This document shows, in pieces, positions 1 to 64,000 of a DNA stretch of 64,000 bases. The stretch covers positions 1 through 64,000 of IMG/VR virus record IMGVR_UViG_3300004180_000001. One strand, 5' to 3'. The stretch comes from a virus. The notes beneath the pieces were generated by a model, which saw only the letters and a program-made list of their open reading frames with translations, had not been told where the DNA came from and made no database searches. Numbering within the stretch: position 1 is the stretch's first letter; each line of letters begins with the position of its first letter. Made by a program: the position numbers and the translations under genes.

Positions 1-27
1 TTTTTTTTAACTACAGAGGTAAGTATC

Positions 28-273
28 ATGGCGATAGACCCAAAGAAAGAAGCAGCAGATTTAGAAGCGGCTGCAAATACAGCGGCAGCAGCTAAACCAA
101 AACCCAAATCAAACTCAGTTCGCTTGCAAGCTGTTCATGGGCGCATGCGCAACCCAATCACAGGGCAGGAGTTTAAAGTCAGCGGCGTGCCGACAGAGAT
201 TATCGATATCGATACTCCAGATCAGGGATGGACCAGAGCACAAATTGAAGCCGGCGTCTTGGTTAAGGTTTAA
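28..273 (+). CDS. small hypothetical protein upstream of neck genes
   Basis: Encodes 81 residues, with GAGGT about 8 bases before the ATG. Residues 1-30 are rich in Ala, Lys and Pro and probably disordered. The C-terminal half (VHGRMRNPITGQEF..., ending VLVKV) looks like a small compact domain. It is first in a plus-strand run leading to connector genes, so a head or neck accessory role is possible. I do not recognise a family. The T-run at bases 1-8 could be the tail of a terminator belonging to a gene left of the window. Confidence 0.75.
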   Translation: MAIDPKKEAADLEAAANTAAAAKPKPKSNSVRLQAVHGRMRNPITGQEFKVSGVPTEIIDIDTPDQGWTRAQIEAGVLVKV

Positions 274-290
274 GCCTTGATCAAACAATT

Positions 291-737
291 ATGAGCTCAT
301 CTAACAGAGAATCCAGGCAGATGGACGAAGATTTGAAAAGCAAGATACGAGCCCTAGTTGAAGAAGAACCCGACGCTAAAGAAAGAGTCAAGTTGATGAT
401 CTCTTCCAGAATAGTCGATTTCATGGCGGATAACATGAAGAATGTATCCAAACTGGTGGATGAATTTCAAGCGCACAGGGCAGAATTTGAGACCCATCAA
501 ACGGAATATGCACAGCATCTGCAGGTGGACCACGCCATTATCAACCAAGGTAAAGGCGCTTGGAAGATAGGCGTGGTGCTGCTGCTGATCATAAACACGC
601 TGATGGGTACGCTGTACTTGAACGTTGTTCAAGACGTTGCGTCCTTGAAAAAAGACGCTCTCGATAGCGCTATCGCTATTGAGAGACTTAAGGTCGAGGC
701 TACTAAAGGAGGCACCCCCAATGGCAACAGCAGTTGA
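291..737 (+). CDS. single-pass membrane protein, unknown function
   Basis: Encodes 148 residues. A charged, helical N-terminal region (about 1-95) is followed by one hydrophobic segment near residues 98-118 (KIGVVLLLIINTLMGTLYL) and a short polar tail. It overlaps the next gene by 17 bases. The SD for ATG 291 is poor; ATG 321 (MDEDLKSK) is an alternative start with AGG just upstream. A membrane protein among neck genes is unusual and could act in infection or superinfection exclusion, but nothing in the sequence shows this. Confidence 0.7.
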   Translation: MSSSNRESRQMDEDLKSKIRALVEEEPDAKERVKLMISSRIVDFMADNMKNVSKLVDEFQAHRAEFETHQTEYAQHLQVDHAIINQGKGAWKIGVVLLLIINTLMGTLYLNVVQDVASLKKDALDSAIAIERLKVEATKGGTPNGNSS

Positions 738-1161
738 TGTTCTGTACACCAATACCAACGCCATAAGGGCAGTTATAGGCCTGGACGAAAATGACGTGCC
801 TGACAGCGTCATTCTAAACCAGAACATGGAACTGTGGATGAAAATGGAGCTGACTAAGTTTCTGCCGACTTACGAAGACGGCGCTGCAGGTAGCGAAGAT
901 GTTCTTAACAGATTAACCATTTGGTGCCAGATTTGGGGTGCCTTGAAGTTAATCACGTTGGGGCCTTTAACCATACCTCAAAGGTTCCAGGCCAACCAGG
1001 ACCAGCTGCAACGGTTCGCTATCGATTGGGCCAAATTGGAAAGTAACCTGACCGGGCAGCTCGATAAACTGCACAATGATTTGGTGCCTGACCCGGCTTT
1101 GGATTCCTTCACGATTATGGGCAAAGCATCGCGTGGATACGACCCTATCACAGGGGTATAG
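721..1161 (+). CDS. putative head-tail connector (adaptor) protein
   Basis: Encodes 146 residues. The ATG at 721 has GGAGG 7 bases upstream; an in-frame upstream start at 679 lacks this. The protein is mostly helical by composition. Size and position, just before a closure-like protein, fit the adaptor ring that docks on the portal. That assignment is from gene order, not from a recognised motif. Confidence 0.7.
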   Translation: MATAVDVLYTNTNAIRAVIGLDENDVPDSVILNQNMELWMKMELTKFLPTYEDGAAGSEDVLNRLTIWCQIWGALKLITLGPLTIPQRFQANQDQLQRFAIDWAKLESNLTGQLDKLHNDLVPDPALDSFTIMGKASRGYDPITGV

Positions 1162-1163
1162 TC

Positions 1164-1751
1164 ATGCACCTTAAACAGGCTATGAGTAAACTGGCCAAAG
1201 AGCCTGTGAAGGCCTACAACCCTACAACGGCTCGTTGGATTACGCTGCCCTTTCCAGGTCTGCTGGCTTCAACGGATCGACGCATCGGAAGGACGGAGGC
1301 GTTCTTCAATAGACGCATACTGTTGACGGCGGAACTGATCGCAGACCTCTACCAGGTTGTCAAGGTAGCTGATTCTCCCCTAGAGTATCTGATCTACGCG
1401 CATCAGCCCAACATCAACAGGAATGTCTCGTACATCCATGAATACTCCTTGTTGGATATTGAACAAGGTTATGCGGATCTGATTACATACACCCCCACGA
1501 CATACGCGTCAGGGGTGGCCGGGGCGGTAACTGAGGCTGTGGCTGGGTCTTACCCTGTAGCCATATCCCGGTATGCTTCAGACTCTCCCATGGAAGCCAA
1601 AGGCATTGACCATACCAAAGTGGACATCTTCATTCCCACTTACGCGCCCGTCTCCGTTGATAAAGTAATTCGCTGGCACGGCGAGTTCTACGACATCAAG
1701 GAAGTTGTCCGGGAAATGAAACTATTCCACCTGTCGGCGGTTAAACGATGA
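1164..1751 (+). CDS. putative head closure / head-tail joining protein
   Basis: Encodes 195 residues. The C-terminal end carries VIRWHGEFYDIKEVV, which resembles the strand-rich end of head-tail joining (stopper) proteins, where a G-x-x-Y-x-I-x-x-V pattern is common. It lies between a connector-like gene and a terminator-like gene and overlaps the latter by 4 bases (ATGA), so translation is probably coupled. Other neck roles cannot be excluded. Confidence 0.6.
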   Translation: MHLKQAMSKLAKEPVKAYNPTTARWITLPFPGLLASTDRRIGRTEAFFNRRILLTAELIADLYQVVKVADSPLEYLIYAHQPNINRNVSYIHEYSLLDIEQGYADLITYTPTTYASGVAGAVTEAVAGSYPVAISRYASDSPMEAKGIDHTKVDIFIPTYAPVSVDKVIRWHGEFYDIKEVVREMKLFHLSAVKR

Positions 1752-2215
1752 GCCTGTCTCAGACACTATTTGTTCAAGCCTTAAAATCAACGCTGGATAA
1801 GGCAGGCCACGATTTAGCTGTAGCCCAAACACCTGACATCCTTTACGTTGATCTTGACGACGTGGCGCAATCCTCTGCGTTATTTGCAGGCGAATCCAAT
1901 GCTATCGTATTGGGATCGCTGCTGCTCAACGAGCACCCTAAAGACCCCTTGTACTCCATATCGTTTCAAATGGGCGCACGAACGGTAACCGACCCCTCGA
2001 ATTACCAAATGATGGATCTGGTAGGGCAGGTTAATACCTTGTTCGAGAAAGGTACAGTCGTTCCGATCTTTCAGTTTGCCACTGCAGGTAGTGTAGGCGC
2101 CCAGGTAGGGTATTTCATGGTCACAGATATTTCTGTCGGCGACCAGATGTTCGAAAAGATGTCAGGGATTCGCCTGCTAAATGTGCAGGGGCGTGCTGTG
2201 CGTTTCCATGGCTAG
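1748..2215 (+). CDS. putative tail terminator / tail completion protein
   Basis: Encodes 155 residues. It starts inside the stop of the closure-like gene (ATGA overlap). The mixed alpha/beta composition and length fit the tail terminator proteins that normally follow the closure protein and cap the tail tube. I see no diagnostic motif, so the call rests on order: connector, closure, this gene, then tail tube. Confidence 0.5.
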   Translation: MSLSQTLFVQALKSTLDKAGHDLAVAQTPDILYVDLDDVAQSSALFAGESNAIVLGSLLLNEHPKDPLYSISFQMGARTVTDPSNYQMMDLVGQVNTLFEKGTVVPIFQFATAGSVGAQVGYFMVTDISVGDQMFEKMSGIRLLNVQGRAVRFHG

Positions 2216-2996
2216 TATCCAAATTGACGCACTCACCTTACAGGAGACTGTTAATAAGGCAGTGCAAGCCAGGCTCTATTTAGATTTAAGCTCAGGCGAT
2301 CCGAAGAGGAATATCGCCTTACGACAGTTCGACGAACAGGTAGAGCGCATTGGAACCAAGCTGACTGCCAAAGTTGCGGAGAATTTGAATAATAGAATTC
2401 ACGTCAGCTTTGCTAGAGCCTTGCGAGAAGTAAAATTAAACCTGGATAACGGCATTCCGGGAACAGATGCAGGTAACACCGTTAATCCTCCAAGCGCGTA
2501 TCCTGGGTGGAAGCCGTACAACCGTACCTACTACATACGTAAGCGTAAAGAGAACCCAGAAAACCTGACCAGTTTTTGGAAGAAGACAGGCAAGTTAAGC
2601 AAAGCCTTTTCGCATTTCACAAGCGCATACACTGCACTCATGAGTGCATCGCCGGCGTTAGTCTCACTGACTTCTAAAGGACCTCGATACCGGGGACGTC
2701 TCTTGCGTTATGCCATCGATATTCATTTGCCTAGAATGAAAGAGAACAAGGCCATTGAAGACCTGTTACTGCAGAGCTTTATCCAAGCTCAAGCGCAGTT
2801 GATCGGACCGCCAGGTGCGGACCTTGGGTTAAATACGCTGGCCTTGTTAGGTAAACTGGAAGGCTATCAAACGACAGCGACCAGTTTGTACAGGCCGTTC
2901 ATAGCCAAGGTAATGGCTAAACATGGCAAGGAGTTCCATACCGACGTGGAAAAATACCTGAAAAGTAGTGTCAAGAGTGCGCTGAAAGGACTTTAA
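2208..2996 (+). CDS. hypothetical neck/tail protein
   Basis: Encodes 262 residues. Start ATG 2208 (MASIQIDAL) overlaps the stop of the preceding gene by 8 bases; the frame is open further upstream but that part lies inside the preceding gene. Basic patches (YIRKRKENPE, about 117-126) and helical segments are visible. The family is not recognised. It is the last plus-strand gene before the inverted lysis cassette and converges with it, overlapping that cassette's last gene by 4 bases. Confidence 0.7.
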   Translation: MASIQIDALTLQETVNKAVQARLYLDLSSGDPKRNIALRQFDEQVERIGTKLTAKVAENLNNRIHVSFARALREVKLNLDNGIPGTDAGNTVNPPSAYPGWKPYNRTYYIRKRKENPENLTSFWKKTGKLSKAFSHFTSAYTALMSASPALVSLTSKGPRYRGRLLRYAIDIHLPRMKENKAIEDLLLQSFIQAQAQLIGPPGADLGLNTLALLGKLEGYQTTATSLYRPFIAKVMAKHGKEFHTDVEKYLKSSVKSALKGL

Positions 2997-3148
2997 AAAA
3001 TGCAGTCTACGCCAGGCTCAAGGCCGACCGCGTCCCGCCATTCTTTGTAATTAAAGCCGTCAACAGTCGGCTTGCATAAAAGGTCAGGGGTGACATGGAC
3101 GGCACACCCTGACAGAGCTATGGCAACAACTAAAGCTAATCGCCGCAC
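2993..3148 (-). CDS. small lipoprotein (51 aa), possible outer-membrane spanin
   Basis: Encodes 51 residues from a GTG start. The N-terminus (RRLALVVAIALSGC) is a basic end, a hydrophobic stretch and a lipobox LSGC, so signal peptidase II should cut before the Cys. The mature part is about 37 residues and contains two more Cys. The gene overlaps the end of the upstream lipoprotein gene by 13 bases in another frame, an arrangement typical of Rz/Rz1-type spanin pairs. SD is weak, so coupling is likely. The spanin role is inferred from context. Confidence 0.6.
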   Translation of the reverse strand: MRRLALVVAIALSGCAVHVTPDLLCKPTVDGFNYKEWRDAVGLEPGVDCIF

Positions 3149-3402
3149 CGGTCGTGCCGTTCTTTGCGGGCCTTGATAACGGTACGCAGGTAAGCATCGC
3201 CGGCATCGTCTGCCTTTACATCCAAACCGTTAACCGAAATGTGCATCTTCTCAGGCAGCCTTGGCAATGCAGTGACGGCAGGGCAATCATTAACTACCGT
3301 CTTCAAGACCGGCTCAGGGGCTGACGAGTAAAAGCAACCGACCAGTTGCAACGGTAATAAAAGCGCCGCCAGCACGCCGGCTATATTAATAAGACCGGTC
3401 AT
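3136..3402 (-). CDS. lipoprotein or membrane-anchored lysis-cassette protein (spanin-like)
   Basis: Encodes 88 residues. ATG 3402 has AGGTGG 6 bases upstream, better than earlier in-frame starts. Residues 1-23 (MTGLINIAGVLAALLLPLQL then VGC) form a signal with a possible lipobox LVGC. The remainder is short and polar, without a clear coiled coil. It sits between a holin-like gene and a smaller lipoprotein gene, so it is likely part of outer-membrane disruption. Which of the two lipoproteins would be the partner cannot be settled from sequence. Confidence 0.6.
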   Translation of the reverse strand: MTGLINIAGVLAALLLPLQLVGCFYSSAPEPVLKTVVNDCPAVTALPRLPEKMHISVNGLDVKADDAGDAYLRTVIKARKERHDRCGD

Positions 3403-3802
3403 CTGCAGCCACCTGAGACAAAGTTCTAAAATCTTCTTCAGTTTCCGCAATACCTGGAGCGCCACCATACTGAGGTGATCCATGGACTTGCTTTTTCAAA
3501 GCAGACTGAGGCAACGTTGTCATCGCGTCTGGCGCTTTATTAATCGCGTTATCGCTCATGTACCCGCCCAGTAAGGCTAGGGCCAAAGACCATGTTGTGG
3601 CTGCAGGTGGAGTCGTGGCGAATAGAGTAATGGTGCCCATAACGATAGTTATCGTAGAGGATAGCGTGTGCTTACGCTCAGCGCTAAGGTACTCTATAAA
3701 CCCGCAGTCGATGCGGCCTTTGGCGTACTGTACGTACCAATTTGACGCCCCTCCCATAAGGCCGACCAAGATAAACCCCCAAACTGAATAAATCATATCC
3801 AT
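3386..3802 (-). CDS. putative holin
   Basis: Encodes 138 residues. ATG 3802 has GGAG 7 bases upstream; a TTG 12 bases earlier is less likely. Three hydrophobic segments are visible: near 3-20, near 48-65 (TITIVMGTITLF) and near 70-85 (WSLALALLGGYMSDNAINK). The last, with G-Y-x-S-D-x-A-x-N-K, is a pattern I associate with phage holins. Holins permeabilise the inner membrane so a signal-less endolysin can reach peptidoglycan. The hydrophilic C-terminus overlaps the next gene. Confidence 0.65.
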   Translation of the reverse strand: MDMIYSVWGFILVGLMGGASNWYVQYAKGRIDCGFIEYLSAERKHTLSSTITIVMGTITLFATTPPAATTWSLALALLGGYMSDNAINKAPDAMTTLPQSALKKQVHGSPQYGGAPGIAETEEDFRTLSQVAADDRSY

Positions 3803-3822
3803 AGTTGTCTCCAAGTAGTGTT

Positions 3823-4410
3823 TTAAAATCCAAGTTCTCGCAGCCGTTTCAGCCCTGACTCCGAGTTAATATCATGCACCCGTTCTATTACGCCGTCATT
3901 CGAAGAGTGGCCACTGCCGGCGTCGTCTTTGTATTTTCCGCCCATGCCGTAGAGAACCGACTCCATGCGCACGTTGTTTTGTTGGATCTTCTCGAATTTG
4001 TACTCCCCGATCAGCCGTAAAGCGTCTGCTCGGTCCAACTGCGTGTAGATGCCTTGGGCGTTGGCATAATTATAGCCGGTCATCTGCATTAATGTAGAGT
4101 CAATATTAAGACCGTTCATGTACTCCAGGTAGCTGGTGCCGAAAGAAGGCTTTGTTTTCGGTTTGTCCTTCTGCTGAGCAAGGTTGGAGTCCACTTCGCT
4201 TTTTACTTCTTGCAGGCGTTCCAGGAAGTAATTGAAATCGTCCTGGTCCGGCTTGTCGACGCCGCAGTGCTGGTGCAAAACAATGACGATGACATCCATT
4301 AACTCGTCATCTGAGACAGCCTTGACGGATTCCGCGGCGTAAACTTCAACAGCCATAAGGGATAAGTTAAAGCGTCTGGCTTTACTGAAAAATATAGAGG
4401 AATCGGACAC
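3823..4410 (-). CDS. hypothetical protein at the head of the inverted cassette
   Basis: Encodes 195 residues from GTG 4410, chosen because CAGGT lies 6 bases upstream; a TTG start 13 codons earlier and ATG 4356 lack an SD. The protein is acidic and helical with a Lys/Pro-rich linker near residues 85-97 and an ending LKRLRELGF. No family recognised. It is first in the minus-strand cassette with the holin-like and lipoprotein genes. It could belong to lysis, or to tail assembly given its place next to the tail tube gene. Confidence 0.6.
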   Translation of the reverse strand: MSDSSIFFSKARRFNLSLMAVEVYAAESVKAVSDDELMDVIVIVLHQHCGVDKPDQDDFNYFLERLQEVKSEVDSNLAQQKDKPKTKPSFGTSYLEYMNGLNIDSTLMQMTGYNYANAQGIYTQLDRADALRLIGEYKFEKIQQNNVRMESVLYGMGGKYKDDAGSGHSSNDGVIERVHDINSESGLKRLRELGF

Positions 4411-4597
4411 TTGAATACCTGCCTGGGTTTGTAATGTATGTGCTGCCAAGTATATCCGGACAAACGTTGCGGCGCAATTACCTAGAGGCTACGCTTCGGT
4501 TACCTTACAGCGGCAAGGCTTACGGAATGAACGCAATCCGTTGGCAACTTTTTGACGAAAATTGCTATTTTATTTTTCATTTTCAACGAGTTATTAA

Positions 4598-4606
4598 TGA
4601 TATAGT
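4598..4606 (+). promoter_or_regulatory. possible extended -10 promoter for the tail tube gene
   Basis: TG-A-TATAGT matches an extended -10 element, in an AT-rich tract between divergent genes. No good -35 is seen at 17 bases; TTTCAA at 4581 is too close. A start near 4613 would give a leader of about 64 bases containing two hairpins. This is a sequence match only. Confidence 0.35.
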
Positions 4607-4614
4607 ATTAGTAT

Positions 4615-4636
4615 CTCCCGACCGAACCGACGGGAG
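4615..4636 (+). promoter_or_regulatory. leader hairpin of tail tube mRNA
   Basis: CTCCCG and CGGGAG form a perfect 6-bp stem with a 10-base loop just after the likely transcription start. It has no T-run, so it is not a terminator. A 5' hairpin of this kind could protect the message from decay. Confidence 0.4.
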
Positions 4637-4657
4637 CGGATTGAACCCTATTTTTAA

Positions 4658-4673
4658 TAATCTCCGGAGATTA
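4658..4673 (+). promoter_or_regulatory. palindrome containing the SD of the tail tube gene
   Basis: TAATCTCCGGAGATTA is a perfect 16-bp palindrome that includes the GGAG used by ATG 4677. Folded as RNA it gives a 6-bp stem with CCGG in the loop, which would partly hide the SD. It could equally be a DNA-binding site. Confidence 0.5.
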
Positions 4674-4676
4674 ACT

Positions 4677-5516
4677 ATGTCTGTAGGACAGGTCGTAAAT
4701 GATAAATTCTTAATCGGTACGAGCGAACTTCGTATCGGCCCCATGTCCAGTGCCAACCAGTTGGACACAGGAGACTCCGTAGGCGTTATCGACGAGGCAA
4801 CGCTCACCATCGGCGTAACCTCTGTCGATTTGAAGGCACTCTTTCCGCGCCAGATCGTGGCGACGGCCATTGTCGAGCAGGTTGCCAGCGTAGCGGCTAC
4901 CATGCGCGAATACTCGCGCAAGAACCTGAACGTGATGCTGGGCGGTGACGTTACGGCGTCTAACCCTACCGACGTAGCTTCAACCGTAGCGGTAACTGCA
5001 GCAGCCGGCGCTACCAGCGTAACCTTGGCATCAGCTGCAGGGTTGGCTGTAGGTGACTTGCTGGTTATCTACCCCAAAGGCTTTCCCGAGCTGGTATCGG
5101 TTCTTGAAATCTCTGCCATCACAGGCGCTGTGGTAGACTTCCTTACCGGGCAAGTGACTCAGCACACCTACACCATTGGCGGCAGCAACCCGGTTGTTCA
5201 TGCGTTCAAAGCGCAACCTATCGCCATTGGATCGCTGGACAGAACCAACTACTTCTCCATGATGTTGGTCCAACAAGACAACCGTACCGGTCGTCCTGCT
5301 GTGGCATCATTCTGGAAAGGCGCTATCTCGGGTAACGTCGACCTGGCTAACAACAGCCAGGATTTTGCATCCAGTAAAATGGATTTCAAAATTCTTCGCC
5401 CTGCTTTGTCAGAATACTCTTCTGGCGGTGCGTTGTACCCGCTGCGTAATATCATTCCAACTCACAAGTCAGGTTTTGTTGACATGGGTGGAGCCGATAA
5501 CGCAGTTATCGTGTAA
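4677..5516 (+). CDS. major tail (tube) protein
   Basis: Encodes 279 residues. ATG 4677 has GGAG 7 bases upstream; the frame is open to 4434 but only this start has an SD. The protein is strand-rich and lacks a signal or membrane segment. It follows the neck genes and precedes the tape measure, and has its own structured leader, as expected for an abundant virion protein. A central part (about 107-190) rich in Ala, Val, Thr and Gly (VTAAAGATSVTLASAAGLAV) may be an inserted Ig-like or carbohydrate-binding domain. The call is by position and composition. Confidence 0.6.
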   Translation: MSVGQVVNDKFLIGTSELRIGPMSSANQLDTGDSVGVIDEATLTIGVTSVDLKALFPRQIVATAIVEQVASVAATMREYSRKNLNVMLGGDVTASNPTDVASTVAVTAAAGATSVTLASAAGLAVGDLLVIYPKGFPELVSVLEISAITGAVVDFLTGQVTQHTYTIGGSNPVVHAFKAQPIAIGSLDRTNYFSMMLVQQDNRTGRPAVASFWKGAISGNVDLANNSQDFASSKMDFKILRPALSEYSSGGALYPLRNIIPTHKSGFVDMGGADNAVIV

Positions 5517-5545
5517 TACGAAGCTGATGATTTAATGCTAAACTT

Positions 5546-5569
5546 GAGGCCTGGCGTATGCTGGGCCTC
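5546..5569 (+). terminator. hairpin after the tail tube gene
   Basis: GAGGCC and GGCCTC pair over a 12-base loop, 30 bases after the tail tube stop. Only TTGCT follows, so termination would be partial; it may instead stabilise the 3' end of the tube message. Confidence 0.4.
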
Positions 5570-5589
5570 TTGCTATGAAGGAGTCATAA

Positions 5590-6810
5590 ATGGGTGTTAA
5601 ACTTTTTCGCAGTACCGACACGGGAGCGCCGTCGTTAACCGGCCAAGCCGGGTCGTTGGTTGCTCTGATAGATGCGGTGCTTACCGCAGGGTACAATTCC
5701 AAAACCGTAACGATAACCCGATCAGGTACTACAGCCACGGCTAGCTGTACCGCGCATGGGTTTCCTTCTGACGGCCTTACGAAAGTCCGCATAGCAGGTG
5801 CCAACGAGTCGCCGTATAACGGCGATCAAACTATCTTCAACGTCACCGCTAATACTTTTGATTTTACCGTCGCAGGGTCACCAGCTACCCCGGCCACCGG
5901 CACCATCACTGCCAAGGTTGCGCCCGCTGATGTTTGGGTGAAAGAATTCGCAGGTACAAATCTGGGGGTTTACCGAACCTCTGACGTAACAGGCGGGGGT
6001 AGACCGTATATTCAATTCCTGGATACGACGACTACGTACTGTCAGATACGTACCGCTGAAGTTATGTACGACGCCTCGAACGGAGCAAACTTTGCAACGG
6101 GTCGCTATATTCAAAAGTCATCGACCGCCGACGGTACGGCTCGGCCTTGGGTTATAGTTGCCGATGACCGGTTTGTTCAAGTCCATGTCGCCTTCCACGC
6201 CAGTCACTCCAATATATTCGCTCCTGGAGGTTTTGGAGACATTACGTCAGAGGTTGCCAATGACCTATACGGGGGTATGGTTTGGGCTGGGTCTGTCACG
6301 GCCACGCCAACGACCCCTGGGGAGTCAAACTCTGTATGGACAAACAATATAAGGGAACTTCTGGCGGCTAGCACCACGTACCTGTCTGTCTCTGTAATTT
6401 TAGCTAGAGCTGGCGACGGCGTGGCTAAAAGTCCGTCAGGATATTTGGTAACGCCTTTTTCACTGAGACCTGATGCTTCAACTGCATCTTACCCTCCAGG
6501 CGGCGGCAACAATGGCAACAATGGCCTAACTACGCCCAGCCCTGTTAATGGCGCGTATTACATGGATAGAATTCAGGTATACCAGGCTATGCAAATGAAC
6601 AACCCAGTTAATGCAGGGTTGCGCGGTTATCTTCCAGGCATATATGGCCCCAGACACGCCAGGCCCACAGCTAATTTATCAACCTATGTGTCTACCTCAC
6701 CCGCTACGTCAGGGCGTAAATTTTTGGCACTGGACGTAGGACAGTCAGCGACTGCTTCGGCAGGCATGTGGGGGCAAATTCACGTAGACTTAACAGGACC
6801 TTGGAGATAG
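5590..6810 (+). CDS. virion structural protein, paralogue A
   Basis: Encodes 406 residues; AAGGAG precedes the ATG. Residues about 38-108 (TVTITRSGTTATASCTAHGF ... TFDFTVAGSPATPATGTITA) match a beta-sandwich module common in phage structural proteins. The rest is strand-rich and ends QIHVDLTGPWR. The next gene encodes a co-linear relative sharing the start (VKLFRS/VKLYRS-D-GAP), the module and the end, so the pair arose by tandem duplication. Candidates are tail decoration or minor tail proteins. A Pro/Gly/Asn-rich loop near 301-312 is specific to this copy. Confidence 0.7.
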   Translation: MGVKLFRSTDTGAPSLTGQAGSLVALIDAVLTAGYNSKTVTITRSGTTATASCTAHGFPSDGLTKVRIAGANESPYNGDQTIFNVTANTFDFTVAGSPATPATGTITAKVAPADVWVKEFAGTNLGVYRTSDVTGGGRPYIQFLDTTTTYCQIRTAEVMYDASNGANFATGRYIQKSSTADGTARPWVIVADDRFVQVHVAFHASHSNIFAPGGFGDITSEVANDLYGGMVWAGSVTATPTTPGESNSVWTNNIRELLAASTTYLSVSVILARAGDGVAKSPSGYLVTPFSLRPDASTASYPPGGGNNGNNGLTTPSPVNGAYYMDRIQVYQAMQMNNPVNAGLRGYLPGIYGPRHARPTANLSTYVSTSPATSGRKFLALDVGQSATASAGMWGQIHVDLTGPWR

Positions 6811-6814
6811 TGGC

Positions 6815-8032
6815 ATGGCATCACGCGTAAAACTTTATAGATCATCTGACGCCGGTGCCCCTGTCCTGTCAGGGCAGGCGGGGGCTTTAGTAGCCCTTAT
6901 CGATGCTATCATTGCCGGGTATAACAGCAAAACTATTACGATAACACGTTCAGGTAGTGTGGCTACCGCTACGTGTACCGCTCACGGCTTTAACCCAGAC
7001 GGGTTACAGGTGTTGCGAGTAGCCAGCGCGGATCAGACTGAGTACAACGGGGATTTCCCGATTTACAATGTCACGGCTAACACGTTCCAGTTTACTGTGA
7101 CAGGTACACCGGCGACACCGGCCACTGGGACCATTACAGCTAAAATTTCGCCCGCCGACGTTTGGGTTAAGGAGTTCACCGGCACTAACCTTGGGGTTTA
7201 CAGGACCTCAGATGCTACGTCGGGCAGTACGCGTGAGTATTACCGTTTCGACGACACGACGACGACATACGCAAGCTTCAAAGGCTACGAGGCCATGAGC
7301 GATGTTAACTCAGGGACCGACCCTGTTACTGTGCGGTATATCCACAAATCGTCCACTGCCGACGCTACAGCACGGCCTTGGGTAGTGGCAGTAGACGATA
7401 GATATATTCATATTTTTACAGCGTTCCACGCGTCATACGCAGGCTACGCTATGTACGGCTTTGGTGACATCCTGTCTGAGGTAGCCAGCGACCCTTACTG
7501 CGGATTTACCTTTGGCGGTGACGCTACCGGGCCAGCCTCGACGGATGTCACCGGGTCTATGTGGATGTGTCTTGTTCATGAGCTGCTTGCTAATAGCACA
7601 ACTTATATAAAAGCCGCAGGGCGCATGACAAGAGCTGGGGCGGGGGTAGTCAAGGATGCAGCAGCCTGGCTAACTCAAGAGTTACTAGCTAGACCACCGA
7701 CTCAGAGCACGGTTCACGTACCAGGTGCCACTAACGCAACTACAGGAGCCCCATTCCCTCAATCTAGTCCGGTAGACGGCAGCGCTAGAGCCGTTAGGCT
7801 TCAAGTATGGGAGGCTCAAGGTGCGGCTAACCCACTAAACGTCGGACAGAGAGGCAGTGTTCCAGGGTTGTTTGTACCGTTGGCCTACCGGCCTGTGGCA
7901 GCTTTAGGAACTTACGGCTCTCAAGCTGCCGGTACTTCTGGTCATAAAATGTTGGCAATTAACTTAGGTCAAAATTCTGGTTTGGCAGTCTCGGGACAAG
8001 TCCACTTGGATATTACAGGGCCTTGGAGGTAA
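6815..8032 (+). CDS. virion structural protein, paralogue B
   Basis: Encodes 405 residues, starting 5 bases after paralogue A stops. It is homologous along its whole length: the same N-terminal segment, the same TITRSGSVATATCTAHGF module, the same YIHKSSTADATARPWVV block and the same QVHLDITGPWR end. Divergence is strongest in the middle and around residues 300-320. The stop overlaps a strong GGAGGTAA SD serving the region just downstream. Confidence 0.7.
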   Translation: MASRVKLYRSSDAGAPVLSGQAGALVALIDAIIAGYNSKTITITRSGSVATATCTAHGFNPDGLQVLRVASADQTEYNGDFPIYNVTANTFQFTVTGTPATPATGTITAKISPADVWVKEFTGTNLGVYRTSDATSGSTREYYRFDDTTTTYASFKGYEAMSDVNSGTDPVTVRYIHKSSTADATARPWVVAVDDRYIHIFTAFHASYAGYAMYGFGDILSEVASDPYCGFTFGGDATGPASTDVTGSMWMCLVHELLANSTTYIKAAGRMTRAGAGVVKDAAAWLTQELLARPPTQSTVHVPGATNATTGAPFPQSSPVDGSARAVRLQVWEAQGAANPLNVGQRGSVPGLFVPLAYRPVAALGTYGSQAAGTSGHKMLAINLGQNSGLAVSGQVHLDITGPWR

Positions 8033-8052
8033 GCTGATGTTTTATTCCTTTA

Positions 8053-8499
8053 ATGTCTGGCAAGAAGCCAAAACCTGGTAAGAAATCAATGACAGACTAC
8101 TTTAACGATCCTTCGGTAGTAGCGTCTGCCGCTCCAGCGACCTGGGGCGGGGCAGCTAATCACGATAGCACAGTAACCTCGGCTGCGACTCCTACTGCGT
8201 GGGGTGATCTCACTTTTAGCGAGCCTTCTGTATGCGCGGTGGAAAAAGAATTTTCTGGAGCCGGTTATTTCTCAGGAACCACAACCGTAAACGGAGTTGC
8301 AGTAGGTAACCTAACGGTGAATCTGCATGAACGCTTAACCGGGGCTTTAGTCGCGACGACAAAATCAGCGAACGACGGTTCTTACTCGTTTGTCGGGGTA
8401 TCTCTGAATTGGGAGTATTACGCTATCGCCCTGGATGACGCCACAGGGGTTCAATACAACCTGGTTGGGGCAGACAAGATCGTGCCGCTGAGGTTTTAA
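8053..8499 (+). CDS. virion protein with C-terminal beta-sandwich domain
   Basis: Encodes 148 residues from ATG 8053. Residues about 65-148 (GTTTVNGVAVGNLTVNLHER, then GSYSFVGV) resemble the Ig-like carboxypeptidase-regulatory fold used in phage fibres and adhesins. The start is uncertain. A perfect SD (GGAGGTAAGCTG) sits before ATG 8037, which opens a 14-codon frame MFYSFNVWQEAKTW ending at 8081. ATG 8089 (MTDYFNDP) lies 8 bases beyond that stop and could be reached by reinitiation. Confidence 0.65.
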   Translation: MSGKKPKPGKKSMTDYFNDPSVVASAAPATWGGAANHDSTVTSAATPTAWGDLTFSEPSVCAVEKEFSGAGYFSGTTTVNGVAVGNLTVNLHERLTGALVATTKSANDGSYSFVGVSLNWEYYAIALDDATGVQYNLVGADKIVPLRF

Positions 8500-8500
8500 C

Positions 8501-9625
8501 GTGGCTTATACACCGCCTGCAGGTAATGCCGTAGTCTTGGATTTTAGCGGGTCTTATACGCCCGCTGCGGGGTCAGCTGTTGCCCTTAACTTCAGCGACG
8601 GCTCTGTCACGTTGGTTGTTAATTCGGTAGCTCAGGCACAAAGCCTGGATCCGCAGACGCTGTCTGTGCTTTACGGAATCAGTGTTGCGGGTTTAACGCA
8701 AGCTCAGCTACTGGATGCAATTAACCTGGTCCAGCAGAATACGCTGGCCTCAGACAACCTCGCTCAAGCCCAAACGTTGTCTGAGACAACTGTGTCTCAA
8801 CTGACTATTATCTACGCTGACGGCATAGCTCAAGCGCAGCTGTTGGATAGTTTCGATCTGACGCAAAGCAGCTCTATAAATTCAGACCCGGTTTACCAAG
8901 CTCAAGCTCTAGGCACATCTGATTTAACCCAGCAAAACATTTTGATTGCCAACGCGGTAAGTCAAGATCAAACGATGGGAACTGCCGATTTAACACAGCA
9001 AAGCACGCTGGCTATCAACAGCATTGCGCAGGGGCAAACCTTAGACAACGTCACTGTGTCAGTGACGTTTACTCTAACTGCTGCGAACCTTTACCAAGCG
9101 CAAGAGTTAGCAGCGACGGTCTTAAGCCCGGTAATAAGCATAATAGTTGACGGCATAAACCAAGGGCAATCTCTGGCGGATACGCTTGCGTTGATACAGT
9201 CTCATATTGTATCCGCAGGAAACATAAGCCAAGTTCAAACTTTAGGCGATGTCGATTTAGTACAGCAACACATTTTAACGTTAGCAGGGGTAGCGCAGGG
9301 GCAAACCCTAACTGAAGGCCTGGGTTTAGTACAGCAGCACATCTTAAGTCTCGACAGTGTTGTTCAAGATCAAGCGTTGGGCACTGTAGCACTTATCCAG
9401 AATTACATCTTGACAGCGGACGGGCTGACTCAGCAACAGGCACTGGAAATAATCTCCGCTTTAGTTGTGTTGCTGCCTTCTACTTTAGTCTATAATTTCA
9501 TAAACATACGGAATGATTCTCCAATCGTCTATGTCGTTGAGTCAAACCCATCAGTTCACGTTCAGGAGGACTTACCAAACATTATGGTAAGCTCTGAAGA
9601 AGTCATACTTTACACCACCCATTAA
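8501..9625 (+). CDS. repeat-rich virion protein (12 x 22-residue QxQxL repeats)
   Basis: Encodes 374 residues from GTG 8501. Residues 1-33 hold two copies of a short YTPxAGxAVxLxFS unit. Residues about 45-310 are twelve imperfect tandem repeats of 22 (twice 23) residues, each opening Q-x-Q-x-(L/M) and containing Leu, Val and Gln at regular steps. This regularity suggests a beta-solenoid or an elongated stalk. The C-terminal part (about 320-374) is non-repetitive. It is likely a tail or fibre component, being placed between tail proteins. I know no close family. Confidence 0.7.
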   Translation: MAYTPPAGNAVVLDFSGSYTPAAGSAVALNFSDGSVTLVVNSVAQAQSLDPQTLSVLYGISVAGLTQAQLLDAINLVQQNTLASDNLAQAQTLSETTVSQLTIIYADGIAQAQLLDSFDLTQSSSINSDPVYQAQALGTSDLTQQNILIANAVSQDQTMGTADLTQQSTLAINSIAQGQTLDNVTVSVTFTLTAANLYQAQELAATVLSPVISIIVDGINQGQSLADTLALIQSHIVSAGNISQVQTLGDVDLVQQHILTLAGVAQGQTLTEGLGLVQQHILSLDSVVQDQALGTVALIQNYILTADGLTQQQALEIISALVVLLPSTLVYNFINIRNDSPIVYVVESNPSVHVQEDLPNIMVSSEEVILYTTH

Positions 9626-9638
9626 CGAGGTTACTCCC

Positions 9639-9863
9639 ATGGAAGTTAGAATACTGTCATCGTTTCAACACAGAGGCGGAAACTACATTGAAAAAGAAGT
9701 ACGCATAGTAGACGACGCCACTGGTGAATATTTTTGCCGGGCCGGTTGGGCTGAAGACACCGCGGGGGTAGTTCCCACTGCAAACCCAGGCCCGACTGAC
9801 GTTGTCCTGGAAGTTCAAGACGTCGTTAATCAAACTGAAACCCAATCTCCAGGAGTTGCATAA
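9639..9863 (+). CDS. small hypothetical virion-region protein
   Basis: Encodes 74 residues; GAGG precedes the ATG. It holds a short compact domain (YIEKEVRIVDDATGEYFCRAGWAED) and a Pro/Asp-rich tail. Its stop overlaps the next start (TAATG). Not recognised. Confidence 0.65.
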   Translation: MEVRILSSFQHRGGNYIEKEVRIVDDATGEYFCRAGWAEDTAGVVPTANPGPTDVVLEVQDVVNQTETQSPGVA

Positions 9864-10225
9864 TGGCTAAGAAAATGACTGCTGCCATGATCGATGGCGG
9901 GCTCACAAAGTCCAACACCTGCAACCGGATATCAGTATTATCGGCTGAGCCTGCATCAATTACCGACATTACAACCACTTACAAGTTAGCTTCTGCAGCT
10001 TTAGGTGGAGGCCAGTTTACCTTGGCGGCGGGTGACGTAAGCGGGCGTAAATCAACATTGGCGCAGCAATCCGGCGTGTCTATTTCAGGAAGCGGTACAG
10101 CGACGCATGTAGCCATTGACGATGGCACCGATTTTGTCGTTACTACTTGCACAGCGCAGGCACTTACCGCAGGCGGCACGGTCACCATACCTGCCTGGAA
10201 GCGGGAAATAGCTGACCCAACATAA
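9863..10225 (+). CDS. hypothetical virion-region protein
   Basis: Encodes 120 residues, translationally coupled to the gene before it by TAATG. It is strand-rich with many small residues, contains a single Cys pair (C20, C97) and ends KREIADPT. Its place before the tape measure suggests a minor tail or chaperone role, but I see no frameshift site of the usual tail-chaperone type here. Confidence 0.6.
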   Translation: MAKKMTAAMIDGGLTKSNTCNRISVLSAEPASITDITTTYKLASAALGGGQFTLAAGDVSGRKSTLAQQSGVSISGSGTATHVAIDDGTDFVVTTCTAQALTAGGTVTIPAWKREIADPT

Positions 10226-10237
10226 CAAGGAATCAAC

Positions 10238-10747
10238 ATGCCTTTGCTGTTCGCCGCCAAAAACACCAAAACAAAATTCCCGTTCTCACACGATGCGGAC
10301 GAGAAGAAGTTTTACACGTTCTGCTGGCGCCCGCCGGTTAGGCTGGACAATACAGAGTACCTACTGGACGACGCCGTAGTTCCTGCGACGTCGAACGGGT
10401 TTTACTATGTCTGTATAAACCCCGGCGTAAGCAATGCTACCGAGCCGGCTATGAGTATGGCTATTGACGGTGAGACCTTGGACGGCCCAGGCTTAATTTG
10501 GAAAGCCGTGCCTTATGACCTGAAAATGCGCGCCGGCGAGTCGATAGACTCGCATTCGTTTATTTACACCAACGGTGTGGTTATCGATAATGACGCCGCT
10601 GTAGCAGGGTTGACGCGTTGCCGAGTGACTGCCGTTCCTGTGGGGGCCAAGTCATTCGAGTTGACCAGTCGGGTTACCATTCTTCGCCTGGACGGTACAA
10701 GGCAGGACTTTGATAGAACCATCGTAGTCGCTATCACTCCTTTGTAA
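10238..10747 (+). CDS. hypothetical virion-region protein
   Basis: Encodes 169 residues; AAGGA precedes the ATG. The composition is beta-rich and the sequence ends RQDFDRTIVVAITPL. Two hairpins follow its stop, so it ends the transcription unit that begins at the tail tube gene. Not recognised; a minor tail protein is likely by position. Confidence 0.6.
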   Translation: MPLLFAAKNTKTKFPFSHDADEKKFYTFCWRPPVRLDNTEYLLDDAVVPATSNGFYYVCINPGVSNATEPAMSMAIDGETLDGPGLIWKAVPYDLKMRAGESIDSHSFIYTNGVVIDNDAAVAGLTRCRVTAVPVGAKSFELTSRVTILRLDGTRQDFDRTIVVAITPL

Positions 10748-10750
10748 TTC

Positions 10751-10806
10751 CACGCTCTAGGGCGTGTTTTAAAAGGGTCGGCGGCGTCAGCTTCCGGCCC
10801 TTTTTT
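10751..10806 (+). terminator. double hairpin, Rho-independent terminator
   Basis: Two stems lie in series. CACGC/GCGTG at 10751-10766 is followed by TTTT. AAGGGTCGG and CCGGCCCTT (10773-10803, one G-T pair) are followed by a T-run. It separates the tail tube unit from the tape measure gene and probably lowers tape measure expression. Confidence 0.75.
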
Positions 10807-10856
10807 GTGTTAGACTTAGCCAACCCCTTCCCCTCCATTGTTCTTATGGATAGACC

Positions 10857-13800
10857 ATGTCTCAGCCCAGCTCAGCTGTAAAAATTAAACTCGATATTGA
10901 CGCCATTGCCGGCAAAATCAACACAGATCTCCTGACCAAAGAAGTTCAGGCGCAGATAAAGAAAACGCTGGCGGATATTAAGAAATCGAAAACGACTGTT
11001 GCGGTCGGGTTCGATCTGGAAAAAATTTCCAAGGGCGCCCTAGACGCGGCAATAAAGCAGTTCGAAGCCGAGATAGAAAAAGCGACGAAGAAGTTATCCA
11101 GCAAACGAAACCTGCGGCTGGGGATAGCCGAAGCGCTGACGTCTGAACTTCTCAAGGCTAAAAGCACCATCGAGAAAGACGGCAAGATTGTCGGCACCGA
11201 GCTGGAAAAAGTTTTAAAAACTGTCGCCGCTAAGTTCAAGCTAAGCACCAACATCGCCAATCAACGCAGCCCCTTACGGGACTTCCTGCTGCTGGAAGGT
11301 GACTCTGTAAAAGCCGCCGTTACCGAGCTTAACGCCCAGGCCAGCCTGTATCAAAAAGCCATAGATAAACTGTACTCACAGAGAACCAAGGCCATCAAGC
11401 AAGGTGCTGCTTTGCGTGAAGCAGGCCCAGCACCGAAGTCTGAAAAAGTCGACAAGGTTCCTGCCCAGGCTCTGACTACTGAACAACTGGCGGCGCAGAA
11501 ACTGGAAGCTGCCTTGTATAAGTTGGCGGCGGCTGAGCAGGCGGTAACAACAGCCAAGGCGCTTAACGATTCCAAAAACCGACTCAGAGCTTTAGACCAA
11601 GAACGCAAAGCGTTAATTGCAGTGGCCGAGGCTACCAGGTCGTTGGATAGTTCTTCTGACCTGTCCAAGATAAACGCCAGGCTGACTGTTCTCAATACAG
11701 AGCTTACCTCTTATGACCGCCTGCGGAAGATGGTCATATCTCTGGCTCAGGCTAAGAAAGCGGCAGACGCCGCTGGAACCAAGTCAGAGGCCGCTAAAAA
11801 AACAAAGGTACGCGATACTGAACTTGAAGCGCTCAAAGAACAACGCCAGGCCATTCTTCAAGCGATCGCCGCATACAAACAACTGCAGCGGGAGAAGTCC
11901 GCGCAAGGCAGGTTTGTTCCTGACAAGTCTACCGTCGGTGAGAACCTGTCTGCAAAGCTGGGTGATGTTAATGCCCGCCTACGTTACCTGTCCGAGGATA
12001 AAAAATTAACCGACGCGTTAACTAAATCTCAAGAGGCCTATAACAAGGCACTAGCAGCCGAAGTCTTAGCCAATAAACTGGGGCAAGGCGGTGCTCAGGT
12101 AAAGGCGTTGAAGGCCCAGGAAAAGGCTATACTGGATATCGTCAATGCTCGTGAAGCTATGGCTAAAGCGTTAGGGTTGAAAATTGCTGATCAGGCGCTG
12201 GACGTTTATCGTAAAAAGCTTGACGCTTTGGCAGCTCAATTAAAAGCTCTGCAAGTCGGCGATGCTAAAGTTTTACCTAAAGGAACCCTAGCTGAGGGCG
12301 GGTTGAAGAAACAGCTGCAGGAGGTTATCCGTCTGCGTACAGCCTATCAAAAGGCCAGCCAAGATGCCAAGCTTGCCGCTAATGTAGGCAGCCCGGACTT
12401 TCATTTAAAACAGCTTAGCCGTGAACGCACAGCGTTGCTGGAATTAACGACTTCTTACGAAAGGTTGCAACATCTAAAGTTGCAAGCTACACGCAGTACG
12501 CCAGGGCCTAGCAGTGTTTTACGGGATACTGCGTTAGGTAACAATACCTTAAAAGGTATGAGCGATTCCTTGAAGGACCTGAACGGCCAGTTGCGCGGCT
12601 TTGACAGTCTGTGGACCACTGCCGCTCAGTCCATGAAGTTATTCTTCAGGTATGCTGTCGGCTACAAAATACTGTACGAGATCTCTGGAGCGATAGCCAA
12701 CGTAACAAAAGGCGTCATTGATTTCCAGAATGCCATAGTTTCTATAAAGGCGGTCACCGACGCGACCAACCAGGAAATGCTGCAGACGGGGGCAGCTATT
12801 CTGGGCGTCGCGCAAGACACCAAATACAGTGTCACCGAAGTTGCGGAAGGAGCGCGGACGCTGGCGCAAGCCGGTATCCCTATAGAGAAATTGGGGTCTG
12901 TTTTGCGGGCAACCGCCAACCTGGCCTCAACAACCAACGGCACAATAGCCGAGTCAGCCGACCTGATAAGTACCTTTACTCTGGTTTACAAGGATTTCGA
13001 TCCTTCTATCCTGGCGGATAAGCTGGCCAACGCGGCCAACATATCCAAGCTGTCGTTGGGCGACCTGTCCACCGTTATCAGCCGATTGATTGAAACGACT
13101 GAGGGCTATACCGTCGGTATAGACCAAATGCTGGGCGCGACGGAAACACTTCGTAACGTCGGTATCAAGCCCTCAACAATCGCAACAGGTACACGCCAAG
13201 CGATTCTGGAAATATTCTCTCCTGATCATAAGCTTATACTAGCGCTGCAAAAGCGTTATGCCGAGCTTGGCCAAGATATGTCTGAGTCCGCTATCAAGAG
13301 CCTGTTCAACAGTTTTAAGGATGCCAAAGATCCGCTCCTTGCTGCGATCAACGAGCTGCAGAAACTAGGATTTGCCGGCACCGCTGGCGGGTCTTTGGAC
13401 CGGGTATTCGACACTCGCGCTGAAAACGTTATCCGGGCGTTGGTTCAAAACAAAGACGCCTACGTCAAAAACGTCGAAGATACCAAGAAGGTAGGTTCAG
13501 CGGCTAAAGGAGCCGCTACACAGCTTGAATCTCTAACCAATAGTGTGACCAACCTGGGGTCAGCTTTAGTGTCCTTGGGCACGGATATTGGCTTGTCTAC
13601 GGTAAATTCTCTGGCTAAAGGAATAGAGTCGATAACGGATAAGGTTAAAGAAGCCAGAAATGTTATAAACGAACTTAAGCTTAACAAAGGAGACACCGGC
13701 GTTGAGCAGTCGTCTCAACTTGGGGTTGGCGCTGGTCTACTTGCTTTCGGTAAGGGGCTGGGGGCTTTCAAGTCCTTGGGGCTGGGACTTGCCGTAACCG

Positions 13801-16800
13801 CCGCAACCGAGTGGGCTACGATAGTTACACGAGGCAACGAACAGATGGCGGCTTTTATAAAAGCCGTCAACGCTGCTGTGTCAGCGGTCATTATCTTCGC
13901 CGCGGCTACCAAGTTAAGCAAAAACGTCACCGTCGGTTCTGCTGTCGCTGCCGGTGCCAACACTCTTCGATCTGTACAAACTGCGGCGACGGCTGTGCAG
14001 GTCGGCGGGGTCGCCGCTGCAGTTACCTCTGGCGTTAAGAACGCGGCCACCGGCGCTGCGTCAAAAGTAACCGCGTTGGGCAGTAAATTCGGGGTGTTGC
14101 TTGGCAAGACTAACTTACTGGGGCTGGCTTTAACGACCGCATACCTTGCATACGGGGCCTGGGACTCATTCACAAAAGACGAGAAAACGTCTGAAGAAAA
14201 GTTTGCTGCAAAGGAACAAGCCAAAATTGCCAAGGTTGAAGAAGCCAAAGCCGACTTGGAAAAGCTTAATACTAAGAATGCGGGCATTGAAGAGGGGCGT
14301 AAAAATACCGCCGACTTTGTAGCCTCAGCCGCAGAAGTTAGCGAAATTGTTGCAGAGTATTCTCAGATCGGTAAGCAAGGTATTGACAAGGTCAATGACA
14401 GTGCTGTGTTAAGCTTAAAGAAAGCCTCAGATGACCTTAAAGCTGTAGGCGTTAGTTCAGATATATCGGGAGCTTTCGGGAAATCTACCCCAGAGATAAA
14501 AGCTTTATTGGACAAAGCTATTGCCGGCACCAAGGATATCGGCACACAAGCCTTCCAGGACTTGGTAAGTAATCTGGAACAGCTCAGAGGACTGGAGGCC
14601 GGCGCCATAGATAAAGGTAAGTTCGCCACCAAACTTCAAGCAGCCAGCGACTTCATACAAAAAGCGGAAGCGGAACGGGCCAGCTACATCAGGCAGCTGG
14701 AGTTAGCTTTATCAAATCCAGGTGGCGCAGATAACAAGGCTATTATAGAGGCTTACCAAAAGCTGCCTGCTGACGTAAAACAATTTCTCCAGACGACGGT
14801 AAGTACGTTTGACGGCGCTAAGGAATTACTGAAAATATCAGGCGAAGGTAGCCTCAATTTAAAAACAGAGTTAGCGTCAACAGCTGAAGGAGTAGAGAAG
14901 GTATTTCAAAGCCAGATAAGCTTGGCCAGAACTATAGCCAATGAAATGCTGTCCGCCGTTGGAGACGCGAAGAGGATAAAGCAAGGAGAGCTTCAAGGCA
15001 TGCTGGAGGCGGCTGTAAAAGATGGCAGTACCAAGCTGGTTGAAGGCCTGGTCGATGTTATAAAAGCGGCTACCGGGGAAGATCTGTCACCGACTATAGC
15101 CGCTGCTAAGGAAAATGCCAAACAGAAAATTCTTAAATCCATTAGCGAAAAAGTTAAAGGTATCGACACCGAGATACCTACATCTAAAGCCTCGTTGGCG
15201 CCGCTATCTGAATTTTCCGCTAACTCTGATAAAAAGGTTATTCAGGAGGGTAAAAAGCAAATAGCCAATGAGATAGAGTTCACCAAGTTGGGTGAAGATA
15301 AGTTGTCACTTGCGAAAACCATAAAGGCGCAGTACGAAGCGCTAGAGGTACAAGTCAAGGCTGGCACAATATCAGAAGAGGACGTTAAGCTACAGTTGCT
15401 CGGCATTGCTGTAACCGAACAATCGTTGGCCAACGTTAAAAATAAACAGTCCAAAATTGCCGGCGTAAATCTCGAAGCTGAAACCAAGATTGCCGCTATC
15501 AAGCGCAGCTTCGTGATCAATGAAGAAGACATTCTGTCCAAAGAGCGACGGCTAAAAGAATTAACGTCAGCCAAGGTTCAAGACCTGGAAGCTGTTGTCG
15601 CCTTGAGTGCCGACATTTACGCAGCCAAGCAGGCTCAGCTTAACTTGGAGAAAAAGGTTCTCGAAGACGACCTTCGTAAAAAGGTCGAGGACTTTAGAGC
15701 CGGTGATACGAAAGGCCTTAATGGGCAACAGATACTGGATGCACTCAATAATGAAGCCGGTAGAAAACTGCTGGCTGACAACGAGGAACTGGCTAAAACG
15801 GTGCAAGCCTACACCGATGTTATGCACCGGTCAGCTGCCTTGGAGGAAAGCCATCTTACTGAGCTGCAAAACGTTTACGGCAAGCAACTCGAAAGAGAAC
15901 AATCCAAATTAACGACTCAGCAAAACAAGACTCAAGCTATAGAGTCTCAACTGCAAACCGTTACCGGAAAACTGGCTGACGCTAGAAGTCGGCTTGCCGA
16001 ACTGTATGACAAACGGGTTGCCGCTGAAAATTTTTACGACGATGCGCTACGCGTTAAGGCTAACGGAGGGGCAACCAAGGACGACCTTCAAGCGGCGGTA
16101 GATACTGCGCAAGGCTCGCCTTCAATTGACGCCGCTCGGCAAGTTGTCGATATTGCTAAGGAGTTGCTGCAAGCGGGTAAACTCTCTAAGTCGGATTATA
16201 AAAGCAAGGTCGAAGACGCCAGAGCTATAGAGTTGGGCGTCATAGCTAACGATGTTTCTGAATTGCCTGCCGAAATAAGGAATTTAGGTATTGCCCAGAC
16301 ACAGTTATCGGCGGCAATGGAACTTAGCATCCAAGAAGAGAAAGCCTTAACATCAAGCATAGAAAGGCTTACAGCGGCTATGGAGGCTTTGCCTACGCAG
16401 CTGGCACAGCAGCCCTCGACAGAAGTTGCCGCTAAACCTCAAGAACCGGTTAGTGTTGAAGCGCCTGCCGCTCCTGCCGCAGTACCCCACCTTGCTGGCG
16501 GGGGGTTGGTAACAGATGGCCCTGATGGCATCGACACGATCGATGCCCGTCTGACGAAGCACGAGTACGTTATGCCGGTGACGCCTACCCGGTTTTACGG
16601 CAAGGAGTTTATGGATAAGTTGAGATCCATGCAGATACCAAGGCAGGCGGTGACTATGGCGCCTGCTGTCAGCCCTGGGCAAACCGCGTCAGCTTCTTCT
16701 ATTCAGGCGCAAGATCGAATGAAGAATTACCAGCCTGTTAATATCACTATCGGAGGTGCTACAATTAGCGCACTTGCTCAACCAGATCCGATAGAAAAGT

Positions 16801-16856
16801 TCAAACAGGCGCTTAGCCTTCAGTCACTAAAAACCGGTAAAAGGGCCACCAAATGA
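10857..16856 (+). CDS. tail tape measure protein
   Basis: Encodes 1999 residues. The first 580 or so are coiled-coil-like (Lys/Glu/Ala-rich). Residues about 594-790 (GVIDFQNAIVSIKAVTDATN ... AEGARTLAQAGIP) match the conserved tape-measure domain of long tails. Hydrophobic segments lie near 950-1020 and 1080-1100. A second helical part follows, and near residue 1877 comes GGGLVTDGPDGIDTIDARL then HEYVMP, a C-terminal signature of tape measures. At roughly 1.5 A per residue it predicts a tail near 300 nm. It overlaps the next gene by 4 bases. Confidence 0.95.
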   Translation: MSQPSSAVKIKLDIDAIAGKINTDLLTKEVQAQIKKTLADIKKSKTTVAVGFDLEKISKGALDAAIKQFEAEIEKATKKLSSKRNLRLGIAEALTSELLKAKSTIEKDGKIVGTELEKVLKTVAAKFKLSTNIANQRSPLRDFLLLEGDSVKAAVTELNAQASLYQKAIDKLYSQRTKAIKQGAALREAGPAPKSEKVDKVPAQALTTEQLAAQKLEAALYKLAAAEQAVTTAKALNDSKNRLRALDQERKALIAVAEATRSLDSSSDLSKINARLTVLNTELTSYDRLRKMVISLAQAKKAADAAGTKSEAAKKTKVRDTELEALKEQRQAILQAIAAYKQLQREKSAQGRFVPDKSTVGENLSAKLGDVNARLRYLSEDKKLTDALTKSQEAYNKALAAEVLANKLGQGGAQVKALKAQEKAILDIVNAREAMAKALGLKIADQALDVYRKKLDALAAQLKALQVGDAKVLPKGTLAEGGLKKQLQEVIRLRTAYQKASQDAKLAANVGSPDFHLKQLSRERTALLELTTSYERLQHLKLQATRSTPGPSSVLRDTALGNNTLKGMSDSLKDLNGQLRGFDSLWTTAAQSMKLFFRYAVGYKILYEISGAIANVTKGVIDFQNAIVSIKAVTDATNQEMLQTGAAILGVAQDTKYSVTEVAEGARTLAQAGIPIEKLGSVLRATANLASTTNGTIAESADLISTFTLVYKDFDPSILADKLANAANISKLSLGDLSTVISRLIETTEGYTVGIDQMLGATETLRNVGIKPSTIATGTRQAILEIFSPDHKLILALQKRYAELGQDMSESAIKSLFNSFKDAKDPLLAAINELQKLGFAGTAGGSLDRVFDTRAENVIRALVQNKDAYVKNVEDTKKVGSAAKGAATQLESLTNSVTNLGSALVSLGTDIGLSTVNSLAKGIESITDKVKEARNVINELKLNKGDTGVEQSSQLGVGAGLLAFGKGLGAFKSLGLGLAVTAATEWATIVTRGNEQMAAFIKAVNAAVSAVIIFAAATKLSKNVTVGSAVAAGANTLRSVQTAATAVQVGGVAAAVTSGVKNAATGAASKVTALGSKFGVLLGKTNLLGLALTTAYLAYGAWDSFTKDEKTSEEKFAAKEQAKIAKVEEAKADLEKLNTKNAGIEEGRKNTADFVASAAEVSEIVAEYSQIGKQGIDKVNDSAVLSLKKASDDLKAVGVSSDISGAFGKSTPEIKALLDKAIAGTKDIGTQAFQDLVSNLEQLRGLEAGAIDKGKFATKLQAASDFIQKAEAERASYIRQLELALSNPGGADNKAIIEAYQKLPADVKQFLQTTVSTFDGAKELLKISGEGSLNLKTELASTAEGVEKVFQSQISLARTIANEMLSAVGDAKRIKQGELQGMLEAAVKDGSTKLVEGLVDVIKAATGEDLSPTIAAAKENAKQKILKSISEKVKGIDTEIPTSKASLAPLSEFSANSDKKVIQEGKKQIANEIEFTKLGEDKLSLAKTIKAQYEALEVQVKAGTISEEDVKLQLLGIAVTEQSLANVKNKQSKIAGVNLEAETKIAAIKRSFVINEEDILSKERRLKELTSAKVQDLEAVVALSADIYAAKQAQLNLEKKVLEDDLRKKVEDFRAGDTKGLNGQQILDALNNEAGRKLLADNEELAKTVQAYTDVMHRSAALEESHLTELQNVYGKQLEREQSKLTTQQNKTQAIESQLQTVTGKLADARSRLAELYDKRVAAENFYDDALRVKANGGATKDDLQAAVDTAQGSPSIDAARQVVDIAKELLQAGKLSKSDYKSKVEDARAIELGVIANDVSELPAEIRNLGIAQTQLSAAMELSIQEEKALTSSIERLTAAMEALPTQLAQQPSTEVAAKPQEPVSVEAPAAPAAVPHLAGGGLVTDGPDGIDTIDARLTKHEYVMPVTPTRFYGKEFMDKLRSMQIPRQAVTMAPAVSPGQTASASSIQAQDRMKNYQPVNITIGGATISALAQPDPIEKFKQALSLQSLKTGKRATK

Positions 16857-17401
16857 GCGGCAATATAGATAATCTTCCCCGATGGTTTGAACTGTCTGAC
16901 GGCGTGCATACCTGCAAGGTACATCTTTACGAGGCGCTGGGCTACACTCAGACGTATGAAAAGTTTGGCGGCAACACAGTACACCGTATGCTGTCCGGTA
17001 AAGGTATAAAACAAACCAACTGGGCCAAATTGAGAACCACGTTGTCGGGTAACGGCGGTATGCCTTTAGGGTTTTCGGCGCTCAACTACGCCGGCGTGCT
17101 GACTTTGAAGTGCGGTACGCAAAGAGCGATCAGCCAGACCACCAACGTTATCGTCATACCTGCCGCCCGGCGCACCGATTCAGGTTATGAACCGGTGGCG
17201 TTTAAATGCGTGGACGGCTTTTGGGTTGAAGCCGCCATGGCGTTGTCAGGCAATACCGCCACCATAACCGCAGATGGCGCCGCAACTGCATATATGGTTC
17301 AATACTACCCGCAGTTGTCGGTGCTAATGGACGATCCAAATGAATCCTACGACTGGGGTGAAGCTTCCAGTTCCTGGTCAATAACTGCAGAGGAAGAGTG
17401 A
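16853..17401 (+). CDS. putative distal tail protein
   Basis: Encodes 182 residues, starting within the stop of the tape measure gene (ATGA). It is beta-rich with a conserved-looking core (GFWVEAAMALSGNTATI) and an acidic C-terminus (ITAEEE). The gene directly after the tape measure usually encodes the distal tail protein that joins tube to tip. Position is the main argument. Confidence 0.55.
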   Translation: MSGNIDNLPRWFELSDGVHTCKVHLYEALGYTQTYEKFGGNTVHRMLSGKGIKQTNWAKLRTTLSGNGGMPLGFSALNYAGVLTLKCGTQRAISQTTNVIVIPAARRTDSGYEPVAFKCVDGFWVEAAMALSGNTATITADGAATAYMVQYYPQLSVLMDDPNESYDWGEASSSWSITAEEE

Positions 17402-17402
17402 T

Positions 17403-18656
17403 ATGTTTTTGTTCGCTAACAATGCGGAGACGGTTTTAGCCGCCAACATAACCAACAGCCAAACCACGATGGCTTTTGCCACTGGCGGCGGAGCCAGGTT
17501 TCCTGACATAGCTCCTGCGACAGGTGATGTTCAGGCGGTAACGTTGACTGACGGCATTAACTTCGAAGTAGTTTACATCGTAAACAAAACCGGCGATGCG
17601 GTTGCCAATATGTGGCGAGCCAACGAGGACCCGTATATTGCCTACGCCTGGCCTGCAGGTACGACTGTAAAAGCCAACGTTACCGCCGACCTGCTAAATA
17701 ATTTCTGGCAAAAGTACAGCTCGGCTCGGGTAATTCTTGGCGATAGCGTAGTGGCCACACCTTCTCAATGCGCGGTTGTCGGCGACTCAGTCAGGGCGGA
17801 CAGGCCTGTGCCTTGGTCTACCGGCGTTTACCCGCCTGTAGGCGGCATGATAAAGGCCACGGCGTCTGATGCTTACTTCATGAACGTATCATTTTCGTTT
17901 GGGGCTTTTACAGGAGCTTCAGAGCCTACCTGGAACGTCTCGGCTGAAGGCAACATCACCACCGATAACGGTATAGAGTGGATGTACGTAGGATCGCCTG
18001 CAACCTACACGTTGTCGTTCTTTACTGCTATAGGGGCTAACGCGTCAACGGCAGATGCTAAAGGAATAGCCATTGGGTTAACTTCCAACGCTACTCTGGA
18101 GTCCGTAGCCATAGGGTTTACAGCTGCTTCAAATAAATACGCATCTGCTGTAGGGTCCGGCGCCAGAGCTTTTGCGCAAAAATGTGTAGCGCTTGGGTAC
18201 AACGCCTTGAACAAGGTGTTAGGAACTTACGTTATAACCGGACTTAGCCTGGTCAGAAAAGACCGCGGGGAGTCTGCCAGTGATGAGCACTTAAACTTCA
18301 CAGGAGCGCAGTCTCTAATTCTATCGAAGGAGATTAACCTTAAAACTTTACTGGATGACGCGGCCACCATCACGGTGCCTACAGGCGCTACCTTCTATGC
18401 CGACGAGGTTGGCGTCATTGTGACCCAGGCTTCTGGAGTAACCGGGCAACCCAGTGTAGCGTTTGGCGTAACAGGAAATACGGTGTCTGTGCTGGCCTCC
18501 ACGGCTACCACTAAAAATGCCGTTAAAGGCCGAGACGTATTTACGCCCTTGACTAAAGACGGCCTAAACAGCTTGACCGCCAGCATTAAGACAGCAGCTA
18601 CCGGCACCACGTTGATGGGTAGATTTTATTGGAAAGGCGTTCTGGTTGAAGACTGA
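17403..18656 (+). CDS. tail protein with YadA-like head repeats
   Basis: Encodes 417 residues. Residues about 215-275 (AKGIAIGLTSNATLESVAIG ... AVGSGARAFAQKCVALGYNA) show the 14-residue S-V/I-A-I/V-G-x-x-A repeat of trimeric autotransporter head domains, which forms a trimeric left-handed beta-roll. The N-terminal part (TVLAANITNSQTTMAFATGG) resembles the attachment regions of siphovirus tail-tip proteins. The protein is probably a trimeric tip or fibre protein that contacts the cell surface. Confidence 0.65.
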   Translation: MFLFANNAETVLAANITNSQTTMAFATGGGARFPDIAPATGDVQAVTLTDGINFEVVYIVNKTGDAVANMWRANEDPYIAYAWPAGTTVKANVTADLLNNFWQKYSSARVILGDSVVATPSQCAVVGDSVRADRPVPWSTGVYPPVGGMIKATASDAYFMNVSFSFGAFTGASEPTWNVSAEGNITTDNGIEWMYVGSPATYTLSFFTAIGANASTADAKGIAIGLTSNATLESVAIGFTAASNKYASAVGSGARAFAQKCVALGYNALNKVLGTYVITGLSLVRKDRGESASDEHLNFTGAQSLILSKEINLKTLLDDAATITVPTGATFYADEVGVIVTQASGVTGQPSVAFGVTGNTVSVLASTATTKNAVKGRDVFTPLTKDGLNSLTASIKTAATGTTLMGRFYWKGVLVED

Positions 18657-20749
18657 TGATTAACGACGGCGTTATAAACGGCAGTTTAATAAACGGGGAC
18701 AGCACGCCTTGGTCGTTGGATATAGGCACTGTCAGTGTGCCTATAACTCAAACAATATTTTCCCTAAACGACACTGTCTCCGTAGGCATTACCCAGGTAA
18801 TATTCTCCAAAGGAGTTTTATCCGCGGTAATTGAATCCATTATAGTCAACAGAACCAGCACATTAAACGTAGGCATAACTCAGCAAGTTATGCCACCTGC
18901 CACGTCTTTGTCGGTCGGTATAACGCAGTCTATTGTAACTCCCCCAGCGGCACCGTCAGGTGGGCAGCAATGGTCAGTAAAAGTTTATCTAGGTGGCGTT
19001 GACGTTTCCATAAACCTGACAGGAACTGTATCAGTCGACTGCGAGGTTAACGCCGCCCGTGTAGCCTCGTTTACTTTGAAGCCAACAGCTGGAATTGTGA
19101 ACCCATTCGATTGGGTTAAGAAACCGGTAAGGATAGATTACATTCATTCTAACTCAGCAGGAACTGTGCTGGGCACATACCAGCTATTCTCAGGTGTGGT
19201 GGATACCCCTATTTACAATCCAACGACCCGGTTAACGTCTTTCGACTGCACGGATCAACTTCAAAAGAAGTTTGAAGCCATGCCAAAAGACGCTATAGCC
19301 GCCTTGATTCCAGGGTTCTGGTCGGACGCGGTGTTCAGCAAAGACGCGGATCCCTGGACTTACGCTCAGGACCTGCTCAGCACGATACCTTACGACATGG
19401 ACGCCAACCTGTCAGGCAACATCATATTGACGCCTTGGCTGGCTAAAAGCACAGCCGATTTCGCATTCAACTCAGATACCATTATCGACGAGAGTTTACT
19501 GGTCACCCTAGCCAACAGTCGAGATCTGATAAACGACTATGCTGTCTCGTTGGATTACCGTTACGAGCAATACCGGGAGCGAGGCGTGCGGATACGGTGG
19601 GACATGGACCCTCCTGTGCTATCTGCAGACAGCATAACTTACAATCCGCAAGTGCCTGCAGGGCAGACCTTTAACGACGCCGTCAGCGCAGCCGGTTTAG
19701 CCTTTACCGTAAAACCTTGGCTTGAGCCGCTGCCTGTATCTGGAACCTACACCGTATTCGGGTTTGTCGGCGGCGCTCAGTCTGTTTTATTTGCCAATGA
19801 AAATCCTGACGGTATTCAGTCGGCAACCGGCGTCTGCTCTCTTCGGTACAGTCAAACCATAACCGAGAAAAGAAAGACCCGGGTCTACGCGCCGCAAAGC
19901 GTAGGCCAGCTGGGGTCTATAAAAGCCGATATGTCTGCGTCTGTTCAGGCTGATTACGGAGATAAGCTAAAGGATTTCAACACAACTGAAGAGCGTGAAG
20001 AATCTCACACAAACACCGCTAGAGCTGTGACCGTATCCAGCGGCGGCAGTAACGTTGTCTATAACATTGGCGGGTTGGTAACGACAAAGTACCAGGCGCA
20101 CAAAATAGATTATTCTGCATACGCCGGCGCTTCTTACGGAACCCCCAACGAAATAATTTACAATTTCACATCCCTGGTAAAGACGGGATCAAGAGCCGAC
20201 TCTAACAACGCTGACGAGACCTTGTTAAACCTGGCCAGTACAGGAATATTAGGATCACACAGAAAAAATTCCGCGGCTTTCACCACTATCCTGGCGCCCT
20301 ACCTGGACCGAAAAAATACCGTTCGTATCGATACTGATACTGTTACGGCGAAAGGTAAGGTACGTCAAATCACGCACACCATGGATATTGAGCGAGGGTC
20401 TGCTGTTTCTGAAGTCACTTTGGCTATCAGCTTGGCGTCTGCGGTTGGTATTCCCCCGTCGCCGCCTGTACTGGCCGCTCCAACAGCTGATGCTTTAAAG
20501 CCTTCCACCAATTCCGTCTACGCGCAGACGATGGTTCTGCCCACGCATGTGGCCGGCCTCAGTGGGGCCTTCAGTGATACTTGGGACGGCTGGATAGCAA
20601 CGTCAGCTGTTGAGGCCGAAGGCTACAACAATTCGTTCGTAATAAAATTCGGCGGTGTGCCGGACGCTAATGTACAAGAGCAGGAAGTGCCGCATTCTGC
20701 GGAGTTCCAAGTTATAATTCCTATTGATGAATTAATTTTAGAGGCATAA
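18656..20749 (+). CDS. putative tail hub / tip protein with SVGITQ repeats
   Basis: Encodes 697 residues, overlapping the previous stop by 1 base. Residues about 25-105 hold four spaced repeats of (S/T)-V-x-(V/G)-(P/G)-I-T-Q-x-(I/V). After a Pro-rich linker comes a large beta-rich region (YLGGVDVSINLTGTVSVDCE ...) of the kind seen in tail hub proteins that close the tube and build the tip. Its place after the distal tail gene supports this. No lytic or peptidase motif was found in it. Confidence 0.55.
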   Translation: MINDGVINGSLINGDSTPWSLDIGTVSVPITQTIFSLNDTVSVGITQVIFSKGVLSAVIESIIVNRTSTLNVGITQQVMPPATSLSVGITQSIVTPPAAPSGGQQWSVKVYLGGVDVSINLTGTVSVDCEVNAARVASFTLKPTAGIVNPFDWVKKPVRIDYIHSNSAGTVLGTYQLFSGVVDTPIYNPTTRLTSFDCTDQLQKKFEAMPKDAIAALIPGFWSDAVFSKDADPWTYAQDLLSTIPYDMDANLSGNIILTPWLAKSTADFAFNSDTIIDESLLVTLANSRDLINDYAVSLDYRYEQYRERGVRIRWDMDPPVLSADSITYNPQVPAGQTFNDAVSAAGLAFTVKPWLEPLPVSGTYTVFGFVGGAQSVLFANENPDGIQSATGVCSLRYSQTITEKRKTRVYAPQSVGQLGSIKADMSASVQADYGDKLKDFNTTEEREESHTNTARAVTVSSGGSNVVYNIGGLVTTKYQAHKIDYSAYAGASYGTPNEIIYNFTSLVKTGSRADSNNADETLLNLASTGILGSHRKNSAAFTTILAPYLDRKNTVRIDTDTVTAKGKVRQITHTMDIERGSAVSEVTLAISLASAVGIPPSPPVLAAPTADALKPSTNSVYAQTMVLPTHVAGLSGAFSDTWDGWIATSAVEAEGYNNSFVIKFGGVPDANVQEQEVPHSAEFQVIIPIDELILEA

Positions 20750-20752
20750 CCC

Positions 20753-21178
20753 ATGTCATTGACGTTCGGGCTTTACACCGATGCAGGTCTAACCATCCCT
20801 TTAGCTTCAAACCTGTTCGCAACGCAGGCGTCCGACGGGTCAACAGGGCCTGTGAACTTTCAACTCTGGTTGGGATCCAACTCTGTAGGAAAGAAAATTC
20901 AAGCCGACTCAAGCCCAGGCGTAGCTCAGATAGCGCTATCCATTGCAGACTCTACCCCAGGGGTGGGGCACCTGCCAGCTGAAGTAAAACTGGCTTTAAC
21001 GCAAGGCGCGTTAGCTGCCGCAACTGGAGGGGCTTCGTTAAACCTGGGTTTAACCATACTGTCAGGAGCATCCAATGCTGTAACTTTCTGGGTCAGGGTA
21101 AACGATGTAACCGGAGTTGTCGGCACCGAGACTCAGCTTTCAGTGAATACCAATACGTTAAGGGAAACAGCGGTGTGA
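20753..21178 (+). CDS. hypothetical tail-tip protein
   Basis: Encodes 141 residues. It is beta-rich (MSLTFGLYTDAGLTIPLASN ...), low in charge and with few aromatics. It lies between the hub and the last structural genes, overlapping the next start by 4 bases. The first 40 residues resemble small beta-sandwich tail proteins. No family is assigned. Confidence 0.6.
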   Translation: MSLTFGLYTDAGLTIPLASNLFATQASDGSTGPVNFQLWLGSNSVGKKIQADSSPGVAQIALSIADSTPGVGHLPAEVKLALTQGALAAATGGASLNLGLTILSGASNAVTFWVRVNDVTGVVGTETQLSVNTNTLRETAV

Positions 21179-21510
21179 GTGTAGATAGAGACCTGCAAAG
21201 GGATATTAACAGCCTCGTCGATCCGGACAGTAAGTTAAATACGACTGAACTCGATCCAGCTGAAGAAAAAGACTCAATAGGAGAATCTGTTGGTGTGGCT
21301 ACGCTACTTGTGGTTGCTACGCCCCTACCAACGCCGCCTGTAACGCCAGAGCCACCTGTAATTGCGTCACCTTTAACTGAGGTAAGTCGCGTCGAAGCAT
21401 CCTTTACAGTAGCTGCAGGCGGGACAATATACGTCCCCACTCAAGTTACAATGCACGATGCTAACGGAAAAGTCTTCGTGTTCAATTACGCCACACCGAC
21501 GATAGGCTAA
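21175..21510 (+). CDS. hypothetical protein with Pro-rich linker
   Basis: Encodes 111 residues from GTG 21175, overlapping the previous stop (GTGTGA). There is an acidic N-terminus, a Val/Thr/Pro linker near 42-63 (VATPLPTPPVTPEPPVIASP) and a C-terminal beta segment. It overlaps the next ATG by 1 base. It is probably a small tip or fibre accessory protein. Confidence 0.6.
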   Translation: MSVDRDLQRDINSLVDPDSKLNTTELDPAEEKDSIGESVGVATLLVVATPLPTPPVTPEPPVIASPLTEVSRVEASFTVAAGGTIYVPTQVTMHDANGKVFVFNYATPTIG

Positions 21511-22565
21511 TGACAAACTTCCACTTAGGGCCTTTGTTTAGGTATATTCCTGCGGAGCCGTCAGGTCCTACCTACCTGTTCTCTTGGCCTAAATTTTGGT
21601 TGCCTTTAGGTACAGAAGAATACTGGGGAACTCCTGTTGTCAGTGATGTGCTGGAGGAAATATATTTTGCGGAAGCCGGGGACACTTACGTTCCTCCAAC
21701 CTATGACCTAGTGGCAGAATCCCCAGGAGGCGATAAAAGTTTCAATAAGTTTGTTCCTGCAAACGTCACGGTTTACCCTAAGAAATCCATCATCGTCAGG
21801 GCCGCTGACTACCCTACTACGCCGGACTTGCCAGGTACTGGAGTTAGAAATTACACCAGCGGTAATTTTTCTGCAAGCGTACCCAGGCGGATACTGACTG
21901 CTAACTTGCCGACGCCGGCCTGGTATAGGGTAGCGCCAAATATGCTTGACGTTAATAATTTTTCCTCAGAAGTTTGGCTTAGAAATCCAACACTTAAAAA
22001 CATAGCCATAGCCAGCGTAGATACAGCCACCGACATTATCACACTGGCATCGTCGCACGGTTGGGCTGCAGGGACTTTAGTTCAATCTAACAGCAACTTA
22101 GGTGGTCTGCATGACTATATTCAATACTGGGTAGGAAATCCATCAGGGGCGACACTGACCTTGCATGAGTCCAAGGCAGCTGCTTTAGCAGGCACGCCCA
22201 AAGTAAACATAACCGGGTCACCTGGCGGCGGTATTTACGAGACAGGTCCGGAAGCCAGCAGAAATATAAAGAAAGGGTACGAGCACAGGCGCACAGGTGA
22301 TGTAGTTTCTACTGTTTCATCACTGTTTCCGGGCTGGACCATCACGGGGGTAGGTACTTACGCTATCCCAGGGTCCGCTTCGTTGCCTGGAAGTCTAATA
22401 GAAACCTTGTATGCAGAGGACGCTGGAACCTTTACAGCGTCCATGACCGTAGCCGGTCATGGAACTTTCACAAGGGAATACTCTGTTTACGATATAACCG
22501 GAACGCAAGGGCCTGGAGGTACGGTGTACTTTTGGTGTACTGGTGACCCTGACGTTTATGTTTAG
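21510..22565 (+). CDS. hypothetical tail-tip / fibre protein
   Basis: Encodes 351 residues and is the last plus-strand gene. The N-terminus is aromatic-rich (FLFSWPKFWLPLG-like). Residues about 165-235 (IASVDTATDIITLASSHGWA ... VNITGSPGGG) resemble the beta-sandwich module of the two paralogues at 5.6-8.0 kb. It ends 8 bases from the convergent transglycosylase gene. Probably part of host recognition, by position. Confidence 0.6.
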   Translation: MTNFHLGPLFRYIPAEPSGPTYLFSWPKFWLPLGTEEYWGTPVVSDVLEEIYFAEAGDTYVPPTYDLVAESPGGDKSFNKFVPANVTVYPKKSIIVRAADYPTTPDLPGTGVRNYTSGNFSASVPRRILTANLPTPAWYRVAPNMLDVNNFSSEVWLRNPTLKNIAIASVDTATDIITLASSHGWAAGTLVQSNSNLGGLHDYIQYWVGNPSGATLTLHESKAAALAGTPKVNITGSPGGGIYETGPEASRNIKKGYEHRRTGDVVSTVSSLFPGWTITGVGTYAIPGSASLPGSLIETLYAEDAGTFTASMTVAGHGTFTREYSVYDITGTQGPGGTVYFWCTGDPDVYV

Positions 22566-22573
22566 ATACTTAA

Positions 22574-23083
22574 CTACCCCAATAAAACCAACTCGTTAAA
22601 CACAGTCAGATTTCTCCGGACGTAATCAGAAGTCTGCTTGGCATTGGCTCTGCCGGTGACGTTTACCAACTGGACAATGATGTCCTTGTAGTCGTTGTCT
22701 CCTTGTGCCAGTCTCTGAGCCTTCAAAATGTTGCCGAAGCCTGCGTTGTAACTGGCCAAGGCCAAAGCATAACGATCCATCGGCGGGCGCCTGGAAGTCC
22801 ACTTGCTTAGCAGGATGCCCATATACCAAGCCGCAGCCTGAATGCCGTGTTCTACTTCGGTTGGGCGAGCGCCTTTAAGATTGAACGCGTCGCAGTATTC
22901 CTGCCAGGTTTCAGGCATGAATTGGCCAAGGCCGCGTGCGCCGACCGACGATACTGCTTCGCAATTCATACCGGACTCGCAATGCAGTTGAGCTTTTAAA
23001 AGTCGCCAGTCAAAGCCTGCCAGGTGTTGTCCGGCGTACAGTTCAATCAGGTTATCGTATTCTGGGTTTACTTTACTTGTCAT
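22574..23083 (-). CDS. lytic transglycosylase endolysin (SLT fold)
   Basis: Encodes 169 residues; GGAGGATAAAG precedes the ATG. It carries the transglycosylase SLT motifs: catalytic Glu in HCESGMN (near 37), GARGLGQFMPETW (near 49-61) and ASYNAGFGN (near 113-121). The enzyme cleaves the glycan strands of peptidoglycan to 1,6-anhydro products. It has no signal peptide, so release would need the holin encoded at 3.4-3.8 kb. Virion-associated use cannot be excluded, since it adjoins the tail genes. Confidence 0.85.
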   Translation of the reverse strand: MTSKVNPEYDNLIELYAGQHLAGFDWRLLKAQLHCESGMNCEAVSSVGARGLGQFMPETWQEYCDAFNLKGARPTEVEHGIQAAAWYMGILLSKWTSRRPPMDRYALALASYNAGFGNILKAQRLAQGDNDYKDIIVQLVNVTGRANAKQTSDYVRRNLTVFNELVLLG

Positions 23084-23267
23084 CTTTATCCTCCAGTTCG
23101 GTTATTACAATCTTCGTGCCTTTTCTAAGTTCAACGGCTATGGCTTGTCTTTCTTCTACCAACCGATGGTCTTCGGTAAGCAGCCAAACGCCCTTAGCGT
23201 CTTTGTCGTACACCTGCACCAAGAGTTCAGAGCCTAGCGCAGCTATATTAATGCTTTTGTCTGTCAT
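23073..23267 (-). CDS. small hypothetical protein
   Basis: Encodes 64 residues; GGAGGAAT precedes the ATG. The protein is a charged, compact alpha/beta protein (LLVQVYDKDAKGVWLLTEDH) with an acidic Lys/Asp tail. It overlaps the transglycosylase start by 11 bases. Unknown function. Confidence 0.65.
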   Translation of the reverse strand: MTDKSINIAALGSELLVQVYDKDAKGVWLLTEDHRLVEERQAIAVELRKGTKIVITELEDKDDK

Positions 23268-23471
23268 TTATTCCTCCAGAGATATTGGATCGTCCCAATT
23301 TTGGCCCAAGGCAAGTCGTTCTATCTCTTCCCAGGTTAAAATATAACCTTTAGTTCTCGACCGGTTAAGTATAAGAGGTTCCCCTGAGTAGGAGGACAGA
23401 CCTCTACGTTCAGCGCCCCATTGGGCCGTGTGGCGTTCTAAGTTGCTGCCCTCTATGACCGTCCCGCTCAT
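23268..23471 (-). CDS. small hypothetical protein
   Basis: Encodes 67 residues, starting inside the stop of the SbcC-like gene (ATGA), with a weak SD of its own. Trp- and Glu-rich C-terminus (TWEEIERLALGQNWDDPIS). Unknown function. Confidence 0.6.
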   Translation of the reverse strand: MSGTVIEGSNLERHTAQWGAERRGLSSYSGEPLILNRSRTKGYILTWEEIERLALGQNWDDPISLEE

Positions 23472-25567
23472 GCCGACGCCCCTAAGTCAATAACATTCGC
23501 CGCCACGTCAAATTCCCGGTGCGACACCACAATCGTTTGTTCGCTGTAATTCTGCAGCGACATTAAGCAAGCCAGGGAAATTTCAGGAGAGCAGTCTGCT
23601 GAGATTTCGTCCAGGATTAAACTGTCGAACGGACTGGTCACCAGCTGCGTCAAGGCGACTTTCAGGCCTAAACCCATCAAAGATTTCTGAGCCCCCGACG
23701 CCGACCATTTATTCCTGACCCTGCCATTTTCAACATATTTTATACCTGAATCAGACAAGAACATCTTTTCGATATCGCCGCCGGTCGCCATGCTGACAAA
23801 CTCAGACGCCGCGCCGAACAAGTTTTCCCAAGTTTCTTCCAGGTAACGGACTCTGTTCTTGGATAATAGCTTGCTGATGTGATCCAGTTTTCCCTGCTTG
23901 TCGACGTGTCCCAGGTAAGTGGCCTGCATGTTCTCATTATCTGTAAGCTGCTGCGTCAGTGTCTCTAACCGATTTACGGCGCTGCTGTGATCAACTCGTA
24001 GCGTACTTAAAGCGGTGTGCAGTTTAGCCGACTCCGACCGGCAGTTGTCGCAAGCTTCCTGGAGAAGTGTGACGTCGCCGGCCAACTCCAAGTCTGGCTT
24101 GGAGTCTTCCAAATCAATAAGCTGCATCAGCAATTTATCTTTGGTAGCCTGCGCTGAGGCTATCGCAGCGTTCCGGTGTTGCTGACGTTTTAACGCGTCA
24201 GAATTAACTGCAATGCGGTCAGATAGTGCGTACAGGTTTGTTATAGGCTCAGGGATACCTGCTATCTCTTTGGTTAATTCAACCAACCGTACTACGCAAT
24301 CTCCCCTGCCTTGCATATTGCGGCTGTAAGCCGCCGCTTGCTTGGCGTACTCTTTGGCTTCCCGGTCAGCCACATCGAATGCGGCTTTGGCCTTATCGTA
24401 CTCTGCCTTAGCGTAAGTGTACTTTGTCAACGCGTCGGCCAGCTCCACTTGCTGAGCTTCCGGCGTTTTGTGCGTATCGAACGGGCGTTTACAGGTTACG
24501 CAGATGTTGTCTTCTATAGCCTGCTTCACAGCCTTGTAACCCGCCGCGGATTCGTTCACGAAAACCGACAGACGGTTAACTTCTGCCTTCTCGGCATCCG
24601 ATGACAAAGGCTCAGGGAACGTGCCGGTGAATAGGTTGATGGCATCCAGGTAGCTTTTCTCAGCCTGCATCGTTTTAATGTGCTCCGCCGTAAGCCGTGC
24701 CAGTTGTTTAGCATAGCTGTCGGCTTCTGCTCTAAGCGTGTAGTCCTTGGCGATGTCGGCTTCAAGTGCAGACGTGTCCGCTAGAGGTTGCTTGGCATCA
24801 GGCTCCACGGCAGACAAGTCTTTTTCCAAAATATCCTTGCGGTGCCGGTATTTTTCCCACAGGCGTTGGTTGTGATCCAGGGCTTTGAGTTCTTCGCTAA
24901 GCGCGTCCGCCTTGGTCGCCCATTTGGAAATACCTTTCTCGTGTTCAGTTATCTGCAGGAGCAGGTCGGCCACTTGTATGCCCAGCTCTGTCTTCTGCAT
25001 TGCGTAAAACGCCGGCTCTTCAGGCAGCAGGAAAGCGTGCAAGGCATCAGCCTTGGCTGCTTCAGACGAAGCCCTGGCGCCTGCCAGTTTGATAATAGCG
25101 TTCAGCTTGTCCATTCCGGTGGCAGCTTCAACGAAACGGGTCAAGGCTGGGCCATCCATCCTCAAAAGCTCTTGCGGCTCACCTTGAGCCGATACGAAGA
25201 TTTTAAAGAAGGCAGCTTTCGACATATCCAACAACTCCAGGATATGAGCGTTGACGGCGGTATGGCCGTTGACGAAAGCCTTGTCTTCACCGGCTCGGGT
25301 AATGGACGCATTTTTTGTCGAGCGCTCGACGACATAGCCATTGGATAGTTTTAACTCCAGGTTAAAATCCTTGGCGTCGTCGTGAACCAGGTCGGCTGCG
25401 GCTTCGTCAACGACCGATACGCCCAGCATGGCAACCAACACCGCCTGCTGAATAGTGGATTTGCCGGAATAGTTGGGGCCTACAATCAGGTTGGTTCCAG
25501 AAGAGAATTGGAATTCCCGATCCTTGTGTTGCTTGAAGTTCTTAAGCTTTACCGATTCAATCTTCAT
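23468..25567 (-). CDS. SbcC/Rad50-like (T4 gp46-like) recombination ATPase
   Basis: Encodes 699 residues. A Walker A GPNYSGKS lies near 31-38, long coiled coils flank a single zinc-hook CVTC near 359, an ABC signature SASGAQKSLMGLG lies near 625 and a Walker B LILDEISAD near 650. Such proteins pair with an SbcD/Mre11-type nuclease to open, resect and process DNA ends during recombination-dependent replication. At 699 residues it is shorter than bacterial SbcC and fits phage gp46-type proteins. It overlaps the nuclease gene by 4 bases. Confidence 0.93.
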   Translation of the reverse strand: MKIESVKLKNFKQHKDREFQFSSGTNLIVGPNYSGKSTIQQAVLVAMLGVSVVDEAAADLVHDDAKDFNLELKLSNGYVVERSTKNASITRAGEDKAFVNGHTAVNAHILELLDMSKAAFFKIFVSAQGEPQELLRMDGPALTRFVEAATGMDKLNAIIKLAGARASSEAAKADALHAFLLPEEPAFYAMQKTELGIQVADLLLQITEHEKGISKWATKADALSEELKALDHNQRLWEKYRHRKDILEKDLSAVEPDAKQPLADTSALEADIAKDYTLRAEADSYAKQLARLTAEHIKTMQAEKSYLDAINLFTGTFPEPLSSDAEKAEVNRLSVFVNESAAGYKAVKQAIEDNICVTCKRPFDTHKTPEAQQVELADALTKYTYAKAEYDKAKAAFDVADREAKEYAKQAAAYSRNMQGRGDCVVRLVELTKEIAGIPEPITNLYALSDRIAVNSDALKRQQHRNAAIASAQATKDKLLMQLIDLEDSKPDLELAGDVTLLQEACDNCRSESAKLHTALSTLRVDHSSAVNRLETLTQQLTDNENMQATYLGHVDKQGKLDHISKLLSKNRVRYLEETWENLFGAASEFVSMATGGDIEKMFLSDSGIKYVENGRVRNKWSASGAQKSLMGLGLKVALTQLVTSPFDSLILDEISADCSPEISLACLMSLQNYSEQTIVVSHREFDVAANVIDLGASA

Positions 25568-26598
25568 TCTGATACCTCTCCGTACAGGGTGTTAAACAGT
25601 TCAAGTTCTTCGTCGTTGAGTTGGCCTCTAACGTTGTCCAGCCAGGATCCGCGTTTAGCTGAACTCGTTCCCTGTGTGCCTTCAACAGTCGGCGTCACGG
25701 TGCTGTTCTTTATAGAAATAGCGTGATCCCCGTTGAATAGTTTAGACATCTTCGCCGCCAGGTCACGCAGCTGCGCCGGCAGGATCTCGCCGGTGACTTC
25801 AATAAATTGCAATTCCGTATCGTCAGGCAGGCTTAAGAACCCTGCAATGTCGGTCTGCAGGTAACGCCCAGCCGGGCGCCAAAGATCGATAGAAGTCATC
25901 TTGCCGGTTTCCGTGTCGAACTCAAGACCGCGCTTGATTTCCATTTCAGCAAACGAGTGCGGCAGTACAGACCCAACCATACGGAGCCGTCCACCGAAAT
26001 GGTCGGAGCCATTGTGCTCATGGCCACTGAGAATATAATCGAACGAGGTATCAAGCAAGATTTTAGCTTGAGCGGCGGTCAGATTGTTCTCAATGTCGGC
26101 ACTGGCGCGGGGGTTATCGTAGTTGACATGCAGGCACAAAATATTGGTATGTCCCTCCCACTTCTTTACTCCTGTGCATAGTTTTTCCAGCTCTTCATCG
26201 AACAGGGATTGTGTAGCGCAGTACGGCAGTACGTAGACAGTGGTGTTGTCGTCGAACCGTGCGCAGGCATAGACGCCCCGCACGACAATACCTTGCCCTA
26301 TCTGTCCGGCCAGGTTCTCCAAGGCGGATGTTTTGGTAGAATCGTTACTGTAGTCGTGGTTGCCGCCGACGATAAAATCGAAGTATTCAGCAAGTCCAAG
26401 AGCTTTAACGAACGTCGTGCTGTTAACCTCGAACGTGTCGAACACGTCACCCATTTGAACGATGCGAGTATCGTCATCCACCTGCATGGCTTTTTCTATG
26501 GTCTCAGCTTGCAGCTCGAAAAACCGCTGGGCCGACGCCTTGGTGCTGTGAGAGGGTCGTTTGTCGAGGTGTAAATCACCGATAAATCGTAGTTTCAT
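25564..26598 (-). CDS. SbcD/Mre11-like (T4 gp47-like) nuclease
   Basis: Encodes 344 residues. The calcineurin-type phosphoesterase motifs are in order: GDLHLD (7-12), GDVFD (near 50), GGNHDYS (near 80), LHVNYDN (near 152) and SGHEHNG (near 190). These bind two metal ions for exo- and endonuclease activity. The partner ATPase gene follows with ATGA overlap, so a 1:1 complex is likely. SD is modest (GGCGGC before AAAATG). Confidence 0.93.
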   Translation of the reverse strand: MKLRFIGDLHLDKRPSHSTKASAQRFFELQAETIEKAMQVDDDTRIVQMGDVFDTFEVNSTTFVKALGLAEYFDFIVGGNHDYSNDSTKTSALENLAGQIGQGIVVRGVYACARFDDNTTVYVLPYCATQSLFDEELEKLCTGVKKWEGHTNILCLHVNYDNPRASADIENNLTAAQAKILLDTSFDYILSGHEHNGSDHFGGRLRMVGSVLPHSFAEMEIKRGLEFDTETGKMTSIDLWRPAGRYLQTDIAGFLSLPDDTELQFIEVTGEILPAQLRDLAAKMSKLFNGDHAISIKNSTVTPTVEGTQGTSSAKRGSWLDNVRGQLNDEELELFNTLYGEVSE

Positions 26599-26942
26599 TT
26601 TGCCGCCTTTTCTGTTGTGAGAAGTGATTTATGTACAAATAAAAATACCCAGGTAAGGCTGTAAGCAACAGCGCTTGCAGTATAGCCATACCAAGCTAGG
26701 CAGATGATAATGGCTACCGCCACTACTTTGGTAAGCCATGGAATGTTTGGATATTTATCTGTCTTTTTAGACTCTGGTATATCTACGATAAGTAGGGTAA
26801 TCAGAGTAATTGACAGCAGAACAAAAACGCCCCAGATAAATGTCAGGGCTATATTCCTGACACCTGCCACGCCTTGAACAAACCCCAACCAAAAAATAAA
26901 TGCGGTTAGCAGGTTGTAACAGATTATTTTTAAAGTTTTCAT
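26595..26942 (-). CDS. polytopic membrane protein, unknown
   Basis: Encodes 115 residues. ATG 26942 has GGAGACCG before it; the frame is open much further but overlaps the nuclease gene upstream. Three to four hydrophobic segments: near 5-25, 30-53, 70-88 and 88-105. It is wedged, with 4-base overlaps, between the SbcD-like gene and a PD-(D/E)XK nuclease gene. A membrane protein inside a DNA-processing operon might act in exclusion or anchor DNA functions; nothing in the sequence decides. Confidence 0.65.
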   Translation of the reverse strand: MKTLKIICYNLLTAFIFWLGFVQGVAGVRNIALTFIWGVFVLLSITLITLLIVDIPESKKTDKYPNIPWLTKVVAVAIIICLAWYGYTASAVAYSLTWVFLFVHKSLLTTEKAAK

Positions 26943-27445
26943 TCGGTCTCCGTAATTTTCAATAAATAAGACAACAGAGCCTGCCTGGGAAAGACCGCCT
27001 CGACTTTGCTCAAGCAAAGCCTGGTCTTGCCGCCAGCTGCCGCTGTCACGGTTTGGGAATCCCACAACTCGAATTGCTTCGCTTTGAGCGAATAAAACAA
27101 GAAGTAACCCGGCACGCCTGCGCGTTTGCCCCACACTTCCGAAGCCAGGAATTGCGACCCCGATATGTACGCCGTCAACTGGCATTCTGTCAGGGACTGA
27201 TGCTTGTCGCTGCTTTTAACTTCCAGTAAAACGGTGATACCATTCCTGGCAAAGATAAAATCACACGGTGTTTCAGGGAGAATCGCCTTAGCTCCGGTCG
27301 ACGTGGTGTCATACAACCTGACGAACGCGCCGGACCAGTGATCTCTGAGTTTTATTAAAGCTGACCTGACAATACCTTCTGCAATCTTTCCGTCATTCCG
27401 CTTCTTCGTTTTAACTTCGTACCGGGACGCCGGGTCAATCTTCAT
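26939..27445 (-). CDS. PD-(D/E)XK nuclease, RecU/resolvase-like
   Basis: Encodes 168 residues. The motif PCDFIFARNGITVLLEVKSS (near 81-100) gives the D...E-x-K metal-binding core; an upstream Glu (GKIAEGIVRSAL, near 23) and a downstream Gln/Tyr helix (QLTAYISG) complete the fold. This layout matches Holliday-junction resolvases of the RecU type and related phage nucleases. A resolvase would suit the neighbouring SbcCD-like pair. Start ATG overlaps the previous gene by 11 bases. Confidence 0.7.
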   Translation of the reverse strand: MKIDPASRYEVKTKKRNDGKIAEGIVRSALIKLRDHWSGAFVRLYDTTSTGAKAILPETPCDFIFARNGITVLLEVKSSDKHQSLTECQLTAYISGSQFLASEVWGKRAGVPGYFLFYSLKAKQFELWDSQTVTAAAGGKTRLCLSKVEAVFPRQALLSYLLKITETE

Positions 27446-27707
27446 CGAACAGATCCAACTCGGCGCAGATGTCGTAGACCTCTGGCAGGTAGTTAAGGCA
27501 ATACGCGGTGCCGTCCTCTGACCAAGCCTCTCGCCGGTAAAGCTGTCCAGGTAGGATTTTGTAGCCAGCGGCCTCGGCTATCATCATGACGTGCTTATGG
27601 GCGTCACTAAGGTCATCCGCAGACGCGCGTTCCAAGACCAACTGGCATCCTGTGCATTTCTTTGGTGTCCTGGCTATTCGTAAATCGGTAGCGATGTGTT
27701 TAGTCAT
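27435..27707 (-). CDS. small hypothetical protein with one CxxC
   Basis: Encodes 90 residues from ATG 27707, which overlaps the previous stop (ATGACTAA); the upstream open frame lies inside that gene. It contains KKCTGC near 18 and an acidic end (ELDLFDED). A single CxxC is not enough for a zinc finger unless it dimerises. Unknown. Confidence 0.6.
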   Translation of the reverse strand: MTKHIATDLRIARTPKKCTGCQLVLERASADDLSDAHKHVMMIAEAAGYKILPGQLYRREAWSEDGTAYCLNYLPEVYDICAELDLFDED

Positions 27708-28431
27708 AGCGGCCAGCCTCGCGGTATAGGGCGGTGATATCGCCTTTGCCCCCAGTAAGGGCATGGGTTCTGTGTCTAAAGGCCTCCTCAGCGTCAGGAG
27801 AGGCTAGAATCATACCTTCTTCAACCATGTAGTTGAGGATCATACCCACGCTGGCCATGACTTCATCAACGCGGGCTCCGTACCATCCATCCAGGTCTTG
27901 CTTGCGCTTGTCTATCAAGGCGAAGAACCGTTGCATGAACAACCTGTTCGACACATGCACCGACCGGCCCAGCAACATCAACTCTGCTTTCGACAGAACG
28001 GTCAGCTTCGCCTGCATGTCGGGAGAGTCCCCATCCGCTGCCGTATAGGCCGACAGTGTCGTAATGAATTCGTCGGCCAACCCACTGTCGTCAAAATCCA
28101 CTAGCGTAGAATTGGCAAGCCTGGCGGAGCGTTCGCCAACCACTGCGGTTTGAACGCCGTCCATTGGAGTCAGGTTTTTAACCTTAACCAGGATGCCGTT
28201 AGCCAACTGAACTGAAGGGTTCAATTTCATCCGGTGGCACATTTCCTGGTAAGATCCCAGGAGTATTCGGGTATAAGTTCCGTTGCTGTAAAAATCCTCC
28301 GCGTCGTTGCCTTTCTGGTTGGCCAGGTTGGGTAGGTAAATGTAAGCGCCGGCTTCTGGGGAGACTGACCAGTCTTCCCTGTCATCCACCGGGGGCGGTT
28401 TTTTAAATAGTCGATCCCATACTTTTGACAT
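27700..28431 (-). CDS. hypothetical protein
   Basis: Encodes 243 residues. There is a basic, Pro-containing N-terminus (VWDRLFKKPPP), a helical C-terminal half (KAELMLLGRSVHVSNRLFMQ) and the ending ITALYREAGRYD. It starts 3 bases after the neighbour's stop with no clear SD, so coupling is likely. Not recognised; its operon position suggests replication or recombination. Confidence 0.65.
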   Translation of the reverse strand: MSKVWDRLFKKPPPVDDREDWSVSPEAGAYIYLPNLANQKGNDAEDFYSNGTYTRILLGSYQEMCHRMKLNPSVQLANGILVKVKNLTPMDGVQTAVVGERSARLANSTLVDFDDSGLADEFITTLSAYTAADGDSPDMQAKLTVLSKAELMLLGRSVHVSNRLFMQRFFALIDKRKQDLDGWYGARVDEVMASVGMILNYMVEEGMILASPDAEEAFRHRTHALTGGKGDITALYREAGRYD

Positions 28432-28433
28432 AA

Positions 28434-29072
28434 TTATTTTAAGACTGAAAAGTGATCGTTAAGAGCCTTAACTTTGCGGCCCCATTGTTCTTCCTGATCC
28501 AACTCCATGGTTAACAGGAACCGGTTGTTAATGTCATTCTCCCTGCAAAACGTCTTCAATAATTTTTTGAACGCTGAATAATCACCCAGGGGGTTGCCTG
28601 CGCAAGCCCCTGGGACACTAGACAGAATTAAATACGTCGTCGACAGCAACGCGCCGTAAGTCCTCATGCACGGCCTTATCTCCGTGGCGTCTGCCAGCTT
28701 AACCAGGGATCGGCGGATCTGTATCATGGCGACATGCGGCGCCACTACTGCAGGTAGCCTTAAGAACAGGACGACGTGTGTTTCATAGATCAGGGCGCTA
28801 ATGCCAACATTGCAGTCGTCAGCTATTTCATCCCGACTCAGCACGAGTTCGCGGGTGAATAGTTTAGCGACGTCTGTGAACAGGCCTCTGAGCAGCGCAT
28901 TAATGTGCTTAACTCGACCTTCTTTATCCAGATCGGAAAAAGCCTTGTCATCCAGCTGCTCGGCCAGCGCAGACGGGCGGACATACGGCCTGAAAAACGG
29001 CACCACGGCCATGTAATTGAGTACCGCCACAGACTCGAAAGGCCGTTTGTGTACTACCGATAGTTTAACCAT
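28434..29072 (-). CDS. hypothetical protein
   Basis: Encodes 212 residues. ATG 29072 is chosen because it overlaps the dihydrofolate reductase stop by 8 bases and has GGGAT upstream. The composition is helical and hydrophobic in parts (IYETHVVLFLRLPAVVAPHV). No family recognised. Neighbours are a hypothetical gene and folA. Confidence 0.6.
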   Translation of the reverse strand: MVKLSVVHKRPFESVAVLNYMAVVPFFRPYVRPSALAEQLDDKAFSDLDKEGRVKHINALLRGLFTDVAKLFTRELVLSRDEIADDCNVGISALIYETHVVLFLRLPAVVAPHVAMIQIRRSLVKLADATEIRPCMRTYGALLSTTYLILSSVPGACAGNPLGDYSAFKKLLKTFCRENDINNRFLLTMELDQEEQWGRKVKALNDHFSVLK

Positions 29073-29556
29073 GTGATCTATCCCAAGTTTCGTAAACAAC
29101 CCCGTTAGATTTTTCCGACTGGGTTAAATACCAACCTTCGTCAGGGATGTTGATGTGCCTTGCATTCTTATATAAGTACGGCTTCACCAGTTCCGGGGCA
29201 ATGCGCGTAATGTAAAGCCGGTCAGCATAGTCGAATCCGTATTCAAATATGCGCACGCCGCCAATCAGGAAACATTGAGCGAAGCCTTGTCTTCGGCACC
29301 ACTGCACGGCCTGGCCGGGGTTTATGAAGTGCATAATGCCAGGCGTGCTGACTATATGCCTGCTCACGACAATGTTGGTACGGTTTGGCAAATGAGGCAC
29401 GCCGAGAGACCTATATGTGTCCCGACCCATGACAACGGCGTTGCCTGTGGTTAGTTTTTTAAACCGGATCAGGTCCTCGCGGATATGCCACGGTAATTTT
29501 CCGTCAGCTCCGATAAGTCCTCCTGGGCCGACGGCCATAATGACGTTAAGTTTCAT
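29065..29556 (-). CDS. folA: dihydrofolate reductase
   Basis: Encodes 163 residues, normal for the family. Motifs seen: MAVGPGGLIGADGKLPW (substrate and NADPH binding, Pro-Trp), IREDLIRFKKLT (Asp of the active site), GRDTYRSL and FLIGG. It reduces dihydrofolate to tetrahydrofolate with NADPH and regenerates the cofactor oxidised by thymidylate synthase, encoded two genes upstream. Together they support dTMP supply for phage DNA. Confidence 0.95.
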   Translation of the reverse strand: MKLNVIMAVGPGGLIGADGKLPWHIREDLIRFKKLTTGNAVVMGRDTYRSLGVPHLPNRTNIVVSRHIVSTPGIMHFINPGQAVQWCRRQGFAQCFLIGGVRIFEYGFDYADRLYITRIAPELVKPYLYKNARHINIPDEGWYLTQSEKSNGVVYETWDRSHG

Positions 29557-29765
29557 AACTCCCTCACCGATATTTCGTATAACGGAACGCCGCCGCAGCT
29601 CACTACAACCGGCTGTTTGTTTGCCAAAACATGTCTAGCAACGGCTGCACATGCGGCACCTGTTACGTCTTGCTTGCCAGTCGCCCAAGTCCTTCCGTCC
29701 CTAAGTACATGACCGGCGTAAATAGTGTTAGTTAACGGCGATGTGTCTAAGTGCAAAGGTTTCAT
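29553..29765 (-). CDS. small hypothetical protein
   Basis: Encodes 70 residues; GGAG lies 8 bases before the ATG. The protein has an Ala/Val-rich helix (GAACAAVARHVLA) and a short strand end. It overlaps folA by 4 bases. Unknown. Confidence 0.6.
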   Translation of the reverse strand: MKPLHLDTSPLTNTIYAGHVLRDGRTWATGKQDVTGAACAAVARHVLANKQPVVVSCGGVPLYEISVREL

Positions 29766-29796
29766 AAGGTTGACTCCAATGTGCGTTGTTTCAGGT

Positions 29797-30057
29797 TTAG
29801 TGACATGCTGCCGCCTTCATGGGCAAATTTGAACTGAATTGCCCACACCAGGAATCGGCGCTGTTCTTTACGACAGGGTAGATCCACCAGGCAGGGCTAT
29901 TCGCCATTGTCTGAATGTCAACACTGGAGAGGTCTTCGCCAGAGAACATCACAGGGTGCGGTGTCGGGGGGTTTACCCGGCACTCTCCGATAGCTCCGCC
30001 TGCAAGCTCTTGGAAGTGTTTACAATTACGGCAAGTTATTAAAATATTTTTGCTCAT
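29797..30057 (-). CDS. Cys4 zinc-binding-like small protein
   Basis: Encodes 86 residues. Four Cys are spaced CRNC...C...C (CRNCKHF at 9-15, GECRVNPP near 25-32, WCGQF near 70-74). This C-x-x-C-K-H-F ... C-R-x-N-P-P ... W-C-G pattern is one I know from small uncharacterised phage and bacterial proteins, probably zinc-binding. It overlaps thyA by 4 bases. Confidence 0.65.
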
Positions 30058-30833
30058 ACCGCCACCTCCGCCTTAATGCTTGGGTCAGGGTTGTAGTCGA
30101 CAATTTCAAAATCGTCTATGGTGTAGTCGAACAGGGAAGCGGCTTTCCGTAGGCGTAACCTTGGCAAGGCCTTAGGCTGCCTTTGCAGTTGTTCGTGGGC
30201 CTGATTTATGTGATTGATGTACAGGTGGGTATCCCCTCCGGTCCAAATAAAGTCGCCCACTTCAAGGTCTGCCTGCTGCGCAAACATGTGCGTCAGTATG
30301 GCGTAGCTGGCTATGTTGTAGGGAACCCCTAGAAAGGTGTCACAGCTGCGCTGGTATAGTTGGCAGGAAAGTTTTCCATCATGGACGTAGAACTGAAACA
30401 GGCAATGGCAGGGTGGTAGCTTAGCCTTGCCAACATCTGAGGGATTCCATGCGGTGACAAGGATACGGCGGCTGTTCGGGTTGTTTTTTATGGTATCCAA
30501 GGCTTCTGAAATTTGATCGATATGGCTACCCCAAGACCTCCACTGCTTGCCGTACACTGGGCCTAAATCGCCGTTTTCGTCAGCCCACTCGTCCCAAATA
30601 GTAACGCCGTTTTCCTGAAGGTACTTGGCGTTGGTATCGCCTTTGAGGAACCACAACAATTCATGGATAATCGACTTGGTATGCAACCTCTTCGTCGTCA
30701 TCAGAGGCAACCCCTCCTGTAGGTCGAACCGCATTTGATGGCCGAATTTTGATAGCGTGCCGGTGCCGGTTCTGTCGCCTTTAACCTTGCCGCTGTCCAG
30801 GAGTTCTTGAAGTAAGTTTAAATATTGCTGCAT
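30054..30833 (-). CDS. thyA: thymidylate synthase
   Basis: Encodes 259 residues, typical for ThyA. It holds DRTGTGT (phosphate), [14 protein letters not shown], the catalytic Cys in [29 protein letters not shown] and [10 protein letters not shown]. It converts dUMP to dTMP with methylene-tetrahydrofolate. dUTPase (supplying dUMP) and dihydrofolate reductase are encoded within 3 kb, so the pathway is contiguous. Confidence 0.97.
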
Positions 30834-30858
30834 TTTTTTATTTACCTTGTAGGTTAAT

Positions 30859-31263
30859 TTATACGCACGGCCCTTTAACGCAAGAAATCAGGTAGCACCC
30901 AGAAATTCCTTCAAAATGTGCCACAGCACTGTGGCCGCTCAGAATATAGGCGGCATGTGAAACTGTTGTTCGAACAGGCTCATCGATAAAATCTTTTTTC
31001 AGTAGCACCTCACTGCCGACTGGGTACTTAGCGTTGAAATCGTCGCACTGTTTTTGCACACTATATTTTTCAAAAGCGGTTATTCGCTTTCCTAAAATTT
31101 CAGAGTATTGCCACATGACGTCGTTCTGTTCTTTCAAGAGCTCCTGCTCGTCAGTCTCTAGCTCTTCAAACAGTGGGTTATACCCAATGAAGTCGCTAAG
31201 TTTAGTGGCTTTTATGTCGAGTTCAGCCTTTTCATCTACTACACGTTGTTGGTATGGTTGCAT
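30859..31263 (-). CDS. Tad1/Acb2-type hairpin protein, putative anti-defence nucleotide sponge
   Basis: Encodes 134 residues. Residues 1-65 ([20 protein letters not shown] ... [20 protein letters not shown]) form two helices with the pattern of the hairpin shared by Acb2 and Tad1, phage proteins that bind cyclic nucleotide signals of CBASS or Thoeris defence. Residues 66-134 make a second, beta-type domain ([16 protein letters not shown]). A two-domain layout is closer to Tad1 than to the shorter Acb2. It lies between thyA and a winged-helix-like gene. Assignment is by recalled family pattern; the ligand cannot be read from sequence. Confidence 0.6.
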
Positions 31264-31526
31264 TTTGATTTACCTGCTTCTGTTAATTTGTAAATGGTTG
31301 AGAAGTCTTTTCCACACCGGATTGTAATAAGCCCGGCTTCAGCAAGGCGGTGCATTACTTTACCTCCAGCTAAAGCTAAACCTTGTGCGGACCTATTGTC
31401 ATGTGCGTAGCCGTGCTTGGGCTTTGGATACAACGTCTGACCGACATCCGAGGGTCTGGACTCTAGCGTACCGCCTGCAGATTTTATTAGGTCCAAGGCC
31501 CTTTTATCATTGTCAGTCAATTTCAT
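31239..31526 (-). CDS. winged-helix-like DNA-binding protein
   Basis: Encodes 95 residues from ATG 31526, overlapping the previous gene; the frame is open to 31658 but that part lies inside the neighbour. MKLTDNDKRALDLIKSAGGT, then GGKVMHRLAEAGLITI and a short wing (STIYKLTEAGK), look like a small winged-helix fold. It could be a regulator or DNA mimic. It overlaps the Tad1-like gene by 25 bases. Confidence 0.55.
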   Translation of the reverse strand: MKLTDNDKRALDLIKSAGGTLESRPSDVGQTLYPKPKHGYAHDNRSAQGLALAGGKVMHRLAEAGLITIRCGKDFSTIYKLTEAGKSKCNHTNNV

Positions 31527-31815
31527 ACTTCTTGTAGTCCTGATCTCCAGTTTCAATGTGCTCAAGATTTCCGTCCTTAGCGGTTCTGAACATACCTTTC
31601 GGTAGGAATACTCGTTTGAACTGGCCGTGCCACTTCCCGTAATTAGTTGGCGTGCCATCAGAAAACTTTCCAGGACCGCAGGCCGAGCAAAGTTTCTTGC
31701 CTGCGCGGTCCTCTATACCGTCCCATGTGTATATTTCGGGAATGTCTCTTGTGTGGTAAGGCGTCAGTGCTGTGTTATCGCAGCACCCGCAAACTTCGCA
31801 TTGAAACAGACTCAT
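31513..31815 (-). CDS. rubredoxin-like zinc protein
   Basis: Encodes 100 residues. Cys pairs CEVCGC (6-11) and LCSACGPGK (near 42-50) flank a short loop, followed by GKWHGQFKRV. I know this layout from small phage proteins of unknown role, probably one structural zinc. It overlaps its neighbours on both sides. Confidence 0.65.
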   Translation of the reverse strand: MSLFQCEVCGCCDNTALTPYHTRDIPEIYTWDGIEDRAGKKLCSACGPGKFSDGTPTNYGKWHGQFKRVFLPKGMFRTAKDGNLEHIETGDQDYKKYEID

Positions 31816-32036
31816 GAAATACCTCCAACCGGATGCTGGTCCAGGGAATTTACAATTCGCCTGTCCACTGTGTAAGACACAGGAACGAAGTGTTCGTCAG
31901 TGCTGTGCTCTTTTGCCAACACAGCCACAGCCCTGGTTTCAGCCTGAATAACGCCTTCGTCATGTTCCAGGCGAAGTTCTTTCAGGCACTTGCCGAATTT
32001 GTTGTAAAAATTGATAACGTAATCTCCGGTTTTCAT
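31812..32036 (-). CDS. small hypothetical protein
   Basis: Encodes 74 residues, ATG overlapping the dUTPase stop by 1 base. It is an alpha/beta protein of mixed charge (YNKFGKCLKELRLEHDEGVI) with a likely strand-rich C-terminus (FVPVSYTVDRRIVN). Unknown. Confidence 0.6.
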   Translation of the reverse strand: MKTGDYVINFYNKFGKCLKELRLEHDEGVIQAETRAVAVLAKEHSTDEHFVPVSYTVDRRIVNSLDQHPVGGIS

Positions 32037-32485
32037 TACTGTTTTCCAGTCGATCCGAAGCCGCCTTCCCCGCGTTCCGTCGTTTCTGAAAATTCCTCGA
32101 CGACTTTCCAGTTAACGCGGGCGATCGGCATGAACAGGATCTGGGCCACCCGGTCGCCGGGGTGTATGACATAAACATCATTGCCATCGTTACAGGCGAT
32201 GAACCCAACTTCTCCCAGGTAATTGCAGTCTATGACGCCAATGCCGTTGCCTGGTCTAATAGAGTCCTTCAAGGCCAGGCCGCTGCGACCGGCGATAATG
32301 CCTACCAAATTAGGGTCTTTAATGTGAATCTTAATGCCGGTTGAGACAACAATATTTTTGCCAGGGTAGACCGATACCGGCATATCCAACCTGGCTACCA
32401 GATCCATCCCCGCATCGCCGGGGTTTTTATATTCTGGCAGCACGGCGTCAGGGTGGGTTTTTATAATTTCGACTTCGTAGTTCAT
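32036..32485 (-). CDS. dut: dUTPase
   Basis: Encodes 149 residues, typical for trimeric dUTPases. All five motifs are present: DAGMDL (near 24-29), GRSGLALK (near 66-73), GVIDCNYLGEVG (near 84-95), GDRVAQILF (near 108-116) and RGEGGFGSTGK (near 138-148). It hydrolyses dUTP to dUMP and PPi, keeping uracil out of DNA and feeding thymidylate synthase. Confidence 0.97.
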   Translation of the reverse strand: MNYEVEIIKTHPDAVLPEYKNPGDAGMDLVARLDMPVSVYPGKNIVVSTGIKIHIKDPNLVGIIAGRSGLALKDSIRPGNGIGVIDCNYLGEVGFIACNDGNDVYVIHPGDRVAQILFMPIARVNWKVVEEFSETTERGEGGFGSTGKQ

Positions 32486-32501
32486 GTTGTTTTCCTGTAA
32501 A

Positions 32502-33119
32502 TTAAATCAAACTCTTTAAAGTTTCCGTTAAATCTGCCGGCACTGGAGACAGCCGGCGTAAGTAGTCAACGTACTTACTTGGCAGGTCTACGAAGCGCTT
32601 GCCTATATGGGGTCCAAAGTAGATTCGCTCCAAGGCTCTAGGCTTTTCCATATATTTCAGCATGGCTTCGTAACTCATGGCGTCATCGCTTTCCATGTAC
32701 GCCTTGAAAGCCTTGCAAATACAGTGAGCCTCTAGGTAAATCCTAGAGATTGCAGGCATCGAGGTTGAGTCGCCGACTACCTCCCCTGTCAGTGTCTTCA
32801 ACGCCAAAGGCAAGCTGGCGCCGTGCTTGCTGAGTTCAGGCAGGCTTATCAATATCCTGAAAAAATCGATATGCTTCAAGTCGAATTGGGTGTGCCTGTG
32901 TAATCTCTCGACAATAGGCGTGCCGTTGTATGTGATAAACACCGGCTGATTTTCAGGTGTCAGCCGAGAGACGTACTCCATTACCGTGTGGCCGGCCACT
33001 GTTGTTGGGTCCAGTTGTTCTGCGGTGACAGCGTAATTGGTTTCCGTCAGCACCACAGTCCGTTTAAGGCTTAAGTCAGATCGGCGTTCAGCCGCAAGGG
33101 CTATCGGTTGATAGATCAT
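32502..33119 (-). CDS. hypothetical protein with ExoX/DUF3820-like C-terminus
   Basis: Encodes 205 residues. The C-terminal IYFGPHIGKRFVDLPSKYVD (near 168-187) matches the F-G-x-x-x-G-K-x-x-x-D-(L/I)-P-x-x-Y motif at the end of exonuclease X and DUF3820 proteins. The N-terminal half (PVFITYNGTPIVERL, FDLKHIDFFRI) might be a degenerate DEDD exonuclease fold, but I cannot see a full set of acidic residues. Function is open. Confidence 0.5.
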   Translation of the reverse strand: MIYQPIALAAERRSDLSLKRTVVLTETNYAVTAEQLDPTTVAGHTVMEYVSRLTPENQPVFITYNGTPIVERLHRHTQFDLKHIDFFRILISLPELSKHGASLPLALKTLTGEVVGDSTSMPAISRIYLEAHCICKAFKAYMESDDAMSYEAMLKYMEKPRALERIYFGPHIGKRFVDLPSKYVDYLRRLSPVPADLTETLKSLI

Positions 33120-33150
33120 GTTGTTTCCAAATTATAAGTTTCGAAAATTA

Positions 33151-33297
33151 TTACAGAAACCTTTGCAACATGCAAAGTATTTGTTTCGGTAGGCCTTTAA
33201 ACTGTAGCAGTTTATCGGCCTTTGCCTGAATCTTGCAGTCCACGCATATTTGTTTTCTGCGTGGGCACGGGCAACGCTTACGTTCTGATGTAGACAT
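33151..33297 (-). CDS. 48-residue Cys-rich protein
   Basis: Encodes MSTSERKRCPCPRRKQICVD followed by CKIQ..., i.e. CPC then CVDC in the first 21 residues, then a basic amphipathic helix. The four Cys suggest a single zinc knuckle. It starts inside the last codons of the helicase gene (20-base overlap, another frame) and fills most of the gap before the next gene. Short, but uninterrupted and coding-like. Confidence 0.55.
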   Translation of the reverse strand: MSTSERKRCPCPRRKQICVDCKIQAKADKLLQFKGLPKQILCMLQRFL

Positions 33298-34564
33298 TCT
33301 TAGACGCCCTGGTAATGGCCGTATAAAAACAGCGGTCCGCTTCCGCCTTGCGGCTGTTATGGTAAATGTCAGGTAAGTCTATGAAAACGTTCTCGAAAGT
33401 GCTGCCTTGGCTCTTGTGAACAGTCAGCGCATGAAGAGGTCTCAAGTCCAGGAAGAACTCACGAAGTCCGTAATAAGGTCTCCAGTCTCTTGACTTGTAG
33501 GCGTCTTTCTTGAATCGTTCCAGCCTGTCCTTGTAAGGCTTAACCCCATCCTCATGGAGAACGTAAAAGGCCATTCCCGGCGCTTCGAACAAATTTACGC
33601 ACCAGCAAGGTATGTCAGGAAATATAGGGTGCTCCGACATCTCTATCGTGCTTACGGTGACTTCCGCACCGGTGTTGAAAATAATTTCGTTGTCTCTTGC
33701 CAGCGCTTCATTGACAGTAACCACGTCCCCAGGGCAGAAAGGCACCGACATATCCTGCCCTGTCAGCTGCCGCACCAACTGGTTATACATGTTCACCGTA
33801 TCGTTTCTCCAGCTGACGATACGGCAGAAGTCAGGGTCAGCGTTGAACTCGCCCCGCTCCGTGTACTCCTGCAACTTGTCACGGAAACCTGCGGTCCTGA
33901 GCAGGAACACACCCTCGCCGGTTTCTTCGTTAAATCCGCCCAATACTTTAGGTTCCTGGTTAGCCAGGATAGCGTCCCTGATCACCGTAGCGCTGCGAAT
34001 GATGGGACTGCCTTCCGCCTGCCTTACTATTTTGTGCAACGTGTGCTTACAGTCGTCAGCTTGTGCCAGATCGAACGAGGATGACATCGTTCCTGACGCT
34101 TTGTCTACAGGCGGCAACTGGTACGGGTCGCCAATAATGATGTACTTTCTGCCCCAGTTCCTGACATCGTCCTTGATATACTTTACCAGCTGGTCGTCAG
34201 CCATGGACGCTTCATCCAGACCGACCAAAGTAATGCCGGCGTACTGCGAAGGGTCGTAGTTGCGGCTGCGGGCCACTCGCGTGGTGTCTTCGTATTTTTC
34301 AACCGTCAGTCCCAGGAACTTGTGAATAGTCATGCAGGAGAAGTCAGGGGGCAGGCCTTTCTCCAAGACGGTTACCGCCTTGTTTGTTGGCGCCGTCATA
34401 ACGACTTCATCAGGATCGCAGCGCTTGGTGACAAAATCCTTTATCAACCAGGTTTTTCCGGTTCCGGCTGATCCGCCCAAGACGAAAAAGTCTTTCCGGT
34501 TGCTGATGTGAAAGCTCTCCAGTTTGTCTGCGGCTTGTTTTTGATCTTCAGTTGTTTTGCTCAT
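33278..34564 (-). CDS. SF1B helicase, Dda/RecD2-like
   Basis: Encodes 428 residues from ATG 34564 (AGGCAG upstream; a TTG 6 codons earlier is less likely). Motifs: GGSAGTGKTW (Walker A), TAPTNKAV, LVGLDEASM (Walker B), IIGDPYQLPPVD (III), SWRNDTV (IV-like) and LTVHKSQGSTFENV with YTAITRASKNV (V and VI). This is the RecD2/T4 Dda pattern of 5'-3' helicases that remodel forks and displace proteins. It lies in the operon with the polymerase. Confidence 0.9.
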   Translation of the reverse strand: MSKTTEDQKQAADKLESFHISNRKDFFVLGGSAGTGKTWLIKDFVTKRCDPDEVVMTAPTNKAVTVLEKGLPPDFSCMTIHKFLGLTVEKYEDTTRVARSRNYDPSQYAGITLVGLDEASMADDQLVKYIKDDVRNWGRKYIIIGDPYQLPPVDKASGTMSSSFDLAQADDCKHTLHKIVRQAEGSPIIRSATVIRDAILANQEPKVLGGFNEETGEGVFLLRTAGFRDKLQEYTERGEFNADPDFCRIVSWRNDTVNMYNQLVRQLTGQDMSVPFCPGDVVTVNEALARDNEIIFNTGAEVTVSTIEMSEHPIFPDIPCWCVNLFEAPGMAFYVLHEDGVKPYKDRLERFKKDAYKSRDWRPYYGLREFFLDLRPLHALTVHKSQGSTFENVFIDLPDIYHNSRKAEADRCFYTAITRASKNVYIRT

Positions 34565-35075
34565 GACGTTCTGCCTGTTCAAATGCGCGTTTGCTGATAT
34601 CGAATTCAGTACCTGTAATTTCCTGGCACTTATCGTTTAGGGTTTCTGTAGATGAAAAAAACAATTCACCGCCGTGATAAAAAAATAAAACCGGCGTGAA
34701 GTACAGCTGCCCTGCGTGAGTACCTACGGACTTGTAAAGAGGATCGAAACTAACACTTCCTTCCGGAATTCCTGCCTTCCACCGTCGAACCAAGGCCGCG
34801 TGTTCTTCCTTGCTGTCCCCTGTAACGCTGGCTCTGGGTCGCTGGCAATCTGTACGCTTATCCGGTTTGGTCCATAGGCGGCAATCCTGTGTTGGATTAA
34901 AACGCAGGCCACAGAAGCGAATACCGTCTACGCCTTGGTAATTTATAGCCTTCTCCGCACCAAAATCATCTCTGAATTTTTTGAATTCAGTGGACAGTTT
35001 TTTACGGGCTTCCGCAAGCTTAATGCACTCTACCAGAACGTCGGGGTGTGAGCTTTTGTAATATTTGATTGTCAT
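34548..35075 (-). CDS. hypothetical protein
   Basis: Encodes 175 residues; the ATG overlaps the polymerase stop (ATGA). An amphipathic N-terminus (ECIKLAEARKKLSTEFKKFR) is followed by four Cys in the first half and a strand-rich segment (GQLYFTPVLFFYHGGELFFS). I do not recognise it with certainty. Coupled between polymerase and helicase genes. Confidence 0.6.
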   Translation of the reverse strand: MTIKYYKSSHPDVLVECIKLAEARKKLSTEFKKFRDDFGAEKAINYQGVDGIRFCGLRFNPTQDCRLWTKPDKRTDCQRPRASVTGDSKEEHAALVRRWKAGIPEGSVSFDPLYKSVGTHAGQLYFTPVLFFYHGGELFFSSTETLNDKCQEITGTEFDISKRAFEQAERHEQNN

Positions 35076-38000
35076 ACTGAAAAATCCTCGTCTTCAAGTT
35101 CGTAAAGTTCCTGCATGAACATAGAGACGTCAACGTCTTCCTCGACAGGTGCAGGGGCCATATCTTTGTACATTTTGTCCAAGGCTTCGTTAACTTTTTC
35201 AAGCGACGGGAAAGACCCCACCTCGTACTGCTTGCCCCAATTCGGTCCGAAGGAACAGTCGCCAACCATCGGGATGGTGCCGTTGGGCGGCAATATGTTC
35301 ATGTGTTCACACAACTCGTTCAAGTAAGAATGCAGCATAGCAACTGGAACATCGGCCACGATTTCATCGTAAATGGCAGCAATGAAGTAGGCGTCGTGGC
35401 GTCTGAAAAAGTCAGACTTCTTAATCCGCATCATCAACGTCTTAAGAATGTCAGCAGCCGTTCCCTGGATGTTGAAGTTAACAGCCTGTCTCTCCCACCG
35501 GGAAGCCAGGCCCTGCTCACCGCAATTTATGCCGGGGACAACGTGGCGGCGTGAGCTATAAGCTGTCGTCGTATAGCCCAACTCTTTAGCGGCTTTTATA
35601 ACTTTCTGTTTCCAGACTTCCAACAGCGGAAAGGTGTCGTTGTAAGCTTTCAGGTAAAGTTCGGCTTCCGCCAGCGGAGACAGCATGTTGATAGACAGCG
35701 TCGGCGCCGACGCACCGAACTGCGCAGAGAAGTTTACCGTCTTGCCTTTACCTCTGGATGTATCCAGTATTTTTGCCAGTTGAGTCTTCTCGCCCAACGC
35801 GTCCTTGTCGTCTATATGCGACTTAAAAAAGTCGTAATCGACTATACCTTGCTCGGTATAAACAACGGCCAAGGGTTCTCTGTACTCTTCTTTTCGCAAA
35901 AGGATAGGCGCTATGCTGCAACCTGTTAAAGCGTGCAAGTCTTTTGGCACTGCTCCTGTGTAGGCTGACATAAACGTCGGATCCTTGCACTGGTCCGCAT
36001 TTAGACGCAATTCCTGCGAACTAAAGTCGACCGACACAATTACCCGGCCAGGTCCTCTTGGAATAAAGATGGTGCGCACATCACCTTTTGCAATCTGCAG
36101 CAGGTTGGGATTACTTCCAGTGGGCCGGCGAGTCACTGTGCCGCAAGTGTTGTAACCGGGGTGCAGTAATCCATCGCCGCTGCCTTTTAACCAGAGCGGA
36201 TACACGTTCCAGTAAATCTTTGCTCTGGTGGTGGCTGCTTTGTATTCCTGCAACGCTTGCAGTACCGGCTTCTTCCAAGCATTATCGCCGGTGCAGTCTT
36301 CAGCCAGGGCTGCGGCAATAGCGATCTTGTTGGTCGCCGGCGATCCAGGCAAACGAAACCGGTGCCGTAAACTTCCTTGCTGGACTTTGGTGCGCATCCG
36401 AATAGGAAGCCTCAGCAGTAGGTAGAACAGCGCCTGATTTTGCTTGGGTGATCCCAAGTTAAGTTCTGTGCCTTCAAACGTTACCTCAGCGGCGTCTTCC
36501 AGAACGAGATCGCAAAAATCCGCAAGCGCCTTGTAAGCGTCCGATGACCGCGTCTTCAAATCCTTTGCCATGCTTTTAAACCCGCTTTCCGCAGGTCCCA
36601 ACAAACGCATGAACTTGTGCTGCAGTGTGCCGGGCTCATAGGCATCGTAGTTGGCCATGAGATAATCCTCGAAGCCCACGCCTGATACCTTCTCCAGTTC
36701 AGGAACGCCCAAAATATCTGTAACTTTTTTGAACCCTGCAACCGTCGGCGTGAAATTCTTGAAATTTTTGACGGCTTTCAAAGGCTTGTAGAAACTGTCT
36801 TGCTTCAGGTTAAGCGTGTATTCCTGCAACTTGGCGTTAACGCGTTGCGATGTTGCCTCCGGACTCAGACCTTTCTCTTCGCAGGCGGTCTTTTCCTTGA
36901 CTCGAACATAGTCGGTCGTGTCAGCTACCAAAGAATAAACACAGTCGTATGCCGGCTCCTTGCAGTGATGCTCCAACTGCTCGCGGATGTACGCCATCTT
37001 TGTTTCGGCAGTGACACGGTCACGTTCAGTCAATTCAGCCATACGCTCTACATCGATGGCTACTCCGCTGAGGTGCGCCTTGCAGAATTCAGTAACGACA
37101 GGGCATTCGAAATTCTTGATAAACTCATTTGTCCCTTCCAGAATGGACATGACCGTAAACAGGTGCAGCAAGTGACCGGTCACTACACTATCGTCGCAGC
37201 CGTAAGACAAGACCTGCTCACCTGTAATTTCAGCCATGGATGCCGCATTGCAAGCGGTCAGCAACTCGTTGTATGTTGTTTGGGTGTAATTAAGGTAATG
37301 CTTGGATAACCACTTCAACCCGTGCTCGGTGTTTTCGTTCAGGTGATGGGCGTAGAGCTTAGTGTCCAACGTAGACCGATCGGCCAGTTCATGACCTAAC
37401 TGATTCAGCGTTATCGTCGCCTCGAAATAAATATTCTGAGCCGCCATATATTTACCCGCCTTCTCAATGTATTTGATCAGCTGCAGAATAAAGTTAGTGC
37501 CCACATTGTCGGTGTCCTTGTGCGCGGTGGAAATGTAAAACACGCGGCTCAGGTTAGGTCCGAAGGCAAATGAACAGCCGGCTATTTTGGAATTTCGCAT
37601 GTCGACATAGACCCGACCTCCACAGGCCTCTTTAAATTCCTGGACGTTCCCAGTGTCGAACGTTTCATAGTCCCAAGGTACAACAGGTGTGCTTTCCAGT
37701 AAACTGGCTATCTCTTTTGCGCAGGCTTGAACATTGTTGCGGGTGACCAGCGTTGCCTTGTAACAATACTTCTCGTACCGGTCGATAAAGTCAGGGCAGA
37801 AATTGTCTGTGCAAACTTTTTCCAGCCTGGAAAACTCGGGAACTCGCTTAGTCCATTTGATCTCAATCAATTTGTTACCTCGCACGCCGGTACAAATTTC
37901 AGGGTGAAGCTTGGCCAGTTGGTACATTTTTAGCCAAACGTCCAGTTGCTGAACACATTTCTGGTAGGCTTTGTTGGTAGTCAGCGTAGCAGTTTTAACT

Positions 38001-38701
38001 ATCCGGGCCCTGTCGCCGGCATCTACCCAGGCGCTGAGCTCTTCCAAACCGTCCTCTCCGAACTCGTCCACCATACTGGTCCACCCTGCAGGGCCGACTC
38101 CGGCAACGCCGCCGTAAGTATCGGAAGAGTCTCCGACAACTGATTTGAATAAAGTGATCAAGTGAGGCGGGATGACTACGCCTTTCTCTGTCATCGTTGT
38201 CTCGACAACCCCTTTCCTGAATACTGCGCAGGTCGGGCTGGACAACGCAATCAAGTCACGGTCGACGGTGTGGATTGTTTTAAATCCAGGCAGAGCCTTC
38301 ACCAGATAGGCAATCACGTCGTCCGCTTCCTGCTCTTCCAGGTAGGCGATCAGCACGCCCATCGATTTCAAAAACTCCAAACACTGTCTAACGGCAATCT
38401 TTATCTGCTCGTCTTCAACAGGATCAGTTGGCGTTTTCTTGTCCTTCGATTTGTACCCATGAAAAATGTTTCGCCGGTAGGTGTTGCCGCCGTCGGTGAC
38501 AGCGATCATGTTCATAGGCGATTCCACAATCTGCAGGATAGGGTCGAAGAACTTGTCGATGAATACGGCAACGCCGTAAGCCGCAGTGTTTACGAAATCT
38601 TTGATGCCGCTACCTCTGATGGCCATGGAATCCTGGCCGCTGTGGTAGGCTTCTGTTACCAAACCTTTCAGGTCTAGTATGCTTGTTTTTTCAATATCCA
38701 T
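35072..38701 (-). CDS. polA: family A DNA polymerase with N-terminal 5' nuclease
   Basis: Encodes 1209 residues; AAGGA precedes the ATG. Order: 5'-3' exonuclease/flap nuclease (residues about 1-300) with EADDVIAYLV near 126 and GDSSDTYGGVAGVGPAGW near 190-207; 3'-5' exonuclease start WDYETFD near 344; polymerase palm with motif A VSVDFSSQEL near 890, motif B RGKGKTVNFSAQFG near 985 and motif C AAIYDEIVADV near 1110. It is longer than bacterial Pol I (about 930), with extra sequence between about 560 and 850. Main replicative polymerase of the phage. Confidence 0.95.
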   Translation of the reverse strand: MDIEKTSILDLKGLVTEAYHSGQDSMAIRGSGIKDFVNTAAYGVAVFIDKFFDPILQIVESPMNMIAVTDGGNTYRRNIFHGYKSKDKKTPTDPVEDEQIKIAVRQCLEFLKSMGVLIAYLEEQEADDVIAYLVKALPGFKTIHTVDRDLIALSSPTCAVFRKGVVETTMTEKGVVIPPHLITLFKSVVGDSSDTYGGVAGVGPAGWTSMVDEFGEDGLEELSAWVDAGDRARIVKTATLTTNKAYQKCVQQLDVWLKMYQLAKLHPEICTGVRGNKLIEIKWTKRVPEFSRLEKVCTDNFCPDFIDRYEKYCYKATLVTRNNVQACAKEIASLLESTPVVPWDYETFDTGNVQEFKEACGGRVYVDMRNSKIAGCSFAFGPNLSRVFYISTAHKDTDNVGTNFILQLIKYIEKAGKYMAAQNIYFEATITLNQLGHELADRSTLDTKLYAHHLNENTEHGLKWLSKHYLNYTQTTYNELLTACNAASMAEITGEQVLSYGCDDSVVTGHLLHLFTVMSILEGTNEFIKNFECPVVTEFCKAHLSGVAIDVERMAELTERDRVTAETKMAYIREQLEHHCKEPAYDCVYSLVADTTDYVRVKEKTACEEKGLSPEATSQRVNAKLQEYTLNLKQDSFYKPLKAVKNFKNFTPTVAGFKKVTDILGVPELEKVSGVGFEDYLMANYDAYEPGTLQHKFMRLLGPAESGFKSMAKDLKTRSSDAYKALADFCDLVLEDAAEVTFEGTELNLGSPKQNQALFYLLLRLPIRMRTKVQQGSLRHRFRLPGSPATNKIAIAAALAEDCTGDNAWKKPVLQALQEYKAATTRAKIYWNVYPLWLKGSGDGLLHPGYNTCGTVTRRPTGSNPNLLQIAKGDVRTIFIPRGPGRVIVSVDFSSQELRLNADQCKDPTFMSAYTGAVPKDLHALTGCSIAPILLRKEEYREPLAVVYTEQGIVDYDFFKSHIDDKDALGEKTQLAKILDTSRGKGKTVNFSAQFGASAPTLSINMLSPLAEAELYLKAYNDTFPLLEVWKQKVIKAAKELGYTTTAYSSRRHVVPGINCGEQGLASRWERQAVNFNIQGTAADILKTLMMRIKKSDFFRRHDAYFIAAIYDEIVADVPVAMLHSYLNELCEHMNILPPNGTIPMVGDCSFGPNWGKQYEVGSFPSLEKVNEALDKMYKDMAPAPVEEDVDVSMFMQELYELEDEDFSV

Positions 38702-38712
38702 TACAGGATTCC

Positions 38713-38832
38713 TTAACTTAAAATTACGGATCCGGACACAACCAGGATAAGCCAGTCAAGGTCGGGCGGGCTGTTGTTCAGGGTTAAGGTCGCTGTAGCT
38801 ATGCACAGCAAGCCTAGAAAAAATCTCTTCAC
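38713..38832 (-). CDS. 39-residue hydrophobic peptide
   Basis: GTG start with GAGAGG 7 bases upstream; encodes KRFFLGLLCIATATLTLNN then SPPDLDWLILVVSGSVILS: two hydrophobic segments around a short polar turn. It sits between a terminator hairpin and the polymerase gene and ends 11 bases before the polymerase ATG. It could be a small membrane protein or a translated leader. Confidence 0.45.
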   Translation of the reverse strand: MKRFFLGLLCIATATLTLNNSPPDLDWLILVVSGSVILS

Positions 38833-38847
38833 GGGATGAACCTCTCG

Positions 38848-38882
38848 ATAAAAAGCCAGGGCAAGTAGACCTGCCCTGGCTT
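38848..38882 (-). terminator. Rho-independent terminator after the acidic-repeat gene
   Basis: On the minus strand AAGCCAGGGCA and TGCCCTGGCTT form a perfect 11-bp stem with an 8-base loop, running into a T-run. It ends the transcript from 39774 and separates it from the polymerase gene, which therefore needs its own promoter or readthrough. Confidence 0.85.
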
Positions 38883-38907
38883 AGGTTACTGCTTAGTCAG
38901 GGCTAAA

Positions 38908-39774
38908 TTAATCGGCCATCGCGATAAACTTAAACGCAAAAGGATTGAACGCCTTAACTCCAGTGCCTACCTTAACGCCGACAGATACGCGAGTAATGAC
39001 CTCAAACGGATTGGTTTTAGGTTTGCGCATTGCCAACCCTACCGTATAGCCATCGAGTTTGCCTATACTTTTGGGCGGGATCTGCAACATTACCACTTCG
39101 TCATCCAAAGACCCGTCACCCCCGGCGATGAATTTTGCCATAACCATTTTGTAAATCTTGCGCTCATAAGGTATGCCGCGAGATTTCCAATCCTGGAAAA
39201 AATCCACCAAAGGTTTTCTTTCGTCACCGTTTTGATGCAAGTCATCGTCAGAGTACACAACCTCGGGATCCTTGCCTCTGTCTGCCGGCGTGCCGATGTA
39301 AACGAACTGCTTGCGCTCGGCAATCATGTGGCAAGAGAATTCAGTTCCCAATGTGCTGCCGTCAGAGACTTGGAATTTCTCGTCCTCAAGTTTAACCAAC
39401 GGGAACGACGTGAAGTCCAACTGCAAATCTGTAAACCCGTGTTCAGCCAGGTAGGCCATCGGGTCTTCAAATTTTGACGCAACGGCGACCGACGTTTGCT
39501 GCGTCTCGGCCAGGTCTTGCGCGGGTTGCTGTTGGATTTCTTGGATAACTTCGTCAGCGACTTCTGCGATAACTTCAGTAGCTTCGTCGATAACTTCGTC
39601 AGCAACTTCTGCGATAACTTCAGTAGCTTCGTCGATAACTTCGACTTCGGCGACTTCGACAACTTCTGCTATTTTTTCTGGCGCTACGACAGCCGTATCG
39701 GCAGTGGCAGTGGCAGCAGCTGCAGCTGCAGCCAAATCAACGATGTTGTTTTCTTCTTCTTTAGGCATAGCCAT
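38908..39774 (-). CDS. acidic-repeat protein, possible ssDNA-binding protein
   Basis: Encodes 288 residues; GAGGTAACACC precedes the ATG. Residues 10-45 are an Ala/Thr run. Residues about 47-76 are two copies of VIDEATEVIAEVADE, encoded by a 45-bp tandem repeat, and a Gln-rich linker follows. The globular part (about 105-288) has many aromatic and basic residues. Placement between the HU-like and polymerase genes suggests an ssDNA-binding role, but an acidic N-terminus is the reverse of the usual SSB layout. The function is a guess. Confidence 0.6.
   Translation of the reverse strand: MAMPKEEENNIVDLAAAAAAATATADTAVVAPEKIAEVVEVAEVEVIDEATEVIAEVADEVIDEATEVIAEVADEVIQEIQQQPAQDLAETQQTSVAVASKFEDPMAYLAEHGFTDLQLDFTSFPLVKLEDEKFQVSDGSTLGTEFSCHMIAERKQFVYIGTPADRGKDPEVVYSDDDLHQNGDERKPLVDFFQDWKSRGIPYERKIYKMVMAKFIAGGDGSLDDEVVMLQIPPKSIGKLDGYTVGLAMRKPKTNPFEVITRVSVGVKVGTGVKAFNPFAFKFIAMAD
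39546..39660 (-). repeat. 45-bp tandem repeat in coding sequence
   Basis: Two nearly identical 45-bp units, followed by a partial third, encode VIDEATEVIAEVADE twice and then VI-x-E. They keep frame, so copy number could change by slippage without breaking the protein. Confidence 0.7.
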
Positions 39775-39827
39775 GGTGTTACCTCATTTTCATTTTAAAG
39801 TTAATTTACATTTTCATTTTTAGTAGC

Positions 39828-39846
39828 CTGTACTCACTGAGTACAG
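39828..39846. repeat. 19-bp palindrome, copy 1 of 9 (extended arms)
   Basis: CTGTACTC-ACT-GAGTACAG on the plus strand, 12 bases past the HU-like stop on the minus strand. Flanking bases AGC/GCT lengthen the stem to 11 bp. Centre on the minus strand is AGT. The next ATG (39774) is 54 bases away. Confidence 0.85.
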
Positions 39847-39858
39847 GCTGTCCCCAAC

Positions 39859-40131
39859 TCAAGCTAAGTCTGAGTTGAGCTTCGCTCCCGCCTTAAACAC
39901 CGCAGTGGTCTTGGCTGGGATATCGATACGTTCGCCGGTAGCAGGGTTCCTGCCGGCTCTCGCTTTCGATTCTCTCACTTTGAAAGTGCCGAAGCCTTTC
40001 AAAGCTACTTCGTTGCCTGCTTTAAGCTCCTCGGCAACAACGGTTACCAAGGTCTCCACAACGTCTGTTGCAGAGGCCTTGGTAATTCCGCACGATGTAG
40101 CTATTTTTGTTACAAGTTCTGCTTTGTTCAT
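39859..40131 (-). CDS. HU/IHF-family DNA-binding protein
   Basis: Encodes 90 residues, exactly the HU length, from ATG 40131 (MNKAELVTKIA) with GGAAAG upstream. The frame is open 16 codons further but that part is not HU-like. GFGTFKVRESKARAGRNPAT (near 46-65) is the DNA-binding arm signature. HU-type proteins bend DNA and assist replication or packaging. A 27-bp inverted repeat lies just upstream. Confidence 0.95.
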   Translation of the reverse strand: MNKAELVTKIATSCGITKASATDVVETLVTVVAEELKAGNEVALKGFGTFKVRESKARAGRNPATGERIDIPAKTTAVFKAGAKLNSDLA

Positions 40132-40142
40132 TGTCTTTCCAT

Positions 40143-40169
40143 TAAAGTCTTTACGAGAGTAAGACTTTA
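40143..40169 (-). promoter_or_regulatory. inverted repeat upstream of the HU-like gene
   Basis: TAAAGTCTT and AAGACTTTA are perfect 9-bp arms around a 9-base loop, 12 bases upstream of the HU-like ATG and after the helicase stop. No T-run follows. It could be an operator, a leader hairpin or a processing site. Confidence 0.5.
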
Positions 40170-40181
40170 GCACAGACATTG

Positions 40182-41630
40182 CTATAGGTAAAGTGATTCT
40201 AATAAAACTTTTTTATCCTGCATTATATACGAAGTTTCCTTACTCCTGCCTAGCGCTGAGTCCACTAATCGGTCCATCCAGGTTCTCTCGAATCTGAACA
40301 GCCAGGCCTTTACAGGGTTGACTTGCCCCTCTCTCTGCACGCGCCCTAGTCCCTGCTCAAAACTGGAAGGCGTGCCTTCCGGTTCGAAAAAAATAACGTC
40401 GCTGCAAACGTGTTGCAGGTTAAACCCTGCGCCGCCTGATTTGTAATTGGCTATCGCCGCCCGGCAAGTAACGTCAGTCTGGAACTTGATAACTTCCTCC
40501 CTGCAGTTGGAGTCACCGTAGATCAACGCAGGGTTGTCGAACAGTTTGGCAAGCTTGCGAACCGTTGACCGGTAGACACAAAATATGAGTACCTTCCGCT
40601 CTCGGGTATTAATCGATTCCAGTATGGCTTTCAATGAGGCTATAGGCGCGTCGTCTATCACCTTATCGGTAAAATGCTCCATGTTGGTTATGATCTGCAA
40701 GGCGTACTGTCGTAACGCTGACATGTTGTCCGCCACAAACACCTGATCGCCCAGCTGCAGGATTCTTTCGGTGAGAAGCTTTTTGTACAGAACGTAGTGT
40801 TCAGGCTCCAGTAAAACTCTCTGCTCGATGATGGTAGGCTCTTCCAAGGACAACACGTCACGCTGCCTGCGCCGGACGGCGAACTCATTCATATCCATCA
40901 TTAACGGTTCCCTGGATTGGTAGTCCACAATCTTGTCGAACGGCAAGAACTGGTTGTCGGCGTAGACGATGAACTGCCTTTTGAAATATTCCAGGTTGGG
41001 ATATTTTTTAGGCTGACGCAGTTTGATGTGGGCGTAGGCATCCAACAGATCCGCGGTGATGGGCGTCGCCGTCATCTCATGGAAGTCGAAGTCCAGGTTA
41101 AACACAGCTCGGTAAGCCACAGCGAAGTTGTTGGTGCTTGCACCTTTCAAGGCATGCGCCTCGTCGCACACCAAAACATTGAAGTGGCGCAGGCCGAACA
41201 GATACCGAGCCAGTCGGGCGAACATCTGATAGCTCATGAACGCCACGTCAGGCAAGTGCCCAGCGTCCCAGTGGTCCAGCATATTGTCACGCTTACCTTT
41301 CGGTATCGACACATTGACCATCTTGAACGGCATGTCCGTAACGATGCGATTGAACTCCGTGATGTATTGGTGAATCAGCGGCGGCGGCATGACTACCAGC
41401 ACTTTCTTGCCTGAATACAGCTTGTGTGCAATGTACAAGAACGATACCAGACTCTTACCGGTGCCCACCTCTGAGAAGTTGGCGCTTCGTTTCCAAGGCA
41501 GAATCTTACCAAGGTCCTCCAGTTGATGTGGCTTGGGAGTTTGCAGGCATTGGCTGGCGCCGCAGTCGATCGGCACACAGGCGTCTTCGAATATTTTGTT
41601 TAGGAGTATCACACAGGCCGCCACAAGCAT
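40182..41630 (-). CDS. SNF2-type (SF2) helicase
   Basis: Encodes 482 residues. Motifs: FSEVGTGKSLV (Walker A, near 50), LVVMPPPLI (Ia), FNVLVCDEAHALKG (DEAH, near 160), EMTATPIT (III), then helicase domain 2 with YKSGGAGFNLQ (V) and QGLGRVQREGQ (VI). Phage relatives remodel DNA or protein-DNA complexes. The ATG lies inside the end of the upstream 64-residue gene; the SD is weak (CGGA) and a slightly later start is possible. Confidence 0.88.
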   Translation of the reverse strand: MLVAACVILLNKIFEDACVPIDCGASQCLQTPKPHQLEDLGKILPWKRSANFSEVGTGKSLVSFLYIAHKLYSGKKVLVVMPPPLIHQYITEFNRIVTDMPFKMVNVSIPKGKRDNMLDHWDAGHLPDVAFMSYQMFARLARYLFGLRHFNVLVCDEAHALKGASTNNFAVAYRAVFNLDFDFHEMTATPITADLLDAYAHIKLRQPKKYPNLEYFKRQFIVYADNQFLPFDKIVDYQSREPLMMDMNEFAVRRRQRDVLSLEEPTIIEQRVLLEPEHYVLYKKLLTERILQLGDQVFVADNMSALRQYALQIITNMEHFTDKVIDDAPIASLKAILESINTRERKVLIFCVYRSTVRKLAKLFDNPALIYGDSNCREEVIKFQTDVTCRAAIANYKSGGAGFNLQHVCSDVIFFEPEGTPSSFEQGLGRVQREGQVNPVKAWLFRFERTWMDRLVDSALGRSKETSYIMQDKKVLLESLYL

Positions 41631-41803
41631 TCCGTGGAGAGAATGTGCCGACCGTCATCCAACTTGATTATCATAAGACCTGGCTTTTCCGTATCCTCTC
41701 TAACAACAATACCTAACAGCGTCTCCATGGTGTCCTCGAAGCTGACCGCTACCTTGCTGTTGTAATATTCTTTTTGCAGCTTTCTTTTATTCGGTTTTTT
41801 CAT
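41609..41803 (-). CDS. small basic hypothetical protein
   Basis: Encodes 64 residues with a basic N-terminus (KKPNKRKLQKEYYNSK) and a small beta-type C-terminal part (GLMIIKLDDGRHILSTECLW). It overlaps the next helicase gene by 22 bases and its upstream neighbour by 4. Unknown; the N-terminus could bind nucleic acid. Confidence 0.6.
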   Translation of the reverse strand: MKKPNKRKLQKEYYNSKVAVSFEDTMETLLGIVVREDTEKPGLMIIKLDDGRHILSTECLWRPV

Positions 41804-42030
41804 GGTGTTTCCTTTAGCAATACTTTAATACGGCGATCGTGCAACTCAGCCAACTTCTCCTTGCCTACCTTCAACCGGCGCTCTTCGCTAAACATCAGCT
41901 CAGGGTAGCAGCAGCTAAAATCAACACAGCATTCGTTATTACGGTGTTCCGGCTTTCCGTTCATCCACAGTAACGTTTGCTGGATGCAGTTGTCGATGTA
42001 GCTTAATTGCAAGTAGGCAGGGGTCACCAC
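41800..42030 (-). CDS. small Cys-rich protein (CCVDFSCC type)
   Basis: Encodes 76 residues. CCVDFSCCYPEL (near 34-45) is a motif I recall from short phage proteins with the pattern C-C-x-D-F-S-C-C. Probably metal-binding. GTG start at 42030 or 42027, both just after GAGGG and overlapping the upstream stop. Confidence 0.6.
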   Translation of the reverse strand: MVTPAYLQLSYIDNCIQQTLLWMNGKPEHRNNECCVDFSCCYPELMFSEERRLKVGKEKLAELHDRRIKVLLKETP

Positions 42031-42215
42031 GCCCTCAGTACAACTTCGACCCCACAGTTAGGGCAATCAATCCACTCCCGACCGTCCGACCCTCCAGAGT
42101 AATCTCTTCCGTGGTAGGACTGAACTTCACTGGGTGTGTACTCTAATCGCTTGGCGCAGTTCCTACACACCACCTGTTTCACTGCTTCCGGCGCATCGCC
42201 GACAATCTTTACCAT
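42024..42215 (-). CDS. zinc-ribbon protein
   Basis: Encodes 63 residues; GAGAGGT precedes the ATG. CRNC (near 17-20) and CPNC (near 51-54) form a classic four-Cys ribbon around a Gly/Ser/Asp-rich loop. It is first in a dense group of similar small zinc proteins. The partner or substrate is unknown. Confidence 0.65.
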   Translation of the reverse strand: MVKIVGDAPEAVKQVVCRNCAKRLEYTPSEVQSYHGRDYSGGSDGREWIDCPNCGVEVVLRAW

Positions 42216-42221
42216 TTGTGT

Positions 42222-42383
42222 TTACCTCTCCGGAGTTTCCACTTTATCAACATCGCCTTTCTGACCACAGTGAGGGCAGGTTAAGGCCAAAGTCACCAGC
42301 CAATCCCTTACTGACCACCATTTTCGACAAACACCGCACTGGAAGTGGTGCAAGATTTCTATGGTGTGTTTATGGCTGACCAT
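42222..42383 (-). CDS. 53-residue zinc-ribbon protein
   Basis: Encodes MVSHKHTIEILHHFQCGVC..., with CGVC (16-19) and CPHC (36-39) forming a four-Cys ribbon around WWSVRDWLVTLAL. GAGGG precedes the ATG, and the stop lies 7 bases before the next gene's ATG. It fills the gap between 42215 and 42387. Confidence 0.7.
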   Translation of the reverse strand: MVSHKHTIEILHHFQCGVCRKWWSVRDWLVTLALTCPHCGQKGDVDKVETPER

Positions 42384-42386
42384 TGG

Positions 42387-42566
42387 CTACACCCTCGTCC
42401 GATTCTTCAGATACCTCTCATACCTTCTTGGGTCGTCGAAAGTGGGACGGTTATACCACCACTCCTGAAACGTTATACCGATGTTGGGCATGATTGGATT
42501 GGTTAGCCACAGGTAGTAAAACCCACCCACGAAAACTATTACTGTGCATAGTAATAAATTAATCAT
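42387..42566 (-). CDS. small single-pass membrane protein
   Basis: Encodes 59 residues. ATG 42566 has a perfect GGAGGT 4 bases upstream, so the longer frame is rejected. Residues 2-22 (INLLLCTVIVFVGGFYYLWL) form one membrane segment; the rest is basic (RRYERYLKNRTRV), probably cytoplasmic. Unknown role. Confidence 0.7.
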   Translation of the reverse strand: MINLLLCTVIVFVGGFYYLWLTNPIMPNIGITFQEWWYNRPTFDDPRRYERYLKNRTRV

Positions 42567-42945
42567 CGCTACCTCCAGACAGAACATCATCACGGTGAAA
42601 TTGCTCAACGTCGTCAACAGTCCAGAATTTAATCGGATAATTTTCATTGAGCCAGCCGCCTATCAAAGCCTTCAGCTCGTCCTTCTTAACCGTGTCTTTG
42701 GCCAAATCTTCAAGCCAGTCTTCGGATACTTCGCCGCACTCGTCGCCGGCTGCTTCTTGAAGTTCCTCTATGAAGCTGAGAATATTAACAAAGTCTACCG
42801 GCGTAACTTCTATGTTGCGGCCAACCCACACAGACTCTGCCGACGGATCATTGGCAAAACCCGACATAGCGGCGTCCTCAGGCGTGGGGTGGGACTCTTG
42901 ATAAAACTCCTCGTTGTGGCTGTAGCTGTATTTTTCGTTACTCAT
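42559..42945 (-). CDS. acidic hypothetical protein
   Basis: Encodes 128 residues from ATG 42945 (GGAGG upstream); ATG 42963 is an alternative without SD. The protein is very acidic (PTPEDAAMSGFANDPSAESV; EELQEAAGDECGEVSEDWLE). Strong negative charge could mimic DNA, but the same would hold for many unrelated phage proteins. Confidence 0.65.
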   Translation of the reverse strand: MSNEKYSYSHNEEFYQESHPTPEDAAMSGFANDPSAESVWVGRNIEVTPVDFVNILSFIEELQEAAGDECGEVSEDWLEDLAKDTVKKDELKALIGGWLNENYPIKFWTVDDVEQFHRDDVLSGGSDD

Positions 42946-43243
42946 GCGGGCCTCCGTCATCAAGCATGCCGTTTCGGCGGGATAGTTTCATGTATTCCTG
43001 GACTCTCTTGCGTTTAACGTCCCGGATAAAGGGGTTTCCAGGCTTAGATAGGCCTTCCGATTGCCTGAGCATATCCATTATTGCCTGGGCCTCAGTGAAT
43101 TCCTGGACAATGTCCTCGGCGTTGGTGGTTTTGTCTTTACGGTATTCCATTCCAAACCGAATAGCCTTACACGCGCTTTGTATAACCTCAGTGCACTCTT
43201 CGATAAGACACACCAAAAGGTAAACCGATCTACTTTTTATCAT
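42938..43243 (-). CDS. MazG-like nucleotide pyrophosphohydrolase
   Basis: Encodes 101 residues. LIEECTEVIQSACKAIRFGM (near 14-33) carries the E-E-x-x-E pattern of all-alpha NTP pyrophosphatases, with a second acidic stretch (AEDIVQEFTEAQAIMDML). Phage relatives cleave non-canonical NTPs or alarmones, or are pseudoenzymes. ATG 43243 follows GGAG. The fit is good at motif level only. Confidence 0.65.
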   Translation of the reverse strand: MIKSRSVYLLVCLIEECTEVIQSACKAIRFGMEYRKDKTTNAEDIVQEFTEAQAIMDMLRQSEGLSKPGNPFIRDVKRKRVQEYMKLSRRNGMLDDGGPHE

Positions 43244-43517
43244 CTTTCGGTCTCCGTTCTTCATGCCCGCACTTATCGCACCAGTACAGATCCCATGGTG
43301 CAGTCGTTGCCAGACTTTTAAAATTATGTTCGCCGCCGTTCAAGCATTCGGCCTTGCTAAGCTCATAAAAAAAGCTTATTGAAGTTGTATAGGCGAATGT
43401 CTTATCACAGCTATCACAGGTTTGCTCGTGAATAGAGCTTTCGTCATAACCGTAACCGTCGTCGTGATTTATTTCAATATCAACCCCGCAGTACGGACAC
43501 GCACCGTCAGCGCTCAC
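43230..43517 (-). CDS. multi-Cys zinc protein
   Basis: Encodes 95 residues from a GTG preceded by GAGGT. Three CxxC pairs (CPYC near 7, CDSC near 34, CDKC near 79) plus acidic loops. Probably two zinc sites, one built from the first two pairs. Unknown function. Confidence 0.65.
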   Translation of the reverse strand: MSADGACPYCGVDIEINHDDGYGYDESSIHEQTCDSCDKTFAYTTSISFFYELSKAECLNGGEHNFKSLATTAPWDLYWCDKCGHEERRPKDDKK

Positions 43518-43759
43518 AATTCACCTCGTATGTATTCCTCGTAGTCAGATTTATCCTTGGCCTTTTTGTAGTACGCCATAATGTCTGAAACCTTGGCAGG
43601 TATTATGAAACCCAGCTCCAGGTATGCCGATATGCGCCTGGCATACCTTTTCCGAGCCTTTCGGTTGGTCTTGGTATTTTTAGACCGTTTCTGCTGTCGG
43701 CTTAAATTTTTAAACCTGATGCCTTCAAAGACCTTTAACAAAAATAGTTTTTTAGACAT
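43514..43759 (-). CDS. basic hypothetical protein
   Basis: Encodes 81 residues. Residues 15-42 (RFKNLSRQQKRSKNTKTNRK...) are strongly basic and could bind nucleic acid. Acidic C-terminus (DYEEYIRGEL). GGGGG lies 5 bases before the ATG. Unknown. Confidence 0.6.
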   Translation of the reverse strand: MSKKLFLLKVFEGIRFKNLSRQQKRSKNTKTNRKARKRYARRISAYLELGFIIPAKVSDIMAYYKKAKDKSDYEEYIRGEL

Positions 43760-43769
43760 GTGAGCCCCC

Positions 43770-44102
43770 TTAAAAAGTTACTCTAGCATCTTCAGAAATT
43801 TCAAATGTCTGAAGACATTCGTCGCAAGTGCAGGATGTGCCTCTGGGATCGCCAGTGAAACCGTCCAGCGTAGCCTCGCAGTAAGGGCAATCGACTGATG
43901 CCATTCCCACTGCTATTGCTGAGCAGGTTAACGCCGGTGGAACATACATTGCCCTACCCGTAGCGTTGGCCGCTTTGACGAGCAGTCTCGATAAACTTAG
44001 GTCTATGATGATACTGTTCCTGTCTAATACCGAAACCATGTGGTGATTTGCTGCAACCTGCGCTTCAAGTGCTTTCTTCAAAAGTTCTGTTTGGTTTTCC
44101 AT
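43770..44102 (-). CDS. hypothetical protein with zinc-ribbon C-terminus
   Basis: Encodes 110 residues; GGGGG precedes the ATG. The N-terminal helices (1-55) carry many small residues. C-terminal CPYC (near 72) and CTCDEC (near 91) form a likely ribbon. Another member of the zinc-protein group at 41.8-44.1 kb. Confidence 0.65.
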   Translation of the reverse strand: MENQTELLKKALEAQVAANHHMVSVLDRNSIIIDLSLSRLLVKAANATGRAMYVPPALTCSAIAVGMASVDCPYCEATLDGFTGDPRGTSCTCDECLQTFEISEDARVTF

Positions 44103-44115
44103 CTTTAAACCCCCA

Positions 44116-44175
44116 CTAATGTTGTGCTAAGAGGACTTTCAGGCGTACCGACTGAAAGTCTGCGTTATCTATCAT
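44116..44175 (-). CDS. possible 19-residue peptide
   Basis: ATG 44175 with GAGGA 7 bases upstream opens MIDNADFQSVRLKVLLAQH. It lies wholly between two genes and contains a 9-bp inverted repeat (44134-44160). It may be a leader peptide coupled to the next gene, whose SD starts just after its stop, or simply chance. Confidence 0.3.
   Translation of the reverse strand: MIDNADFQSVRLKVLLAQH
44134..44160 (-). promoter_or_regulatory. inverted repeat downstream of the primase-helicase gene
   Basis: GACTTTCAG and CTGAAAGTC are perfect 9-bp arms with a 9-base loop, 25 bases after the primase stop. No T-run follows on the minus strand. It may protect the 3' end or act as a weak terminator. Confidence 0.45.
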
Positions 44176-44184
44176 GTAAATTCC

Positions 44185-47013
44185 TCACGTAAACATTTGA
44201 ATAGGAATATTAACCGCCGACATGGCCACCATGTCGAGTTCCAGTACGCCGCGGCCATTGGTTGGCATGTGTGGCGGGATAGTGTCTTCTGATACAAAGT
44301 ACCGCAAGCCTTTGGCGGATTTAATAAAGGCATCGGAAGTCTTCAGGCCCAGCGGATCGCCGGATCCATTCTTGAACCGTTGCAGGATTGGGTAAATAAC
44401 AAGAATGTCCAGGAACAATCGATCGCCTTGTACCATGTAATGCCTGCCGGGTTCTATCTTGTGGGTGGTGTTGGTGTCGTTTGAACAGTATGCCAACAAC
44501 GCTATGTCTTTCAATACCTTATCCACTTCGTTGACACTTGAGTCTTTAACGATAACGCCTACGTTTGTTTCTAAGTATTGTAAGAAATTTTTCCGACACA
44601 TCTTCAGGTCTTCTATGTTGTCCTCTAACAGACCTCTAGCGGGTAGTCTTTTTAACGCCCAGTCATACCCCATGAGGATAACTTTGTAACCAAACTTCAG
44701 TCGCTCAGGTAGGCTGGACATTTCAACGTTGTCTGGCAGGCTAATGCCGCTCAGCATTGCGTCAACCTCTCTCATAGGTGTGTGCATGGCCTCGTAAACC
44801 AGAGCTTTTGCTATTCCTGTCAGATCGTCTGCTCGTGGTGACAGCTTATAAAAAGCATGGCTACCATAATTGTGCCCTGATGGTTCGAATGTGACCAGAA
44901 CCGCCCGCTGTAGCAAAGCCGGAGTCGATATAGGTTCTTCAGACAAGGTGACGATGGGCGCCGTTATTTTCCATTCGACGACCGATACGTTAGCGCCGTT
45001 CCTATTACCGCCGCCAAGCCTGCCTTTCGGTATAATTTGAGAATCGAAGCCTGCCTTTAAAAGCTCTGTAAGGTAGGCGTACTGCGCCTTGTTTAAGGAT
45101 TTTGGATTCAGCTCGTTAATAACTCTGGGGACTGTAGCCGAATTAGTAAGGCTTAACTGAAAGGGTAGATTGGTGGACGTAGGCGCTTCCAGCGTCATTA
45201 AAGCCTCGTTACCAGTAAGCCCCGACAATCTCTGAAACAAAGCAATACCTTTATTTTTACCTGACCCGGCAATACCCGATATGCAAAGCAACGGGTGCAT
45301 TCCGTACAGAAGCCCGGTGTGAGTTTTAAGATGCGCTGCTAAATACCAGCCAAGCACTTGAGATATTACCTTCTCGGAATTTACTCGCATCAGTAAGCTA
45401 AAAGCTTCATTGGCTTCGTCTGTTATTGGGTCACCGAATTCTGTTTTTCCGTAACGAAGCGATGGGGCCGCGCTAACGGAAGCCTCCAGTAAATGCGTAT
45501 CCAGTTGCCCTAAGCTGGATATACTAAAATCAGGTTCGATATAAAAGAATATTCCCTTGTGTGTTTCATCCCGCACGTCTGGCGATCCTGACTTCCTTCT
45601 GTAGTGAATCCCTACTTTCGAGCACTTTGCCACTTTCCTTACCTCCGAAACCCCTGTCAAGGTGTCTCTTGCCAATGTTAATCTCAGCCGGGCAACGTCA
45701 TTATCATTTCCGAATAACGCCACGCCGTCGAGTCCTATGATCTCTTTCTTAAATTCTTGCTTGCTGACCCAGGCGTTTTCACTGAAGCTTGGAATGGTGT
45801 AAGTCACCCCTTTCTGCGGCGACATGATCTTCACCACGGAAGCCTCGACACGCCCTGAGTCTTCATTTATAACGGCAGCTTCCCTGGACATGACAAACGA
45901 CGTTATCGCTTTTTCAAAGTCAGGATCGCTGTAATACTGCCCCATGTGGCGGTACACAAACAAAGTGTCCAAGTTTCCAGTGCTCACTGATCCATCAGCG
46001 ACTTCTGCCTTTACAGGGCAGTTAGCGCAGGGATGCGTCGATACCACACTCAACATGCCGGCGCAGGAAAATCCGTACTTAGAGGCGTACTTCCTGACGT
46101 ATGAGTGCATGCCCTGCAGATGCCTTTTTCGTTCCGATGCTGTGTGGTACTTCTTGCTGGTTGTGTTGTCGGCGATCCTGGCTTGCAGGGATTCCAACCG
46201 CCCGGGCTCGTACCCGCTCCTCACTGTAAAGCAACCAACGTTCAACGCCGCTCTATTGAACGACGTGTTGTCACGCTCCTTTCCTGATGCCAGGTCGTCC
46301 ATACAAGGCGGCAAACTGCCTTTAAGCTTGGCAAACATTTCGTCCGTCAAGGCTTCGCCTTTGTAAGGCTCTATCGCCTTGGCGCTTCGGTACATATCAA
46401 ACAGGACAGACAATCCTGTTGCTTTTATCTTGGGTGGGTTTCCCCAGACCGTATCCCTGGGCCGGCTGACCATGTCTTTGTACTTATCCGGCGTCAGGGA
46501 TAAAAGTTCCTCGACTGAGACCCTGACTTTGTAGGCTTTATCTGGCCTCAGAGCATTCGGCGGTCTGAACATCCGACCTTTTCCGAAAGAATAAATAACC
46601 AGGTCAATGCCGGGAACATACAGATCCATGGCAACCCTCTCATAAATTTTCGGTAAATTTTTCAGCGGCCTTCCTGAGCTGAATACCGTCGGGTCCACAA
46701 ATACGTGGCAACCCTTTGACCCTGACAGGTGTATCTCGATATCGCCATCCGCAACATCGAGTTGTTTCAGTTTATCGACCAGCTCTCGGGTCGATATTAA
46801 AGCTCTCTCAATATCCAGGTTATCGATATCGAAATACAAGCCCCCCTGGTAGCTTATGTCTCCTGAATCCAAAACATCTGGGTCCCCTGACAGAGCCAGG
46901 ATAGTCACCCTGGCTGCATTTAGTTCAACTGCCAGCCTCCAGGGGTGCATTGGGGTTGCGTCGCTGGCGATTCTCCATTCCGACATATCGGAGCTTTGCC
47001 AATATCTGTACAT
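44185..47013 (-). CDS. primase-helicase (archaeo-eukaryotic primase fused to an ATPase)
   Basis: Encodes 942 residues; AGGAG precedes the ATG. The N-terminal primase part has YFDIDN (D-x-D near 60) and SGSKGCHVFV (near 104), both AEP catalytic motifs. A Cys group ending HPCANCPVK lies near 330. The C-terminal ATPase has Walker A GIAGSGKNKG near 580, an acidic VINELNP near 625 and an arginine-containing block (SEEPISTPALLQRAVLV). It probably primes and unwinds DNA for the family A polymerase; no separate DnaB-type helicase is seen. Confidence 0.85.
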   Translation of the reverse strand: MYRYWQSSDMSEWRIASDATPMHPWRLAVELNAARVTILALSGDPDVLDSGDISYQGGLYFDIDNLDIERALISTRELVDKLKQLDVADGDIEIHLSGSKGCHVFVDPTVFSSGRPLKNLPKIYERVAMDLYVPGIDLVIYSFGKGRMFRPPNALRPDKAYKVRVSVEELLSLTPDKYKDMVSRPRDTVWGNPPKIKATGLSVLFDMYRSAKAIEPYKGEALTDEMFAKLKGSLPPCMDDLASGKERDNTSFNRAALNVGCFTVRSGYEPGRLESLQARIADNTTSKKYHTASERKRHLQGMHSYVRKYASKYGFSCAGMLSVVSTHPCANCPVKAEVADGSVSTGNLDTLFVYRHMGQYYSDPDFEKAITSFVMSREAAVINEDSGRVEASVVKIMSPQKGVTYTIPSFSENAWVSKQEFKKEIIGLDGVALFGNDNDVARLRLTLARDTLTGVSEVRKVAKCSKVGIHYRRKSGSPDVRDETHKGIFFYIEPDFSISSLGQLDTHLLEASVSAAPSLRYGKTEFGDPITDEANEAFSLLMRVNSEKVISQVLGWYLAAHLKTHTGLLYGMHPLLCISGIAGSGKNKGIALFQRLSGLTGNEALMTLEAPTSTNLPFQLSLTNSATVPRVINELNPKSLNKAQYAYLTELLKAGFDSQIIPKGRLGGGNRNGANVSVVEWKITAPIVTLSEEPISTPALLQRAVLVTFEPSGHNYGSHAFYKLSPRADDLTGIAKALVYEAMHTPMREVDAMLSGISLPDNVEMSSLPERLKFGYKVILMGYDWALKRLPARGLLEDNIEDLKMCRKNFLQYLETNVGVIVKDSSVNEVDKVLKDIALLAYCSNDTNTTHKIEPGRHYMVQGDRLFLDILVIYPILQRFKNGSGDPLGLKTSDAFIKSAKGLRYFVSEDTIPPHMPTNGRGVLELDMVAMSAVNIPIQMFT

Positions 47014-47023
47014 GGAGAACTCC

Positions 47024-47260
47024 TTAAAGAATAGCTTGCATTACGGTACTGGCATTAACCGACCCCATTACCTTAGCCAAGGCGTCAGACACAGGCACTG
47101 TTCGAACGGTACAAAGCTTGAGTGCTTGTCTGCATAATTCCGCATCGTCGCGCCTGCCTATTGATTGAAAATATTCCATGTACATTGCTACCGCCGATGG
47201 CCTGTAGTGCGCTACAACCGTCGGGGGCTGCTTCTGAACAAGGGTTATTACTTTTGCCAT
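47024..47260 (-). CDS. small hypothetical protein
   Basis: Encodes 78 residues; AGGTG precedes the ATG. Helical middle (MYMEYFQSIGRRDDAELCRQ). It overlaps the kinase gene by 13 bases and ends 10 bases before the primase ATG. Unknown. Confidence 0.6.
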   Translation of the reverse strand: MAKVITLVQKQPPTVVAHYRPSAVAMYMEYFQSIGRRDDAELCRQALKLCTVRTVPVSDALAKVMGSVNASTVMQAIL

Positions 47261-47805
47261 ACCGACACCTCTAAATTTTCCAAGGCGCTTTTGATAGTTA
47301 CTTCCAGTTCTTTAAGAGTTCCGTTGTTAAATACATACACGTCTCCATCGCCGTGTTTTATACCCGCTTCAGAGGCATGTTTAGCCATACCTCCAGCAAG
47401 GCCGGCTTGATACCTGTTTATGTGAATAATTCCACCGCCCTCACTTCTTATCCAGTCTGCCTCGTCGTCGAATCGGACGTCGGAAAATACCACGGATTCC
47501 TCTGTTCGGAGGTATTGCCGGTACGACCGCTTAATCCAAAATTCAGGGTCCAGGTTATTTCTGATTAAATCCGTTCCCAGGAATTGCAGTATTTCCCTTG
47601 GCGACAAATGCCAATACGGGTCGGGTTTCTCTCGGTCGCCCTCGTCGAAACTGCTGCGCGGCATGTCGAACAAAACAGCGGCTGCATCTTTTAGTGGGTT
47701 GGCAAATGCCATTTGAATAAAACTGTGCTGCTGGCACAAGATGCCGGCAACGGTATCTTTTCCTGATCGGGCTATTCCGGTCAGGCCTATGAGTCTTTTC
47801 GCCAT
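47248..47805 (-). CDS. deoxynucleoside monophosphate kinase
   Basis: Encodes 185 residues; GGAGATAAA precedes the ATG. P-loop GLTGIARSGKDTVA (near 7-20), LQFLGTDLIRNNLDPEFWIK (substrate/lid region) and VVFSDVRFDDEAD. The pattern matches phage dNMP kinases of the T4 gp1/T5 type, which phosphorylate dNMPs to dNDPs. It complements thyA, folA and dut in this region. Confidence 0.88.
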   Translation of the reverse strand: MAKRLIGLTGIARSGKDTVAGILCQQHSFIQMAFANPLKDAAAVLFDMPRSSFDEGDREKPDPYWHLSPREILQFLGTDLIRNNLDPEFWIKRSYRQYLRTEESVVFSDVRFDDEADWIRSEGGGIIHINRYQAGLAGGMAKHASEAGIKHGDGDVYVFNNGTLKELEVTIKSALENLEVSVWQK

Positions 47806-47828
47806 TTTATCTCCTTGATGTTTATGAT

Positions 47829-48011
47829 TTATTTTTCTTCCGGTAACGGTATGAACGCTTGAGCCAACAAGACTTCATGCCGAACCCTACCCTCTTTAAT
47901 TGACTCTCCTAACTTATCCTGGTCGATTACCAGACCCCAACCGTGCTTCCAGACGTGAGTGATAATGGCCGACTTGCCTACGAATTTTTCCGGTATGAAC
48001 AATTTTTTCAT
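47829..48011 (-). CDS. small hypothetical protein
   Basis: Encodes 60 residues; the ATG overlaps the previous stop (ATGA). Beta-type core (GKSAIITHVWKHGWGLVIDQ) and a helical end. Unknown. Confidence 0.6.
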   Translation of the reverse strand: MKKLFIPEKFVGKSAIITHVWKHGWGLVIDQDKLGESIKEGRVRHEVLLAQAFIPLPEEK

Positions 48012-48379
48012 TGTGGTTGGGTCGCATATACTAATCTACTTGGGGTCATCTTAACCAGTGTCGCTGACGTTACTGGTGCAAACCCTACGGCTTTTACAAA
48101 GGACGTAAACTTGTAGGGATTATAAGCAATAACTTCCCAGTTACTTGGCAAAGGCGCGTCGTCATCTACTACATAACCTTCAACACCGGCATGAACGTTC
48201 TTTCTGCTCTCTCTAAGTACGCGTTGACGTCCGGCTTCTGAAACTTTTAACAGGCAATCTCTCAACAGAACCGACTTTCGGTGAGCTATTACCTTGCCCC
48301 TTTCTGGGCCTGAAGCTGCTCTTAAACTCCAGCATTTTTTGTGTAGGTTCCAATAAACAAAAACCTTTATGTTTGACAT
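48008..48379 (-). CDS. conserved phage protein of unknown function
   Basis: Encodes 123 residues; GGAGGGATAAATT precedes the ATG. VYWNLHKKCWSLRAASGPER, AGRQRVLRESRKNVHAGVEG and WEVIAYNPYKFTSFV are blocks I recall from a widespread uncharacterised phage family. Basic residues suggest nucleic-acid contact. No catalytic motif. Confidence 0.6.
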   Translation of the reverse strand: MSNIKVFVYWNLHKKCWSLRAASGPERGKVIAHRKSVLLRDCLLKVSEAGRQRVLRESRKNVHAGVEGYVVDDDAPLPSNWEVIAYNPYKFTSFVKAVGFAPVTSATLVKMTPSRLVYATQPQ

Positions 48380-48382
48380 AAT

Positions 48383-48784
48383 TTATCCCTCCCAGGTACA
48401 AGTTGACCCGGTGTATTTAATAAATCGGGCTGCTTTTACTAGCTTACTTTTCGGCGTCGGAGGTAGGCCGACATCGGCTTCGAAAGCTTCGTAAGAAATA
48501 ACCCAGTCGAGGTTCGCTACTTTTAAAAACTCCACTCTGTGAACCAGCCTGTTCCACTCTGAAAAACAACGGGTTTGAAGCTGCTGTGTGTGCGGAACCT
48601 CTGGAATTACCAAGATATGTTCAGGCGGTTTTCGCCGGCGAATCTCCCTGCACTCAGCTCTCAAGGTTTTTATATGCGCAGTAACCTGCCCGTCTATGTC
48701 GATGTACGGGGGTCCTTCGTTCTTTCTTTTGGTTGCCCGCTCTAGTCGAGCGATAAGACTTTTGGAGGTTACTCCGTTAACCAT
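48383..48784 (-). CDS. hypothetical protein
   Basis: Encodes 133 residues. A basic N-terminal helix (LIARLERATKRKN) is followed by RAECREIRRRKPPEHILVIP. The ATG overlaps the upstream gene by 16 bases. Not recognised. Confidence 0.6.
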   Translation of the reverse strand: MVNGVTSKSLIARLERATKRKNEGPPYIDIDGQVTAHIKTLRAECREIRRRKPPEHILVIPEVPHTQQLQTRCFSEWNRLVHRVEFLKVANLDWVISYEAFEADVGLPPTPKSKLVKAARFIKYTGSTCTWEG

Positions 48785-49218
48785 AGGAAAACGCCCTTGT
48801 AACGTTTGTTACCGTCGAATACCGTAGCGGATAGTTGCTTAGCTTTAAGGTTGGACTTGCGCAGGTTGGACATAATGCCTTTGGTGTAGTTGGTGGCATC
48901 GCCCTGGCCTTTGGTGAAGAACAGGCTGAATCCTTTGGGTGTCAGCCGAAGCCACTTGACCACGTTCCTTGACCATTTGTAATGCTCAGGAGCGGTCAGT
49001 CTTTCGTGTTTGTCGTTGAATGCCGTGCGTTGGATAATTAAGGCGGGAATTTTAATGGTCAAGTCAGAGCTTACCAACTCAACCTCTATCGGTACGTTAA
49101 ACAACGCCAGTATTTCCCCGGCGATCTTATTAGGTTTCCAGGCTTTTTCAGGCGCTACGATCTGGTCTCCCGGCTTCATGGTCAATAGAAGCTCTTGGGT
49201 AATGGGTGCAAAGTTCAT
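48769..49218 (-). CDS. hypothetical protein
   Basis: Encodes 149 residues; GGAAAC precedes the ATG. It starts 85 bases downstream of a 19-bp palindrome copy, so it may be first in a transcription unit. It has a basic C-terminal half (GIMSNLRKSNLKAKQL). Unknown. Confidence 0.65.
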   Translation of the reverse strand: MNFAPITQELLLTMKPGDQIVAPEKAWKPNKIAGEILALFNVPIEVELVSSDLTIKIPALIIQRTAFNDKHERLTAPEHYKWSRNVVKWLRLTPKGFSLFFTKGQGDATNYTKGIMSNLRKSNLKAKQLSATVFDGNKRYKGVFLWLTE

Positions 49219-49302
49219 TGGTGTTTCCTATAACTGGTATGTGGCAAAGTTATTTATATTACCTCAATATTGGGTTTTGTGACAGTAATTTATTGCCGGC
49301 TT

Positions 49303-49321
49303 CTGTACTCAGTGAGTACAG
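49303..49321. repeat. 19-bp palindrome, copy 2 of 9 (extended arms)
   Basis: CTGTACTC-AGT-GAGTACAG on the plus strand, 11 bases after the stop at 49333. Flanking CGGCTT and AAGCCG lengthen the stem to 14 bp with a 3-base loop (49297-49327). No T-run on either strand. The 85-base gap to ATG 49218 is AT-rich. Confidence 0.88.
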
Positions 49322-49332
49322 AAGCCGCAGGG

Positions 49333-49638
49333 CTAGAGAAGACCCATTGCTCTCGCGTTGCAGACGTTGCGTTCATAGCGGCGTTCGCGTTTTGCTTGCG
49401 CCAAATTCTTCAACGACTCTACCGTTGCCGCACTTCTATTTGCTTTGGCTGAGCCCATAAGGTCATTGTCGCCGAAATAATAATTCGACATTACAGATGG
49501 CAGCATGAAGGCCATAAAAGAACTCAGGATACTGAGCTGGTTCATAGCATTTGTGTTTCTTTGCGAGGCCTTGTAAATCTTGGCTTGCTCAGGAGTAAGA
49601 ACTACTTGCTTTTTGGGTTTTCTATTCATTTGTGTCAT
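49333..49638 (-). CDS. hypothetical protein
   Basis: Encodes 101 residues. ATG 49638 has GGAG 8 bases upstream, so the longer frame (to 49791) is rejected. A basic N-terminus (NRKPKKQVVLTPEQAKIYKA) is followed by a hydrophobic stretch (LSILSSFMAFMLPSVM, about 33-48) and a basic C-terminus. It might be membrane-associated. Unknown. Confidence 0.6.
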   Translation of the reverse strand: MTQMNRKPKKQVVLTPEQAKIYKASQRNTNAMNQLSILSSFMAFMLPSVMSNYYFGDNDLMGSAKANRSAATVESLKNLAQAKRERRYERNVCNARAMGLL

Positions 49639-49900
49639 GTTTAAGCTCCAGGTTGGTTTTGAATTCTTCGTACATTGCAGGGTGCATGATAAGACCCTCT
49701 CGGGTCTCGTACACGGTTCGCATGGGTTTGGACGATATAACGCTGATCTCTTTTGTTTTAACCCACGGTTTAAAAGACAGAAATCTTTCAAGCCAGGGTA
49801 TTTTTACAGTAATTTTTGTTTCTACAGGTTCCTCAAGAAAGGGGTTTAAGTAAATTCGCTTGCCTTGAAGAGTTTGTAAAATATTGACTTCATTGACCAT
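49622..49900 (-). CDS. hypothetical protein
   Basis: Encodes 92 residues; GGAGGATTTGAAAG precedes the ATG. Beta-rich (YLNPFLEEPVETKITVKIPW) with an aromatic core. Overlaps both neighbours. Unknown. Confidence 0.6.
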   Translation of the reverse strand: MVNEVNILQTLQGKRIYLNPFLEEPVETKITVKIPWLERFLSFKPWVKTKEISVISSKPMRTVYETREGLIMHPAMYEEFKTNLELKHDTNE

Positions 49901-50294
49901 CTTTCAAATCCTCCAAGGTTTTTGTTAAAGCTTCGATTAAAGGCTCCGGGTCTTGATCTACCGCCAGTAAATCCCAAGGGCCGGGATCACCTCCTGGACA
50001 TACCCAGCTATCTGTAGCGCACGGTCTGCCTAGATGTTCCCTAAGTGGGCAGTCTCTGCATTGCTTTTTAACAGCCGTACAGAGAGGGTCAAACACACTT
50101 CGCAAAGCAGGGATAAAGTCGGCTGGACCCGTACCTACCAAGCTACATCTTCTTTGTATAAGTCCATGCTTTATTAAGTTTTCCTTGCGGAAACCTTTGA
50201 AAAAGGCCAGAGACGCCGCTGTAGCTTCAATTACATCGGCGCCTTCGCCAGGCATTTCAGGCAAAAATTCTTTCAGCCAAGTCTCTGTGGTCAT
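49890..50294 (-). CDS. hypothetical protein with Cys cluster
   Basis: Encodes 134 residues from ATG 50294, overlapping the stop of its neighbour by 4 bases; the open frame extends upstream inside that gene. CRDCPLREHLGRPC ... WVCPGG (near 83-104) contains four Cys and may bind metal. Unknown function. Confidence 0.55.
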   Translation of the reverse strand: MTTETWLKEFLPEMPGEGADVIEATAASLAFFKGFRKENLIKHGLIQRRCSLVGTGPADFIPALRSVFDPLCTAVKKQCRDCPLREHLGRPCATDSWVCPGGDPGPWDLLAVDQDPEPLIEALTKTLEDLKDGQ

Positions 50295-50641
50295 CCCAGG
50301 TCGAACTCCCACTTGTCTTCGTAGTTTGCGAAAAGGCTGCGGTAGCCAAGCTTTTTCGCGAGTTCTTGGAGTTCGCCGTAGTATGGGTGATCTCCCCGGC
50401 AGAAGAATCCCGCGCCGTGGCCATTCCTTGAAAGCCAAATATCACCGCCGCACAGATTATCGTAAATGCTTTGGTCGAACGACGGCAAGGCTTTGGCGTC
50501 TTTCAGGAATTTAGCGCAGACGCTTTTAACTTCTTCGAAAGCATCTACGGAAAATTCCTTGCTGTTTACGCCCTCTGGTTTGTCAGCCCACTCTGCTGTT
50601 TCCAGATAACTGGCCACAGCCAGGATAAGTTTTACGTCCAC
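50291..50641 (-). CDS. conserved phage protein (GHGAGF type)
   Basis: Encodes 116 residues from GTG 50641, preceded by GGAGGTGTAAC. IWLSRNGHGAGFFCRGDHPY (near 68-87) is a block I know from a common uncharacterised phage family, often ending in a Leu/Tyr strand as here. No catalytic assignment. Confidence 0.6.
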   Translation of the reverse strand: MDVKLILAVASYLETAEWADKPEGVNSKEFSVDAFEEVKSVCAKFLKDAKALPSFDQSIYDNLCGGDIWLSRNGHGAGFFCRGDHPYYGELQELAKKLGYRSLFANYEDKWEFDLG

Positions 50642-50642
50642 G

Positions 50643-51299
50643 TTACACCTCCAGTTTATGAAAGTTATCTTGTTTGTAACCCACGCCGTGGACAGGAATT
50701 ACAATATCTTTCCTGTTAGGGTTTCGGTTACCGTTGCAAAGTCCGCACATTTGGCAGGTCACTTTCGGGTAGGGGCAAAACATTTCGCCAGCGACTTTTT
50801 CGTGGCCGATACGGTACGTCCTGAATCCCATATCTTTGGCTTGCTCACGTTCTTCGAGAGTGAACACAGATGCCATGCAAATGTCTTTAAAATCTTGGCC
50901 GACGTTGTGACGCCATTGCCGCGTGTACCCCAAGTTACGCTTATCGACAAACATTTCTAGCTTGTCTCTAGGAATAGCCGCGGGATCTCCGTAAGCTCCC
51001 AGACGGGTCTGTGCCGGCCAGTAACCGCCTACCCAAGGTTGGGTCTTAGACCGGGCGATCGCATTGGGCCCCATCCGTACAGTGTTAACGTAACAGATGC
51101 CGCCACGTAATTCGCAGTCGCCGCAAACGCCCTCGTCTTCTCCGCTTTTAACGGCAGCTGAAGGCATTGTCGTCTGCGGGATAATCCAGAGTTGTGAGAT
51201 TGGCCCTGTCTTGGTGTTAGCAGACGTCGGCGCAACGACAGCTTTTATCAAGTGCGTTCCTGTCAGCATGCTAAGACCTGAATAAATTATATGGTTCAT
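50643..51299 (-). CDS. conserved Cys-rich phage protein, unknown
   Basis: Encodes 218 residues. ATG 51299 has GGAGGG upstream. CGDCELRGGICYV (near 59-71), RLGAYGDPAAIP, then CPYPKVTCQMCGLCNG (near 178-193) are hallmarks of a family spread across phages and actinobacteria that I recognise by pattern but cannot name a function for. At least seven Cys suggest one or two metal sites, possibly Fe-S or zinc. Confidence 0.65.
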   Translation of the reverse strand: MNHIIYSGLSMLTGTHLIKAVVAPTSANTKTGPISQLWIIPQTTMPSAAVKSGEDEGVCGDCELRGGICYVNTVRMGPNAIARSKTQPWVGGYWPAQTRLGAYGDPAAIPRDKLEMFVDKRNLGYTRQWRHNVGQDFKDICMASVFTLEEREQAKDMGFRTYRIGHEKVAGEMFCPYPKVTCQMCGLCNGNRNPNRKDIVIPVHGVGYKQDNFHKLEV

Positions 51300-51604
51300 G
51301 AACCCTCCGACGGAAAAGTTAGAAATACCGCAGTGGCTAGAAATCTGTCCTGCATAGGGCGCCACTCTGCGGTGTCGATGGTTTTAGGGGTGGATAGGTA
51401 TTCAACTGCCTCGTCTGGCGTGTAGCCCTCAAACTTGGTCAGGTAGTGCGCCAGGCAGGTTTTAAAGTAGATGGCGTTTCTTACATCCAAATCGTCGGCT
51501 AACAACACTACATCTGCCACATTCTCTTGAGGCATTTTATATGCCTTTATCAGGAACTGGGCGAGTCCTGACGGGACTTTACTAATTTGAATTGCTTCAG
51601 GCAT
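51296..51604 (-). CDS. hypothetical protein
   Basis: Encodes 102 residues; AAAGGAT precedes the ATG. Helical, with a Pro/Asp turn (GYTPDEAVEYLSTPKTIDTA). It overlaps the next gene by 4 bases. The 189-base stretch upstream has no convincing gene. Confidence 0.6.
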   Translation of the reverse strand: MPEAIQISKVPSGLAQFLIKAYKMPQENVADVVLLADDLDVRNAIYFKTCLAHYLTKFEGYTPDEAVEYLSTPKTIDTAEWRPMQDRFLATAVFLTFPSEGS

Positions 51605-51793
51605 TTTTGTATCCTTTTGAAAAATTGGGTAAGTGAGAAGGCAACCCGCGCCCCGGACCTGTAATCGTGAGAACAGGCGGACGAGGCAGTACGGGTCCCT
51701 TTCCTCGGGGGTTATACATCACCAGCCACTATCCCGATAACCGCTGGTCTGACACATCCCCTGTTAAGGGAACCGGCCAGCTCGGTGGAAGTT
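51605..51793. other. 189-base stretch with several inverted repeats, no clear gene
   Basis: Hairpins visible on the plus strand include CCTGT/ACAGG (near 51659-51678), CGAGG/CCTCG (near 51682-51707) and CCCCT/AGGGG-type arms near 51761-51774. Part of it (about 51685-51737) resembles 53596-53649. A 40-codon minus frame (51597-51719) exists but lacks an SD. It could be a structured RNA or a decayed small gene. Not a tRNA: I cannot fold a cloverleaf. Confidence 0.45.
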
Positions 51794-52072
51794 TTATAAT
51801 AAATTTATTATCTCTGCTTTGGGGTAGTGGTATTTACCCATCCACTCGCAACTTTCTGGATACTCGGCAGGAAAATTTTCATGAAAATCTTTTTCAAACA
51901 ACTCTGCGGCACCTTGTTCGGTTGCGGTCGGGTTTGTAAGTCGATACCAATTTCCATTCTGTTTTCCGCTGTAATAGTGGTGTATTTGGGTGTCGCTAAA
52001 CGACATAACGGTTTCTTTTACTTCAAGAATTTCCTTGTCGCCTTTCTTGTAAAGCTTTCGTTTCAGTGCCAT
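51794..52072 (-). CDS. hypothetical protein
   Basis: Encodes 92 residues; GGAGGATTT precedes the ATG. A basic N-terminus (LKRKLYKKGDKEILEV), then an aromatic-rich acidic middle. Its final codons lie in a 16-bp perfect AT palindrome (51796-51811). Unknown. Confidence 0.6.
   Translation of the reverse strand: MALKRKLYKKGDKEILEVKETVMSFSDTQIHHYYSGKQNGNWYRLTNPTATEQGAAELFEKDFHENFPAEYPESCEWMGKYHYPKAEIINLL
51796..51811. repeat. 16-bp perfect AT palindrome at a gene end
   Basis: ATAATAAATTTATTAT is self-complementary and spans the last codons of the 92-residue gene. It could be a weak terminator stem or a binding site; being AT-only, chance is also possible. Confidence 0.4.
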
Positions 52073-52083
52073 AAATCCTCCAG

Positions 52084-52101
52084 ATGTTCCACATGGAACA
52101 T
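52084..52101. repeat. 18-bp inverted repeat between genes
   Basis: ATGTTCCA-CA-TGGAACAT, 8-bp arms with a 2-base centre, between the SD of the 92-residue gene and palindrome copy 3. The core differs from the ParB-site consensus TGTTTCACGTGAAACA at three positions. Confidence 0.5.
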
Positions 52102-52104
52102 TGC

Positions 52105-52123
52105 CTGTACTCAGTGAGTACAG
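52105..52123. repeat. 19-bp palindrome, copy 3 of 9
   Basis: CTGTACTC-AGT-GAGTACAG on the plus strand. It overlaps the last bases of the gene ending at 52111 and lies 33 bases upstream of ATG 52072, next to a second inverted repeat. Confidence 0.85.
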
Positions 52124-52392
52124 ACTTTTAATAACAATGTTTCAGTCGGTATGTGAAACGTGTATCGACTGTGTCCGTTCCTGAGACGTCGTTTGATCTT
52201 GTCTACAACTTGGTAGCCGTTGGGATACCCGCAGGCATACCAACGGCCTTTGTGAAGAGAGCCGACATAAACCATCATGCCGACTTCGACCTCTTCCCAG
52301 CTAACCCACCTGAACCCGTTAGGTACAGGCAATTCGCTCAAGCTGCTCAAGCTGCTTTTCACTGACGGTGCATTCAGTTCCGAATTTTTCAA
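52111..52392 (-). CDS. hypothetical protein, start uncertain
   Basis: About 93 residues from TTG 52392, chosen because GGAGGA lies 5 bases upstream. TTG 52416 and later GTG or TTG codons are also possible, and all overlap the neighbouring gene. The conserved-looking part starts PVPNGFRWVSWEEVEVGMMV and ends in basic and hydrophobic strands. Unknown. Confidence 0.5.
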   Translation of the reverse strand: MKNSELNAPSVKSSLSSLSELPVPNGFRWVSWEEVEVGMMVYVGSLHKGRWYACGYPNGYQVVDKIKRRLRNGHSRYTFHIPTETLLLKVCTH

Positions 52393-52501
52393 AGCGCTCC
52401 TCCATGTCCGAGACAAAGTTAATGTCCCATTCTTTGGACGCGTTGTTTAGGGCGGTTTCCAGGGTATCCTTAAATCCTGGAATATCTTTTACTCTTGGCA
52501 T
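52319..52501 (-). CDS. small helical protein
   Basis: Encodes 60 residues, almost all helical (TLETALNNASKEWDINFVSD; EKQLEQLERIACT). The SD is weak (GAGA). It overlaps the following gene by about 74 bases. Unknown. Confidence 0.55.
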   Translation of the reverse strand: MPRVKDIPGFKDTLETALNNASKEWDINFVSDMEERFEKFGTECTVSEKQLEQLERIACT

Positions 52502-52516
52502 CGGTATCTCTCTGAG

Positions 52517-53476
52517 TTAAGCGGTCAACAACTCGAACGCTTTGTTTTTTAAAGTTTCCCCAATACCGAACCAGGCTGAGCTGAGTCTGGTTTTTTCAGA
52601 GCCGCGTTCATGATCGACGTTTTGCGTGATGACGTTCATCATGCGCCACCTGGTAAAGCCGCCGTCAATGTCGCTTCCGATCAAACCTTTGCCATGGTAC
52701 AGGTCCAGGATGTTTGAATAGCCTGCCAACGCTCTCAAGTCTTTCTCTTCAGTAATGCTGGGCCTCATGTGCGCCATCATCTTCAAAGCAAAGTTTTCCG
52801 CTTCGGCTTCAACCAGTGGTGTTGCCGCCATTTCCTTAACTTTTTCCATCCAGCGTTGGTAGACTTCCGTGACAATGCCAAGCTCGTCTCGCATTTTATC
52901 CGCGCTGAATTGCATGTTATGGGGCACCTTAACCTGGTGTCCGCCTTCGCGCAGCGACATTGTCAGCGTATTGTTGCAGACGACCCGCACCGATGTAAAC
53001 CGGGCCAGTGTGGCCATAGTTCCATCGAAAGAAGTGGCCATCAACACGTAAGGCTTTACAACGTCCTGACCGATAACAGGGGCGCCGTCGCTGACCTTGG
53101 CCAGGCCCCATACCCGTCTCCCGCCGTCCAGTACGCCGGCCACTTCCAGGTCAAAGCCGCCAAGTTTGCACAGCTCGTCAAAAAAGTTGAGAACCTGGCT
53201 GGGCTGCACCAATTTGTAATCCTTAGACACGATGGACAGCGGTGCGTTATTGTCGCTACGGTACAGCGCTTTCCTGGCCGGGAATTGAATGGCGTCCGTC
53301 TTGTTGGCCATGTAATAAACATCGCTTTCCAGTACGTCGAAATCCATGCCGGACTCGACTCGCCAGGTTTCGATAGGCTGGCCGGGCGTCAGGAGTTGAC
53401 CTGATTTGTGCCAAGGGGTTTGTCCGACGTAAGCGATAGACGCCTTGCCGTTTTTTGAATCTAATAAACTTGCCAT
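52517..53476 (-). CDS. DUF932 phage/plasmid protein
   Basis: Encodes 319 residues. The family blocks are clear: PWHKSGQLLTPGQPIETW, PLSIVSKDYKLVQPSQVLNF, RVVCNNTLTMSLREG and DGGFTRWRMMNVITQNVDH. DUF932 proteins are common in phages and plasmids, often near recombination or anti-restriction genes; the biochemical role is unproven. ATG follows CGGAG. Confidence 0.85.
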   Translation of the reverse strand: MASLLDSKNGKASIAYVGQTPWHKSGQLLTPGQPIETWRVESGMDFDVLESDVYYMANKTDAIQFPARKALYRSDNNAPLSIVSKDYKLVQPSQVLNFFDELCKLGGFDLEVAGVLDGGRRVWGLAKVSDGAPVIGQDVVKPYVLMATSFDGTMATLARFTSVRVVCNNTLTMSLREGGHQVKVPHNMQFSADKMRDELGIVTEVYQRWMEKVKEMAATPLVEAEAENFALKMMAHMRPSITEEKDLRALAGYSNILDLYHGKGLIGSDIDGGFTRWRMMNVITQNVDHERGSEKTRLSSAWFGIGETLKNKAFELLTA

Positions 53477-53536
53477 GATGATCTACTCCGTAAAATATTA
53501 ATGAAATTAAGAATTGGATGCGACAGCAACCGATAC

Positions 53537-53656
53537 CTAAAGCGTAAGGAGGGGCGCAAATGGGTAACGCCGTATAAACGCTCTAGCAAGCCAATGGGAT
53601 ACCGGTCCTGCGGCCTCGGGGGTTGTTTCGATCCAAGTCACTCGCCCGAAATACAC
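53537..53656 (-). CDS. possible 39-residue protein
   Basis: GTG 53656 (AAGGGCGG upstream) opens VYFGRVTWIETTPEAAGPVS then HWLARAFIRRYPFAPLLTL. The composition is coding-like and the frame ends at 53537. The DNA resembles 51685-51737. An opposing plus-strand frame (53501-53686) also exists, so strand is not certain. Confidence 0.35.
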   Translation of the reverse strand: MYFGRVTWIETTPEAAGPVSHWLARAFIRRYPFAPLLTL

Positions 53657-53672
53657 TTGTCCGCCCTTATTA

Positions 53673-53689
53673 ACCTCAGCGGCTGAGGT
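53673..53689. repeat. 17-bp palindrome after a gene stop
   Basis: ACCTCAGC-G-GCTGAGGT: 8-bp arms around one base, 8 bases past the stop at 53697. No T-run. Possibly a weak terminator or processing stem. Confidence 0.45.
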
Positions 53690-53696
53690 AGCACTG

Positions 53697-54074
53697 TTAT
53701 CTGTTAAGTAGTTTCTTTTTAACTTTCTGTTTGTATGCAAACACGTCCAAAGTACAGTTACCTCCAAAGCTAACCCTGTCTCGCGCACCTGACTCTATCA
53801 GGTCGGCTGCTTCTTTGCAGTAATCCAGAAAATATTGCCCCGCTTCAATGTCGGTTTTCTTTCGTTCTTGAATAACTACCGAAACACCGGTAACCTCGTT
53901 AATGCAGGATACTTTGTAATTTTTAACCGCCAGTATCTTAGCGGTCCTTAAGGCATGTAACCCGGCTTGTCTTTCCAGATTCAGCTGTAGGCAGTCATCA
54001 GTAACTACCCCGTTTATCTCTAGGGTAAGGTCGCCATCGTCCAGGTCTATGTCGATACTGATGAGATCAGTCAT
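53697..54074 (-). CDS. hypothetical protein
   Basis: Encodes 125 residues. Acidic beta-type start (LISIDIDLDDGDLTLEINGV) and basic end (YKQKVKKKLLNR). ATG overlaps the upstream gene by 4 bases. Unknown. Confidence 0.6.
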   Translation of the reverse strand: MTDLISIDIDLDDGDLTLEINGVVTDDCLQLNLERQAGLHALRTAKILAVKNYKVSCINEVTGVSVVIQERKKTDIEAGQYFLDYCKEAADLIESGARDRVSFGGNCTLDVFAYKQKVKKKLLNR

Positions 54075-54445
54075 TTCGCAAGCACCATCTTAAGCCGGCG
54101 ACTGCCGCGGACTTCGTCGAAGGCCTTTGTCATTTCGGTTTGGTTGAAGACTTCCCGGCACCGGGTAACCGCAGGAGACAGCACTGACTCGTCGCCACCT
54201 GCCATTTTCAGCAAGGTCATCACGCCGACCTTGCAGACCAGGTTCTTGCCTGGTGCCGAATAGAACACCTGAGACTTCTTGCCTTTCAGCACGACTTCAT
54301 CGTCGCTGGTATCCTCAGCGGCCAGTGCCGCTATTTTCTTTTTCATTGCATCGTACAGCTTCACATCTTTCTCGATCTTGTTGTGCAGTTCAGCGAACGT
54401 ATCGATCAATGTGATTCTTGCAACTTCTTCTTTGGTCTTTGCCAT
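54071..54445 (-). CDS. hypothetical protein
   Basis: Encodes 124 residues; CCGGAG lies 7 bases before the ATG. Helical N-terminus with KIEKDVKLYDAMKKKIAALA, then a compact C-terminal part with VTRCREVFNQ. No family recognised. Confidence 0.6.
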   Translation of the reverse strand: MAKTKEEVARITLIDTFAELHNKIEKDVKLYDAMKKKIAALAAEDTSDDEVVLKGKKSQVFYSAPGKNLVCKVGVMTLLKMAGGDESVLSPAVTRCREVFNQTEMTKAFDEVRGSRRLKMVLAK

Positions 54446-54450
54446 GATAA

Positions 54451-54630
54451 TTACTCCGGTTGTTTAAGGTAAGGTTCTTCTTTTCCGTCGGGATGTACGA
54501 TAACCACGCCGCGAAGCCAGTGCCTGTTTCTAACCCAGTTCCTGATTTGTTGGCGAGTCTCAAACGACCCGTTGTAGAAAATTTTTCTGGGTCTGGGATA
54601 CGATCCCTGCCAGTACAGTTTGAATGCCAT
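54451..54630 (-). CDS. 59-residue basic hypothetical protein
   Basis: Encodes MAFKLYWQGSYPRPRKIFYN, then GSFETRQQIRNWVRNRHWLR..., with four Trp and many Arg. The start overlaps the stop of its neighbour (TAATG), and its stop lies in the SD of the next gene (GGAGTAA). It fills the gap between 54445 and 54630. It may bind nucleic acid. Confidence 0.7.
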   Translation of the reverse strand: MAFKLYWQGSYPRPRKIFYNGSFETRQQIRNWVRNRHWLRGVVIVHPDGKEEPYLKQPE

Positions 54631-54959
54631 TACTGAGCGTCGTCAGTAATGTAGTAAAGCACGGTTTCCCGTATCTTGCCCTTGCGATCGTTGTCGCAAT
54701 TCATTCCGCAAACCTGAACTTGCGGTCCGTGAAACGTGGGACGAATGAAAACAGAGTGTGTGGTTCTCAAGCCGTTCTCAAGGTAGTCAACTGACAGCTC
54801 AATCAGCTGGTCGGTGGCTACAGTAAGCCGGTGACTTAAGGCCAACTGCTTCGCCAGCTGTGCCAACATTGTTCCGGCGGTTATTTTTTCCGACTGTGAT
54901 GCGTCGTAACGAATCGACGTGTTCCAGGCGTCAATCAACGCCGCTGCGGTAGTTGCCAT
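54630..54959 (-). CDS. hypothetical protein
   Basis: Encodes 109 residues; GGAGG precedes the ATG. Helical N-terminus (AGTMLAQLAKQLALSHRLTV) and beta-type end with GMNCDNDRKGKIRETVLYYI. It lies directly downstream of a consensus-like promoter at 54982-55010. Unknown. Confidence 0.65.
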   Translation of the reverse strand: MATTAAALIDAWNTSIRYDASQSEKITAGTMLAQLAKQLALSHRLTVATDQLIELSVDYLENGLRTTHSVFIRPTFHGPQVQVCGMNCDNDRKGKIRETVLYYITDDAQ

Positions 54960-54981
54960 AAGGCCTCCAAAAAGATGTGTT

Positions 54982-55010
54982 ATTGTAAATTACACTTGGC
55001 ATTATGTCAA
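54982..55010 (-). promoter_or_regulatory. sigma70-type promoter with overlapping inverted repeat
   Basis: TTGACA and TACAAT are separated by exactly 17 bases, reading toward the gene at 54959. The -35 overlaps an inverted repeat CACTTG-N9-CAAGTG, placed where a repressor could block polymerase. The promoter overlaps the stop of the gene ending at 55002. Confidence 0.75.
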
Positions 55011-55544
55011 GTGGTGAAGAGAGGGGCCGGGGTCTGTGTTGCTGTATTTTCCAACTGCGCTGAACGTATAGCTTAACCCTGATTCAGGAAAATTTACCGC
55101 GACAGGGTATGCTTCGTTAGCGCATATCTCTTCGACTACGCCGTTTAAAGACTTTAATCCCGTATCCCTTACGTAGGTCGGTATGTTAACGTGGAGTATG
55201 TTTTCATCGAGGACCCAAACAACTTTATCTCCCACTTTAAACCTACGGTTACCTAAAAACTCTCTAGCGGCTTTCACCGCGGATTCGGCTTCCTCGCAGA
55301 TAAACCAGCCGCCGTCTTTGTCGGGTTGGATAGCGTTTAGAAGATTCCGTAAAACGTCAGCAGGCGAGGACTCGACTTCCTTCAGGTCTACTGTAAAAGT
55401 TACGTCCGCTTCGGTGTCTAAGACTTCGAACACAAGCGCAGTGCTTTCGGGGTCTCGCTGTATTTCCAAAGCCGATTCAGCCGCTTCTGTCGGAGACTCG
55501 GCGTCCAGGGAAATTTCCCAGGTGACGCGATATTCTTTGGTCAT
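55002..55544 (-). CDS. acidic hypothetical protein
   Basis: Encodes 180 residues; GGAGTAAGTT precedes the ATG. The N-terminal block (YRVTWEISLDAESPTEAAES ALEIQ) resembles short domains in other small phage proteins here (compare residues 1-30 of the gene at 57413). Middle part acidic. Unknown. Confidence 0.6.
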   Translation of the reverse strand: MTKEYRVTWEISLDAESPTEAAESALEIQRDPESTALVFEVLDTEADVTFTVDLKEVESSPADVLRNLLNAIQPDKDGGWFICEEAESAVKAAREFLGNRRFKVGDKVVWVLDENILHVNIPTYVRDTGLKSLNGVVEEICANEAYPVAVNFPESGLSYTFSAVGKYSNTDPGPSLHHLT

Positions 55545-55547
55545 AAC

Positions 55548-55604
55548 TTACTCCTGCTCTAAAATTTTGGTAATTGCCCTGGTAAGCCGGGTTGTTTCTG
55601 ACAT
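55548..55604 (-). CDS. possible 18-residue peptide
   Basis: ATG 55604 with GGAGG 8 bases upstream encodes MSETTRLTRAITKILEQE, one amphipathic helix. Its stop lies in the SD of the next gene. It may be a leader that couples translation, or a micro-protein. Confidence 0.35.
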   Translation of the reverse strand: MSETTRLTRAITKILEQE

Positions 55605-55607
55605 ACC

Positions 55608-55901
55608 CTATGCCTCCATTACCCGGTCCAGCGATATTTCCACTGGGTTTTGGTTGAGTATGCCGCCTGCGCTGAGAGCTGACAAAACCAGGTCTTTGTT
55701 GTGATCGGTAAAGGCTTCTTCAACCATTTTGGTGACCGATATAACGTTAGCCCAGGGCGGGAATTTCGATTTATCGAACTCGTAGTACAGCGTTACCGTA
55801 ACGGCGACTGTGTAGGGTTTTGACTTGGGTGCGATAACTTTGTCATACAAGTCTCCAGCTGCGGCCAAATCTTCTGGATTTATTTCATCTGCTTCTGACA
55901 T
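55608..55901 (-). CDS. hypothetical protein
   Basis: Encodes 97 residues; AGGAG precedes the ATG. Acidic start, then YTVAVTVTLYYEFDKSKFPP, a beta hairpin-like block. A palindrome copy sits 21 bases upstream of the ATG. Unknown. Confidence 0.6.
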   Translation of the reverse strand: MSEADEINPEDLAAAGDLYDKVIAPKSKPYTVAVTVTLYYEFDKSKFPPWANVISVTKMVEEAFTDHNKDLVLSALSAGGILNQNPVEISLDRVMEA

Positions 55902-55921
55902 AACTTTCTCCTGGTTATGTC

Positions 55922-55940
55922 CTGTACTCAGTGAGTACAG
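55922..55940. repeat. 19-bp palindrome, copy 4 of 9
   Basis: CTGTACTC-AGT-GAGTACAG on the plus strand, with one extra C/G pair outside. It lies 12 bases after the stop at 55953 and 21 bases before ATG 55901. Confidence 0.85.
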
Positions 55941-55952
55941 GCCGTGGGTTAA

Positions 55953-56645
55953 TTATTTAGGCTGTTGGGCGACAACAATATTGAGTTTAGCTAAAACCTC
56001 GGATAAGGTTGTGGCCGTAGTTGTGTGCAATTCCTGGGAGATATTTTTAGCTATTCCCCGTTCTGCTTCGGTAATAATCGATATTGCCATGCGGTCTCTT
56101 TCACACGCCTTTTCATAATCGTGTAAGTCCACACGTTGCACAATCCACTTCAGCTCGAAGCCGGTAATTTCAGGTTCTTCGTCAACTTGAACCACTTCAA
56201 CGCAGGCAGGGCTGTTGTTCGCGATGACGACCACGAAGTCGCCTTCTTTCAATAGGCCGATCGGCGCCTTGTAAGTCATGACGCTGGTCGATGATTTGAA
56301 TTTAACTTTTACTGTGGTGTAGCCTTCTTGAAGCAAGGTCAGGATTTGGCGTAAGTTGTTTTTGCTCATGTTCTTTTTCTCGGGTTGGTTTGACGGTACT
56401 TGAAAAGCTTCTGCTGTTATTTTGTTTACTACCTCTATAAATTCTTTGTACTGGTTAATGGCAAAAGACTCGGCGGTTTCTCTGTTATTGAAAAAGTGCG
56501 TATTTTGGTAACACATTGAGTCTCCGCAATAAAGACAGTATTCCTTTGCCTGGTTTTGTTCTACTCTGAGAAAGTTGTGACGGCACACCGGGCAGCCTAC
56601 TCTTGCCATTCTGCCGTCAGGCAGCTTGAACAGGTCATTGCTCAT
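55953..56645 (-). CDS. two-part protein: zinc finger plus conserved C-terminal module
   Basis: Encodes 230 residues from ATG 56645 (GGAG upstream). Residues 1-92: CPVC (near 18) and CLYC (near 37), a zinc ribbon. Residues 93-230 begin MSKNNLRQILTLLQEGYTTV and form a unit I recall as a stand-alone small phage protein, so this may be a fusion. ATG 56369 could also be an internal start (weak GAAAAAG upstream). Unknown function. Confidence 0.6.
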   Translation of the reverse strand: MSNDLFKLPDGRMARVGCPVCRHNFLRVEQNQAKEYCLYCGDSMCYQNTHFFNNRETAESFAINQYKEFIEVVNKITAEAFQVPSNQPEKKNMSKNNLRQILTLLQEGYTTVKVKFKSSTSVMTYKAPIGLLKEGDFVVVIANNSPACVEVVQVDEEPEITGFELKWIVQRVDLHDYEKACERDRMAISIITEAERGIAKNISQELHTTTATTLSEVLAKLNIVVAQQPK

Positions 56646-57189
56646 TTTCACTCTCCTTCTTCAAAAGAAATTCCAACGCCTCGTTACCCTCTTGTTGGGC
56701 GTGCTCTTCTCCGATAAACCCGTAGCAACCTTCGACGAATTCGTCGTTGTCATAGATCTCATAGCCGTAAGTTTCGCCATTCATCCATAACCCGAATTCT
56801 TTAACTTCGGATTTAAGGCAGTCTACGACCTGCCTTAAAGCTGCCGGAGTCAGTTTCTTTTTACCCAACATATCGGCAACAATTTCCCGAGTGGTATAAA
56901 TGAAACCCAGCTGCCCTGAGTCCCAGCTGTCGTTGAACGGCGTGGTTCGCAATGCAGTACCGCTGTGGTCATACATATAAACAGGAAGAATGGCACAGGC
57001 TTTATGCTTTTTTACCAGGTGTTGCTGCATTTCCTCCCAACCATTAAAGTCGCCAGACTTTATTCGGGGGTCAGTTTCATTGGGCACAGTGTGGCGGCTG
57101 TTAAACAAGGCCATTCTGCCGACGTTGCAGTCAAAGCTGCGAGGGCTTTCACAGTCTTCATCGGGTACTATTTCTAATTTTAAGGTCAT
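56635..57189 (-). CDS. conserved phage protein (MYDHSG type)
   Basis: Encodes 184 residues; AAGGAACT precedes the ATG, directly after palindrome copy 5. LPVYMYDHSGTALRTTPF and WDSGQLGFIYTTREIVADML are hallmarks of a widespread family in phages and Gram-positive elements whose function I do not know. Acidic C-terminus. Confidence 0.7.
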   Translation of the reverse strand: MTLKLEIVPDEDCESPRSFDCNVGRMALFNSRHTVPNETDPRIKSGDFNGWEEMQQHLVKKHKACAILPVYMYDHSGTALRTTPFNDSWDSGQLGFIYTTREIVADMLGKKKLTPAALRQVVDCLKSEVKEFGLWMNGETYGYEIYDNDEFVEGCYGFIGEEHAQQEGNEALEFLLKKESENEQ

Positions 57190-57200
57190 TTCAGTTCCTT

Positions 57201-57219
57201 CTGTACTCAGCGAGTACAG
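57201..57219. repeat. 19-bp palindrome, copy 5 of 9 (centre variant)
   Basis: CTGTACTC-AGC-GAGTACAG on the plus strand (GCT on the minus strand): arms conserved, centre changed. It supplies the stop codon of the gene ending at 57207, and AAGGAACT follows at once before ATG 57189. Confidence 0.85.
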
Positions 57220-57416
57220 GATGGGTGATAAAGACTTCCGTCTTCGTTAATTGTGATACCAAAGACACCAGGGTGGATATTCCAGGTGCCGCAGGTTTTG
57301 CATTTTTTGAGCGTGTACTGAGTCTCCTTGGAATTAAAAACTCTAAAATAAACCTCTGTTACTACGGCTTTTTCCTCCCAACCGTGTAGGCCCAGGCTAC
57401 AAAGTAGGCGCTTCAT
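57207..57416 (-). CDS. small zinc-binding-like protein
   Basis: Encodes 69 residues from ATG 57416, inside the stop of the previous gene (ATGA). Start MKRLLCSLGLHGWEEK and CKTCGTW near 40 give C...H...CxxC, a likely metal site. The stop TGA is inside palindrome copy 5. Unknown. Confidence 0.6.
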   Translation of the reverse strand: MKRLLCSLGLHGWEEKAVVTEVYFRVFNSKETQYTLKKCKTCGTWNIHPGVFGITINEDGSLYHPSCTR

Positions 57417-57820
57417 GGCATTTCTGCAAGTCTGTTGAACAAATTTTTCCAGTATTCGTGCTTTTTTTCCTTTGACATGCCTGAAAGGAATCCGGATGCT
57501 CCGTCGGGTGGTGTGTCTTCCCACAAAAACAAGGCATCCAACGGCTGATGAAACCGGCGCGGATGTTCCCTGAGGAATTCCTCCACGAACTTAGCCGCTT
57601 CAGCGTCCAGTAAATTAAGCACAGCTACCAGGTTTTTACCGGTAGCCGACGTGTTGTCGATTACTGGAGGTATTTTCAAAATATCTTCGTAATCGTCTTC
57701 TTTTTCGCAGGTTTTCCAGGTGCCTGGATCGTCAGAAAAGGCCGACGTTGCGTCTTCCCAAGCTTCTTCCTCGGTGTCGCCGTCGCCTTGCAGCTCTACT
57801 GTGAATGTGTAAGTTGCCAT
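57413..57820 (-). CDS. hypothetical protein
   Basis: Encodes 135 residues; the ATG follows AGGAG. Residues 1-30 (YTFTVELQGDGDTEEEAWED ATSAF) form a small domain I recall from short phage proteins. Then a helical region (VLNLLDAEAAKFVEEFLREH). Unknown. Confidence 0.6.
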   Translation of the reverse strand: MATYTFTVELQGDGDTEEEAWEDATSAFSDDPGTWKTCEKEDDYEDILKIPPVIDNTSATGKNLVAVLNLLDAEAAKFVEEFLREHPRRFHQPLDALFLWEDTPPDGASGFLSGMSKEKKHEYWKNLFNRLAEMP

Positions 57821-57822
57821 GA

Positions 57823-58305
57823 TTACTTTCTCCTGTCTTCTTGCATTAAAATTCCGAGGTCATTAGCCGCTTTAATTGCTTGCGCACGGCTTACCGCCCA
57901 CGGGGTTATTAAATCGTTGTCGTCGGCGTCAGTTACCCGCCAGGCGGTGACCCAATGGCCGCGGCTTCTTCTGATGCGGTCTTGCTTCAAGTATCCAGGC
58001 TGGTTGGTAGGTTGTCTGATCATAGCTTCCAACACTTCGGCAAGGTCGATGTTGAGCCTTTCCAATAAATCGTGAGGACATACGGTTATAGTGTCTTCGT
58101 AAATGCCATACCCAACGGCCTTAGCAGTGCCGTTTACCGTTATCTTTACGGTAAGTTTTGGCAACTTGTTCTGGATCTCTACAAAAGGCAGTCGGCAGGT
58201 TTGATAGATTTTCAGTGCTGTAGGCAGGTCGTAACCGCCACTGAATTGGTGGACAATAATGTGGTTATCATCCTCGAAGATAACTTCAATATTAGGCAGG
58301 CTCAT
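57823..58305 (-). CDS. hypothetical protein
   Basis: Encodes 160 residues; overlaps the upstream stop by 4 bases. Beta-rich N-terminal half; basic YLKQDRIRRSRGHWVTAWRV near 104-123; helical end (AQAIKAANDLGILMQ). Unknown. Confidence 0.6.
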   Translation of the reverse strand: MSLPNIEVIFEDDNHIIVHQFSGGYDLPTALKIYQTCRLPFVEIQNKLPKLTVKITVNGTAKAVGYGIYEDTITVCPHDLLERLNIDLAEVLEAMIRQPTNQPGYLKQDRIRRSRGHWVTAWRVTDADDNDLITPWAVSRAQAIKAANDLGILMQEDRRK

Positions 58306-58655
58306 ACAAACTCCACTTCGCCAAGGATGACTGCCAGTTCGGCGGCGTCAGTGTAGTCGTCGATAGCGTCGTTTGCCGCTGCCAGTTCTTGCTGAGCGCG
58401 ATAAACAGCGTCGTTACGGTTTTTGGCTTTAACTACGGTGATGTAGGTATCTTGGCCAAAGTCTTCTGCTATGTAATCAGGATATAACAGTATTACGGTA
58501 TATTCAGTTACTACCAGGTTATTAACTATGTCATAAGCCTCCTTTTGCATTTGTTTTAATTTAGTTAAGTCGTCATTACCTTCACATTGAGCGTCAGATA
58601 ACATACAACCTACTGCAACTTGCAGTATTAATATAATGGCTTCTTTAATTGTCAT
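58302..58655 (-). CDS. hypothetical protein, possible membrane anchor or signal
   Basis: Encodes 117 residues; AAAGGAT precedes the ATG right after palindrome copy 6. Residues 5-20 (EAIILILQVAVGCML) are hydrophobic with a Cys at 17, which could be a short signal or anchor. The rest is mixed alpha/beta. Unknown. Confidence 0.6.
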   Translation of the reverse strand: MTIKEAIILILQVAVGCMLSDAQCEGNDDLTKLKQMQKEAYDIVNNLVVTEYTVILLYPDYIAEDFGQDTYITVVKAKNRNDAVYRAQQELAAANDAIDDYTDAAELAVILGEVEFV

Positions 58656-58668
58656 ATACTTATCCTTT

Positions 58669-58687
58669 CTGTACTCAGTGAGTACAG
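58669..58687. repeat. 19-bp palindrome, copy 6 of 9
   Basis: CTGTACTC-AGT-GAGTACAG on the plus strand, between a 50-base AT-only-like tract and the SD of the gene starting at 58655. Confidence 0.88.
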
Positions 58688-58736
58688 ATATTAATTGTTA
58701 ATAATATTAACTAATAATATTAGATAATAGTATTAG
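58688..58736 (-). promoter_or_regulatory. AT-rich tract upstream of palindrome copy 6
   Basis: Almost pure A/T for about 48 bases, with the unit TTAATATTATTA and relatives repeated. Several -10-like hexamers (TAATAT) occur but no clear -35 at 17 bases. Probably promoter or UP-element-like DNA for the 58655 gene. Confidence 0.4.
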
Positions 58737-59084
58737 TTACCCTTCATAATCTGAGACATAACTTCCCAAACCGTAGTTGCTGCCGTTAACTTTGATGTTT
58801 AACAGCTCCCAGATACGTTCCAGTTCGTCTTGCTCTTCTTCGGAAAGCTCTTCCCGGTCAAATACAGGTACGCCATCAACATATCTCGGTTCGGTTCTGC
58901 CGTCCGGCCAGACAAACACGTACTCATTAAAATAACTGCGGTATAACAGCCCGTTACGTTTGCAGAACGGGATGACTTCCGTTATCGCAACCTGATCTCC
59001 CAGCCGGCTGACAGATTGACGGTAGGTTCCGAACAGCCCTGCAATATTGGCACTTACGCTTTCTTTTGTGTGTTTAAAGGCCAT
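58737..59084 (-). CDS. hypothetical protein
   Basis: Encodes 115 residues from ATG 59084 (GAGGAAATTACAC upstream). Basic N-terminus, then YRSYFNEYVFVWPDGRTEPR and an acidic helix (DREELSEEEQDELERIWELL). It overlaps the upstream gene by 11 bases. Unknown. Confidence 0.6.
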   Translation of the reverse strand: MAFKHTKESVSANIAGLFGTYRQSVSRLGDQVAITEVIPFCKRNGLLYRSYFNEYVFVWPDGRTEPRYVDGVPVFDREELSEEEQDELERIWELLNIKVNGSNYGLGSYVSDYEG

Positions 59085-59523
59085 GTGTAATTTCCTCAAT
59101 CAAGTGGGCGTTAACGCCGACGTTTTCTTGCCAGCACAGATACTCTTCACCGTCCGGCGTCTTGCGTATTTTGTCGGCGAACTGCGTACCCTCCACGTCA
59201 AAATCCTGGATAAAAACATCGACCAGCGGGGCGCCGTCGCTTAAAACGCCGACAACAAGGCCACCATCAAGCTGGATAACCAATCGTGGCTTGGCGGCGT
59301 TTTTTCTCAGCATTTGCTGATGCTCCCAGTAGACGTTTCTGACTGGAGTGCCAGTAATTTTGTTGAACTCGACCAGAATGGCTTGATAGTCGAGACTGAC
59401 CAGCTGAGTTTTCCGTTCACCGGACGTGTACGAAAACACAACGGCGAATTTAACCGGGTCAGTGTTGTCGATACAACCGTCCTCGTCCTGACCAACAAGG
59501 CTGATGCCTTTAATTTTTTTCAT
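59074..59523 (-). CDS. hypothetical protein
   Basis: Encodes 149 residues from ATG 59523; AAGGAGAATTCC upstream. Beta-rich, with two D/E-rich loops. No family recognised. Confidence 0.6.
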   Translation of the reverse strand: MKKIKGISLVGQDEDGCIDNTDPVKFAVVFSYTSGERKTQLVSLDYQAILVEFNKITGTPVRNVYWEHQQMLRKNAAKPRLVIQLDGGLVVGVLSDGAPLVDVFIQDFDVEGTQFADKIRKTPDGEEYLCWQENVGVNAHLIEEITHGL

Positions 59524-59980
59524 TGGAATTCTCCTTGTAGTGTTTGGCAATGGACTTCAAGGCCATGTCAGAATACATTCTCAGGTCGGCCTGCTTTATG
59601 CTGGCTGGACGTTTACGGCCAGATACCACCGAGCTGGCACCATCAAGGTAAACATCGTTGAACCAGGTTTTATAACCGTCGCACGTTACTTTGTACTGGT
59701 ATCCCAACTTACTGTAATCGGCCAAGGTTTCCAATTTATTAGGCGTAGCTAAGGCTTGCTCCTCTTCCCATTGTTCGGCAAAGTAATGAGTATTGCTCAT
59801 GCGATCGGCCTGGGCATAGTCCAGCTTGTCCCGTTTACATAGATGCCGAAGATCAGCCAGCACGCTGGCTATTGCCGATTCATTGATTTCAGGCTCGCCA
59901 GACTCTCTGAGTAGAGAAGTCTGGTGATACTTGAGCAGTTCTTCGCCGCGGTTAGCGCGGTCTTCATTGTTTGGATCCAC
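59510..59980 (-). CDS. hypothetical helical protein
   Basis: Encodes 156 residues from GTG 59980 (AGGAGGT upstream); GTG 59983 is possible, and the longer frame to 60121 overlaps the neighbour. IASVLADLRHLCKRDKLDYA QADRM is a helical block I recall in short phage proteins. Basic C-terminus. Confidence 0.55.
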   Translation of the reverse strand: MDPNNEDRANRGEELLKYHQTSLLRESGEPEINESAIASVLADLRHLCKRDKLDYAQADRMSNTHYFAEQWEEEQALATPNKLETLADYSKLGYQYKVTCDGYKTWFNDVYLDGASSVVSGRKRPASIKQADLRMYSDMALKSIAKHYKENSNEKN

Positions 59981-60359
59981 CACGACCTCCTGTAAAACCA
60001 CGCATTTTTGCCAGAACGCCAGGCAGGTAAAGGTCGGAGACTTTGCCAAGCCAATTATTTTGCCCGCCTGTGTAATCCATGCGGCTTTCGCAGGATCGGT
60101 ACATGACTCGGCTGTTGCCAAAACTTGATTCGGCGATCTGAATATAAACCTTGTCGGAATGCAGCGTTATCTCACCGCTTACCGCGATGCCGCCCATATT
60201 TGAACGCAGGTCGTATTGGGTCGGTTTGAGACCGATAAATGTTGCGTAATCTTTCAGGAGTTTCTTGGCGTTGCTGTGAAACGCTTTCTTCAACGAGGGA
60301 TCGCAGTAACTCAGATTATTATCCATAATACGATCAACGATTTCGGATTGTTCAGACAT
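59964..60359 (-). CDS. conserved phage protein, unknown
   Basis: Encodes 131 residues; AAGGAACTT precedes the ATG right after palindrome copy 7. GGIAVSGEITLHSDKVYIQI and VMYRSCESRMDYTGGQNN belong to a family I recognise from many phages; no function known to me. Confidence 0.65.
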   Translation of the reverse strand: MSEQSEIVDRIMDNNLSYCDPSLKKAFHSNAKKLLKDYATFIGLKPTQYDLRSNMGGIAVSGEITLHSDKVYIQIAESSFGNSRVMYRSCESRMDYTGGQNNWLGKVSDLYLPGVLAKMRGFTGGRGGSKQ

Positions 60360-60371
60360 TTTAAGTTCCTT

Positions 60372-60390
60372 CTGTACTCGCTGAGTACAG
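60372..60390. repeat. 19-bp palindrome, copy 7 of 9 (centre variant)
   Basis: CTGTACTC-GCT-GAGTACAG on the plus strand (AGC on the minus strand), 1 base from the stop at 60392 and abutting the SD of ATG 60359. Confidence 0.85.
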
Positions 60391-60391
60391 G

Positions 60392-60595
60392 CTATTTGAA
60401 ATTGCGGGGATTATGTACAGGCAACCGCCCCAAGGGTATCTTGGCGTGCCGTTCTTCGTGGTCGATCTTCCGCTCTAGCAGCGCGAGGTTGTTGGCACCC
60501 AACTGAGCGCCTGCTTTCGACGCCACGTATTGATCAGCGGCGCTGTGGTTAGGGTGATGGGTGATGGCCCAGCCTTTGTAAGGGATTGATTTCAT
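60392..60595 (-). CDS. small hypothetical protein
   Basis: Encodes 67 residues; GGAGGG precedes the ATG. PYKGWAITHHPNHSAADQYV suggests a short beta-type start; the rest is helical and basic. Unknown. Confidence 0.6.
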   Translation of the reverse strand: MKSIPYKGWAITHHPNHSAADQYVASKAGAQLGANNLALLERKIDHEERHAKIPLGRLPVHNPRNFK

Positions 60596-60678
60596 TCACC
60601 CTCCAGTTCAACTTGCAAAGCCTCTAGCAGGGCTTGTGTGTCGTCGCCGGTGATGGTTATGTCTAATTTTAATTTCAT
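60592..60678 (-). CDS. 28-residue peptide
   Basis: ATG 60678 with AGGAGTAAATTT upstream encodes MKLKLDITITGDDTQALLEA then LQVELEGE: one strand and one helix. A longer open frame exists but the SD and the upstream coding-like frame favour this start. ATGA overlap with the next gene. Confidence 0.5.
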   Translation of the reverse strand: MKLKLDITITGDDTQALLEALQVELEGE

Positions 60679-60682
60679 AAAT

Positions 60683-60780
60683 TTACTCCTGTGTAAGGTT
60701 TTTGGCCACTTCAAGCCAGTTGACGCGCGGCTTGTAGTTTTCGAATAGATGGCTGTAGCCTTTTGGAATTTGTAAGTCAT
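60683..60780 (-). pseudogene. small gene with apparent frame disruption
   Basis: ATG 60780 (GGGAG upstream) opens MTYKFQK, but the coding-like continuation GYSHLFENYKPRVNWLEVAK then NLTQE lies in the -1 frame and ends with TAA inside the next SD. Shifting at CAAAAGG joins them into 32 residues. It could be a sequencing indel, a mutation or programmed shifting. The -1 frame is also in frame with the upstream gene past its TAG. Confidence 0.45.
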
Positions 60781-60781
60781 G

Positions 60782-61585
60782 CTATCTCCCAAGGTAATTG
60801 AACGTCCCGGGTGGTGTAATGCACTCGACAGGGTAAGGAAAATCAGCCACCCTCAATTTTTTCAGAAAAATATCAGCGGCGTCCGTGCTTATTGGTTTTT
60901 GCCAGCCAAAGCAAAAGACATTTTTACCAGCGTAGAAAATAGCGTTGTAAGCCGGCAGACCTAAAGCCGCCATACGTTTATAACCGTCGTATTTTATGTT
61001 GGACAGCCGAGTTTCTTTTTCAAAATCCTGGTTGATTTTGTTTAGGAATTTTTCCAGTTTAACGGCGTTGAGACGAGTCTGAGCCTCCAACCAACGTTGC
61101 CGGACTTGCTCAAACACTTCGGGCGGCAGTTTCCGTTTCGGGTTGGCTAACGCAGCGGGTTTCAACTGCAACAGGTTAAGATTGGATTCTTCCAAATACT
61201 CGCTGCCGAGGCAAGCCGTGCAGTATGAAATATCGGTAGGATATTTTGCTCCGCAATATCCGCAAACGTAGGTATTTTGTCTAACGTCAATCATCTCCTT
61301 AGATATGTCAAGGTAATGCCCTATCTTGTGATTGCGGTTTCTCGGGTTGATGTCTTCGTACCAGTCGAACACCCGGCCTCCCGGCGTGGCGTTCCACTGA
61401 TTGCTGTTAATGAAACTGGTATCCAGCTCAATTTCCGTCGGTTCATTAGGGATGAAATGCCGTGTGCCGATACAGTCGAACAGTTTGGCCCGGCCAGGAG
61501 TGGCTTTCAACTTCTCGCGGAGAATTGTGTAAGCCACTATGTCATCCGGCAGGTGAAAATTATAACCGTAAATTGTTGTTTTCAT
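60782..61585 (-). CDS. hypothetical protein with zinc ribbon
   Basis: Encodes 267 residues; AAGGAAACT precedes the ATG right after palindrome copy 8. Central CGYCGAKYP ... CTAC (near 108-128) is a zinc ribbon, followed by a basic helical region (RQRWLEAQTRLNAVKLEKFL). N- and C-terminal parts look like separate alpha/beta domains. Unknown; possibly nucleic-acid binding. Confidence 0.65.
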   Translation of the reverse strand: MKTTIYGYNFHLPDDIVAYTILREKLKATPGRAKLFDCIGTRHFIPNEPTEIELDTSFINSNQWNATPGGRVFDWYEDINPRNRNHKIGHYLDISKEMIDVRQNTYVCGYCGAKYPTDISYCTACLGSEYLEESNLNLLQLKPAALANPKRKLPPEVFEQVRQRWLEAQTRLNAVKLEKFLNKINQDFEKETRLSNIKYDGYKRMAALGLPAYNAIFYAGKNVFCFGWQKPISTDAADIFLKKLRVADFPYPVECITPPGTFNYLGR

Positions 61586-61597
61586 TGTAGTTTCCTT

Positions 61598-61616
61598 CTG
61601 TACTCAGTGAGTACAG
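61598..61616. repeat. 19-bp palindrome, copy 8 of 9
   Basis: CTGTACTC-AGT-GAGTACAG on the plus strand, abutting the SD of ATG 61585. Upstream on the minus strand TTGAAA (61641-61646) and ACTAAT (61618-61623) are 17 bases apart, so a start site would fall inside the palindrome. Confidence 0.85.
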
Positions 61617-61624
61617 GATTAGTT

Positions 61625-61643
61625 AAAATTGTGAAACAATTTT
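61625..61643. repeat. second 8-3-8 inverted repeat near copy 8
   Basis: AAAATTGT-GAA-ACAATTTT, perfect 8-bp arms and a 3-base centre, between the stop at 61654 and palindrome copy 8. It lies in the spacer of the promoter-like hexamers, so it could be an operator. Confidence 0.45.
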
Positions 61644-61653
61644 CAAAGTAAAT

Positions 61654-62106
61654 TTATTCCCAGACTACCGTTCCGGAAAGTTGAAACATCTGGCCTTCTC
61701 TAAATTCCCAGCGGTAAAGACAGCCATCCTCACCTTCCCAGTTGATGAAACCGCCTGATTCAATATAGGGCGCCAGCACTTCAAAGAAATGGTTTTCGTC
61801 GCCTGATTTAGAGTCGTAGTCTTCCACGGTAAGGAAGTTGTCTTCCAGATAGACTCCAAAACCTAATGTGCTCAAAACAGATTTAACTGATTTACAAGAC
61901 TCGTGGTAATTCCAATCCATCCAGGAAAACCAAACAAATTCATTGGGTTGGTCTTCCGGCAATCCTTCAGGTTTGGGATACCGACCGCCACTTTTTAAGT
62001 GGTTTTGGTTGTTAAGTTCGACCAAAGCTTCGTAAGCCTTAGCTTGCGTATCGGCATCCAACGAAATTTTTACCGTTGAACGTGTTATTTGTGTGTTGTA
62101 TCCCAT
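61654..62106 (-). CDS. hypothetical protein
   Basis: Encodes 150 residues. Acidic and Trp-rich (EFVWFSWMDWNYHESCKSVK; GGFINWEGEDGCLYRWEF). The N-terminal part (STVKISLDADTQAKAYEALV ELN) suggests a ferredoxin-like start. Unknown; no SD of note. Confidence 0.6.
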   Translation of the reverse strand: MGYNTQITRSTVKISLDADTQAKAYEALVELNNQNHLKSGGRYPKPEGLPEDQPNEFVWFSWMDWNYHESCKSVKSVLSTLGFGVYLEDNFLTVEDYDSKSGDENHFFEVLAPYIESGGFINWEGEDGCLYRWEFREGQMFQLSGTVVWE

Positions 62107-62119
62107 GTTTATTCTCCGA

Positions 62120-62872
62120 TTAATTGTTAATTACCAGCCAGTCGGCGTAGCCGAGTTCAGTATCGTTATTGTTGATTTGGTATTTCCAGTCGTCGCGGCG
62201 ATCCTTAACGGATTTGACAAAGTCAGGGATATTGCCTTCCAAACAGGCTTTGAGTTGCAAGGCGGTGTCCGACTTTAGCAAGTTGAGGGCTTGTTTCAGG
62301 TTGCTGGCTTGCATGGCTTGTTTCAGGTTGCTGGCTTGCAGGTCTCTTCGGTAATAGCCTGTTGCATAACTTGTGTGCCGGTCTACGATACCTTGCCAGT
62401 TACTGTTCAGTAAACAGCTCAAAGGGCAGTAAACCGAGTTATTGGTTAAGCCTTTCGATTCCGGTATGTTCAGGTAGATTTCGTAGTCGTTTGAAATAGA
62501 TGAGTCGTAGATACTGAACTTGAAATGCTTAGCCCAAGGCAAAGACTGTTCCAGCAGGTATTTAACCAACTTGGCGAATGTCTGTGTTTGGTACGGCGCC
62601 TGCACTCGGCAGAGAAAACCAAGGGTACTGACGTAACCTGCAATAGATTGCCCTGCAAAACCGTGCGGCGTAGCCTGCGCTATGACGGATACTTTCCCGG
62701 TTCGAAGGATTTCGTAAACTTGTAGGCATTTCGGTTCATCCTCGAACCCTTTTTCCTCGGATACGTCGCTCAGCTTAATGTCGAGATCGACGATAGCCTG
62801 TTTTAACTGGTCTTCCGTCCAGTAATGAAGGAAGAATTTCCGGTTACGCAGGTATTTGAGTATTTTTTCCAT
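62120..62872 (-). CDS. hypothetical protein with internal 9-residue repeat
   Basis: Encodes 250 residues; GAGGAATCGCC precedes the ATG. LQASNLKQAMQASNLKQALN near 178-197 is a 27-bp tandem duplication. The C-terminal NNNDTELGYADWLVIN resembles the end of the gene at 63409 (SGATELGYPFWVV), suggesting related C-termini. Unknown. Confidence 0.6.
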   Translation of the reverse strand: MEKILKYLRNRKFFLHYWTEDQLKQAIVDLDIKLSDVSEEKGFEDEPKCLQVYEILRTGKVSVIAQATPHGFAGQSIAGYVSTLGFLCRVQAPYQTQTFAKLVKYLLEQSLPWAKHFKFSIYDSSISNDYEIYLNIPESKGLTNNSVYCPLSCLLNSNWQGIVDRHTSYATGYYRRDLQASNLKQAMQASNLKQALNLLKSDTALQLKACLEGNIPDFVKSVKDRRDDWKYQINNNDTELGYADWLVINN

Positions 62873-62936
62873 TGGCGATTCCTCGCAATTAATAAAAGTT
62901 GATGTCTGGTTAGGGTTAAATAGGTTGACACTTATT

Positions 62937-63287
62937 TCACTTTACCTTGTAGGTTATAGGCATTTCATACATGCCCAGGTTATCACGGTAGACGGATATG
63001 CTGTAACCGCCGCTGTTTACGACACAGGTGTTGCCGTAATTGATGTTGGTGCCTAAAGGCCAGAGCGCTACCAAATCCAGAGATTTGGTGGACGCGGCTT
63101 CCAAAGCCTCGTTGAGCGTGCCGAAACGTTTGTTGACTACTTCAGCCACGCTGAATTTGTAGCGAAAGTTGAAGCTATAGTTGAAGCCTTGGTCATTGCC
63201 TTTCCTGATTTTCTTGATGGCTTGCTCCAGAGCTTGGATAAGGTCGGCGTCAGTGGACGCCGAGGCAGAGATAACAGCTGTTTTCAT
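62937..63287 (-). CDS. hypothetical protein
   Basis: Encodes 116 residues; AAGGAACT precedes the ATG right after palindrome copy 9. Helical basic N-terminus (IQALEQAIKKIRKGNDQGFN) and a beta-type end. Unknown. Confidence 0.6.
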   Translation of the reverse strand: MKTAVISASASTDADLIQALEQAIKKIRKGNDQGFNYSFNFRYKFSVAEVVNKRFGTLNEALEAASTKSLDLVALWPLGTNINYGNTCVVNSGGYSISVYRDNLGMYEMPITYKVK

Positions 63288-63298
63288 GATAGTTCCTT

Positions 63299-63317
63299 CT
63301 GTACTCAGTGAGTACAG
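63299..63317. repeat. 19-bp palindrome, copy 9 of 9
   Basis: CTGTACTC-AGT-GAGTACAG on the plus strand, abutting the SD of ATG 63287; TAAAAT, a -10-like hexamer, ends 5 bases upstream on the minus strand. Confidence 0.85.
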
Positions 63318-63408
63318 GATTAATTTTACGGAGTAAATTTTTCAACAAACTTCCAAACCGTTGTTTCACCTTTGCAAGAGGTAAACGACGTTTTTCCGTC
63401 ATCCCAGG

Positions 63409-63744
63409 TTAAAGCGTTTCCATTGTCGTCGAAATATGTTGGGATACTACCCAGAATGGATAACCCAGTTCCGTAGCGCCGGAGTTAACTTGAGAGCGCC
63501 AGACATGTTTGGGGAATTCCCGGCTTTCAGGTTGATCGAGATCGACGACGGGGTTTGTCCAGGATTTTAGGTAGGCTTCTGCTTTGTCAGTATTGACAAA
63601 GTGAAGGCATCCATCGCTAGTGAGTTTTTCTGACAAACAAATCTCGTCAACCAAGTCTGTTAGGCGTTGTTGGATAAATTCAGGGCTTTCGTCTCCGGTT
63701 TCGTAGATAACGTCTACGAGCATTTGCAGGTGAAGTGTGGTCAT
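63409..63744 (-). CDS. hypothetical protein, probably with a frame-shifted C-terminus
   Basis: Encodes 111 residues from ATG 63744 (GAGG upstream) to TAA 63409. Near the end, after TELGYPFWVV, the -1 frame continues with strongly coding-like residues YFDDNGNALTWDDGKTSFTS then CKGETTVWKFVEKFTP and stops at 63326, only 9 bases before palindrome copy 9. So the intact product is probably about 138 residues and the present reading ends early. No standard slippery heptamer is visible. Confidence 0.6.
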   Translation of the reverse strand: MTTLHLQMLVDVIYETGDESPEFIQQRLTDLVDEICLSEKLTSDGCLHFVNTDKAEAYLKSWTNPVVDLDQPESREFPKHVWRSQVNSGATELGYPFWVVSQHISTTMETL

Positions 63745-63920
63745 AAGTTGGCCTCGCAATAATCATCCAATTCAGTAACAAGTCCGTCGAAGTCTTCCGA
63801 TGGGCCTAGTAGGGATGCCATCATAAAGACGACATTGGCTTCAACGCCATGTTCGTCGGCCAGGTTTTGCAGGTAGTCTCTGCGGTTATCGAATCCGTTT
63901 TCTTGGTAGATGTTAGGCAT
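63741..63920 (-). CDS. 59-residue acidic protein
   Basis: Encodes MPNIYQENGFDNRRDYLQNL, then ADEHGVEANVVFMMASLLGP and an acidic end. The stop overlaps the next ATG (ATGA). Uninterrupted and coding-like; the SD (GAG) is weak. The pattern DNRxDYLxxLAxExG is one I recall from small phage proteins. Confidence 0.65.
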   Translation of the reverse strand: MPNIYQENGFDNRRDYLQNLADEHGVEANVVFMMASLLGPSEDFDGLVTELDDYCEANL

Positions 63921-63922
63921 GG

Positions 63923-64000
63923 TTAATACTCGGTAGAGTTTAATTCGGAACGTGTCTTTCTGGCTAATTCAGGGCGCACAGAGACACGGATGGGTATTGG
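63923..64000 (-). CDS. 3' end of a gene cut by the window edge
   Basis: Only the last 25 codons are present (PIPIRVSVRPELARKTRSEL then NSTEY, TAA at 63923). The gene continues beyond 64000. Basic; function unknown. Confidence 0.5.
   Translation of the reverse strand, partial: PIPIRVSVRPELARKTRSELNSTEY

Follow-up and report, generated by a model that had tools for sequence, protein, structure and literature searches.

A phage protein encoded beside thyA joins a PF21825 helical hairpin to a Tudor/SH3-like barrel and has a plausible role in counter-defence

The analyzed window comprises 64,000 nucleotides of a 66.8-kb IMG/VR virus record (IMGVR_UViG_3300004180_000001, positions 1 to 64,000). 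This virus encodes a 1,999-aa tape-measure protein and is therefore likely a long-tailed phage. The gene under study is an intact minus-strand ORF, from ATG through stop, that codes for 134 residues. The gene and its surroundings include the following features:

30859..31263, minus strand: 134-aa two-domain protein (PF21825 hairpin plus Tudor/SH3-like barrel), from the ORF list, Pfam and an AlphaFold2 model (pLDDT 96.1)
31072..31263, minus strand: helical hairpin, Pfam PF21825 (crAss001_48), residues 1-64, from Pfam, an alignment of 69 relatives and AlphaFold2
30877..31059, minus strand: five-strand small barrel, phrog_9165-like and Tudor/SH3-like, residues 69-129, from PHROG, a 30-row alignment, a PDB profile and a fold search
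31273..31275, minus strand: AGG motif resembling a ribosome-binding site, about 10 nt 5' of the ATG of the 134-aa gene, from sequence
30054..30833, minus strand: thyA, directly downstream of the 134-aa gene
31239..31658, minus strand: 139-aa upstream ORF, overlapping the start of the 134-aa gene by 25 bp
32036..32485, minus strand: dUTPase-like ORF, upstream of the 134-aa gene, recognized from sequence
29065..29556, minus strand: DHFR-like ORF, downstream of the 134-aa gene, recognized from sequence

The original prediction had placed the gene next to thyA, and indeed the two minus-strand genes are separated by a gap of 25 bp, with the 134-aa gene upstream. For the overlapping 139-aa ORF, neither Pfam nor PHROG gave a match; the sequence of its C-terminal half suggests a winged-helix-like domain. 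Other minus-strand ORFs nearby presumably encode a DNA polymerase and a helicase, as recognized from their sequences. No close DNA relative of the gene region was found in the phage collection searched.

The AlphaFold2 model of the full 134-aa monomer (pLDDT 96) consists of two helices followed by five strands. The helices of the hairpin comprise residues 3-28 and 37-63, and the hairpin modeled alone reaches a pLDDT of 97.6; in the model of the entire protein, the second helix spans residues 37-79 and is continuous into the five-strand barrel. Residues 3-62 match positions 2-60 of the 61 positions of PF21825 with an E-value of 1.2e-20 and a score of 73.6 bits, so that the protein passes the curated cut-off of this HMM (24.8 bits) with near-full coverage. 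Seven residues, R7, E11, L22, F25, Q46, L57 and R60, are invariant across 69 PF21825 sequences, and all of them are present in the 134-aa protein; the conserved polar set of the family is formed by R7, E11, Q46 and R60 together with Y53. The nearest relatives of the hairpin are 69-75% identical to it. Fold searches with the hairpin returned generic coiled-coil hairpins, with no informative relative among the matches listed, and searches of PDB sequences with PF21825 profiles gave chance matches only. Thus, the proposal that the first 65 residues form the hairpin of Acb2 and Tad1 held as far as the presence of a helical hairpin is concerned, which both the HMM and the AlphaFold2 model place in residues 1-64, and failed for the family, which is PF21825.

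The separate beta domain that had been proposed to follow the hairpin was observed at residues ~69-129 of the same model, and it has relatives of its own. The family phrog_9165 matches residues 76-127 (E-value 8.1e-8) over positions 14-65, that is, most of its 70-aa model, and a 30-row alignment of barrel relatives shows the strongly conserved core LSGHSAV...G.SGCY. As a stand-alone phage protein, the barrel is common (53 IMG/VR loci). The barrel profile also matches the C-terminal tail of PDB entry 3g87 with an E-value of 1.6e-7. This tail (residues 337-393) is a barrel of the phrog_9165 type attached to a bacterial malonyl-CoA transacylase; therefore, the phage domain exists in cellular enzymes too. 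In a fold search, Tudor-like chains were matched with Z-scores of 6-7, a modest likeness to the Tudor/SH3 fold. Folds of this kind often bind protein or nucleic acid.

Relatives were found both of the hairpin alone and of the C-terminal domain alone. Because each half has relatives on its own, the hairpin and the barrel are two independent modules. For their joint alignment we used a smaller sequence set, in which both halves were aligned correctly. A fusion of PF21825 to a phrog_9165-type barrel was detected neither in the PF21825 loci and the 53 barrel loci nor in the phage records and bacterial contigs searched; the bacterial genome contigs contained few relatives, and the barrel fusion was absent from them. 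PADLOC and NCBIfam gave no useful match, and a tblastn search of phages with a consensus hairpin gave no hit, probably owing to the low-complexity filter. Each half thus belongs to a described family, and their combination is new among the sequences searched.

The Acb2/Tad1 hairpin is described by the family PF24729, with a curated HMM cut-off of 27 bits. No match to it was found in the 134-aa protein at E-values up to 10, nor anywhere in its genome, whereas T4 Acb2 (Vs.4), SBSphiJ7 Tad1 and the PF24729 protein of locus L006, used as positive controls, were all recognized. In hhalign comparisons, 91 PF21825 hairpins were matched to alignments of Acb2, Acb2-like and Tad1 proteins with probabilities of 0.2-1.3%; the positive controls gave 95% for the combined Acb2-type alignment (PF24729) against Tad1 and 82% for two Acb2-type groups against each other. 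From the PDB, the PF24729 profile retrieved the solved chains of Acb2 and Tad1, and the PF21825 profiles retrieved none of them. Chains of Acb2 or Tad1 were absent among the 50 matches listed in the fold searches with the hairpin and the barrel (Foldseek, VIA), but may occur lower in these lists. The expected Tad1-like beta domain proved to be the Tudor/SH3-like barrel, for which the hhalign probability against Tad1 is 0.8%. Membership in the Acb2/Tad1 family is thus unsupported, since the PF24729 match is absent, the very outcome that the original prediction had named as its refutation, and the sensitive profile comparison found nothing while the controls worked, and we rejected it.

Comparison of the PF21825 neighborhoods in other phages revealed a variable company. 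In the IMG/VR loci, the hairpin either makes up the entire protein (~63-70 aa) or forms the C-terminal end of proteins with varied small domains, gp49/PF13876 being the domain in several. Associations with known families of signal-trapping proteins were of several kinds: (i) fusions of PF21825 to the Tad2-like domain PF11195, one in Vibrio phage 1.205.O and another, identified by Pfam, in Bacteroides phage BS162P1, with a similar tblastn match at 93% coverage in BS-TP1; (ii) a single protein, L184:1279-1740, that carries PF21825 and PF24729 hairpins as separate domains; (iii) a PF24729 gene followed by a PF21825 gene with a 4-bp stop/start overlap, found in L006, L111, L117, L118 and other loci; and (iv) overlaps that involve Tad2 genes. 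The last group includes L073, where a PF21825 gene overlaps a gene for an N-terminal domain (N-domain) joined to Tad2, and L015:5001-5949, where three small genes overlap in the order PF21825, gp49/PF13876 and N-domain-Tad2. The parts of the L015 series are fused in other combinations in other viruses. One N-domain precedes PF21825 in the fusion proteins of L053 and L081 and precedes Tad2 in those of L015 and L073; since the same domain is joined to either, the PF21825 and Tad2 C-terminal parts look interchangeable. In Tenacibaculum phage Gundel_1 (L335:1187-2326), PF24729, Tad2-like and PF21825 genes are consecutive; all three are annotated as hypothetical or DUF2829 and form a candidate counter-defence cassette. 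The crAss-like phage ctcc615 has PF24729 and PF21825 within 1.3 kb of each other, beside a dUTPase. In T4-like and T5-like phages, PF21825 is found beside rIIB/denB, nrd or exonuclease genes. The upstream overlapping neighbor of PF21825 in a T5-like phage, pVp-1_0049, was considered as a sponge and rejected, as it is a basic protein.

A related arrangement was observed for PF24729 itself: the proteins of L124:1048-1725 and L139:1144-1749 combine a RyR domain (PF02026) with a hairpin of the Acb2/Tad1 type, and N-terminal sequences like theirs occur in L130, L132, L135 and L168. Phage RyR-domain proteins have recently been reported to degrade or sequester the cADPR signals of Thoeris (PMC13232231). 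The RyR-hairpin fusions would fit the pattern of a hairpin joined to a signal-handling head.

To quantify the association, 88 PF21825-bearing records (3.26 Mb) were scanned for PF24729 and PF11195. Of the eight matches found, six are no more than 1 kb from PF21825 or share a protein with it. In tests that count related phages as independent and include three named phage records picked by similarity rank, so that the p-values are optimistic, these 6 of 8 compare with 6% expected near PF21825 (p ~1e-6; 2e-4 when the fusion and one near-duplicate are left out), and PF21825 is present in 13 of 80 PF24729-like loci (9 distinct) versus 0 of 80 thyA-centered loci (p 0.003), the control loci covering twice the sequence. 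The hairpin is not rare in phages, since 3 of 50 thyA-bearing records contain it. Clustering of small accessory genes could account for part of the association signal.

The repeated fusion of PF21825 to signal-trapping proteins, or its position beside them, makes a counter-defence role of the 134-aa protein plausible, and the idea of signal trapping gains indirect support because PF21825 is fused to, or overlaps with, Tad2-like and Acb2/Tad1-hairpin proteins in several unrelated phages. The reading that we favor, tentatively and at somewhat less than even confidence, is as follows. PF21825 would be a mobile hairpin module joined to, or co-translated with, many small accessory proteins, known immune-signal sponges among them. 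The hairpin may self-assemble and thereby multimerize the barrel, and the Tudor/SH3-like barrel may serve as the head that binds a ligand or target. The assembly would then act as an early accessory counter-defence protein, most plausibly by sequestering, in the manner of Tad2 and Acb2, an immune signal derived from nucleotides. The conserved polar residues of the hairpin also agree with this reading. Several considerations count against it: most PF21825 proteins lack a sponge neighbor (8 sponge-family matches in 88 records), the family adjoins genes of other kinds in T4-like and T5-like phages, the genome of the 134-aa protein has no PF24729 match, barrels of the Tudor/SH3 type often bind other proteins or nucleic acid, and the link could reflect shared accessory regions of small genes rather than shared function.

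Nearly as likely is that PF21825 is a general hairpin for protein-protein docking or dimerization with no particular link to immunity. Here it would tether the barrel, whose role would be to modify a protein of the host or of the phage, for instance during early takeover or in the metabolism of nucleotides. We rank this explanation so close because PF21825 also adjoins rIIB/denB, nrd and exonuclease genes; its contexts vary further to recombination genes, it tails many unrelated small domains including gp49/PF13876 or stands alone, its fold is generic, and the 134-aa gene itself has thyA on one side and a dUTPase-like gene on the other. Against this explanation, PF21825 is repeatedly fused to, or shares overlapping operons with, members of three sponge-related families, beyond what is seen in the thyA control.

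Another explanation locates the function in the barrel, a small Tudor/SH3 domain that would bind DNA, RNA or peptides, and treats the hairpin as a recent tail of small consequence. The abundance of stand-alone barrels in phages and their strongly conserved core agree with it, but the hairpin shows no decay, being as highly conserved as its identity to the nearest relatives indicates, and its helix passes without a break into the barrel in the AlphaFold2 model; we therefore consider this explanation unlikely. Least probable of all is a true Acb2/Tad1-type sponge so diverged that sequence similarity has eroded, for although the hairpins are equal in overall size, polar residues lie near the open end, and Acb2/Tad1 hairpins are found in the genomic company of PF21825, the PF24729 match is absent, the hhalign probability is at most 1.3% against 95% for the PF24729-Tad1 control, PF21825 profiles find no Acb2 or Tad1 chain in the PDB whereas the PF24729 profile finds them, the two hairpin families are separate domains within one protein (L184), and the beta domain is unrelated to that of Tad1 and lies on the opposite side of the hairpin.

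To return to the counter-defence reading, a broader form of it would make PF21825 a general swappable assembly module of sponges, with the barrel as an undescribed sponge or inhibitor head, and hence a new counter-defence class built of interchangeable parts; of this broader form we are doubtful. The PF21825 domain is widespread among phages, and neither PF21825 and PF24729 by accession nor crAss001_48 by name was mentioned in the literature searched. The hypothesis that phages build signal sponges from a self-assembling hairpin and exchangeable ligand-binding heads is testable because PF21825 is repeatedly fused to Tad2 and to the Acb2/Tad1 hairpin. If it is true, many hypothetical phage proteins with a C-terminal PF21825 hairpin would become counter-defence candidates.

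With Acb2 and Tad1 (PF24729), the 134-aa protein has in common a helical hairpin of similar size in a small phage protein; none of the nucleotide-contact residues of Acb2, however, can be placed on it, and the order of domains is reversed relative to Tad1, where an N-terminal four-strand sheet precedes a C-terminal two-helix hairpin (PMC12043709). The phrog_9165 proteins and the tail of 3g87 match residues 69-129 in sequence but lack the PF21825 hairpin that the 134-aa protein possesses. With the PF21825 family it shares the invariant residues, whereas in that family the hairpin is usually alone or C-terminal, and here it is N-terminal to a Tudor-like barrel. The fusions in Vibrio phage 1.205.O and BS162P1 differ in that their C-terminal domain is Tad2-like (PF11195, former DUF2829), a family for which Pfam gave no match in the 134-aa protein, but their layout, with the second domain C-terminal to PF21825, is the same as that of the 134-aa protein.
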